43,284 nucleotides of DNA from Acetobacter sp. AN02 (lineage in GTDB: Bacteria; Pseudomonadota; Alphaproteobacteria; Acetobacterales; Acetobacteraceae). The stretch spans positions 1 through 43,284 of the forward strand of contig NZ_JAJJND010000009.1 of assembly GCF_029759835.1 (NCBI RefSeq). The letters are read 5' to 3'. The notes under the pieces were generated by a model. The model did not search any database. It was not told the DNA's origin and worked only from the letters and a program-made list of their open reading frames with translations. A program made the position numbers and the translations under genes. Every line of letters starts with the position of its first letter. Position 1 is the first letter of the stretch. This document shows, piece after piece, positions 1 through 43,284 of the stretch.

Positions 1-74
1 GGCACGGCTTCACGCAGCATAAGACAGGTCAGCCTCAGCCCTATGATCCGCAAAATGCCCAACCCGACAGGCTG

Positions 75-281
75 CTAAAGGCCAATCCAGAGTCCACCCA
101 GAACAAGGATCGCCCCGAGTATCAGCATCCCCAGAGCCCCCATTGCCGGTCCTGGCATCGTATCAGGCAGCCGGACGACGAATTCGAGCGCGAATCCGAT
201 GCAGGCAAGCCCGATCAGGATAAACATCACGCGGATAATGCGTCCGGACGTCAGAACGGAATTATTACGGAACGCACCCAT
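75..281 (-). CDS. Small two-helix membrane protein, unknown function
   Basis: A 68-residue protein that I do not recognise. A short polar N-terminus is followed by two hydrophobic stretches (about residues 17-36 and 46-67) joined by a short loop with Pro and Gly, so it is probably an inner-membrane hairpin. It lies 62 bp downstream of the phage-adaptor-like gene on the same strand and may be co-transcribed with it. In that setting a holin-like role is imaginable, but nothing in the sequence proves it. No strong Shine-Dalgarno sits before the ATG at 281; an internal Met at residue 19 is an alternative start. The opposite strand is also open here, but it reads as low-complexity Gln/Pro/Asp-rich sequence and looks like a shadow. 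Confidence 0.5.
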   Translation of the reverse strand: MGAFRNNSVLTSGRIIRVMFILIGLACIGFALEFVVRLPDTMPGPAMGALGMLILGAILVLGGLWIGL

Positions 282-343
282 GCGCCGACACCTGCTCAGA
301 AAAAGACCCGCCCGTTCTACACCGTCACCCGACTCAGGGACAG

Positions 344-934
344 TCAGGATGCAGCGGTTTCCATCACGACACCGCCGTTACTGACCGTTCCGGACGGAAG
401 TGCCAGATCATCCGAGGTCATGATCACTCCCCCGTTGCTGGACAGAGGCGCTGTCAGAGTATCCATGGCTGTCATGGCAACTCCGCCATTGGACGTGGTG
501 TCAGACGGAAGCGTCACCGTCCCGGAGGGTGGCGGCGTTCCCGGTGTCGCGTCGGTAACGCGAATGCTCAGCAGCACGGAGTCCTTACGCCCCTGCTCCG
601 TCGCAATCTCCACAAGCACGTTCTGAGCCGTCAGCGGCGGGCCGCTGGCCAGCATGAATACCGATGTCAGATCACAGTATACACCGCTCCACATAACGGT
701 GAGATCCGTCGATGTGCCGGTCGCGGAAGGCACCTTCGCCGTCACCGTCGTGATCCGGTCCCCGGTTCCGCGAAATCTGAGACTCCAGTCCACGGAATAA
801 TCAAGGATATCCGCACTTGCCTTCGGATGCAGACAGGGCGGAAACAGCGGCACGCTGACGGAATGCGAGTTACGCAGCCTTACCGTCCGCGCAGCAACCG
901 GCACCAGATCATCTGGCAGCGTCGAGCGGTTCAT
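344..934 (-). CDS. Phage fiber-tail adaptor-like protein with C-terminal SNGGV repeats
   Basis: A 196-residue protein. Residues about 38-135 resemble the small phage fiber-tail adaptor family: an early D-Y-S-V-D-W-S motif followed by G-D-R-I, then a beta-rich stretch with a G-R-x-D-S turn. The last 60 residues are different and carry three copies of a short unit centred on SNGGV-x-M, separated by Thr/Ser/Leu/Pro spacers, which looks like a repeat-expanded tail. Family membership is inferred from remembered motif layout, not from a search. No capsid, terminase or integrase gene is in view. The gene is therefore either the edge of a prophage lying left of the window or a domesticated remnant. 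Confidence 0.5.
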   Translation of the reverse strand: MNRSTLPDDLVPVAARTVRLRNSHSVSVPLFPPCLHPKASADILDYSVDWSLRFRGTGDRITTVTAKVPSATGTSTDLTVMWSGVYCDLTSVFMLASGPPLTAQNVLVEIATEQGRKDSVLLSIRVTDATPGTPPPSGTVTLPSDTTSNGGVAMTAMDTLTAPLSSNGGVIMTSDDLALPSGTVSNGGVVMETAAS

Positions 935-1137
935 TCAGTCAGTCTTCCTCTCAGAACAGGCACGCACTCCCGCGCGCCGGACACAAAACGGCCTGTCCGG
1001 GCAGATCCCGGACAGGGTGCATGTGCGGAACTGTAGCTGTCCCGAACGCGGGATATGAGAACAGAGACGGACTGTGACGACATTCTCTCCTCGTGCTACC
1101 TTCATGCCATCATAACAACCGGAAGTTTCATACATCC

Positions 1138-2235
1138 ATGAATTCCCGCCGCACCGGTCCGGCCACCCGGATCAGCGAACTGCCTGTAAAAGCCATTACC
1201 GAACATCGGACATTTCCGATCGTGATGCCTCCGCAAGTCTCTCTGAGTCCTGTCTCCCGCTCCGCTCTGCAGGCTGCCGGGATACAGGATATGCCACCGC
1301 CTGATCCGAATGGTGCACTGGCGCATCTCTTCACTTTCACCGATGCGACGATCGCCACACGCTGCGGTGTCGTGATGCTGTCCGGCGGTCAGATTCTGAC
1401 CGACACGCTTGATCACCGGCATCCGGATGATCAGATCACGGTCGAGGGATTCCGTGTCAGCCTTCCTGCCGGAAGGCCGCTTCCCGGCTGCTGGCTGTCC
1501 CTGCTTCTCGGCGGATGCAACAACCTGTTTCATTTCGCGCTGATGAATGCGGGGCGGCTTGCCCTGCTGAAGGAAAAGGATATCCGATCGATCAGAGGTA
1601 TACTGATCCCTGCAGATATCCCTGCGGCTTTTTCCACGCTTATGGAACGGGCCATCACCGCTGTATGGGGCGCATGGGATCATCCGCTGCCGGAAATTCT
1701 TTCCGTTAGCTCCGCCGCATCCTTCAGACCCGACCGGCTGATTCTTCCCTGGAATGTTGCGGAAACAGGATACTTCCTTCCGCAGGCTCTGACTCTCCTC
1801 AGCAGCCTTGCTCCGCATGACTCCCGGCTTCCTCAGCATACCTATCCCCGGCGTCTTTATATTTCGCGCAGCGACAGTCCTTCCCGTCCGTTACGCAACG
1901 AGGCTGAACTCGTATTTCAGCTGAAGCAGAAAGGATTTGTTGCCACTACACTGAGCGGGGTGCCACTGGATGTTCAGGCCGGTCTTTTCGCAAATGCGGA
2001 TATGATTGTCGCCCCTCATGGCGCGGGGCTGACCGGACTGATTTTTGCAAAACCGGGCACCCGGGTTATTGAACTGATGCCCGACCGGCTGATGAACTGG
2101 TGCTATCGTCGCCTCGCGGCCATGCTGGACCTGCATTATGATATCGTGACAGGTCCGTCCTCACCGGAAGCTCCGGCCGGTATCTCCCCCTGGTATATAT
2201 CGCCTGAACAGGTTGTTGCCATGACAGGACTCTGA
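1138..2235 (+). CDS. Glycosyltransferase family 61 protein
   Basis: A 365-residue enzyme expected to transfer a sugar from an activated nucleotide-sugar to an envelope or surface glycan; donor and acceptor cannot be read from the sequence. The C-terminal half has the GT61 (DUF563) signature: a P-R-R-L-Y-I-S-R segment near residue 240, then A-P-H-G-A-G-L around residues 291-298, followed by a-K-P-G-T-R-V-I-E-L. A G-G-C-N-N-x-F-H-F motif lies near residue 124. I chose the ATG at 1138, with GGAAG about 11 bases upstream. A GTG at 1093 would add 15 residues but has no ribosome-binding site. There is no signal peptide, so it is probably cytoplasmic. It is convergent with the phosphate transporter gene, with only 15 bp between the stops. 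Confidence 0.82.
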   Translation: MNSRRTGPATRISELPVKAITEHRTFPIVMPPQVSLSPVSRSALQAAGIQDMPPPDPNGALAHLFTFTDATIATRCGVVMLSGGQILTDTLDHRHPDDQITVEGFRVSLPAGRPLPGCWLSLLLGGCNNLFHFALMNAGRLALLKEKDIRSIRGILIPADIPAAFSTLMERAITAVWGAWDHPLPEILSVSSAASFRPDRLILPWNVAETGYFLPQALTLLSSLAPHDSRLPQHTYPRRLYISRSDSPSRPLRNEAELVFQLKQKGFVATTLSGVPLDVQAGLFANADMIVAPHGAGLTGLIFAKPGTRVIELMPDRLMNWCYRRLAAMLDLHYDIVTGPSSPEAPAGISPWYISPEQVVAMTGL

Positions 2236-2250
2236 TCCTGTCTGCCTGTT

Positions 2251-3864
2251 TCAGAAGACCTGCCGGAGCAGGATATAGAGTGCGCCGCTGATGATCATCG
2301 CGGCCGGCAGCGTGATCACCCAGGCCAGAGCCATCATCCGCAACGTGGACCACTGCAGGCCTGATCCGTTGGCGGCCATCGTTCCTGCCACGCCTCCGGA
2401 GAGAATATGGGTTGTGGAAACCGGCATACCATAGCCCTCTGCCAGACCGATTGTGCCCATTGCCACGATCTCTGCGGCCGCACCCTGGGCATAGGTCAGA
2501 TGTGTCTTGCCGATCTTCTCACCCACCGTAATGACAATGCGTTTCCAGCCGACCATCGTGCCCAGCCCCAGAGCAATGGCGACCGCCACCTTGACCCAGA
2601 TGGGGATGAATCGCGTTCCCCTGTTCAGGTCCTCCATGAAAACCTTCAGTCCCTTGAACTCATTTACAGAAAAGGTTTCTGATGGTCTGACCATCGTGCG
2701 GATGGCGTCGGAGGTCAGATACATATCCGTGCGAACGTTTGCCACGGTTGCGGAAGGCACGGCGTGAATGGAGCCGTAATTCTCAACCATGCTGCTGACA
2801 TCACGGGAGAGAACGGAAAGGGCACCGTATACTGCATCCCCTTCGACCCTGCGGTCACGCAATGCGTCACTGACGATATGCCGCGCCTTTTCCACGCTCG
2901 GGAGCGGCGTGGAACCTGCATGTGTCCGGAAAGTGTCTGATGCGATATTCGCAGACTGTACAAAGCCTGGTGTCATGCTGTCGGGCATCGCGCGGTTGAG
3001 GGCGTAGGCTGTGGGAGCAGCTCCGATCAGGATCAGCATGATCAGGCCCATTCCTTTCTGCCCGTCATTACTTCCGTGAAAAAACGAAACACCGGTGCAG
3101 GTCGTGACCAGAAGCCCGCGGATCCACAGCGGCGGCGGCTTATCTCCCTGCGGGGCTTCGTAAAGCGCCCTGTTGCGTATGAGTGTTTTCATCAGGAGCA
3201 GCAGCACGGCGGAGAGGACGAAGCCGCAGATCGGGCTGAACAGCAGGGCTCTGAACACCTTCGTCACCTGGGCCCAGTCCACACCCTGTGTTGCCACACC
3301 ATGCGATGAGAGCAGCTGGTTTGCCAGTCCGACCCCGAGAATCGAGCCGATCAGCGCATGGGAGGAGGAATTCGGAATTCCCATTGCCCAGGTTGCGAGG
3401 TTCCAGATAATGGCTGCAAGCAGGAGTGCAAAGATCATCGCATGACCGGCACCGCCGCCGATCTGCAGGATCAGTTCCACCGGCAGCAGTGAGACGATGC
3501 TGTAGGCCACGGCACCGGATGAAGCCAGAACCCCGAACAGGTTCCACATACCGGACCAGATAACGGCCACAAGCGGTGGCAGGCTGTTAGTGTAGATCAC
3601 CGTTGCCACGGCATTGGCGGTATCGTGAAAGCCGTTGACGAATTCGAAGCCGAGCGCGATCAGAAGCGCGATTCCAAGCAGAACGAACGCACCGATGGCG
3701 ACATTCTGTCCGCCTGCGGCGTGAACGTCTCCGATCACGCTGTATCCGACGAAGGCCAGAGCCGCGAGGATGATACCGAGGAAAAACAGCCTGTATGCGG
3801 GGTGACTGCCCCCGTTCATATCCGGCCGCCGGGGGAGCTCCGCATCTGCCGTGGTATTGGACAT
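2251..3864 (-). CDS. pit: PiT-family inorganic phosphate transporter
   Basis: A 537-residue integral membrane protein that couples inward phosphate movement to a cation gradient. It has the duplicated PiT signature: G-F-x-F-x-N-G-F-H-D-T-A-N at residues 72-84, and a second copy near the C-terminus with G-Y-G-M-P-V-S-T-T-H-I-L-S-G-G. Hydrophobic helices flank a large central soluble loop (about residues 290-410), as in the longer PitA-type carriers. I chose the ATG at 3864; a TTG at 3888 extends the frame by eight residues but is less likely. A Pho-box-like sequence lies about 65 bp upstream, which suggests phosphate-dependent control by a PhoB-type regulator. No phoU-like pit accessory gene is adjacent. 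Confidence 0.92.
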   Translation of the reverse strand: MSNTTADAELPRRPDMNGGSHPAYRLFFLGIILAALAFVGYSVIGDVHAAGGQNVAIGAFVLLGIALLIALGFEFVNGFHDTANAVATVIYTNSLPPLVAVIWSGMWNLFGVLASSGAVAYSIVSLLPVELILQIGGGAGHAMIFALLLAAIIWNLATWAMGIPNSSSHALIGSILGVGLANQLLSSHGVATQGVDWAQVTKVFRALLFSPICGFVLSAVLLLLMKTLIRNRALYEAPQGDKPPPLWIRGLLVTTCTGVSFFHGSNDGQKGMGLIMLILIGAAPTAYALNRAMPDSMTPGFVQSANIASDTFRTHAGSTPLPSVEKARHIVSDALRDRRVEGDAVYGALSVLSRDVSSMVENYGSIHAVPSATVANVRTDMYLTSDAIRTMVRPSETFSVNEFKGLKVFMEDLNRGTRFIPIWVKVAVAIALGLGTMVGWKRIVITVGEKIGKTHLTYAQGAAAEIVAMGTIGLAEGYGMPVSTTHILSGGVAGTMAANGSGLQWSTLRMMALAWVITLPAAMIISGALYILLRQVF

Positions 3865-3928
3865 GAGATTAAAATTTCCTGAAGACAAACACTGCGCTCT
3901 CTCTAGAGCAGTGCGATCAGGAAGCCGT

Positions 3929-3946
3929 GTTATAGTTTTATGACGC
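3929..3946 (-). promoter_or_regulatory. Candidate Pho box overlapping a -10 element, upstream of pit
   Basis: On the minus strand the site reads GCGTCATAAAACTATAAC. It matches 14 of 18 positions of the PhoB consensus made of two CTGTCA-type half-sites 11 bases apart. The right half contains TATAAC, a five-of-six match to a -10 hexamer, with no good -35. Activator binding at the -35 or repression by overlap are both possible. In some rhizobia PhoB represses pit under phosphate starvation. Confidence 0.5.
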
Positions 3947-3972
3947 CTCGCCCCCGCGGAGCCGGTCTTTCC

Positions 3973-4224
3973 TCAGGCGGCGACATGCACCGCCGGATCA
4001 GTCCGGACCAGCAGACCGGTCGGAACGGGCACGGGGGCCGTTGCTGCTGCGGCCTTCTTTTCCTGGAGTGCTTTTTTCAGAAGGCACAGGACGCCCGGTA
4101 CGCAGTTGCCGCAGCGGGCCTGGCATTTTCTGGCCTCATATATCTGCTGCATCCGGGTTGCGCCGTCTGCAATAGCCTGATGGACGTCTTTGTCAGTCAG
4201 TGCATTACAGGAACAGATAAACAT
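3973..4224 (-). CDS. bfd: Bacterioferritin-associated ferredoxin-like [2Fe-2S] protein
   Basis: An 83-residue protein. Its first 53 residues match the Bfd/Fer2_BFD fold, with cysteines at 4, 6, 38 and 41 arranged as the four cluster ligands of Bfd, plus extra cysteines at 34 and 47. Bfd donates electrons to bacterioferritin so that stored iron can be released. The start at 4224 has GAGG six bases upstream; longer versions to 4236 or 4290 lack support. The tail after about residue 55 is an Ala/Val/Pro-rich extension of some 28 residues beyond the usual Bfd length of about 64. No bacterioferritin gene is adjacent. A Fur-box-like palindrome covers the likely -35, as expected for an iron-repressed gene. 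Confidence 0.85.
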   Translation of the reverse strand: MFICSCNALTDKDVHQAIADGATRMQQIYEARKCQARCGNCVPGVLCLLKKALQEKKAAAATAPVPVPTGLLVRTDPAVHVAA

Positions 4225-4268
4225 GCAGAGCCTCATCCGCAGGTGGTATGAGTCTCTTAAACCACAAA

Positions 4269-4283
4269 TGAGAACGCTTCGCA
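4269..4283 (-). promoter_or_regulatory. Candidate Fur-type iron operator upstream of bfd
   Basis: The imperfect palindrome TGAGAACGCTTCGCA has arms TGAGAA and TTCGCA, with one mismatch. It agrees at 12 of 14 informative positions with a TGAGAAT-n-ATTCTCA Fur-like box. It overlaps a possible minus-strand promoter, TTGCGA, 17 bases, TTTAAG, whose -10 lies about 30 bases before the bfd start. The link to iron rests on the gene it precedes. Confidence 0.4.
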
Positions 4284-4306
4284 ATATCACAAATATGACA
4301 GATCAG

Positions 4307-4340
4307 ACACCCGCTCTCCACATACCGGGAGAGCGGGTGT
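4307..4340 (-). terminator. Hairpin terminator after the DUF2076 gene
   Basis: A perfect 13-bp inverted repeat (ACACCCGCTCTCC / GGAGAGCGGGTGT) with an 8-base loop starts 12 bases past the stop of the minus-strand DUF2076 gene. The tail is only moderately T-rich, so termination may be partial. It also separates that gene from the bfd promoter. Confidence 0.6.
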
Positions 4341-4351
4341 TCCGGCCCGGA

Positions 4352-5155
4352 TCAGAAGCTCTGGTCGTCTCCGCCGCCCCAGTCTCCGCCGCCATCAAAG
4401 CCACCGGAGTCAAAACCACCGTTATCGAATCCTGAATTATCCACATTGCCGAACGTATCGGCATTGAAATTCTGGTCCGCCGTGGTGCCACTGCCTGCGA
4501 ACGGATCCGGTGCGGCCGAGCCGTAATTGTTGTTGATGACGGTTTCCGACGGAGCCGCGCCCCAGCCGCCATCGCCGCCTGCTCCGCCGTGATGACCGCT
4601 GAACAGCCCTTCCAGCGCATTGGCAGCCATCATGCCGCCGGCCACACCGGCTGCCGTCGTCAGGGCGGAGCCGAGAAAGCCCGATCCACCCTGGCGGAAC
4701 ATGCCGGGCTGCATACCATAGGGCATCGGCTGCATCTGCGGCGGCGGGGCATAGCCCTGCTGCCCGCCCCAGCCCGGCGGGGGGGCGGCCTGCTGCTGCG
4801 GCTGTGCACGACCGCCTCCGCCGAAAAGACCGCCCAGGAAGCCGCCGCTGCTGCCTGCGGAGCGCTGCTGCTGAAGCTGGCTGATGGTCTGCTGGGCCTG
4901 CTGCAGCTGATACTGGAGCTGGCGGATCTGGTTCTGTGCCGCCACCAGGCCAGCTTCCTGCACCACGGCCATCTGCGTGATCCGATAGCGTGCTTCCGGA
5001 TATTTCCGGAAATTCTCAGCAATAAACTGATCGGCCTCCGGATCGACCGGCGGCAGGGTCTGCGTGGTGGAGGGCACGCTGCCAAATCCACCCTGGGGCG
5101 CTCCGCCGACCCTTGCAACGAATTTAGAGATCAGATCACGTTCTTCGCTGTTCAT
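4352..5155 (-). CDS. DUF2076 domain protein
   Basis: A 267-residue protein of the DUF2076 family. The family hallmark fills residues 1-95: an N-terminal M-x-x-E-E-R-D-L-I segment, then D-P-E-A-D-x-F-I, a short helix with Y-P-E-A-R-Y-R-I-T-Q, and a V-Q-E-A-x-L-x-A-A-x-x-x-I-x-x-L coiled coil rich in Gln. After it come Gly/Pro/Gln-rich disordered sequence, a short hydrophobic Gly/Ala segment near residues 160-180, and an Asp/Gly/Phe-rich acidic tail that ends in D-D-Q-S-F. AGGAG lies seven bases before the ATG. The molecular role of the family is not established. There is no signal peptide. It follows the AsmA-like gene on the same strand, 79 bp downstream. Confidence 0.85.
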   Translation of the reverse strand: MNSEERDLISKFVARVGGAPQGGFGSVPSTTQTLPPVDPEADQFIAENFRKYPEARYRITQMAVVQEAGLVAAQNQIRQLQYQLQQAQQTISQLQQQRSAGSSGGFLGGLFGGGGRAQPQQQAAPPPGWGGQQGYAPPPQMQPMPYGMQPGMFRQGGSGFLGSALTTAAGVAGGMMAANALEGLFSGHHGGAGGDGGWGAAPSETVINNNYGSAAPDPFAGSGTTADQNFNADTFGNVDNSGFDNGGFDSGGFDGGGDWGGGDDQSF

Positions 5156-5234
5156 CTCTTCGCTCCTGAAAACCCGGCTTCCGGTCCGCCGGACAGCGGG
5201 ACCGCACCGGGCGCTCCGCCTTTCATATCACAGA

Positions 5235-8200
5235 TCAGAAAACCTCACGCAGTACGCCCGGCAGGAAAATCGTCATCGGGCTGACGGAAAAGTCAGGGCT
5301 ACCCAGCGCGCCGCGCACATGGAACTTCATGGCCAGCAGACCCCCGCCTTTCTCCGGAGCGAAGAGACTGCCGATCCCCGGCAGCATTCCGGGCAGCTGG
5401 TTGACTGCAAATACCGGCACGACCGTGCCGTCGAGATCAAGTGTGTTTTTGTCCAGATTCACGGGCCCTTCGATTGTCGCCCCCAGAGCGCCGTTGCCTG
5501 CGCGGCCGTCGATGATTTTCAGTATGCCGTCGTTATATGAGACGGGCAGGTCGAATCTGCTGATTCTGAAATCCCGGTCCTGTGCGGCATTCAGCCAGCC
5601 ATAGATGGACAGGTTGCGCGCCATGATCAGTGCGGAGGGCCCTTTTCTGAGGACGAAGGGGGTGATCGTCAGGCGGCCTGAGAACGGAGCGGCGGGTTTT
5701 GTATCGTCGAACTCTCCGGCGAGGACGAGGCGGCCTCCGGCGATGTTCTCCATGGCTCCGGTTGCCTGTGCGAGATGGCCGATGTCGGAAACCATGACAT
5801 GCAGACGTCTTTTGTCACCGTCAGGCAGAATCCGTGCGACGCTGGCGACGGGGCTGACGAGACTGAGATCCATCGAGCGGATCCTGCGGCCGTCATGCCG
5901 GAGGAAGGCGTGTACGCCTCCGAGTTTTCGTTCTGCGCCATAATACAGCGTTGCCGCATTGACCTCGATATGCCACGGCCGGGAGGGATCTCCGTGCACG
6001 CGGCCGCTTGCGGCCTGGGGGACGGTTATCTTTGAGGATGCCTCGTTTTTCGTTTCCTTATCGTCACTTTTCTCGAACAGGGGAGAGAGGTCGAGCACCT
6101 GCGCGTACACCGCGACGCTGACCGGGCCTGTGTCCGACTGCGGCACCACCAAAAGGGCGTGTCCTGATGAGCGGCCCACGCGGAAATCGGGGATGTCGAG
6201 TTCGGAGGCCTGCCCGGGTGTGACGCGGGCTTTTCCTTCCACGGATATTCCCGGCCCCGTTGCATAAACTCTCGGAACGGAAACCAGTTTTCCTTTTTGA
6301 AGCTCGATTCTGGCTCCGGCTCTGGCTTCCGTTTCCACCGGCTTGTGCCACAGCGGGATGCGGACATCCGCGTCTTTCAGGTCCAGAGTCAGATCTGCGG
6401 CTGAGAAATCATTGCTCATTCCGGTATAATGCGCGCTGAGCAGGGCTTTTCCGGTGAATCTCTGCGCGGCGGCTTCGGGAACGAGATCGGGCGTAAGGGT
6501 TATGCGTGCCTGCACGTCCTCGACCACATGGGGCGGACCGCCCATGCGAAAATCCATCTTTCCCTTTACGGAGAGAGGATATTTATCGAGGAAGCCTTTT
6601 CCGGTCAGGTCCAGACCCTGCATCGTCGCGTGCAGGCCGATAGTGGCATCCCGGACGGATTTCCCCATCACCACGTTTCCGAGATGTGCTTTTGTGAAAT
6701 GCGCATTTCCGTCGAGCGTCATGTCATCCGTCGTGACATTCTTCTCCAGAGGGATGGTGAGCGTGAGTTTTACGAGGCCTTTTCCTGACGGATTACTGAA
6801 GGGAAACGGATGACGCGACAGGATATGCAGGCGCGGCTCTGCCAGAAGCTGCAGATGATCCTTCATATCTCCCGTGAGTGTGAGGGAGACTTTTGCAACC
6901 TGATCTTTTTTGTCCAGACCGGAGATGGTGATTTCCCCGGGGCCGTTATCCACGCGTCCCTTATGATCCGGGCCGGTCAGCTGATAGCCGTGATCGACGA
7001 GGATATGCATGGATTTCAGGTCCGGGAATTCCAGATGCGCATCCACGTCGTGCATGGGCGAGATCGGACGGAGCCAGTTTATTTCAAGTTTTTTCGCATC
7101 CATTCTGCCGGAAAGGCTGAGTATATCCATACCGCTGCCGTCAGGATGCAGACCGAATCCGACAGTGGCGTTCATATTGCTGCCGGTTCCGGAGGTGATG
7201 TTCTGCGTGACCCATTTACGGGCGCCTTTTGCGACTTTTTCCGGCCACCACTGTGCCAGCGCGGAGAAATCGACATTCGGGATCGAGGCGTGAAACTGCC
7301 CCGAGCAAGCATCGGATTTCAGAAGATCGGTGCAGTCCGCGCGTGCATCGGCCTGTACGGTCAGGCCTGATTTTCCGTCATTTATGAATTCTGTCTGCGA
7401 CGTGTTCTGTCCGGCATCCGGAGGCAGGAGGTTGAGTGTGAGAGTCTGCAGTTCTGCACTGACGGGATACGCACCGTTGCCGCCTTCCGCATCGAGACGT
7501 GTGAGGATCAGGCGGGCCTGAGCGCTTTGCGGGTGGAAGTCCGAGCCCGCGGCACGGACATGCCCTTCGCCTGCGGTGAGCCGGAGGTCTGCCCGGTATG
7601 GAAGGGCCCAGGCGGGATTTTCACCCGGGTTTAAAAGATTATTACCCGCTGTAAAATCCAGTTTTCCTGTCAGTGTGAGCGGCACTGCATAGTCTGCCGT
7701 CTGCGGGAAGATGTCTGCAAGTCCGGCGGGGGAGACCGGGCCGAGTGTCATGACCCATGCGGGAAGTCCGTCGGGGGCGAGCGCGCCGCTGGCGGTGAGG
7801 CGGGTTGTGAAAGACGTCTTGTTTTTCTGTGTATTTTTTCCACCCCCCCTGCGATCTGCAGCGCGGGCTGACAGGTCGGTCTCCGCGTGGCCGGTCAGGC
7901 CGCGTATATGTCCTGACGTGACGGAGGAGAGGCTGACGGTGATCTGATCTGCGGCGAAATCCGCGCGTTTGCGCCTGTCATGCAGGACGACCCGGGTCCG
8001 GCTGATATCGAGGTGCCGCAGGGCTTCGAGGCTGATATCGGGGCCGCTGTCCTTGCCGTGTTCCTCCCGGTCGTCTCCGAGATCGGGGGCGATCGTGCCG
8101 TCCGTCTGTCTGATCAGGGCGATATCGCCGCCGGAGAGGGAGAGGTATCGGGGTTCGATCTTTCCGGAGAGCAGTGGCACGGAGCTGAGGGTGATGCTGC

Positions 8201-8561
8201 CCTGGTCCAAGTGGCTGGTGACTGTTCCGTCTGCGGCCAGCAGGCGTATGTCGTGCAGGGTCAGTCTGACGGGGGCGTGGAATCCGTCGCTCAGCCCGGC
8301 CCAGCGCAGTTCCGCGCCGCCGATATCGAGCCGGCCGCGGGCAGGTCCGCCATCGGGATTCTTCACGATGACCAGGGGGAGGAACGGTCTGAGCACCGGC
8401 ATCAGGCTGACGGGGCCGAGCCAGACGGCAAAAAGCACGCTGCCTGCGGCGAGGACCGGGACGCCGACCGTCATGGCGCACAGAAAGCCTGTGATCCGGA
8501 GGACGCGGCGGGGTTTTTTCCGTGTTTCCTGTCCGGGGAGGTCTTGACCGGTCACGTTCAT
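5235..8561 (-). CDS. AsmA/YhdP-like (DUF3971) envelope protein
   Basis: An 1108-residue protein with a basic N-terminus, one transmembrane anchor at about residues 21-50, and a very long periplasmic region of beta-strand-rich repeats typical of the AsmA/YhdP/TamB superfamily. These proteins form elongated grooves thought to carry phospholipid between inner and outer membranes. A DUF3971-type region lies in the middle, and the C-terminal part (about residues 860-1090), with N-L-S-I-Y-G-W-L-N and G-x-L-G-A-T-I-E-G-P-V-N-L-D, matches the AsmA-like C-terminal domain. I chose the ATG at 8561; an upstream start at 8612 would run into glnE. It is divergent from glnE with only 38 bp between the two starts. 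Confidence 0.8.
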   Translation of the reverse strand: MNVTGQDLPGQETRKKPRRVLRITGFLCAMTVGVPVLAAGSVLFAVWLGPVSLMPVLRPFLPLVIVKNPDGGPARGRLDIGGAELRWAGLSDGFHAPVRLTLHDIRLLAADGTVTSHLDQGSITLSSVPLLSGKIEPRYLSLSGGDIALIRQTDGTIAPDLGDDREEHGKDSGPDISLEALRHLDISRTRVVLHDRRKRADFAADQITVSLSSVTSGHIRGLTGHAETDLSARAADRRGGGKNTQKNKTSFTTRLTASGALAPDGLPAWVMTLGPVSPAGLADIFPQTADYAVPLTLTGKLDFTAGNNLLNPGENPAWALPYRADLRLTAGEGHVRAAGSDFHPQSAQARLILTRLDAEGGNGAYPVSAELQTLTLNLLPPDAGQNTSQTEFINDGKSGLTVQADARADCTDLLKSDACSGQFHASIPNVDFSALAQWWPEKVAKGARKWVTQNITSGTGSNMNATVGFGLHPDGSGMDILSLSGRMDAKKLEINWLRPISPMHDVDAHLEFPDLKSMHILVDHGYQLTGPDHKGRVDNGPGEITISGLDKKDQVAKVSLTLTGDMKDHLQLLAEPRLHILSRHPFPFSNPSGKGLVKLTLTIPLEKNVTTDDMTLDGNAHFTKAHLGNVVMGKSVRDATIGLHATMQGLDLTGKGFLDKYPLSVKGKMDFRMGGPPHVVEDVQARITLTPDLVPEAAAQRFTGKALLSAHYTGMSNDFSAADLTLDLKDADVRIPLWHKPVETEARAGARIELQKGKLVSVPRVYATGPGISVEGKARVTPGQASELDIPDFRVGRSSGHALLVVPQSDTGPVSVAVYAQVLDLSPLFEKSDDKETKNEASSKITVPQAASGRVHGDPSRPWHIEVNAATLYYGAERKLGGVHAFLRHDGRRIRSMDLSLVSPVASVARILPDGDKRRLHVMVSDIGHLAQATGAMENIAGGRLVLAGEFDDTKPAAPFSGRLTITPFVLRKGPSALIMARNLSIYGWLNAAQDRDFRISRFDLPVSYNDGILKIIDGRAGNGALGATIEGPVNLDKNTLDLDGTVVPVFAVNQLPGMLPGIGSLFAPEKGGGLLAMKFHVRGALGSPDFSVSPMTIFLPGVLREVF

Positions 8562-8599
8562 GCCCGCATCCCTGCAAAAGACCGTTGCCGGAGAAGCGC

Positions 8600-11500
8600 A
8601 TGTCCCTTCCACAGACCCGTTTCGATTCCGGGGGCGTGCCTGAAGGCGTAACTGAGGCCGTTCCTCCGCCGTCCCGGGGGCTGCGCGGCCGGGGAGCGCG
8701 GCAGCATGTCTGGCCCGAGGCAGACTGGCCCGAGGCGGCTGATCCCCGGATGGCGGCGATGCTGGCGGAGGATGTTGAGGCGCTGTGGGCCGCGCATGAT
8801 CTCCCTCCGGAGCTGCCGGTTCTTCCTGCCGTGCGCCGCATGATTGCCTGTGCCGGTGGCAACAGTCCTTATCTGTCTGACCTGATCCGTGGCAATCCCG
8901 GTTTTTTCGCGACCCTTGTGGCGGGTGATCCCGAGCAGGCGACCCGGCAGACGCTGGAAGCGCTTGCGGCGGTTCCGCCGGACAGTCCGCGGGATGTCGT
9001 GATGCACCGGCTGCGCGTGGCCAAGCAGCACGTGGCTCTGGCCTGTGCTCTGGCCGAGGCCGGGCATTTCCGTGATCTGGAGTTCGTGACCCAGACGCTG
9101 TCGGCTCTGGCGGAGACCGCGCTTGATGTGAGTGTCAGGCATCTTCTGCATACTGCGCATGTGACGCGCAGGCTGACGCTGTCTGATCCGGGGCATCCGG
9201 CGCGGCGCAGCGGCTATGTCGTTCTTGCCATGGGGAAACTCGGGGCACGGGAACTGAACTTCTCCTCGGATATTGATCTGGTGGTCCTGTTTGATCCGGA
9301 CGTACACCGGCATTCTGACGAAATAAGGACAGTGTTCACCCGCATGACTAGCGACCTGGTGCGGCTGATGGAAGCCCGGGATGCGGATGGCTATGTGTTC
9401 CGCACGGATCTGCGGCTGCGGCCGGACCCGTCCGCGACGCCTCTGGCGGTCTCGGTTCATGCGGCGATCAGCTATTATGAGGCGTTCGGGCAGACCTGGG
9501 AGCGGGCGGCGATGACCAAGGCGCGGCCCGTGGCGGGGGACATTCCGCTGGGCCGTCGTTTCCTTCGCGCGATTCATCCGTTCATCTGGCGCAAGAATCT
9601 CGATTTCGCGCTGATCGATGACATTCACGGCATGAAGCGCAGGATTGATCATCATCGCGGCACGGGCGGGCGGGATGTCGCGCGGATTGCCGATCGTGAT
9701 CTGACGGACCCGGCCCGGGCGCTGCACTGGCTGCGCGGGCAGAATGTGAAGCTTGGCGGTGGCGGGATTCGCGAGATCGAGTTCATTGCCCAGGCGATGC
9801 AGCTGATATGGGCCGGGCGGCATCCGGCGCTGCGGGACCGGACCACGCTTGGCGCGCTGCGGGTTCTGGTGCGGTCGGGGCATATTCCGGCGGATGAGGC
9901 GGAGGAGCTGGCCCGGAGCTATCGTCTGCTGCGCGAGGTTGAGCATCGGATTCAGATGCGGACGGATCAGCAGACGCATCTTCTGCCGGAGACGGATGAG
10001 GGTCTGAACGCTCTGGGGATCTTTCTGGGTTATGGCCGGGAGTATGACCGGGCGGGCGCGCAGATTCCCGGTGTGTCGGCGGAGAAGGCCGGGGCGGATT
10101 TCGCGCTGGAGCTTTTACCGCATATGCGGGCCGTGCGGCGGATTTTCGAGCGTCATTTCACGCTGCCCGAGGAGGCCGGCGGGGATGAGGCGGCGGATGT
10201 GACGGCGCCGGATCTGGACGTGCGGCTGACGGCGGCGGGATTTCCGGAGAAGGATGCGGTTCAGGCGGCGGAGATTCTGCGCGGCTGGGCGGGGTCCGCG
10301 CATCTTGCGCTGCGGTCCGAGCGGGCGCGTGATCTTCTGACGACGCTGATCCCTGAGCTGATTTCCACCTTTGCGCGGCGGCGTGATCCGCTGTCCTGTC
10401 TGATGCGGTTTGACACGCTGCTGACGCGTCAGCGGGCGGGAGTGCAGGTTCTGTCGCTTCTGCAGCGTAATCCGCTTCTGATCGGCCGGATTGCGGATAT
10501 TTTCGAGGCGTCTCCGCTGCTGGCGGCGCATCTGGCTGAGTCTCCCTCTGCTCTGGAGGGGCTGCTTCAGGAGACGATGGAGGACGACACGGTGCCGCCC
10601 GCCGGGCGTCTGCGGTCTCTGGCCGAGCGGGTCCGGCGGCTGGCTCTGGAGGCTCAGGACACGGAGACTCTGCTGCATCGTCTGCGGCCGATGGTCCGGG
10701 CGGAGGAATTCCGGCTGTCCGTGGCGCGGCTGGAGCAGCGGATGGATGAGGACACTGCGGCGCGGGAGCGGACGGCTCTGGCGGATGCGGTGATTACCGT
10801 TCTGTTCCGGATGGTCACGCGGGAGCACCGGCGGCGGCATGGCCGTCTTCCCGGCGGGGGGATGGCGGTTGTGGTTCTGGGTAAGGCCGGATCGCGCGAG
10901 ATGATGGCCGGGTCCGATCTGGATCTGATGATGATTTTCGATCAGCCGGAGGGGGCTGACGGCGAGCCGGTTCTGAGTGACGGCGGGCGGGCGCTGGCTC
11001 CGGGACAGTATTACGGGCGTCTGGCGCATTCTCTGGTGGGGGCTCTGACGGCGCCGGATGCGGAGGGGCCGCTTTATCCGGTGGATATGCGTCTGCGTCC
11101 TTCGGGGGCTGCGGGACCTGTTGCGGTCTCGCGTTCTGCCTTTCTGCGCTATCACTCCGGTTCGGCCTGGACCTGGGAGCGGATGGCTCTGACGCGGGCG
11201 CGTGTGGTGTCCGGTCCGGCGCGGTTCCGTGCGGTTCTGACGCGTGACCTGTCTGCGATTCTTGATGGTCCGGGGCATGATCCTGCCACGGGCGAGGCTG
11301 TTCTTCCGGCGCGTGTTCTGGCGGATGCGGCGGCGATGCGTTCCCGCCTCGCGCGTGATCTTCCGCCCTCGGGACCGTGGGACATCAAGCGCCGGGATGG
11401 TGGTCTGATGGAGGTGGAGTTCATTGCCCAGACGCTGCAGCTTGTGGCTGCGGTACCTGAGGTGCGTGCGACGGGGACGGCGGGGGCTCTGGTTCGTCTG

Positions 11501-11776
11501 GCGCGGGCGGGTTTTCTGTCTCAGGAGGATGCCGAGGCACTGGTGGCGGCGGATGAGGTCTGGCGCGGGCTGCAGAGTCTGCTGCGGATTCTGTGCGGTC
11601 AGACGCCGCCGGAGAATCTGGGCGAGGCTCTGCCGCCTCTGACCTGGGATATTCTGCTGCGGGACGCAGGCGCTGCGTCTTCGGAGGATCTGGAGCACCG
11701 GCTTGCGCTTCTGGCGGAGGATGTGCGCGCGCGGTTTGTGCGGCTGATCGGGCCTGTGGGCGGGAAATCCGGGTAA
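8600..11776 (+). CDS. glnE: Bifunctional glutamine synthetase adenylyltransferase / adenylyl-removing enzyme
   Basis: A 1058-residue cytoplasmic enzyme that adenylylates glutamine synthetase to switch it off and deadenylylates it to switch it on, under PII control. It has the two nucleotidyltransferase halves of GlnE. The N-terminal deadenylylase site is N-F-S-S-D-I-D-L-V-V-L-F near residues 220-231, and the C-terminal adenylylase site is G-S-D-L-D-L-M-M-I-F near 771-780. Each is preceded by a G-K-x-G-x-R-E motif, and helical regions lie between them. The start at 8600 has GGAG seven bases upstream; the 26 residues before it belong to a longer open frame without support. No glnA or glnB gene is nearby. 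The thiol peroxidase gene follows 47 bp downstream. Confidence 0.95.
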   Translation: MSLPQTRFDSGGVPEGVTEAVPPPSRGLRGRGARQHVWPEADWPEAADPRMAAMLAEDVEALWAAHDLPPELPVLPAVRRMIACAGGNSPYLSDLIRGNPGFFATLVAGDPEQATRQTLEALAAVPPDSPRDVVMHRLRVAKQHVALACALAEAGHFRDLEFVTQTLSALAETALDVSVRHLLHTAHVTRRLTLSDPGHPARRSGYVVLAMGKLGARELNFSSDIDLVVLFDPDVHRHSDEIRTVFTRMTSDLVRLMEARDADGYVFRTDLRLRPDPSATPLAVSVHAAISYYEAFGQTWERAAMTKARPVAGDIPLGRRFLRAIHPFIWRKNLDFALIDDIHGMKRRIDHHRGTGGRDVARIADRDLTDPARALHWLRGQNVKLGGGGIREIEFIAQAMQLIWAGRHPALRDRTTLGALRVLVRSGHIPADEAEELARSYRLLREVEHRIQMRTDQQTHLLPETDEGLNALGIFLGYGREYDRAGAQIPGVSAEKAGADFALELLPHMRAVRRIFERHFTLPEEAGGDEAADVTAPDLDVRLTAAGFPEKDAVQAAEILRGWAGSAHLALRSERARDLLTTLIPELISTFARRRDPLSCLMRFDTLLTRQRAGVQVLSLLQRNPLLIGRIADIFEASPLLAAHLAESPSALEGLLQETMEDDTVPPAGRLRSLAERVRRLALEAQDTETLLHRLRPMVRAEEFRLSVARLEQRMDEDTAARERTALADAVITVLFRMVTREHRRRHGRLPGGGMAVVVLGKAGSREMMAGSDLDLMMIFDQPEGADGEPVLSDGGRALAPGQYYGRLAHSLVGALTAPDAEGPLYPVDMRLRPSGAAGPVAVSRSAFLRYHSGSAWTWERMALTRARVVSGPARFRAVLTRDLSAILDGPGHDPATGEAVLPARVLADAAAMRSRLARDLPPSGPWDIKRRDGGLMEVEFIAQTLQLVAAVPEVRATGTAGALVRLARAGFLSQEDAEALVAADEVWRGLQSLLRILCGQTPPENLGEALPPLTWDILLRDAGAASSEDLEHRLALLAEDVRARFVRLIGPVGGKSG

Positions 11777-11823
11777 TTTCCGTGCTACGGTCTGTCGATG
11801 GTTTTTTAGAGAGGAGATATCCT

Positions 11824-12309
11824 GTGACGGATACAGCACAGCATCCCGACATCCGGCCTGGTGACAGGGCTCCGGATTTTACCATGAAGGCGAGTCGCGG
11901 GCGGACGGTTTCTTCCGCTGAACTGAAGGGGGCGCCTTATCTGCTCTATTTCTATCCCAAGGCTGATACGCCGGGCTGCACGACGCAGGCCTGCGGGATT
12001 CAGGAGGCTCTGCCTGCTCTGAAGTCGCTTGATCTGACGGTGATCGGTGTCAGTCCGGATGGTGTTCCGGCCATTGACAAATTTGCGGACAAGTTCGGTC
12101 TGGAGTTTCCGCTGGCCAGCGATCCGGAGCATGCTCTGGCGGATCAGTATGGCGTCTGGGTGGAAAAATCCATGTATGGCAAGACGTATTTCGGGATGGA
12201 GCGCAGTTCATTCCTTGTCGGCGCGGACGGGCTCATAAAGCAGGTCTGGCGCAAGGTGAAACCGGCGGAGCATGCTGCCGCGGTTGAGGCGGCAGCGAAG
12301 GCCCTGTGA
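11824..12309 (+). CDS. bcp: Thioredoxin-dependent thiol peroxidase (bacterioferritin comigratory protein)
   Basis: A 161-residue peroxiredoxin of the BCP/PrxQ group that reduces hydrogen peroxide and organic peroxides using thioredoxin. The thioredoxin-fold core carries F-Y-P-K-A-D-T-P-G-C-T-T-Q-A-C, with the peroxidatic Cys at 52 and the resolving Cys at 57, five residues apart as in E. coli Bcp. Later segments E-K-S-M-Y-G-K-x-Y-x-G-x-x-R-S-S-F-L and the D-G-x-I-x-x-V-W-R strand also fit. The start is a GTG at 11824 with GGAG seven bases upstream. It lies 47 bp after glnE and could be co-transcribed with it; the two functions are not obviously linked. Confidence 0.95.
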   Translation: MTDTAQHPDIRPGDRAPDFTMKASRGRTVSSAELKGAPYLLYFYPKADTPGCTTQACGIQEALPALKSLDLTVIGVSPDGVPAIDKFADKFGLEFPLASDPEHALADQYGVWVEKSMYGKTYFGMERSSFLVGADGLIKQVWRKVKPAEHAAAVEAAAKAL

Positions 12310-12317
12310 AAATCCGG

Positions 12318-12344
12318 CGGATACGGCCTTACCAGCCGTATCCG
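12318..12344 (+). terminator. Weak hairpin between convergent bcp and the Gly/Pro-rich gene
   Basis: A 9-bp inverted repeat (CGGATACGG / CCGTATCCG) with a 9-base loop starts nine bases after the bcp stop and overlaps the last codons of the convergent gene. It lacks a clear T-run in either direction, so terminator function is only probable. Confidence 0.35.
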
Positions 12345-12724
12345 TAATAGGCCGGAGGTGGCGGGCCATAACCATAGCCATAGCTTGGCGCGACATACAT
12401 CATCACGGGTGGCGGCGGCACGGGCCGGACGAAGACCGGCGGCGGCGGCGGCGGCGGCGGCGCGGCATACACCGGCGGAGCCATGACGCGCGGGCCGGAC
12501 ATGGCCGAACCTGCGACGACGCCCAGAGCGAGGCCGCCGAGGAGGCCACCGACGACGGCGCCCGTGCGCCCCCGATGGTGGTAATATCCTCCGCCGCCCC
12601 AGCGGGGCCCGGGGCCGGGGCCCCATCCGCCGTGATGTGCGTGTGCCGGTGCGGCAGCCATCAGCATCGCAGCCGCCAGAGCTGCGCCCGGGAGAGCACG
12701 GCGATGCAGCCATTGATACGTCAT
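12329..12724 (-). CDS. Secreted Gly/Pro/Tyr-rich glycine-zipper protein
   Basis: A 131-residue protein with a clear signal peptide: positive W-L-H-R-R, a hydrophobic Ala/Leu core, and A-H-A with cleavage predicted after residue 29. The mature part has a His/Gly/Trp/Tyr-rich start, a glycine-zipper segment G-A-V-V-G-G-L-L-G-G near residues 55-75, a run of eight prolines, and a Tyr/Gly/Pro tail. Such proteins are common in the alphaproteobacterial envelope and often relate to stress or outer-membrane integrity, but no function is established for this one. The start at 12724 has AAGGA upstream; the 17 residues before it in the open frame are not supported. Confidence 0.75.
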   Translation of the reverse strand: MTYQWLHRRALPGAALAAAMLMAAAPAHAHHGGWGPGPGPRWGGGGYYHHRGRTGAVVGGLLGGLALGVVAGSAMSGPRVMAPPVYAAPPPPPPPPVFVRPVPPPPVMMYVAPSYGYGYGPPPPAYYGYGW

Positions 12725-12843
12725 AACCTGTCCTTTCCGTTCAGGGTCAGTATGTGTCACGCGTCCATAATACACTGATTCATGGCAAATCGGCGACCGC
12801 CGGTGTGACGAAACATATCTTGTCTTACGGGTGACAGGCGAAA

Positions 12844-12875
12844 AGGGGCGGGACTTACGATTCTGTCCCGCCCCT
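12844..12875 (-). terminator. Rho-independent terminator of the DUF1328 gene
   Basis: A perfect 11-bp stem (AGGGGCGGGAC / GTCCCGCCCCT) with a 10-base loop is followed on the minus strand by TTTT. It begins six bases past the stop of the DUF1328 gene. Confidence 0.85.
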
Positions 12876-12881
12876 GGTGCA

Positions 12882-13061
12882 TCATTTCCCTGCTACGGCT
12901 CCGCCGGCAACAAGGGCGAGCACGAGCAGGACCACAAACACGACGATGGCAATGAAGAACAGGATTTTTGCCATTCCCGCTGCGGCACTGGAGATTCCGC
13001 CGAAGCCGAAGATGCCGGCAACGATGGATATGACGAGAAAAAACAGAGCAAGTTTCAGCAT
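12882..13061 (-). CDS. DUF1328 small membrane protein (YtjA-like)
   Basis: A 59-residue protein with two hydrophobic helices: residues 4-20 ([17 protein letters not shown]) and 33-52 ([15 protein letters not shown]). Between them is the family motif [14 protein letters not shown]. This is the DUF1328 family, a class of tiny inner-membrane proteins often induced by stress, with no proven molecular role. AGGAG lies seven bases before the ATG. It has its own strong terminator, so it is probably a single-gene unit. I found it by translating the minus strand in the third frame, as it is short. Confidence 0.88.
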
Positions 13062-13145
13062 GATACGTCTCCTGATCCCTCAAAAACGTCTGTCGCATCC
13101 AACACCGCAGCACGCCGGAAGTTGCCATTCTGTCATGAACGGATT

Positions 13146-13328
13146 TTATCTCTTTTTACGCGTGATGAGTCTGAGTCCTGCAATCCCTCCGGCCAGAGCC
13201 ACAAGGATCGGAAGGATGGGTCTGTCGGCTGCGATATCGCGCAGGATTGCGATGACCGGATGATCGCTGTCCCATCCGGCGCCGTCCTGCAGTCGGCCGA
13301 TACCTTCTTCCGGTGCGATGTCTGCCAT
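13146..13328 (-). CDS. Hypothetical single-helix small protein
   Basis: A 60-residue protein with an acidic soluble N-terminus, one hydrophobic segment at about residues 38-53 (I-L-P-I-L-V-A-L-A-G-G-I-A-G-L-R), and a basic R-K-K-R C-terminus. This predicts a membrane anchor with its C-terminal end in the cytoplasm. I do not recognise the family. The ATG at 13328 is preceded by purine-rich AAGGCAGAGAAAA; the longer open frame to 13460 would run through the rplQ terminator and is rejected. It lies 84 bp upstream of the DUF1328 gene on the same strand, and the two may be expressed together. Confidence 0.6.
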   Translation of the reverse strand: MADIAPEEGIGRLQDGAGWDSDHPVIAILRDIAADRPILPILVALAGGIAGLRLITRKKR

Positions 13329-13422
13329 GATTTTCTCTGCCTTCTGGTGATCCGGGTTGTCACGCCGATCCAGCTCTGAATTCCGGGCTGGCGGACTGCT
13401 TCGGGGATGTTGGAATGCCATA

Positions 13423-13450
13423 AAAAAAGCGGCCCGGAGGCCGCTTTTTT
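13423..13450. terminator. Bidirectional intrinsic terminator at the end of the ribosomal cluster
   Basis: The stem AAAAAAGCGGCC / GGCCGCTTTTTT has a 4-base loop, so there is a T-run in both directions. On the minus strand it ends the rplQ transcript, 19 bases past the stop. Confidence 0.92.
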
Positions 13451-13468
13451 GTCGCATCACAAGCCTGT

Positions 13469-13894
13469 TCAGGCTGCGAGGCTGTTCTCTTTGGCTGCAG
13501 CCGGCTTTGGACCGCTGTCCTGGCCTTTTGCAGATACGTCCCGGTCAACGAGCTCGATGACGGCCATGTCTGCTGCGTCGCCGTAGCGCATTCCCGCCTT
13601 GAGCACGCGGGTATATCCGCCGGTGCGGCTTTTGTAGCGCTCAGCCACGGCCGAGAACAGCTTGGAGACGATCGTGTCGTCACGCAGCTGTGCATAGGCC
13701 TGGCGGCGGGCGTGAAGATCGCCGCGCTTGCCGAGTGTGATCAGTTTCTCGACCACCGGGCGAAGTTCCTTCGCCTTGGGCAGGGTCGTGGTGATCTGCT
13801 CGTGCTTGATCAGGGCGACGGCCATGTTGCGGAACATGGCAGCGCGATGAGTGGAGGTTACGCCGAGCTTCCGGCCGGCAACACCGTGACGCAT
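13469..13894 (-). CDS. rplQ: 50S ribosomal protein L17
   Basis: A 141-residue large-subunit protein at the exit side of the 50S particle, last gene of the cluster. The N-terminus [11 protein letters not shown] and the following H-R-x-A-M-F-R-N-M motif are diagnostic of bL17. A C-terminal extension rich in Ala and Lys (last 20 residues or so) goes beyond the E. coli protein, as in other alphaproteobacteria. It starts 24 bp after rpoA and is followed by the strong bidirectional terminator at 13423-13450. Confidence 0.97.
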
Positions 13895-13918
13895 GATACT
13901 GTTTCCTGACTTATCGGA

Positions 13919-14938
13919 TCAGAAGGACTCGTCGAGCCGCTTCGCGAGATCCTCGATGTTCTCCGGCGGCCAGGCCGGAATGTTCATACCAAGGGAGAGA
14001 CCCATGGAGGTGAGAACCTCCTTGATCTCGTTGAGGGACTTGCGCCCGAAATTCGGCGTACGCAGCATCTCCTGCTCGGTCTTCTGTACCAGATCGCCGA
14101 TATAGATGATGTTGTCGTTCTTCAGGCAGTTTGCGGAACGCACGGAGAGTTCCAGCTCGTCCACCTTACGCAGAAGGTTACGGTTGAATGGCAGATCGTC
14201 TTCCGGCTCTTCCTGCTGGACCGGACGCGGCTCGTCAAAGTTGATGAAGAGCTGGAGCTGGTCCTGCAGGATGCGGGCCGCAAGCGCGACCGCGTCTTCC
14301 GGCGTGACCGTGCCGTTCGTCTCGACCGTCAGCAGAAGCTTGTCATAGTCCGTGACCTGTCCGACGCGGGTCGGCTCGACCTTGTAGGACACGCGCTTGA
14401 CCGGGGAGTAGATCGCGTCGACCGGGATCAGGCCGATCGGTGCGTCTTCCGGACGGTTGGCGGCGGCCGGGACGTAGCCCTTGCCCGTGTTGACGGTCAG
14501 TTCCATGCCGAGCTTCACGCCGTCATCGAGCGTGCAGATCACGAGATCGGGGTTCATGATCTCGACACCGTGTCCGGTCTCGATCTGCCCGGCTCTGACT
14601 TCGCCGGGGCCTGTGGCTGTCAGCACCATCCGCTTCGGACCTTCGCCGTGCATGGCGAGGGCAAGCTGCTTGATGTTCAGCACGATGTCCGTGACGTCCT
14701 CACGCACGCCGGGAACCGATGAGAACTCGTGCAGGACGCCGTCGATCTGGATGGCTGTGATCGCGGCACCCTGAAGCGAGGACAGCAGGACGCGGCGAAG
14801 GGCGTTACCGAGCGTCATGCCGAAACCGCGCTCGAGCGGCTCGGCAACAACCGTTGCGACATGCGAACGGGACGCGCCGGACTCCACTTCCAGCTTCTCC
14901 GGCTTGATCAGGGACTGCCAGTTTTTCTGGAGAACCAA
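13919..14938 (-). CDS. rpoA: DNA-directed RNA polymerase alpha subunit
   Basis: A 339-residue subunit that nucleates core RNA polymerase assembly. The N-terminal domain (1 to about 230) begins V-L-Q-K-N-W-Q and has [22 protein letters not shown]. After a linker, the C-terminal domain has the [14 protein letters not shown] helix and [11 protein letters not shown], which contact UP elements and activators. The start must be TTG at 14938: an in-frame TGA lies 15 bases upstream, and the next Met is at residue 41, inside the domain core. AAGG sits eight or nine bases before the TTG. A terminator-like hairpin separates it from rpsK. Confidence 0.97.
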
Positions 14939-15019
14939 GGGGGCGGCCTTTCAAAAACAGGAACCACCGGGGTACGGCGGCGGAACTCCGGCTGAACCGA
15001 AGCAGCGGCAGAAAGAAAG

Positions 15020-15041
15020 GCGGGGCACTGATATGCCCCGC
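15020..15041 (-). terminator. Terminator-like hairpin between rpsK and rpoA
   Basis: An 8-bp perfect stem (GCGGGGCA / TGCCCCGC) with a 6-base loop is followed on the minus strand by CTTTCTTTC. It starts 14 bases past the rpsK stop and 79 bases before the rpoA start, so it could attenuate rpoA-rplQ expression. Confidence 0.6.
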
Positions 15042-15054
15042 AGATCCGATCAGA

Positions 15055-15447
15055 TCAGACGCGACGACGCTTGCGCGGGCGGCATCCGTTGTGCGGCACC
15101 GGCGTCAGATCACGGATGGAGCTGATGGAGAAGCCGACGGCCTGCAGGGCGCGCAGGGCGCTCTCGCGCCCCGAACCGGGGCCGGAGACTTCGATCTCAA
15201 GCGTTTCCATACCGTGCTCGCGGGCCTTGCGTCCTGCGTCCTCGGCTGCGACCTGGGCGGCATACGGCGTGGACTTACGTGAGCCCTTGAAGCCCTGCGC
15301 GCCGGCAGAGGACCATGCGATCGCGTTGCCCTGGGCGTCCGAGATGGTGATCATGGTGTTGTTGAACGTGGACAGCACGTGCGCCACGCCGGAGATGATG
15401 TTCTTGCGCTCTTTCTTACGGATACGCGGTGTGGCGGCCTTCGCCAT
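15055..15447 (-). CDS. rpsK: 30S ribosomal protein S11
   Basis: A 130-residue small-subunit platform protein that lies near the E-site mRNA path. The core is of uS11 type: [38 protein letters not shown], and the C-terminal [17 protein letters not shown]. The length matches the family. It lies between rpsM and rpoA as in most proteobacterial alpha operons; the gap to rpsM is 118 bp and carries its own hairpin. Confidence 0.98.
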
Positions 15448-15536
15448 GCTTTTCGTCCTGTCTTAACTGAACTCCGGGACGGCGCATGACCGCCCGGGGA
15501 CGACCGGGGGCCGTCCGGAATTGATTGACTGCATCA

Positions 15537-15557
15537 GTTCCGGATGATCTCCGGAAC
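15537..15557 (-). repeat. Intergenic hairpin between rpsM and rpsK
   Basis: A perfect 8-bp inverted repeat (GTTCCGGA / TCCGGAAC) with a 5-base loop starts nine bases past the rpsM stop. There is no T-run, so it is more likely an mRNA processing or stability element than a terminator. Confidence 0.5.
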
Positions 15558-15565
15558 AGCCTGCC

Positions 15566-15943
15566 TTAACGGGTCGCCTTTTTCTTACCGGCGATCGCGA
15601 CGGCCTTACCTTTACGTGTGCGTGCGTTGGTATGCGTCCGCTGGCCACGCACCGGCAGGCCGCGACGATGACGCAGGCCGCGGTAGCAGCCGAGGTCCAT
15701 CAGGCGCTTGATGTTCATGGCCGTCTCGCGGCGCAGATCACCTTCAACCCGGTAGTCGTTATCGATCGCCTCACGGATCTTCATCACTTCGTCGTCGCTG
15801 AGCTCGTTCACGCGACGGGCTTCAGGGATGGACAGCTTCGTGCAGATCTCGTGCGCCTTGGTGGCACCGATTCCGTAGATATACTGAAGACCAATAACGA
15901 CCCGCTTATTGGTCGGGATGTTCACGCCGGCAATACGCGCCAC
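15566..15943 (-). CDS. rpsM: 30S ribosomal protein S13
   Basis: A 125-residue small-subunit head protein that contacts the P-site tRNA and the inter-subunit bridge. It starts A-R-I-A-G-V-N-I-P and has the helix-two-turns-helix I-Y-G-I-G motif and the C-terminal [19 protein letters not shown] tail. I chose the GTG at 15943 because GGAG lies eight bases upstream and it gives the family-standard N-terminus. A GTG at 15952 would overlap that ribosome-binding site. The gap to adk is 120 bp and contains a small hairpin (15960-15978). Confidence 0.97.
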
Positions 15944-16063
15944 GCCACTCACTCCTCATACGCCCTGCCAGAGGGCGTGATATTTACTGCAGCCGCTCTG
16001 CGCGGCGCGTCATTCAGAGGGCGCGCAATAAACCACGCCCCCGCGAGAGTCAATCTGAAACTA

Positions 16064-16732
16064 TCACTTCTTCGTGAGTTTCGTTATTCCATCCATAACG
16101 GCATCGATCTGAGAACTGACTTCCTCAATCGGTGCCATGCCATCAATGACGGAGATAAGGCCTTTGCTTTCGTAGTAGGGCAGCAGGGGCTTCGTCTCGG
16201 CATTATAGGCATCAAGACGTTTCATCACGGTCTCACGGTTATCATCCGGCCTGCGGATGAAGTCGTGTCCTCCGCAGATATCGCAGACGCCGTCCTTCTG
16301 TGTCGGGCGGAAGCTGTCGTGGTAGCTTGCGCCGCAGCTTTTGCATGAGAAGCGGCCTGAGATCCTGTCAGCCAGAACCTCCTCATCCACTTCCAGAACG
16401 AGAACAGTGTCTATGCGACTGTCTGTCCTCGTGAGCATGGCATCCAGAGCTTCGGCCTGAGCGACCGTGCGGGGGAATCCGTCGAGGATGAATCCCTTCG
16501 CGCAATCCGGCTTCGCGATGCGGGATTCGAGCATGGCCACGATGACGGAGTCCGGGATGAGCTTCCCGGCTTCCATGAGGCCTTTTGCTTCCAGCCCGAT
16601 CTGCGTTCCCGCAGCGACCTCAGCGCGGAGCATATCACCGGTTGAGATCTGCACGATCCCGTACTGCTGCTCCAGGCGCTTTGCCTGCGTGCCTTTTCCG
16701 GCCCCCGGGGGGCCAAGGAAAATAATATTCAT
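16064..16732 (-). CDS. adk: Adenylate kinase with zinc-binding LID
   Basis: A 222-residue cytoplasmic enzyme for ATP + AMP = 2 ADP. The P-loop G-P-P-G-A-G-K-G-T is at residues 7-15, the AMP-binding S-T-G-D-M-L-R at 30-36, and D-G-F-P-R-T at 84-89. The LID carries Cys 130, 133, 150 and 153 as two C-x2-C pairs, a zinc-binding arrangement known from Gram-positives and some alphaproteobacteria but absent from E. coli Adk. The start ATG overlaps the secY stop as ATGA, which indicates translational coupling. Confidence 0.97.
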   Translation of the reverse strand: MNIIFLGPPGAGKGTQAKRLEQQYGIVQISTGDMLRAEVAAGTQIGLEAKGLMEAGKLIPDSVIVAMLESRIAKPDCAKGFILDGFPRTVAQAEALDAMLTRTDSRIDTVLVLEVDEEVLADRISGRFSCKSCGASYHDSFRPTQKDGVCDICGGHDFIRRPDDNRETVMKRLDAYNAETKPLLPYYESKGLISVIDGMAPIEEVSSQIDAVMDGITKLTKK

Positions 16733-18096
16733 CGACGCACCATTCTCCGATTACCCGTGCTGCCACGCGTCCGGTTGCGGCCGATAAGGCCCTGATACTG
16801 ATGCGCGACCAGATGGGACTGAATCTGTGTGACCGTATCGATCGTTACTGAGACGATAATGATCAGACTTGTCCCGCCGAAATAGAACGGCACGTTGTAG
16901 TGGCTGATGAGAATCTGCGGAAGCAGGCAGACCGCCACGAGATACAGCGCACCGATTGTTGTCAGACGTGTGAGGATCCGGTCGAAATAGGTTGCCGTTG
17001 CGGCACCGGGACGCACGCCCGGGATAAAGCCGCCCTGTTTTCTGAGGTTATCGGCTGTTTCTTCCGGATTAAACGTCACTGCTGCGTAGAAGTAGGAGAA
17101 GAACAGGATCATTGCCGCATAGAACAGCATGTAGAGCGGATGTCCCTGCCCCAGGGATTCTCCGAGTGAGGAGAGCCATCCCGGCATGTTCTTGCCGTTC
17201 ATGAAGCCTGCGATCGTGACCGGGATCAGCAGCACCGACGATGCGAAGATCGGCGGGATCACACCGGCCGTATTCACCTTGAGCGGCATATGCGTGGCTT
17301 CTCCGCCGAACATGCGCTGACCCATCTGACGCTTGGGATACTGGATCACCACGCGGCGCTGTGCCTGTTCCATGAAGACGATGAAGACGATCGTCACCGC
17401 AGCGAGAAGCAGGAAGCCCACGACGAAGACCGGGGACAGCGCACCCGTGTAGCCAAGCTGGAGCAGCGAGGCGAGTGCATGCGGCAGGTTCGCTACGATA
17501 CCTGCGAAGATGATGAGCGAGATTCCGTTACCGACTCCGCGGGAGGTGATCTGCTCCCCGAGCCACATCAGGAACATCGTTCCGCCGACCAGAGTGATCA
17601 CGCAGGAGACGACGAAGAACATCCCTGGATCGATCACTGCGGATGTGGTGCCCGTGCCCATATGCTGCAGACCGACGGCGATTCCGTAAGCCTGAAAGAG
17701 AGCGATCGCGACCGTCAGATAGCGTGTGTACTGATTGAGCCGCTTACGGCCCTGCTCGCCTTCTTTCTTGAGCGACTCGAGAGAGGGGATTGCCGTCGAC
17801 ATCAGCTGTACGATGATGGAGGCCGAGATATACGGCATGATGTTCAGGGCGAAGACGGTCATACGTCCGAGCGCACCGCCTGAGAACATATCGAACATGC
17901 CCAGAATACCACCGCGATGCTGAGCCATCAGGAGGCCCATCGCCTTTGCATCCACGCCCGGAACCGGGATGTAGGTTCCAAGCCGGTAGATGATCAGTGC
18001 CCCCAGCGTGAACCAGATACGTTTCTTCAGTTCCGTCGCTTTTGCGAAGGCTCCGAAATTCATACTGGAAGCCAGTTGTTCGGCAGCGGAAGCCAT
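16729..18096 (-). CDS. secY: Protein translocase subunit SecY
   Basis: A 455-residue inner-membrane channel of the Sec translocon with ten predicted helices. Diagnostic segments include R-I-W-F-T-L-G-A-L-I-I-Y-R-L-G-T-Y-I-P-V-P-G-V-D in the first helix and plug entry, M-P-Y-I-S-A-S-I-I-V-Q-L in TM2, and the late P-E-E-T-A-D-N-L-R-K-Q-G-G-F-I-P-G cytoplasmic loop that binds ribosome and SecA. I chose the ATG at 18096, with AAGGG upstream; the 12 residues before it are an unsupported extension. A long hairpin and a possible promoter lie in the 135-bp gap to rplO. secE is not in the window. Confidence 0.97.
   Translation of the reverse strand: MASAAEQLASSMNFGAFAKATELKKRIWFTLGALIIYRLGTYIPVPGVDAKAMGLLMAQHRGGILGMFDMFSGGALGRMTVFALNIMPYISASIIVQLMSTAIPSLESLKKEGEQGRKRLNQYTRYLTVAIALFQAYGIAVGLQHMGTGTTSAVIDPGMFFVVSCVITLVGGTMFLMWLGEQITSRGVGNGISLIIFAGIVANLPHALASLLQLGYTGALSPVFVVGFLLLAAVTIVFIVFMEQAQRRVVIQYPKRQMGQRMFGGEATHMPLKVNTAGVIPPIFASSVLLIPVTIAGFMNGKNMPGWLSSLGESLGQGHPLYMLFYAAMILFFSYFYAAVTFNPEETADNLRKQGGFIPGVRPGAATATYFDRILTRLTTIGALYLVAVCLLPQILISHYNVPFYFGGTSLIIIVSVTIDTVTQIQSHLVAHQYQGLIGRNRTRGSTGNRRMVRR
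18044..18072 (-). other. SecY N-terminal region overlapping no other feature
   Basis: Encodes part of the amphipathic N-terminal stretch of SecY (A-S-S-M-N-F-G-A-F), which precedes TM1. It is listed only to record that this amphipathic segment, rather than a cleavable signal, forms the N-terminus. Confidence 0.3.
18044..18072 (-). promoter_or_regulatory. No regulatory call made here
   Basis: I see no regulatory site inside this stretch; the candidate secY promoter is at 18144-18172. Confidence 0.05.
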
Positions 18097-18143
18097 AGAC
18101 CCGTTCCCTTTACACAAACAGCGCCGCCGCAAAGCGGGACGCT

Positions 18144-18172
18144 GTTATGGCAGATTCTCTCGAAGCTGCAAA
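18144..18172 (-). promoter_or_regulatory. Weak candidate promoter for secY-adk
   Basis: On the minus strand TTTGCA (18172-18167), 17 bases, CATAAC (18149-18144). Each hexamer matches four of six consensus positions. It lies directly downstream of the 17-bp hairpin, about 48 bases before the secY start. A functional unit boundary here is inferred from the pairing of hairpin and promoter. Confidence 0.25.
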
Positions 18173-18185
18173 ACCCGTAAATACG

Positions 18186-18223
18186 GAGCAGGGCGCGATG
18201 CACAGCTGCATCGCGCCCTGCTC
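18186..18223 (-). terminator. Long perfect hairpin between rplO and secY
   Basis: A perfect 17-bp inverted repeat (GAGCAGGGCGCGATGCA / TGCATCGCGCCCTGCTC) with a 4-base loop begins eight bases past the rplO stop. On the minus strand it is followed by a short palindrome (CCGTATTTACGG) and GTTTTGC, not by a classical T-run. It may be a partial terminator, an RNase III site or a 3'-end stabiliser. Confidence 0.6.
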
Positions 18224-18230
18224 ATTCGCT

Positions 18231-18716
18231 TCAGGCAGCGGGGGCTTCTTCCGCCTTCGCCACCGTCGTCTTGATCGAGCCGCCGGCTTTCTCGACAGCT
18301 GCGACTGCAGCTGCGGAGGCACCGGAGACCTCAACCATGATCGCACGGGAAATCTCACCGCGAGCCAGAAGACGGACACCGGCATAACGTCCGGAGCCTA
18401 TCAGACCGGCCTTGTGCAGGTTTTCCTCGTTCACGGAAGCCGCATCCAGCTTTCCGTCAGCTATTGCCTTCTCGACCGCATCGAGGTTTACGGGAGCGTA
18501 AACCTTGCGGAAGATGTTTTTGAAGCCGCGCTTGGGCATACGGCGATACAGCGGAAGCTGACCACCTTCGAAGCCGTTCAGGGACACGCCTTCACGTGCC
18601 TTCTGACCCTTCACACCCTTACCCGACGTCTTGCCTTTACCGGAGCCTATGCCTCGGCCAAGACGCTTCTTACGATAACGCGCACCGTCGTTATCGCGCA
18701 GTTCATTCAGGTTCAT
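18231..18716 (-). CDS. rplO: 50S ribosomal protein L15
   Basis: A 161-residue large-subunit protein. The N-terminal basic glycine-rich arm [19 protein letters not shown] and the [18 protein letters not shown] segment are diagnostic of uL15. The C-terminal third is an Ala-rich extension with V-E-K-A-G-G. The ATG follows the rpmD stop by one base. The long hairpin just past its stop suggests that many transcripts end or are processed here. Confidence 0.97.
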
Positions 18717-18717
18717 C

Positions 18718-18903
18718 TCAGTCCTCCACCTTCACGAGGTGGGCCACTTTCCGCAGCATGCCACGGACAGACGGCGTATCCTGGAGATCACGGACGCGTC
18801 CGATCCTGTTCAGGCCGAGACCGATCAGCGTTTCCTGCTGACCGGGCTTGCGACCGTTTCCGGATGCGATCTGCGTGACGCGAATGGTTTTCTGGTCAGA
18901 CAT
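18718..18903 (-). CDS. rpmD: 50S ribosomal protein L30
   Basis: A 61-residue uL30 protein: [20 protein letters not shown] near the start, then L-G-L-N-R-I-G and a V-R-G-M-L-x-K-V-x-H-L-V end. I chose the ATG at 18903, which gives the family length; the open frame extends 25 residues further but lies inside rpsE. The start overlaps the rpsE stop by eight bases, indicating translational coupling. Confidence 0.96.
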
Positions 18904-19468
18904 CCGCAGCCTCCGCAGCCTGCTCGCGCTTACCAAGAATGTCGGAAACCTTCTTGCCACGACGGCTTGCCACCGCACGCGGGCTGGCGCATCTCTCGAG
19001 CGCAGCGAAAGTTGCCTTCACCATGTTGTGCGGGTTACGGGTTCCGAGCGACTTGGCGACAACGTCGTTGATGCCGAGGCTCTCGAAGACCGCACGCATC
19101 GGACCACCTGCGATGATTCCCGTTCCTGCGTCAGCCGAGCGCAGCACGACCTTACCGGCACCGAAATGCCCGGCAACATCGTGATGAAGCGTACGGCCTT
19201 CCTTCATCGGAACGCGGATCATACCGCGTTTTGCGCGTTCGGTTGCCTTACGGATCGCCTCGGGCACCTCACGGGCCTTGCCCGATCCGTAGCCGACGCG
19301 GCCTTTCTGATCACCGACAACCACCAGGGCCGCGAAAGCGAAACGACGTCCGCCCTTCACAACCTTGGCGACGCGATTGATCGTTACCAGCTTATCGACC
19401 AGATCATCGCCCTCGCGGTCCCGGTCGCGCTCGCGGCCTCTGCCGCCTTCTCTGGGTTCACGTGCCAT
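18896..19468 (-). CDS. rpsE: 30S ribosomal protein S5
   Basis: A 190-residue small-subunit protein that takes part in decoding fidelity and mRNA unwinding at the entry channel. Core motifs are V-V-K-G-G-R-R-F[10 protein letters not shown] and G[14 protein letters not shown], with the C-terminal [11 protein letters not shown]. The first 22 residues are a strongly charged Arg/Glu/Asp/Gly extension, common in alphaproteobacterial S5 and absent from E. coli. Confidence 0.97.
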
Positions 19469-19483
19469 AGCGCGCGCCTTTCC

Positions 19484-19846
19484 TCAGAAGGAGAGACCGC
19501 CCTCGCGGGCAGCCTCCGCCAGCGCCTTGACGCGCCCATGATAAAGATAGGAACCGCGATCGAAGACGACCTCGGTCACACCCGCCGCTTTCGCACGTTC
19601 GGCGACAAGCTTGCCGACGGCGCCGGCCGCATCGCGGTTTGCTCCGTTGGAGGCCTGCGCACGCAGATCCTTGTCCAGAGAGGACGCGCTCGCCAGCGTA
19701 CGACCGGCTACATCGTCGATCACCTGAGCATAGATATTCTTGCCTGAACGGAACACCGACAGGCGCGGACGCCCGCCGGCCTTGCGGCGGAGCTGGAAGC
19801 GCAGACGCTTGCGGCGACGCTCCCGCAGATCCTGCTGAGTGCTCAT
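19484..19846 (-). CDS. rplR: 50S ribosomal protein L18
   Basis: A 120-residue large-subunit protein that binds 5S rRNA. It has the basic N-terminal [12 protein letters not shown] arm, [18 protein letters not shown], and the C-terminal [25 protein letters not shown] end of uL18. Its ATG overlaps the rplF stop as TAATG, so the two are probably translationally coupled. Confidence 0.97.
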
Positions 19847-20379
19847 TACTTCTTCTTACCTTCCTTGCGGCGGATCGTCTCGGTCTCATACCGCACACCC
19901 TTGCCCTTATAGGGCTCCGGCTTACGATAGCTGCGGATATCCACGGCCACCTGGCCGACGCGCTGCTTGTCGATACCCTCGACAACGACAGCAGTCGGAC
20001 GCGGCGTCGTGATCTTGATACCCTCAGGGATCGGATAGACCACATCATGTGAGAAGCCGAGGTTCAGGACGAGATTCTTGCCCTGGACCGCCGCACGATA
20101 ACCCGTTCCGGTGATTTCGAGTGTCTTGGAATATCCTTCCGAGACGCCCTTGATCATGGAAGCAACCAGTGCACGCGTCGTGCCCCACATCATGCGGGCC
20201 TGCGCGGCGGCGCCGACCGGCGTTACCGTAACCTTACCGTCAGCCACGACCGTCTCTACCAGAGAGGTCAGCGGCAGCCTGAGTTCACCCAGTTTACCTT
20301 TCGCACTCAGAACGCCATCAGCAATGCTGACCGTGACTCCTGAGGGAATTTCCACAGGGTATTTGCCAACTCGTGACAT
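19846..20379 (-). CDS. rplF: 50S ribosomal protein L6
   Basis: A 177-residue large-subunit protein near the sarcin-ricin loop and the factor-binding site. It begins [11 protein letters not shown] and has the L-G-F-S-H-D-V-x-Y-P-I-P-E-G-I segment and the C-terminal [13 protein letters not shown] of uL6. I chose the ATG at 20379, preceded by GAGGAGGGGC; the longer frame to 20496 lies inside rpsH. Confidence 0.97.
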
Positions 20380-20389
20380 CAGCCCCTCC

Positions 20390-20788
20390 TCAGAAGACGC
20401 GGCAGAGGACTTCGCCGCCGACATTGGCAGCGCGGGCCTCCGCGTCTGAAAGCACGCCACGGGGCGTGGACAGGATGGATACACCAAGACCGGCATAGAC
20501 GCGCGGCAGTTCCTTGATCTTGGAATACACGCGACGACCCGGACGGGACACGCGGTGGATTTCCTTGATCACCGGATCGCCTTCAGCGTATTTCAGTTCG
20601 ATGCGAAGCTGGCTGACACCCTTACGGACTTCTTCCGTGGAAAATCCACGGATGTAGCCTTCACGGCGGAGCGCCTCAAGAACATTGGCCCGCAGTCTCG
20701 ATGCAGGCGCCACGCAGGCTGCATGACGCGCACGCTGAGCGTTGCGGATACGGGTGAGCATATCACCCAGGGGATCTGAAAGTGACAT
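20390..20788 (-). CDS. rpsH: 30S ribosomal protein S8
   Basis: A 132-residue primary 16S rRNA-binding protein. It has [14 protein letters not shown] at the start and the C-terminal [19 protein letters not shown] uS8 signature. In E. coli S8 represses the spc operon by binding a structure near rplE; the hairpin in the rpsN-rplE gap here is a candidate but differs in place. Confidence 0.98.
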
Positions 20789-20797
20789 CGTCCGCCC

Positions 20798-21103
20798 TTA
20801 CCAGCTCGCCTTGACCATACCGGGGATCTGACCGCTTGAGGCCAGGTCACGCAGCGCGATACGGCAAAGTTCGAATTTACGATAGTTACCGCGCGAACGG
20901 CCGGTCAGCTTACAGCGCAGACGGACACGGACACGGGACCCGTTACGGGGCAGCTCTGCCAGCTTCATGGAAGCCTCAAAGCGATCCTCGACCGGGAGCG
21001 AACGATCCATGATGATATTTTTAAGCGCAATCCGCTTAGCCTTATCGCGCGCGGCCATACGAGCGCGGTTGGCATTGCGGTTGACGGCGGAAATCTTGGC
21101 CAT
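20798..21103 (-). CDS. rpsN: 30S ribosomal protein S14 (zinc-free type)
   Basis: A 101-residue uS14 of the long, zinc-independent form: no C-x2-C pairs, and the [15 protein letters not shown] motif in the C-terminal part. It sits in the small-subunit head. I chose the ATG at 21103 because it gives the M-A-K-I-S family start; the frame runs on to 21169 without support. Its place between rplE and rpsH is standard. Confidence 0.97.
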
Positions 21104-21167
21104 GCCTGATTCTACCCTCCGGAACCTGCCGGACCATTCCGGCGGTTTTCCAATAAAACTCTGTGAC

Positions 21168-21193
21168 ACCCCGACGGGGCCGGGGTGCCTTTA
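21168..21193 (-). repeat. Hairpin in the 136-bp rplE-rpsN gap
   Basis: The inverted repeat CACCCCG / CGGGGTG (7 bp, 7-base loop) lies in an otherwise empty gap between rplE and rpsN, roughly at these coordinates. The following minus-strand sequence, TCACAGAGTTTTATTGG, is only weakly T-rich. It could be an attenuator or a regulatory site for ribosomal protein binding. Confidence 0.4.
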
Positions 21194-21239
21194 TAATATC
21201 CAGACCGGAAAGTCCAGGATATTGCGAAACCGCTCCACC

Positions 21240-21809
21240 TCAGGCGGCGAACGGCAGATCGAAAGCCTTGAGAAGCGCCTTTGCCTCGGCATCGGTTTTC
21301 GCCGTCGTGACGAAAATGATATCCATGCCACGGACATCCTCGACCTTGTCGTAGTCGATTTCCGGGAACACGATCTGTTCTTTCAGACCCATGGCAAAGT
21401 TGCCGCGACCGTCAAAGCCTTTATTCGCCGGAAGACCACGGAAATCGCGGATGCGGGGCATCGCGATCGTGACCAGACGATCAAGGAATTCATACATCTG
21501 AACGCGGCGCAGCGTAACCTTACAGCCGATCGGCAGACCTTCACGGATTTTAAAGCCCGCAATAGCCTTTTTCGCGACTGTCTTGACGGCCTTCTGACCT
21601 GCGATCAGGGTCATCTCGGCCACTGCGGCGTCGAGCTTCTTCTGATCGCCGGCAGCCTCACCGACACCCATGTTCAGAACGATCTTCTCAAGACGCGGAA
21701 TCTGCATCTCGTTCTTGTAACCGAACTGCTCGCGCAGCTTCGCCTTCAGTTCACTCTGATAGCGCTGCTGCATACGCGGAGCAGGACGGGCGTGCTGTGT
21801 TTCGGACAT
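21240..21809 (-). CDS. rplE: 50S ribosomal protein L5
   Basis: A 189-residue 5S rRNA-binding protein of the central protuberance. It has the uL5 motifs [21 protein letters not shown][14 protein letters not shown], and [21 protein letters not shown] short N-terminal extension (about 10 residues) comes before the family core. Its start is ten bases past the rplX stop. Confidence 0.98.
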
Positions 21810-21819
21810 CCCGACCCCC

Positions 21820-22140
21820 TCAGCCTTCGATCACTTCGCCGGTCGCCTTCGCGACGCGAACCTTGCGGCCGTCTTCCAGCGCGCGGAATCCGACCTTCGT
21901 CGGCTTGCCGCTTTTCGGATCGACCAGCTTGAGGTTGGACAGGTGAACCGGCGCCTCACGCGCGATGATTCCGCCCTCCTCACCCATGCGGGCGGCCTTC
22001 TTATGGCGCTTCGCAATGGCAACGCCGCGAACGACGGCACGATTCTCTGCCGGGCTGACCGACAGAACCTCGCCCTGAACGCCACGGGAAGATCCGGTCG
22101 TTACGATGACCGTATCACCTTTTTTAATGCGCGCGGCCAT
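21820..22140 (-). CDS. rplX: 50S ribosomal protein L24
   Basis: A 106-residue uL24 protein, an assembly initiator of the 50S subunit. It has the KOW motif [20 protein letters not shown] near the N-terminus and the [13 protein letters not shown] segment. The start overlaps the rplN stop as TAATG, which suggests coupled translation. Confidence 0.98.
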
Positions 22141-22508
22141 TACAGCACCTCCGGCGCCAGCGAGATGATCTTCATAAACTTGCGCGCACGCAGTTCACGG
22201 ACCACCGGGCCAAAAATACGTGTGCCGATCGGCTCCTGCTGCTTGTTGATCAGCACGGCCGCGTTCCGGTCGAACCGGATCGCGCTGCCGTCGGCGCGAC
22301 GCACCGGGTAGGATGTCCGAACGATGACGGCCTGATGGACATCACCCTTCTTCACCTTACCACGGGGAATCGCTTCCTTGACGGACACCACGATCACGTC
22401 GCCGACCGAGGCGGATTTCCGCTTGGAACCGCCCAGCACCTTAATGCACTGCACCTGACGGGCACCGGAATTATCGGCGACCTCAAGGTTGGTCTCGGGA
22501 TGGATCAT
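22140..22508 (-). CDS. rplN: 50S ribosomal protein L14
   Basis: A 122-residue uL14 protein that lies at the subunit interface and binds silencing factor RsfS in other bacteria. It has [16 protein letters not shown], the [13 protein letters not shown] segment, and the F-G-P-V-V-R-E-L-R end. The second residues I-H-P-E-T replace the common I-Q-x-x-T. Family length and position after rpsQ are normal. Confidence 0.98.
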
Positions 22509-22522
22509 TTCTCAGCCCCTGA

Positions 22523-22795
22523 TTATGCGGATACTGCGGCCGCGGCCCCGCCAACGGTCTCACCGTTGCGCGAAATCACAGTCCACGTCTTCCGCCGGGA
22601 GATCGGAGCGCATTCTTCAATACGCACCGTGTCTCCGACCTTGCACTCGTTCAGCTCATCATGCGCCGCATATTTCTTGGAGCGACGGATAAACTTCTTG
22701 TAGAGCGGATGCATAACGCGACGATCAACAAGGACAGTGATTGTCTTGTCCATCTTGTCGCTCGTCACGCGCCCGCTGAGGATGCGTTTCGGCAT
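22523..22795 (-). CDS. rpsQ: 30S ribosomal protein S17
   Basis: A 90-residue uS17 with the OB-fold core: [32 protein letters not shown]-x-A-H-D-E, and [14 protein letters not shown] short Ala-rich tail follows. It is one of the primary binders of 16S rRNA. Confidence 0.98.
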
Positions 22796-22806
22796 CGCGA
22801 ACTCCC

Positions 22807-23013
22807 TTACGCCTTCACCGCGGACAGAGCCGCGATTGTCTTGATCCGGGCGATGTCACGACGCACAACTCGCATGCGCGCCAGCCCTTCATTCTGTCCG
22901 GTTGCCTGCTGGAACCGCAGATTGAACTGCTCGCGCTTCAGATCGAGCAGAAGCGACTGCAGCTCATCCGACGATTTCGCACGCAGATCAGCCGGCTTCA
23001 GTGCCTTGCTCAT
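22807..23013 (-). CDS. rpmC: 50S ribosomal protein L29
   Basis: A 68-residue helical hairpin protein next to the peptide exit tunnel, where it helps to form the docking site for SRP and trigger factor. It has the A-D-L-R-A-K-S-x-D-E-L start and the L-R-F-Q-x-A-T-G-Q motif of uL29, followed by R[11 protein letters not shown]. Its ATG is three bases past the rplP stop. Confidence 0.97.
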
Positions 23014-23016
23014 CTC

Positions 23017-23433
23017 TTATGCCTCACCGATACGGGTGATGAACTTGGTCTTGATCGGCAGTTTCGCCGCACCGAGAGCCAGCGCTTCACGCGCGACTTC
23101 GGGCGGGACGCCTTCGATCTCGAACAGGATACGACCCGGCTTAACACGGGCCACCCAGTATTCCGGAGATCCCTTGCCCGAGCCCATACGCACTTCTGCG
23201 GGCTTTGTCGAGACCGGGAGGTCCGGAAAAATACGAATCCACACGCGACCAGCACGCTTCATCGCACGGGTGATCGCACGACGGGACGCTTCGATCTGAC
23301 GCGCCGTGATCCGCTCGGGCTCGAGAGCCTTCAGACCGAACGTGCCGAAGTTCAGCGCGGTGCCGCCCTTCGCCAGTCCATGAATGCGGCCCTTATGGGC
23401 CTTACGGAACTTAGTCCGCTTCGGAGACAACAT
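23017..23433 (-). CDS. rplP: 50S ribosomal protein L16
   Basis: A 138-residue uL16 that helps to position A-site tRNA. It starts [16 protein letters not shown] and has [11 protein letters not shown]-x-W-I-R-I-F-P-D and the G-S-G-K-G-x-P-E-Y-W-V-A segment. The arginine before the M-G-S-G-K-G motif (V-R-M) is the residue hydroxylated in some bacteria; no hydroxylase gene is in view. Confidence 0.98.
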
Positions 23434-23446
23434 GGTCTTTTATCCC

Positions 23447-24124
23447 TCAGCGCTGCGGTGCCTGCTCAGCAGCCCGGCGGTCCTGTGCCAGCGGGTCGTG
23501 AGCAAGAATTTCACCTTTGAAGATCCAGACCTTCACGCCGCAGGTGCCATAGGTCGTCTTCGCGGTGGCCACACCATAGTCAATGTCTGCGCGCAGCGTA
23601 TGCAGAGGAACACGTCCCTCACGATACCACTCGATTCGCGCGATTTCCGCACCGCCCAGACGACCGGAGCAGTTGATCCGGATGCCCTGGGCGCCCAGAC
23701 GCATTGCGGACTGAACCGCACGCTTCATGGCGCGACGGAATGCAACGCGGCGCTCCAGCTGCTGTGCGATGTTCTCGGCCACGAGAGTCGCATCGATCTC
23801 CGGCTTACGGATCTCGACGATGTTCAGCGCAACCTCGACACCGGCCATACGGGTCAGTTCACGACGCAGTGCGTCGATATCCTGGCCTTTCTTGCCGATT
23901 ACGACGCCCGGACGGGCGGCGTAGATCGTGATGCGGGGCTTTTTGGCCGGACGCTCGATCACGACGCGGGACACACCCGCACCGGCGAGCTTGCGGCGCA
24001 GGAAAGCGCGCAACTTCAGATCATCATGCAGCAGCCGGGAGTAGTCGCCGGCTGCGTACCAGCGGCTGTCCCAGGTGCGGTTGATGCCGAGCCGCAGCCC
24101 GACCGGATTGACTTTATGTCCCAT
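23447..24124 (-). CDS. rpsC: 30S ribosomal protein S3
   Basis: A 225-residue small-subunit protein at the mRNA entry site with helicase activity. It begins [13 protein letters not shown] and has the KH motif with V-V-I-G-K-K-G, and the C-terminal G-x-K-V-W-I-F-K-G-E segment. The start is two bases past the rplV stop, so coupled translation is likely. Confidence 0.98.
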
Positions 24125-24126
24125 CG

Positions 24127-24537
24127 TCAGGCCGCCTTCTGCTCAGTGGGCTCAGCCGCCGGCGCTTCGACGCGCTCCGCGACAACGATCTTCAGGTGAC
24201 TGAAGAATTTCTCGATGCGGGCAGACCGGCCACGGCCACGGGCATGGAAGCGCCGCATGACGATGGACTTGCCTACTTCTGCTGTCTTGACCACCAGCTG
24301 ATCGACATCGAGCTGGTGATTGTTCTCAGCGTTCGCGATCGCGCTCTCAAGCGTCTTCTTCACCTGCTGTGCGATGCGGCGCTTGGAGAACGTCAGCGTC
24401 GCGACAGCCTGGGAAGCGGGCTTGTTGCGGATCAGGCCGGCCACGAGATTCAGCTTGCGCGGGCTCACGCGGATGTTCCGCGTGATTGCCTGAGCCTCAG
24501 TCTCGCCCAGCGTGCGGGGGTGCTTCGGCTTGCTCAT
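24127..24537 (-). CDS. rplV: 50S ribosomal protein L22
   Basis: A 136-residue uL22, whose beta-hairpin lines the exit tunnel. It has the [16 protein letters not shown] core start, the A-x-A-N-A-E-N-N segment, and the R-R-F-x-A-R-G-R-G-R-S hairpin motif. An N-terminal extension of about 20 residues ([10 protein letters not shown]) and an Ala/Glu/Pro-rich tail go beyond the E. coli length of 110. Confidence 0.97.
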
Positions 24538-24539
24538 TC

Positions 24540-24818
24540 TCAGCCTCGCTTCGACTTCTTGTCCGCGCCGTGCCCGTGGAACGTGCGCGTGGGTGAGAAC
24601 TCGCCGAACTTGTGGCCTACCATGTTCTCCGTCACCTGCACCGGCAGGAACTTGTGACCATTATAGACACCAAAAGTCAGCCCGACGAACTGCGGCAGGA
24701 TCGTGGAACGACGTGACCAGATCTTGATCACCTCGTTACGGCCCGAAGCGCGCGAAACATCGGCTTTTTTCAGAAGATACCCGTCGACAAACGGGCCTTT
24801 CCAGACGGAACGTGCCAT
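24540..24818 (-). CDS. rpsS: 30S ribosomal protein S19
   Basis: A 92-residue uS19 of the small-subunit head, with [10 protein letters not shown] at the start and the V-Y-N-G-x-K-F-x-P-V and M-V-G-H-K-F-G-E-F-x-P-T-R-T-F signature. It lies two bases before rplV and 15 bp after rplB. Confidence 0.98.
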
Positions 24819-24832
24819 CTCTTACTGCCCCT

Positions 24833-25663
24833 TTACTTACCGGTTTTCCGGCGACGGATGATCAGACTGTCCGTACGCTTGTTGGTCCGGGTCTTGTAAC
24901 CCTTCGTCGGCTTGCCCCACGGTGTGACCGGATGACGGCCACCCGAGGTGCGGCCTTCACCACCACCGTGCGGATGGTCAACCGGGTTCATGACAACGCC
25001 GCGGTTATGCGGACGACGACCCAGCCAGCGTGCGCGGCCTGCCTTGCCGATGTGCTGGTTCATGTTGTCCGGGTTGGACACGGCGCCGACTGTCGCCATG
25101 CACTCACCGCGAACGACACGCAGCTCTCCGGACTGCAGACGGATCTGCGCGTAACCGGCATCCTTACCGACCAGCTGTGCGTATGTGCCTGCAGAACGGG
25201 CGATCTTGCCGCCTGCGCCCTGCTTCAACTCGATATTGTGCACGATCGTTCCGACGGGGATGGCAGCCAGCGGCATTGCATTGCCCGGCTTGATGTCCAC
25301 GCGGCTTCCGGCGATGACCGTGTCACCAGCCTTCAGACGCTGCGGAGCCAGGATGTAGGCCAGTTCACCGTCCTCGTATTTGATCAGCGCGATGAACGCC
25401 GTACGGTTCGGATCGTATTCCAGACGCTCGACCGTGCCCGGAACATCGAACTTGCGACGCTTGAAATCCACGTAGCGGTAGGACTGCTTGTGTCCGCCGC
25501 CACGGAAACGCGACGTCGTGCGTCCGTGGTTGTTACGACCGCCGGTTTTGTTCTTACCTTCGGTCAGGGCCTTGACGGGCTTGCCTTTCCAGAGGTCCGA
25601 GCGGTCAATCAGAACCGTGCCGCGAAGGCTCGGCGTGACGGGATTAAAGTGCTTCAGTGCCAT
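24833..25663 (-). CDS. rplB: 50S ribosomal protein L2
   Basis: A 276-residue uL2 protein, central to subunit association and peptidyl-transferase assembly. It has the R-N-N-x-G-R-x-T-x-R-x-x-G-G-G-H-K start of the RNA-binding part and the [16 protein letters not shown] motif, with the conserved His near residue 231. Family length is normal. Confidence 0.98.
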
Positions 25664-25679
25664 GTGTCTCTGCCCCGCG

Positions 25680-26015
25680 TCACGCCAGCTTTTCGGTCAG
25701 ATCGATCGACTGACCTTCAGCAAGCTGCACGAACGCCTTCTTAACGTCAGAGCGCTGACCCGGACGACCCTTGAAGCGCTTCGCCTTGCCCTTCTGGACA
25801 AGGGTGTTCACTCCGAGAACCTTCACGTTGAACAGCTTCTCGACTGCAACCTTGATCTGCGGCTTTGTGGCCGTCAGAGCAACCTTGAACACCACCTGGT
25901 TCCTCTCGGAAAGAGAAGTGGACTTCTCGGTGATGTGCGGCGCGCGGATGATGTCGAACATCGCCTCACGCGACATGGTCTCCGCCTTCCGGCGGATTGC
26001 CAGAATGTTGGTCAT
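25680..26015 (-). CDS. rplW: 50S ribosomal protein L23
   Basis: A 111-residue exit-tunnel protein that docks trigger factor and SRP. The uL23 core begins at [11 protein letters not shown] and includes [24 protein letters not shown]. The ATG at 26015 overlaps the rplD stop as ATGA and has AAGGAG eight bases upstream, so I keep the long start even though internal Met codons (25976 and 25961) would give a more usual length. Confidence 0.95.
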
Positions 26016-26626
26016 GCCAGGCGCTCCTTCAGGCCCTCAACCGCGGCGCGCGTGATCACGAGCACATCGTGGTTGAGAATGTCATAGACATTGGCGCCGA
26101 CCGTCGGAAGAACATCGATCTTCGGTAGATTGCGAACCGCCCGCAGGAAGCCCTCATTCACCGTTCCGTCGACGATCAGGGCCGAATTCCAGCCCAGCGC
26201 CTTCAGCTTCACTGCGAGCTCGGCCGTCTTCGTCACGCCTTCGGCGGACTCCAGAACAATGAGCTTGCCTTCTTTCGCTTTCTGCGACAGCGCGGAGATC
26301 AGACCGAGACGACGCACCTTCTTGGGCAGGTCGTATCCGTGATCACGCACGACCGGACCATGAACGGCGCCACCGGTGCGATACTGCGGTGCGCGGAGCG
26401 AGCCCTGACGGGCTGAACCGGTGCCTTTCTGGCGATACGGCTTTTTCGTCGTACCCGAGACCTCGCCCATACCCTTCACCTTGTGGGTGCCGGCACGGCG
26501 CTTTGCGAGCTGCCAGTGAACCACGCGGGCCATGATATCGGCGCGCGGCTCGGCTGCGAAGATCTCGTCCGGAAGGGTTGCGGTGCCCGCGCTTCCGTTA
26601 TCGAGTGTTCTGATATCGAGTTCCAT
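26012..26626 (-). CDS. rplD: 50S ribosomal protein L4
   Basis: A 204-residue tunnel-constriction protein, known in E. coli to repress its own S10 operon. It has V[15 protein letters not shown], the basic loop [15 protein letters not shown] and G-G-x-x-H-G-P of uL4. Whether L4 autoregulation exists here cannot be seen; the rpsJ leader is short. Confidence 0.97.
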
Positions 26627-26631
26627 AACCC

Positions 26632-27315
26632 TCAGCCCTCCGCCGTCGCGACGGCTGCCGGATACGGAGCCTCAGCATGACGGGCCTTCTTAATTGCGTC
26701 ACGGACCAGAACCAATCCGTTTTTCGCACCCGGAATGGACCCGCGGATCATCAGCAGATTCTTTTCCGGATCGACCGCAGCAACCTCAAGGTTCAGCGTG
26801 GTGATACGCTCGTCACCCAAGTGACCTGCCATCTTCTTGTTCTTGAAGGTCTTGCCCGGATCCTGGCGGTTACCGGTCGAACCGTGAGAACGGTGAGAGA
26901 TGGACACGCCGTGAGAGGCTTCGAGACCAGCGAAGTTCCAGCGCTTCATGGCGCCTGCGAACCCCTTGCCCTTGCTGGTTCCGGTCACGTCAACCTTCTG
27001 GCCTACCACGAAGTGGGAGGCGAGCAGACGGGTGCCGGGCTCCAGAAGCGCATCGGCAGCGACGCGGAATTCGCGCACGGCCTGCTTCGGCTCGACCTTC
27101 ACGCGGGCATAGTGGCCACGCAGAGGCTTCGAGACATTCTTCACCTTGGCTTTACCCAGGCCGAGCTGGACGGCTGTGTAGCCATCACGTTCCTCGGTAC
27201 GGGTATCGACGACCTCAAGGTCATCGAGGTGAAGCACTGTGACGGGAACATGTGTCCCGTCTTCCCTGAACAGCCGGGTCATACCCAGCTTTCTTGCGAT
27301 CAATCCGGTACGCAT
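26632..27315 (-). CDS. rplC: 50S ribosomal protein L3
   Basis: A 227-residue uL3 protein that reaches to the peptidyl-transferase centre. It starts [12 protein letters not shown] and has [19 protein letters not shown] and the [11 protein letters not shown] segment, with the Gln that is methylated in E. coli. I chose the ATG at 27315; ten further codons upstream are unsupported. A C-terminal tail goes a little past the E. coli length. Confidence 0.97.
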
Positions 27316-27325
27316 CGTCTGGACC

Positions 27326-27634
27326 TTAGAGTTTAATCTCGACATCCACGCCGGCGGCGAGGTCGAGTTTCATGAGGGCGTCCACGGTCTGCGGTGTCGG
27401 CTCGACAATGTCGAGCAGCCTGCGGTGAGTCCGAATCTCGAACTGCTCGCGGCTTTTCTTATCCACGTGGGGTGAGCGGTTTACAGTGAACCGTTCGATA
27501 TGCGTCGGCAGCGGGATAGGACCCCGAACCTGCGCACCCGTACGCTTCGCCGTGTTCACGATTTCCTTCGTGCTGTTATCCAGCACCCGGTGGTCGTAAG
27601 CCTTAAGGCGAATGCGGATGTTCTGGTTGTCCAT
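27326..27634 (-). CDS. rpsJ: 30S ribosomal protein S10
   Basis: A 102-residue small-subunit protein that also serves as NusE in antitermination complexes. It has [34 protein letters not shown], and E-Q-F-E-I-R-T-H-x-R-L. It opens the S10 block, directly behind a strong terminator after tuf, so it probably has its own promoter in the 111-bp gap; I could not identify that promoter with confidence. Confidence 0.98.
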
Positions 27635-27684
27635 CGTCTCTGTTCAATCCGTTATCTGGTCCGGGAAGCCCGCCACCTGGGAAA

Positions 27685-27714
27685 AGGCCCCGGCCGGAAA
27701 ACCGGCCGGGGCCT
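27685..27714 (-). terminator. Intrinsic terminator between tuf and rpsJ
   Basis: A perfect 13-bp stem (AGGCCCCGGCCGG / CCGGCCGGGGCCT) with an AAAA loop is followed on the minus strand by TTTTC. It lies 31 bases past the tuf stop and divides the str block from the S10 block. Confidence 0.85.
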
Positions 27715-27745
27715 CACCCGATCTGGGCCCGTCTGGTCCCTGAGA

Positions 27746-28936
27746 TTACTCAGTGATCTTCGAAACCACGCCGGCGCCGACCGTGCGGCCACCCTCGCGG
27801 ATAGCAAAGCGCAGACCTTCGTCCATGGCGATCGGAGCGATCAGCTCGACATCCATAGCGATGTTGTCGCCCGGCATGACCATTTCCGTGCCTTCCGGCA
27901 GGTGAACGACACCGGTGACGTCCGTCGTGCGGAAGTAGAACTGCGGACGGTAGTTCGTGAAGAACGGCGTGTGACGCCCACCCTCTTCCTTCGTAAGGAT
28001 GTAGGCTTCAGCCTTGAACTTCTTATGCGGCGTGATGGAGCCCGGCTTGGCCAGAACCTGGCCACGCTCGACGTCCTCACGCTTCGTGCCACGCAGAAGC
28101 GCACCGATGTTGTCGCCTGCCTCTCCGCGGTCGAGCAGCTTGCGGAACATCTCAACGCCTGTCACGGTCGTCTTCACGGTGTCACGCAGACCGACGATCT
28201 CAACTTCGTCACCGACGTTGACAGCGCCACGCTCGACACGGCCCGTCACGACGGTGCCACGGCCGGAAATCGAGAACACATCTTCGATCGGCATCAGGAA
28301 CGGACGGTCGATCGGACGCTCCGGCTGCGGGATGTAGGCATCAACCGCATCCATCAGCTCGAGAACGCGATTCTCACCAACCTCTGCGTCGCCGTCTTCC
28401 AGCGTCACGAGAGCGGAGCCCTTCACGATGGGGATATCATCACCCGGGAACTGATAGGAGGAGAGAAGCTCACGCACTTCCATCTCGACCAGCTCAAGCA
28501 GTTCCGGATCGTCAACCTGATCAACCTTGTTCAGGAACACGACCAGAGCCGGCACGCCGACCTGACGGGCGAGCAGGATGTGCTCACGGGTCTGCGGCAT
28601 CGGGCCGTCTGCAGCAGACACGACCAGGATCGCGCCGTCCATCTGGGCAGCACCGGTGATCATGTTCTTCACGTAGTCAGCGTGACCCGGGCAGTCGACG
28701 TGAGCGTAGTGACGCTTGTCGGTCTCGTACTCAACGTGAGCCGTGGAGATCGTAATGCCGCGGGCGCGCTCTTCAGGAGCCGCGTCAATCTGATCATACG
28801 CCTTGAACTCAGCGCCGCCCTTCTTTGCAAGGGTCTTGGTGATTGCTGCAGTCAGCGAGGTCTTGCCGTGATCGACGTGACCGATCGTGCCGATGTTGCA
28901 GTGCGGCTTATTCCGCTCAAACTTAGCCTTTGCCAT
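27746..28936 (-). CDS. tuf: Elongation factor Tu
   Basis: A 396-residue GTPase that delivers aminoacyl-tRNA to the ribosomal A site. The G-domain motifs are present: G-H-V-D-H-G-K-T at residues 18-25, D-C-P-G-H-A-D-Y near 80-87, and N-K-V-D near 135. Domains 2 and 3 follow at normal length. It comes directly after rpsG; the usual fusA is missing between them. A strong terminator follows. A second tuf copy elsewhere is possible. Confidence 0.99.
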
Positions 28937-29055
28937 CGTTTCTCTCCGTTACCGGCTGACGCCGGAGTCGGTTACCCAGAATCTGTGCGCCACGCTGTGG
29001 GCGTCGGGCGCGTTACCATCTCCGGAAGCTGTTGACCAGCACCCGGAGGACATCC

Positions 29056-29532
29056 TTACCAGCGGTAGTGGCTGAACGCCTTGTTCGCTTCCGCCATGCG
29101 ATGCGTGTCTTCGCGCTTCTTCACGGCAGCGCCACGATTGTTCACCGCGTCCAGCAGTTCGTTGGACAGGCGGTCCCGCATCGTGTTCTCGCCGCGCTTG
29201 CGGGAGGCATCGATCAGCCAGCGGATCGCCAGAGCCTGACGACGATCCGTACGAACCTCGACCGGCACCTGGTAGGTCGCACCGCCGACGCGGCGGGAGC
29301 GGACCTCGACAGCCGGCTTCACGTTGTCCAGCGCCGCATGGAACATCGCGACCGGATCGGCGGCAGCGCCACCTCGACGGACCAGCGAGTCCAGAGCGCC
29401 GTAGACGATGCCTTCGGCGGTGGATTTCTTACCGTCATACATCAGCGCATTCATGAAGCGCGTGATGACGACGTCTCCGAATTTCGGATCAGGAAGGATC
29501 TCGCGCTTTACAGCGCGGTGACGGCGACTCAT
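29056..29532 (-). CDS. rpsG: 30S ribosomal protein S7
   Basis: A 158-residue primary binder of the 16S rRNA 3' domain, and in E. coli a repressor of the str operon. It has [30 protein letters not shown], and [15 protein letters not shown]. It ends Y-R-W, the shorter tail. It is followed at 119 bp by tuf instead of fusA. Confidence 0.98.
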
Positions 29533-29547
29533 ACCTCGGTATTCCCC

Positions 29548-29919
29548 TTACTTCGGACGCTTCGCGCCATACAGCGAACGACGCTGACGACGCTTTGCGA
29601 TACCCTGCGTATCGAGCACGCCGCGCAGGATGTGATAACGCACACCCGGAAGATCCTTGACTCGGCCACCGCGGATCAGGACGACACTGTGCTCCTGAAG
29701 ATTGTGGCCCTCACCGGGGATGTAGCTCACAACTTCGTAGCCATTCGTGAGGCGCACCTTGGCGACCTTACGCAGAGCGGAGTTCGGCTTCTTCGGCGTC
29801 GTCGTATAGACACGCGTGCAGACGCCACGCTTCTGCGGGCAGCCCTGCAGGGCCGGCACCTTGTTGCGCTTGGCCGCGGGTTCGCGACCCTTGGCGATCA
29901 ACTGGTTGATGGTCGGCAT
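29548..29919 (-). CDS. rpsL: 30S ribosomal protein S12
   Basis: A 123-residue decoding-centre protein. It starts P-T-I-N-Q-L-I and has [27 protein letters not shown], and G[12 protein letters not shown]. The lysines where streptomycin-resistance changes arise (in T-P-K-K-P-N and R-V-K-D-L-P) are wild type. I chose the ATG at 29919; 29 upstream codons in the open frame are not conserved. Confidence 0.98.
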
Positions 29920-30344
29920 GCGCCCTTCCCGATCCTTACACAGTTCGGCCGGCCAGCCCTTTTCCGGCTGCCGACTTTCGTTCAAACAAAACACCCTCCC
30001 CGACACAGCGCCGGGACGGGCCTATCTTTACATCCGGCCTCTGCCCGTCACGAGGAGGGCGGTACCGCATGTCTGCCTGCTGCAATGGCAACCTTTATTC
30101 CGTTTTCCTGCATGCAGGCGGAAAGGGTTAACCGAGGGCGCGGAACCTACGGAGCGGAAAGCGGCAAGTCAAGCAGCGTACTGCGATTCTCTTCGCAAAT
30201 CCGGCTTCCGCTGAACAGCCATGCAGTCTCAAGACGGACCGCATCCCGCACCCGGAACATCGAATTGCGCGGGTCATAGCGCGAATTTCCGCGGCTGACC
30301 AGAGAAAAAAGGCAGATTCGGACCGGAATCCCTCAGGAAAAAAC
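29920..30344. other. Intergenic stretch upstream of rpsL
   Basis: About 425 bp between the rpoC terminator and rpsL, with no gene I can support. It presumably holds the str-operon promoter, but I see no convincing -35/-10 pair; a weak GTGACG and TAAAGAT pair lies about 110 bases upstream of rpsL. A perfect 12-base palindrome, CCTGCATGCAGG, is at 30107-30118. Short open frames on both strands have no family character. Confidence 0.5.
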
Positions 30345-30372
30345 AAAAGGCCGGGAGTGACCCCGGCCTTTT
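30345..30372 (-). terminator. Intrinsic terminator after rpoC
   Basis: The stem AAAAGGCCGGG / CCCGGCCTTTT has a 6-base loop and is followed on the minus strand by GTTTTTTCC. It starts 24 bases past the rpoC stop and ends the rplKAJL-rpoBC block. Confidence 0.92.
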
Positions 30373-30396
30373 ATCCTTACAACCTGTCTGCGGCGT

Positions 30397-34638
<4,242 letters not shown>

Positions 34639-34655
34639 TTAAAACCACGTCCCTG

Positions 34656-34673
34656 CCGGTTCGGGAGAACCGG
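34656..34673 (-). repeat. Second hairpin in the rpoB-rpoC gap
   Basis: A perfect 7-bp stem (CCGGTTC / GAACCGG) with a GGGA loop, directly downstream of the terminator-like hairpin on the minus strand. Together they form a tandem structure ahead of rpoC; its role is unknown. Confidence 0.5.
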
Positions 34674-34675
34674 GT

Positions 34676-34702
34676 AAAAAGCGGGGCCTGACAGAGCCCC
34701 GC
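34676..34702 (-). terminator. Terminator-like hairpin between rpoB and rpoC
   Basis: The stem GCGGGGC / GCCCCGC (7 bp, 8-base loop) is followed on the minus strand by a run of five T. It begins seven bases past the rpoB stop. By form this is an intrinsic terminator inside the rpoBC operon, so it must be leaky, antiterminated, or bypassed by a separate rpoC promoter. Confidence 0.75.
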
Positions 34703-34708
34703 GGCTGA

Positions 34709-38881
<4,173 letters not shown>

Positions 38882-38915
38882 CGTATTCTGCTCCGTCCCT
38901 GCCATCGGACTATCA

Positions 38916-38943
38916 GGCCATCTGTCCGTCGATTCAGATGGCC
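38916..38943 (-). repeat. Hairpin upstream of rpoB
   Basis: A perfect 9-bp stem (GGCCATCTG / CAGATGGCC) with a 10-base loop, followed at 38942-38954 by a short palindrome CCGGACAGTCCGG. Both lie in the rplL-rpoB gap, within 75 bases of the rpoB start. Confidence 0.5.
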
Positions 38944-39021
38944 GGACAGTCCGGCGGTGTATTTATCAGATACCGCACCTGGCTTTGCCACAACTCGGGC
39001 ATCCTGCACAACAGACAGGCA

Positions 39022-39046
39022 GGCGGAGACCGAAACGGCCTCCGCC
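39022..39046 (-). terminator. Candidate rplL-rpoB attenuator
   Basis: An 11-bp stem (GGCGGAGGCCG / CGGTCTCCGCC on the minus strand, one G-U pair) with a 3-base loop. The pair at that position would be an A-C mismatch on the plus strand, so the structure favours the minus-strand RNA. The tail TGCCTGTCTGTTG is weakly T-rich. It lies where E. coli has its rplL-rpoB attenuator. Confidence 0.5.
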
Positions 39047-39109
39047 CGAACCAGATCAGAAGTCCTGATGACGCCAGGGAAACCCCCGGACATCACCGGA
39101 TCCGCGAGA

Positions 39110-39487
39110 TTATTTAATCTCGACGGTTGCTCCGTTCTCTTCGAGAACCTTCTTGATCTTCTCGGCTTCTTCCTTGTTGACGCCTTCCTTGACGGTCTTC
39201 GGAGCGCCTTCAACGAGATCCTTGGCTTCTTTCAGGCCCAGGCCCGTGATGCCGCGGATTTCCTTAATGACGTTGATCTTCTTGTCGCCGGCGCCGGCCA
39301 GGATGACAGTGAATTCCGTCTGCTCTTCAGCCGGAGCGGCAGCAGCGCCACCCGGAGCCGCAGCGGCAACAGCCACCGGAGCAGCGGCGGAAACGCCCCA
39401 CTTCTCCTCGAGCAGCTTGGACAGCTCGGCAGCTTCGAGAACGGTAAGAGCGGACAGCTCGTCAACGAGTTTGTTCAGATCGGCCAT
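39110..39487 (-). CDS. rplL: 50S ribosomal protein L7/L12
   Basis: A 125-residue acidic stalk protein that recruits translation GTPases, normally in several copies per ribosome. It has an N-terminal dimerisation helix ([10 protein letters not shown]), an Ala/Pro-rich hinge near residues 35-55, and the C-terminal domain with K-I[21 protein letters not shown]. It follows rplJ by 102 bp; that gap has a short Cys-Gly-rich hairpin near 39562-39585. Confidence 0.98.
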
Positions 39488-39589
39488 GACTGGTCTTCCT
39501 AATATAGATACCGGTTACCCATGCGCAACCCGCCGCAGCGGTCGCATGACAAAGTTTCGAACCCCTCCGGCACATGCCGGGGGAGTTTT

Positions 39590-40111
39590 TCAGGCTGCCG
39601 CCTCGCCTTTCCTGGCCCAGGCGCCCGTGACCCGAGCGAGCTGTCCTGCCGGCGCCTGGAGAACGCCTGCGATGCGCGTGGCGGGGGTCGAGATGAGCCC
39701 CACCAGCTGCGCCCGGAGCGTATCCAGGGACGGAAGCTCGGCCAGCGCCTTGACACCATCCGCATTCAGCGTCTGTGTGCCCAGAGCGCCACCGAGCAGA
39801 ACAAGCTTCTCGTTGGTCTTGGCGAACTCGACGATCACCTTCGCCACAGCCACAGGGTCGGCCGCCCACGCAAGCGCGGTCGGTCCCTTCAGCAGTGGCT
39901 TGATGCCTTCGAACTGGGTCCCGTCGAGGGCGAGAGTGGCCAGCCGGTTCTTCGCGACTTTATAGGTCGCACCCGCAGCGCGCACCTTCCGGCGCAGGTC
40001 CGTCACATCAGCGACCGTCAGCCCGTCATTGCGGGTGACAACCACCATGGACGTCCCGGCGAACACGGCAGCGAGCGAGGCGACAAATTCGCGCTTCTCC
40101 GTACGGTCCAA
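39590..40111 (-). CDS. rplJ: 50S ribosomal protein L10
   Basis: A 173-residue protein that anchors L7/L12 to the ribosome. It starts [12 protein letters not shown], has the [11 protein letters not shown] segment, and the C-terminal helix that binds L12 dimers. The start must be TTG at 40111: an in-frame TGA is 15 bases upstream, and the first internal Met is near residue 22. GGAG lies seven bases before it. The 294-bp leader is a likely site for L10-L12 feedback control, as in other bacteria. Confidence 0.96.
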
Positions 40112-40405
40112 ATCCCGTCTCCGTCATGATCAGGCGGCCAGAGCCGCCGGATCGGGTTTCCCTTGAACCTCCCGCCTCCGCAGAGACGGAAAATCCGGTT
40201 CGCCTGTCCTCTTCCACGGAAAGGCCGGACAGAGCAGCGGACCGCTCACCGGCATCCATATCTCCCGGGCGCGCTCCCGGAGGAGCCTTAAGGCTTTCGC
40301 CACGTCCGGTCTCGGACAGGATCGGAACATCACCCCGAGGGGCAATCTCCTGGATGCCGCTCCGCGGACGGAACGGCAACGTTCTTCAGAATCGTCTTTC
40401 GCGGA
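40112..40405 (-). promoter_or_regulatory. Long rplJ leader, candidate L10(L12)4 autoregulatory site
   Basis: A 294-bp gap between rplA and rplJ without a supported gene. It holds a perfect palindrome AGCCTTAAGGCT (40284-40295) and a hairpin at the rplA stop (40397-40418, 8-bp stem). In other bacteria the rplJ leader binds the L10-L12 complex to repress translation; here that is inferred from length and position. I see no clear promoter. Confidence 0.45.
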
Positions 40406-41098
40406 TCAGACCGCGAAATCGGAAACATCCACGCTGACGCCGGGGCCCATCGTGGAGGACAGAGCCACCTTCTTAAGGTAGGTGCCCTTTGCGCCGGTCG
40501 GACGTGCTTTCTGCACGGCGTCGATCAGCGCACGGATGTTCTCGGACAGCTTGCCAGCCTCGAAAGACGCCTTACCGACTCCGGCGTGGATGATACCGGC
40601 CTTCTCGGCGCGATACTCAACCTGACCGGATTTTGCAGCCGTGACGGCACCCTTGACGTCCATGGTGACGGTGCCGAGCTTCGGGTTCGGCATCAGGCCG
40701 CGCGGGCCGAGCACCTTACCGAGACGACCGACCAGAGCCATCATGTCCGGGGTCGCGATGCAGCGGTCGAACTCGATCTCTCCGGCCTGCACCTTTTCCA
40801 TCAGGTCTTCAGCGCCAACAACCTCGGCTCCGGCTGCCTTCGCTTCCTCGGCCTTGGGGCCGCGGGCGAACACGCCGACGCGCAGGGTCTTGCCCGTGCC
40901 GTTCGGCAGGGAGATCAGGCCGCGGACCATCTGATCAGCATGGCGCGGATCGATGCCGAGGTTGAGGGAGACCTCAACTGTCTCGTCAAATTTTGCCTTT
41001 GCGTTGGTCTTCACCAGCGCCACGGCCTCGTCCAGTCCGTACAGCTTCGTGCCGTCAACAGATGCGCGGGCCGCCGTCAGACGTTTGTCTTTTGCCAT
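40406..41098 (-). CDS. rplA: 50S ribosomal protein L1
   Basis: A 230-residue stalk protein that guides E-site tRNA release. It has [22 protein letters not shown], the G-K[12 protein letters not shown] motif, and G[16 protein letters not shown]. I chose the ATG at 41098 (M-A-K-D-K-R-L). Its start is four bases past the rplK stop. L1 often represses its own operon. Confidence 0.98.
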
Positions 41099-41102
41099 GA
41101 TC

Positions 41103-41537
41103 TCAGCCCTCCACAACCTGCAGGCCCATTGAGCGGGCGGAGCCTTCGAGCATGCGGACGGCAGCGTCCAGATCGTTGGCGTTCATATCCTGATGCTTCT
41201 GCTCGGCGATCTCGCGCAGCTGGGCTTTCGTCACCTTGCCGACCGCGGCGGACTTGCCGACCGTCTGGCTGCCCTTGGAAATCTTCGCTGCCTTGAGCAG
41301 GAAGTAGGTGTTCGGCGGGGTCTTGGTGATGAAGCTGAACGTGCGGTCCGCATAGGCGGTGATCACCACCGGAATCGGCATGCCAGGCTCAAGGGACTGG
41401 GTCTTGGCGTTGAACGCCTTGCAGAATTCCATGATGTTCAGGCCGCGCTGACCGAGAGCGGGACCGACCGGCGGAGACGGGTTCGCCTTACCTGCCGGAA
41501 TCTGCAGCTTGATGTAGCCAACGATTTTTTTGGCCAT
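41103..41537 (-). CDS. rplK: 50S ribosomal protein L11
   Basis: A 144-residue protein of the GTPase-associated centre, required for stringent-response activation by RelA. It has [29 protein letters not shown], and the G-S-x-T-V-G-K end of the family. It is the first gene of the supercluster here; secE and nusG, which usually come before it, are absent. Confidence 0.98.
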
Positions 41538-41640
41538 ATCCGGGACTCCTCATATTGTGCCCGGACCGCGGTGATATCGGCCTTCCGACTCTGCACACAG
41601 GCAGAATCGCGCAGCCTCCCGCGTTCCGTAGGAAGGCGGG

Positions 41641-41669
41641 GCCATAGCTGCCGCCCGGATATGAGTCAA
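41641..41669 (-). promoter_or_regulatory. Candidate rplK promoter
   Basis: On the minus strand TTGACT (41669-41664), 17 bases, TATGGC (41646-41641). The -35 matches five of six consensus positions and the -10 three of six. It would give a leader of about 97 bases before rplK. A small hairpin (AACCCTT / AAGGGTT, 41668-41685) lies just upstream. Confidence 0.45.
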
Positions 41670-41741
41670 CCCTTAAGAAAGGGTTTTCGCCTCCTGCCCC
41701 CTTCATACGGGCCCCGGAGTTCTGTTAAAGCCGGGGATCAG

Positions 41742-42572
41742 ATGCTACCGAAGATGGATCGGATCATGACCACGCCGCCCCAGGAAGACTCACCCGTCGT
41801 TCGTCCGGCTCCCGGCAGAATTGCCTTTCTGGCGATGCGTAAGGACAAGGCGCAGAAGGAATTTGCCCGTCTGACGCGGCGGTACGGCAATATCCGGCCT
41901 GAGGAGGCGGATGTGATCGTCTGTCTGGGCGGAGACGGCTTCATGCTGCAGACGCTGCGCACCGTGATGCATCTGAACGTGCCTGTCTATGGCATGAACT
42001 GCGGCTCCGTGGGCTTTATGATGAATGCGCCGGATGAGGACGATCTTCCGGCCCGGATCAGCCGGGCGCAGAGTGCTGCGCTGCATCCGCTGCACATGAA
42101 GGCTACCGATGCGGACGGGGTGATCTGGGAGGCGGATGCGCTGAACGATGTCTATCTCTTCCGCCAGACGCACCAGGCAGCCAAGATCCGTATCGATGTG
42201 GACGGACGGGTGCGGCTTCCCGAACTGATCAGTGACGGCGTGATCCTTGCCACGCCTGCCGGCTCCACGGCCTATAATCTCTCGGTCCAGGGACCGATCG
42301 TTCCGCTGTCGGGCAATCTGTTCCCCCTCACGCCCATCAGCCCGTTCCGTCCGCGCCGCTGGCATGGCGCGCTCCTGCCCCACACATCCGAGGTGCGTTT
42401 TACGGTGCATGAGGCGGATAAGCGCCCTGTTGCCGCCGTGGCGGATGCCATTGAGGTCCGCAATGTCGTGTCCGTGACGGTCCGGGAGAACCGGGATCTG
42501 ACGGCCACGCTGCTGTTCGATCCGGGGCAGACGCTGTCGGAACGGATCATCGCGGAGCAGTTCTCATCCTGA
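41742..42572 (+). CDS. nadK: NAD kinase
   Basis: A 276-residue cytoplasmic enzyme that phosphorylates NAD to NADP with ATP. It has the catalytic G-G-D-G motif at about residues 63-66 within V-C-L-G-G-D-G-F-M-L, an N-D pair near 133-134 (L-N-D-V, where many homologues have N-E), and the D-G-V-I-L-A-T-P-A-G-S-T-A-Y motif near 164-177. I chose the ATG at 41742, with GGGG five bases upstream; in-frame ATGs at 41754 and 41766 are alternatives. It is divergent from rplK. Confidence 0.93.
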   Translation: MLPKMDRIMTTPPQEDSPVVRPAPGRIAFLAMRKDKAQKEFARLTRRYGNIRPEEADVIVCLGGDGFMLQTLRTVMHLNVPVYGMNCGSVGFMMNAPDEDDLPARISRAQSAALHPLHMKATDADGVIWEADALNDVYLFRQTHQAAKIRIDVDGRVRLPELISDGVILATPAGSTAYNLSVQGPIVPLSGNLFPLTPISPFRPRRWHGALLPHTSEVRFTVHEADKRPVAAVADAIEVRNVVSVTVRENRDLTATLLFDPGQTLSERIIAEQFSS

Positions 42573-42594
42573 GCCGGGATTAAAGGGGCGGGAT

Positions 42595-42972
42595 ATGTCC
42601 GAAGATTACACAACCGGACCGGTGGATATCGTCATGTCGCCGGTACAGTTTGCCGCCGTCATGCAGGATAAAACAATTACCGAGCATGAGACATTTACAG
42701 GCAGACTGATGACGCGCGGCATTGGCGTCATTGAAGTCATCGGTGGGGCGCTGGAGTTTTTCGGTGCCGGAGGATTATATGCCGCGCCCGAGCCGACGAT
42801 GATAACCAAGGCAGGAGGCACGCTTCTTGCCCTGAATGGCACTGATAATTTCTACAATGGCGTCCGGGAGGTCTGGACCGGGCATAGTTCAGATACGTTA
42901 ACTTCCGAACTGGCCCGTCAGGCTGTCCTCAAATTAGGTTTCGTGGACAAATGGTATCCACTGGAGTGCTGA
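42595..42972 (+). pseudogene. Truncated gene resembling a polymorphic-toxin pre-toxin region
   Basis: A 125-codon frame behind a good GGGG ribosome-binding site, 22 bp after nadK. I recognise no catalytic domain. There is a hydrophobic Gly/Ala segment (about residues 42-68: I-G-V-I-E-V-I-G-G-A-L-E-F-F-G-A-G), then D-N-F-Y-N-G-V-R-E-V-W-T-G-H-S-S-D-T-L-T-S-E, which looks like the segment that precedes the toxic domain of some polymorphic (Rhs-like) toxins. The last 10-15 codons belong to the end of the IS element, so the natural C-terminus is lost. Function and integrity are uncertain. Confidence 0.45.
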
Positions 42973-43284
42973 CACGAGACTGACGAAGCCAGGATATGAT
43001 TCCTTGGTTTTGTCATATCGGGTGGCGATGCGTCGCCAGTTCTTGAGTTTATTGAACAGGCGCTCGACGAGATTGCGCCAGCAGTATTTGGTTCTATCGT
43101 GAGGGACGGGAGTGCGGCGGTTGCTTTTGGCCGGGATGACGGCTTCGATTTCGTGTTTAGTCCCGGGATTTGATGGGGTATTATTTTCACGCGAGTGGAA
43201 GGACGCCTTATGGGACAGATACGTCATGGGAGCGCCACGACCACGCACGCCGTGCGAGCAGCAATACAGCGATCGCAGGCTTCG
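42920..43284 (-). mobile_element. Partial IS5-family insertion sequence at the window edge
   Basis: The element runs off the right edge. Its inner end lies at about 42915-42935, judged from where the neighbouring frame loses its own character; I could not identify the terminal repeat or a target duplication. The readable part encodes the C-terminal region of an IS5-like transposase on the minus strand. Confidence 0.7.
42934..43248 (-). pseudogene. IS5-family transposase, C-terminal fragment
   Basis: The C-terminal part carries the DDE-transposase end: I-E-A-V-I-P-A-K-S-N-R-R-T-P, then Y-C-W-R-N-L-V-E-R-L-F-N-K-L-K-N-W-R-R-I-A-T-R-Y-D-K, which includes the catalytic Glu and its Y-(2)-R-(3)-E-(6)-K signature, and the end W-I-P-F-V-H-E-T. 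Upstream of about position 43160 the frame no longer reads as transposase, so the gene may carry a frameshift or deletion, or it may continue in another frame beyond the window. Confidence 0.75.

What the first reader, a model, noticed from the sequence alone, without database searches (positions are those of the whole stretch)
34650..34708. Tandem hairpins, one with a T-run, between rpoB and rpoC
Beta and beta' are normally made in equal amounts from one transcript. An intrinsic-terminator-like stem with five T seven bases after rpoB, followed by a second stem, is unexpected and could make rpoC depend on antitermination or its own promoter.
Basis: seen in the sequence. Interest (0 to 1): 0.5.

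Follow-up and report, generated by a model that had tools for sequence, protein, structure and literature searches.

The report
Ribosome-masked terminator-like hairpin between rpoB and rpoC
Between two genes for the RNA-copying enzyme of an acetic-acid-type bacterium there is a hairpin that looks like a transcription stop signal, but it sits so close to the end of the first gene that ribosomes probably keep it switched off, and its stop tail is rarely shared by relatives, so it looks like a modest local variation rather than a new control system.

Summary
On the rpoBC strand, six bases after the rpoB stop, lies an 8-bp GC-rich stem (H1, 34702-34681) followed by five T, then a second stem (H2, 34673-34656). 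A third, stronger hairpin (H3, 34636-34593) was missed, because the rpoC start is 34575, not 34629; the gap is 133 nt. H1 scores as a moderate intrinsic terminator (d 21.4; 2 of 1000 gap shuffles reach it), below 13 of 19 scoring terminators at sampled convergent gene ends.

In relatives the hairpins are kept by paired changes (upstream hairpin, 11 long-gap species: 110 of 110 cells paired; start-proximal hairpin, 33 short-gap species: 42 double-changed cells, 17 expected). The T-run is not: among 15 long-gap species a T-tail abuts an upstream hairpin only here and in the nearest relative (by a looser score, 4 of 15 pass). In E. coli a terminator a few bases after a stop codon is almost fully suppressed by the ribosome.

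Best reading: an intercistronic hairpin cluster, probably for mRNA processing or stability, in which H1 is at most a translation-gated, leaky terminator. No promoter-like site or antiterminator fold was found. No RNA data were available; the nearest relative is only about 90% identical.

The parts
34709..38905 (-). rpoB (beta subunit), upstream gene
   Evidence: TIGR02013 1906 bits
34681..34702 (-). H1: terminator-like stem-loop, 8 pairs, loop 6, first stem base 7 nt after the rpoB stop
   Evidence: -16.0 kcal/mol; d 21.4; 2 of 1000 shuffles
34676..34680 (-). T-run TTTTT directly after H1
   Evidence: sequence; among 15 long-gap relatives a T-tail abuts an upstream hairpin only here and in L088
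34656..34673 (-). H2: second stem-loop, 7 pairs, loop 4, no T-run
   Evidence: -10.3 kcal/mol
34638..34646 (-). unpaired U-rich stretch GGTTTTAAC, shared with L088; possible endonuclease site (inferred)
34593..34636 (-).
   Evidence: -29.0 kcal/mol; counterparts; model R1 of the short-gap hairpin does not match it
34586..34590 (-). GGAGG, likely ribosome-binding site of rpoC
   Evidence: invariant in the 15 long-gap sequences
30397..34575 (-). rpoC (beta' subunit) from the homology-supported ATG at 34575
15020..15041 (-). hairpin with the same 7-bp stem GCGGGGC/GCCCCGC as H1, in the rpsK-rpoA gap

Best explanation
The 133-nt rpoB-rpoC gap holds an intercistronic cluster of three hairpins, not a regulatory block on rpoC. 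The hairpins near the rpoB stop are inferred to shield the 3' end of rpoB mRNA; the U-rich stretch is a candidate endonuclease (RNase E) entry; H3 is inferred to shield the 5' end of the rpoC segment and keep the GGAGG site open. In this species H1 has gained a T-run and is a moderate intrinsic terminator on paper. Because its stem begins six bases after the rpoB stop codon, the ribosome finishing rpoB should keep it from folding while RNA polymerase passes, so translated transcripts read through into rpoC; only transcripts without a close ribosome would end there. Shown: the anatomy, the score against shuffles, the paired changes in relatives, the scarcity of the T-run. Inferred: ribosome masking in this organism, the RNA-processing roles, leakiness.
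For: H1 anatomy and score. Stop-to-stem spacer 6 nt; in E. coli moving a stop codon from 28 to 5 bp before tR2 cut termination from about 90% to under 10%, and uncoupling translation abolished the repression (PMC4824070, passages). Upstream hairpin kept by paired changes in 11 of the 15 long-gap species that share its length: 110 of 110 cells paired, 6 of 11 pairs with change on both sides, 17 double-changed cells against 5.2 in shuffles (the window row is not in that alignment). Start-proximal hairpin in 33 short-gap species: 88.3% of cells paired against 81.1, 42 double-changed cells against 17.0. T-run not kept. Same tandem layout in the rpsK-rpoA gap in 30 genomes read. RNase E cleavage before a protective intercistronic hairpin (papBA) and preference for AU-rich sites in Rhodobacter are published (PMC5927463, PMC6238624, passages).
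Against: No RNA 3'-end, processing or expression data. By the looser d-score 4 of 15 long-gap species have an upstream hairpin above 0 (L082 21.4, L088 12.0, L104 11.0, L086 1.1), so weak terminator potential recurs in this clade. A computational study reports that clusters of hairpins act as terminators without a U-run (PMC8355165, abstract and section 13), which would make the whole cluster suspect. The whole-gap folding z is the same as in control gaps (genus mean -1.88; control -1.86). Some covariation measures do not exceed shuffles (pairs with double change in A1: 90 of 500 shuffles reach 10; further pair types in A5: 331 of 500). Model R1 does not match H3, so H3's kinship with the short-gap hairpin rests on position only. 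An RNase E-like word RNWUU was found in 28 of 48 by a faulty extraction. Coupling of ribosome and polymerase in this genus is unknown; the same paper has a terminator at 18 bp with efficiency about 0.8.
Confidence: 0.5

Rival explanations
1. H1 (alone or with H2 as a cluster) is a working partial terminator that lowers rpoC transcription relative to rpoB in this species, made good by stronger translation of rpoC.
For: d 21.4, within the range of convergent-end terminators; 4 of 15 long-gap relatives have an upstream hairpin with d above 0; hairpin clusters without U-runs are claimed to terminate (PMC8355165); an attenuator is known in the same operon of E. coli, between rplL and rpoB (PMC4670729, passage).
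Against: Six-base distance to the stop codon (PMC4824070). Only five T; 13 of 19 scoring convergent-end terminators score higher. T-run absent in most relatives.
Confidence: 0.2
2. One reading: rpoC depends on a dedicated antitermination system or on its own promoter in the gap.
For: Terminator-like anatomy.
Against: No sigma-70-type site in the gap (other types not covered); no competing antiterminator fold; no Rfam match; no conserved partner of the T-run in relatives.
Confidence: 0.05
3. The T-run and the exact H1 stem are neutral; H1 is just one of the GC-rich 3' hairpins found after genes in these genomes.
For: Strong perfect stems in 16 of 43 control codirectional gaps and d above 0 in 4 of 51; the same stem after a catalase-like gene and in the rpsK-rpoA gap.
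Against: Only 2 of 1000 shuffles of the gap reach the score; upstream hairpins of relatives show paired changes, so the hairpin, if not the T-run, seems selected.
Confidence: 0.25

Closest known systems
Intrinsic terminator close to a stop codon, suppressed by the ribosome (tR2 constructs in E. coli; pyrBI attenuator cited there), PMC4824070
   Same: GC-rich stem plus T-run a few bases after a stop codon, with the next gene downstream
   Different: no measured termination here; shorter T-run; native RNA polymerase operon of another class
rplL-rpoB attenuator of the E. coli rplKAJL-rpoBC operon (PMC4670729 passage)
   Same: same operon, terminator-like element inside the transcript
   Different: lies one gene earlier and separates ribosomal genes from rpoBC; here rpoB is separated from rpoC
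Intercistronic processing and stabilising hairpins (papBA in E. coli, PMC5927463; puf in Rhodobacter, PMC6238624; cip-cel in Clostridium, PMC4423207 abstract)
   Same: tandem stems around a U- or AU-rich unpaired stretch between two genes of one complex
   Different: no cleavage mapped here; no known need for unequal beta and beta'

Membership tests
Intrinsic (Rho-independent) terminator | GC-rich stem-loop directly followed by a T-run | tested here: met
   8 pairs, 7 G-C, TTTTT; d 21.4
Intrinsic (Rho-independent) terminator | more than chance for the composition | tested here: met
   2 of 1000 shuffles reach d 21.4
Intrinsic (Rho-independent) terminator | RNA 3' ends and loss of downstream RNA | not testable with these tools
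   no RNA data; G. oxydans RNA papers do not name rpoB or rpoC in the main text
Intrinsic (Rho-independent) terminator | kept in relatives | tested here: inconclusive
   stem position kept; abutting T-tail on an upstream hairpin in 2 of 15 long-gap species, d above 0 in 4 of 15
Transcription attenuator with antiterminator | mutually exclusive fold of comparable energy | tested here: not met
   -25.8 against -36.6 kcal/mol on 34760-34681
Described RNA families (Rfam 15) | match to a family model | tested here: not met
   0 at gathering for the window; 0 up to E 5 for 34400-34900
Intercistronic processing/stabilising hairpin | structure kept by paired changes in relatives | tested here: met
   (relatives; the window itself is not a row of either alignment)
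Intercistronic processing/stabilising hairpin | mapped endonuclease cut and altered half-life | not testable with these tools
   no RNA data
REP-like dispersed repeat | many copies in the genome | tested here: not met
   241-base query: 1 place; GCGGGGCN{3,9}GCCCCGC: 3 places

The most novel reading that the evidence does not exclude
In this species H1 is a translation-gated checkpoint: rpoC is transcribed only behind a ribosome that has just finished rpoB, so beta' is made only when beta is; and the hairpin clusters before rpoC and before rpoA (same 7-bp stem in this genome) form a set that ties RNA polymerase subunit supply to translation.
Probability: 0.1. Interest if true: 0.6.

Novelty: new member of a known kind. 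Interest (0 to 1): 0.3.

Why it matters
Beta and beta' are needed one to one. If H1 works, this species would have a simple, factor-free way to make the second subunit depend on translation of the first, testable with one reporter. More generally, the gap between two invariant genes keeps hairpins while its sequence drifts, in this genus and in the rpsK-rpoA gap too, which points to selection on intercistronic structure in core operons that annotation ignores. If H1 is silent, it is a warning that terminator-like motifs just after stop codons should not be read as operon breaks.

Tried and rejected
Rfam: nothing. A promoter in the gap: none of the scanned type. Antiterminator fold: none of use. 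Dispersed repeat: no. Co-evolution of the rpoA-gap and rpoC-gap hairpins: the window genome shares a 7-base stem word, above all 870 between-genome comparisons (32 of 870 reach 6), and G038 shares 6, but the other 28 of 30 genomes share 5 or fewer, and the stem was noticed before the test; rejected as a general rule. An RNase E word RNWUU as a conserved site: 28 of 48, with an extraction that in some long-gap rows picked the ribosome-binding region instead; not used as support. A covariance model of the short-gap hairpin (R1): its 33 strong hits in 49 genus genomes are the 33 rows it was built from, 9 more are weak (E 0.002-0.05), and it does not find the window. Literature: brought no paper on this gap in this family; only an open-access library was searched.

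Limits of the controls: genes in the 400 kb of control DNA and in the window were called with a script of my own; two earlier versions were replaced, which covers 77% of the DNA and misses rplK in the window in favour of an antisense frame. The d formula and its constants are recalled. Relatives are not independent samples. Of 210 other-genus genomes with a match I took gaps from 69, mostly the most similar; one search's printout was cut in the middle, and re-printed 44 of the 69.

Full report
What is there. The window carries, on the minus strand, rplK, rplA, rplJ, rplL, rpoB and rpoC. The rpoB frame ends at 34709. The open reading frame list starts rpoC at 34629, but alignment with relatives puts the first residue of the conserved [10 protein letters not shown] at 34575, with GGAGG at 34590-34586. 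The gap is therefore 34576-34708, 133 nt. In the sense of the genes it reads: six bases, H1 (34702-34681), TTTTT, H2 (34673-34656), a U-rich unpaired stretch (34646-34638), H3 (34636-34593), the ribosome-binding site, ATG.

Is H1 more than chance? A simple pattern scan says little: 18 sites in 16 kb against 11.6 in shuffles. A d-type score (recalled formula, T-run weight plus stem energy per base) gives H1 21.4; 2 of 1000 dinucleotide shuffles of the gap reach that, 34 of 1000 exceed zero. As yardsticks, in 400 kb from two relatives and the window, with genes called by a rough script, 19 of 72 convergent gene ends have a score above zero, 13 of them above H1, and 4 of 51 codirectional gaps of 60-200 nt do. 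H1 is thus a moderate terminator candidate: shorter T-run than the best ones. No opposing fold of similar strength exists, and no sigma-70-type promoter lies in the gap.

Relatives. The end of RpoB was found in 48 of 49 genomes of the genus and 216 of 249 drawn from the family; gaps were read in the 48 and in 69 of 210 other-genus genomes with a match, from 42 genera. In the genus, 33 gaps are 93-106 nt and 15 are longer (the window's group, 133-165 nt). A perfect stem of at least 7 pairs with 5 G-C occurs in 45 of 48 genus gaps and in 41 of 69 others (stems with bulges are missed), against 16 of 43 sampled codirectional gaps of 70-200 nt. The overall folding z-score does not differ (genus mean -1.88; control -1.86).

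Structure is kept while sequence changes. In the 33 short-gap sequences the start-proximal hairpin has 88.3% of cells paired (81.1 in shuffles) and 42 cells changed on both sides (17.0 in shuffles); slid versions fall to 58% or less; but the number of pairs with a double change, 10, is reached by 90 of 500 shuffles. In 11 of the 15 long-gap species, those with an upstream hairpin of one length (left out: the window, L088, L101, L103), all 110 cells are paired, 6 of 11 pairs have double changes and 17 cells do (5.2 in shuffles); the number of pair types is not above shuffles. Some relatives have lost the hairpins: two species of one genus have a 66-nt gap without the start-proximal hairpin (L124, L126). 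A covariance model of the short-gap hairpin does not recognise H3, so H3 is a counterpart by position and flanks, not by shown homology.

The T-run is not kept. Among the 15 long-gap species, a T-tail directly at an upstream hairpin occurs only in the window and in L088, the nearest relative by the start of rpoC (89.9% ungapped identity; by the end of rpoB others are closer). By the looser d-score two more, L104 (11.0) and L086 (1.1), pass zero. So weak terminator potential recurs in this clade, and that counts for the rival of a partial terminator. No relative close enough to test conservation within the species was available.

Likely working. In E. coli, a strong terminator was almost fully repressed when a few base pairs behind a stop codon: moving the stop from 28 to 5 bp before it cut efficiency from about 90% to under 10%, and uncoupling translation abolished the repression; at 17-18 bp the result depended on sequence (0.12 or 0.8) (PMC4824070, abstract and passages). 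H1 begins after a six-base spacer. If ribosome and polymerase are coupled in this organism, transcripts that are being translated should read through, and only transcripts without a close ribosome should stop. That gives equal beta and beta' without a special factor. The conserved part of the design, hairpin, U-rich stretch, hairpin, ribosome-binding site, resembles intercistronic processing and stabilising elements (papBA and puf; PMC5927463 and PMC6238624, passages; Clostridium cip-cel, PMC4423207, abstract). The processing role is inferred. A contrary view, that hairpin clusters terminate without U-runs, is in PMC8355165 (abstract and section 13).

A parallel. The rpsK-rpoA gap has the same tandem layout in the 30 genomes read (47 had a match). 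In the window genome its first hairpin has the same seven-base stem as H1; GCGGGGCN{3,9}GCCCCGC occurs at three places in the genome, none for the reversed control; the third follows a catalase-like gene. Within-genome sharing of a stem word this long is not seen in 870 between-genome comparisons, but only the window shows it among 30 genomes. It may be chance, conversion, or a shared factor.

Verdict. Observation confirmed; terminator anatomy supported; dependence of rpoC on antitermination or an own promoter not supported. A lineage-specific member of a known kind, of modest interest.

Noticed in passing
14939-15054 and L222-L251: The rpsK-rpoA gap carries tandem hairpins in the 30 genomes of the genus read, with the layout of the rpoB-rpoC gap; in this genome the first stem equals H1's.
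   Followed up: partly
39020-39048 (minus): A 13-pair hairpin CGGGCGGAGGCCGTTTCGGTCTCCGCCTG in the rplL-rpoB gap, the place of the E. coli attenuator; its T-tail is weak.
   Followed up: no
about 27650-27720 (minus): Very strong terminator-like hairpin GGCCCCGGCCGG-TTTT-CCGGCCGGGGCC with TTTT between the genes for EF-Tu (27746-28936) and S10 (27326-27634), d 45.7.
   Followed up: no
L162, L163, L166, L168 and L179 gaps: Long palindromic, repeat-like inserts of the CCAGGGGCAGAGCCCTGG kind in the rpoB-rpoC gap of some other genera.
   Followed up: no
L124 and L126 gaps: Two species of genus g42 have a 66-nt gap in which the start-proximal hairpin seen in L123, L159 and L161 is missing.
   Followed up: no
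34576-34590 and the same place in relatives: The ten or so bases between ribosome-binding site and rpoC start (TTTTCGGCGC, CTTCGGCAC and the like) are more conserved than the rest of the gap.
   Followed up: no
G040:C38:14331-14813: A TAG stop is reported inside the frame at the end of RpoB in a small genome (1.7 Mb) of the genus.
   Followed up: no
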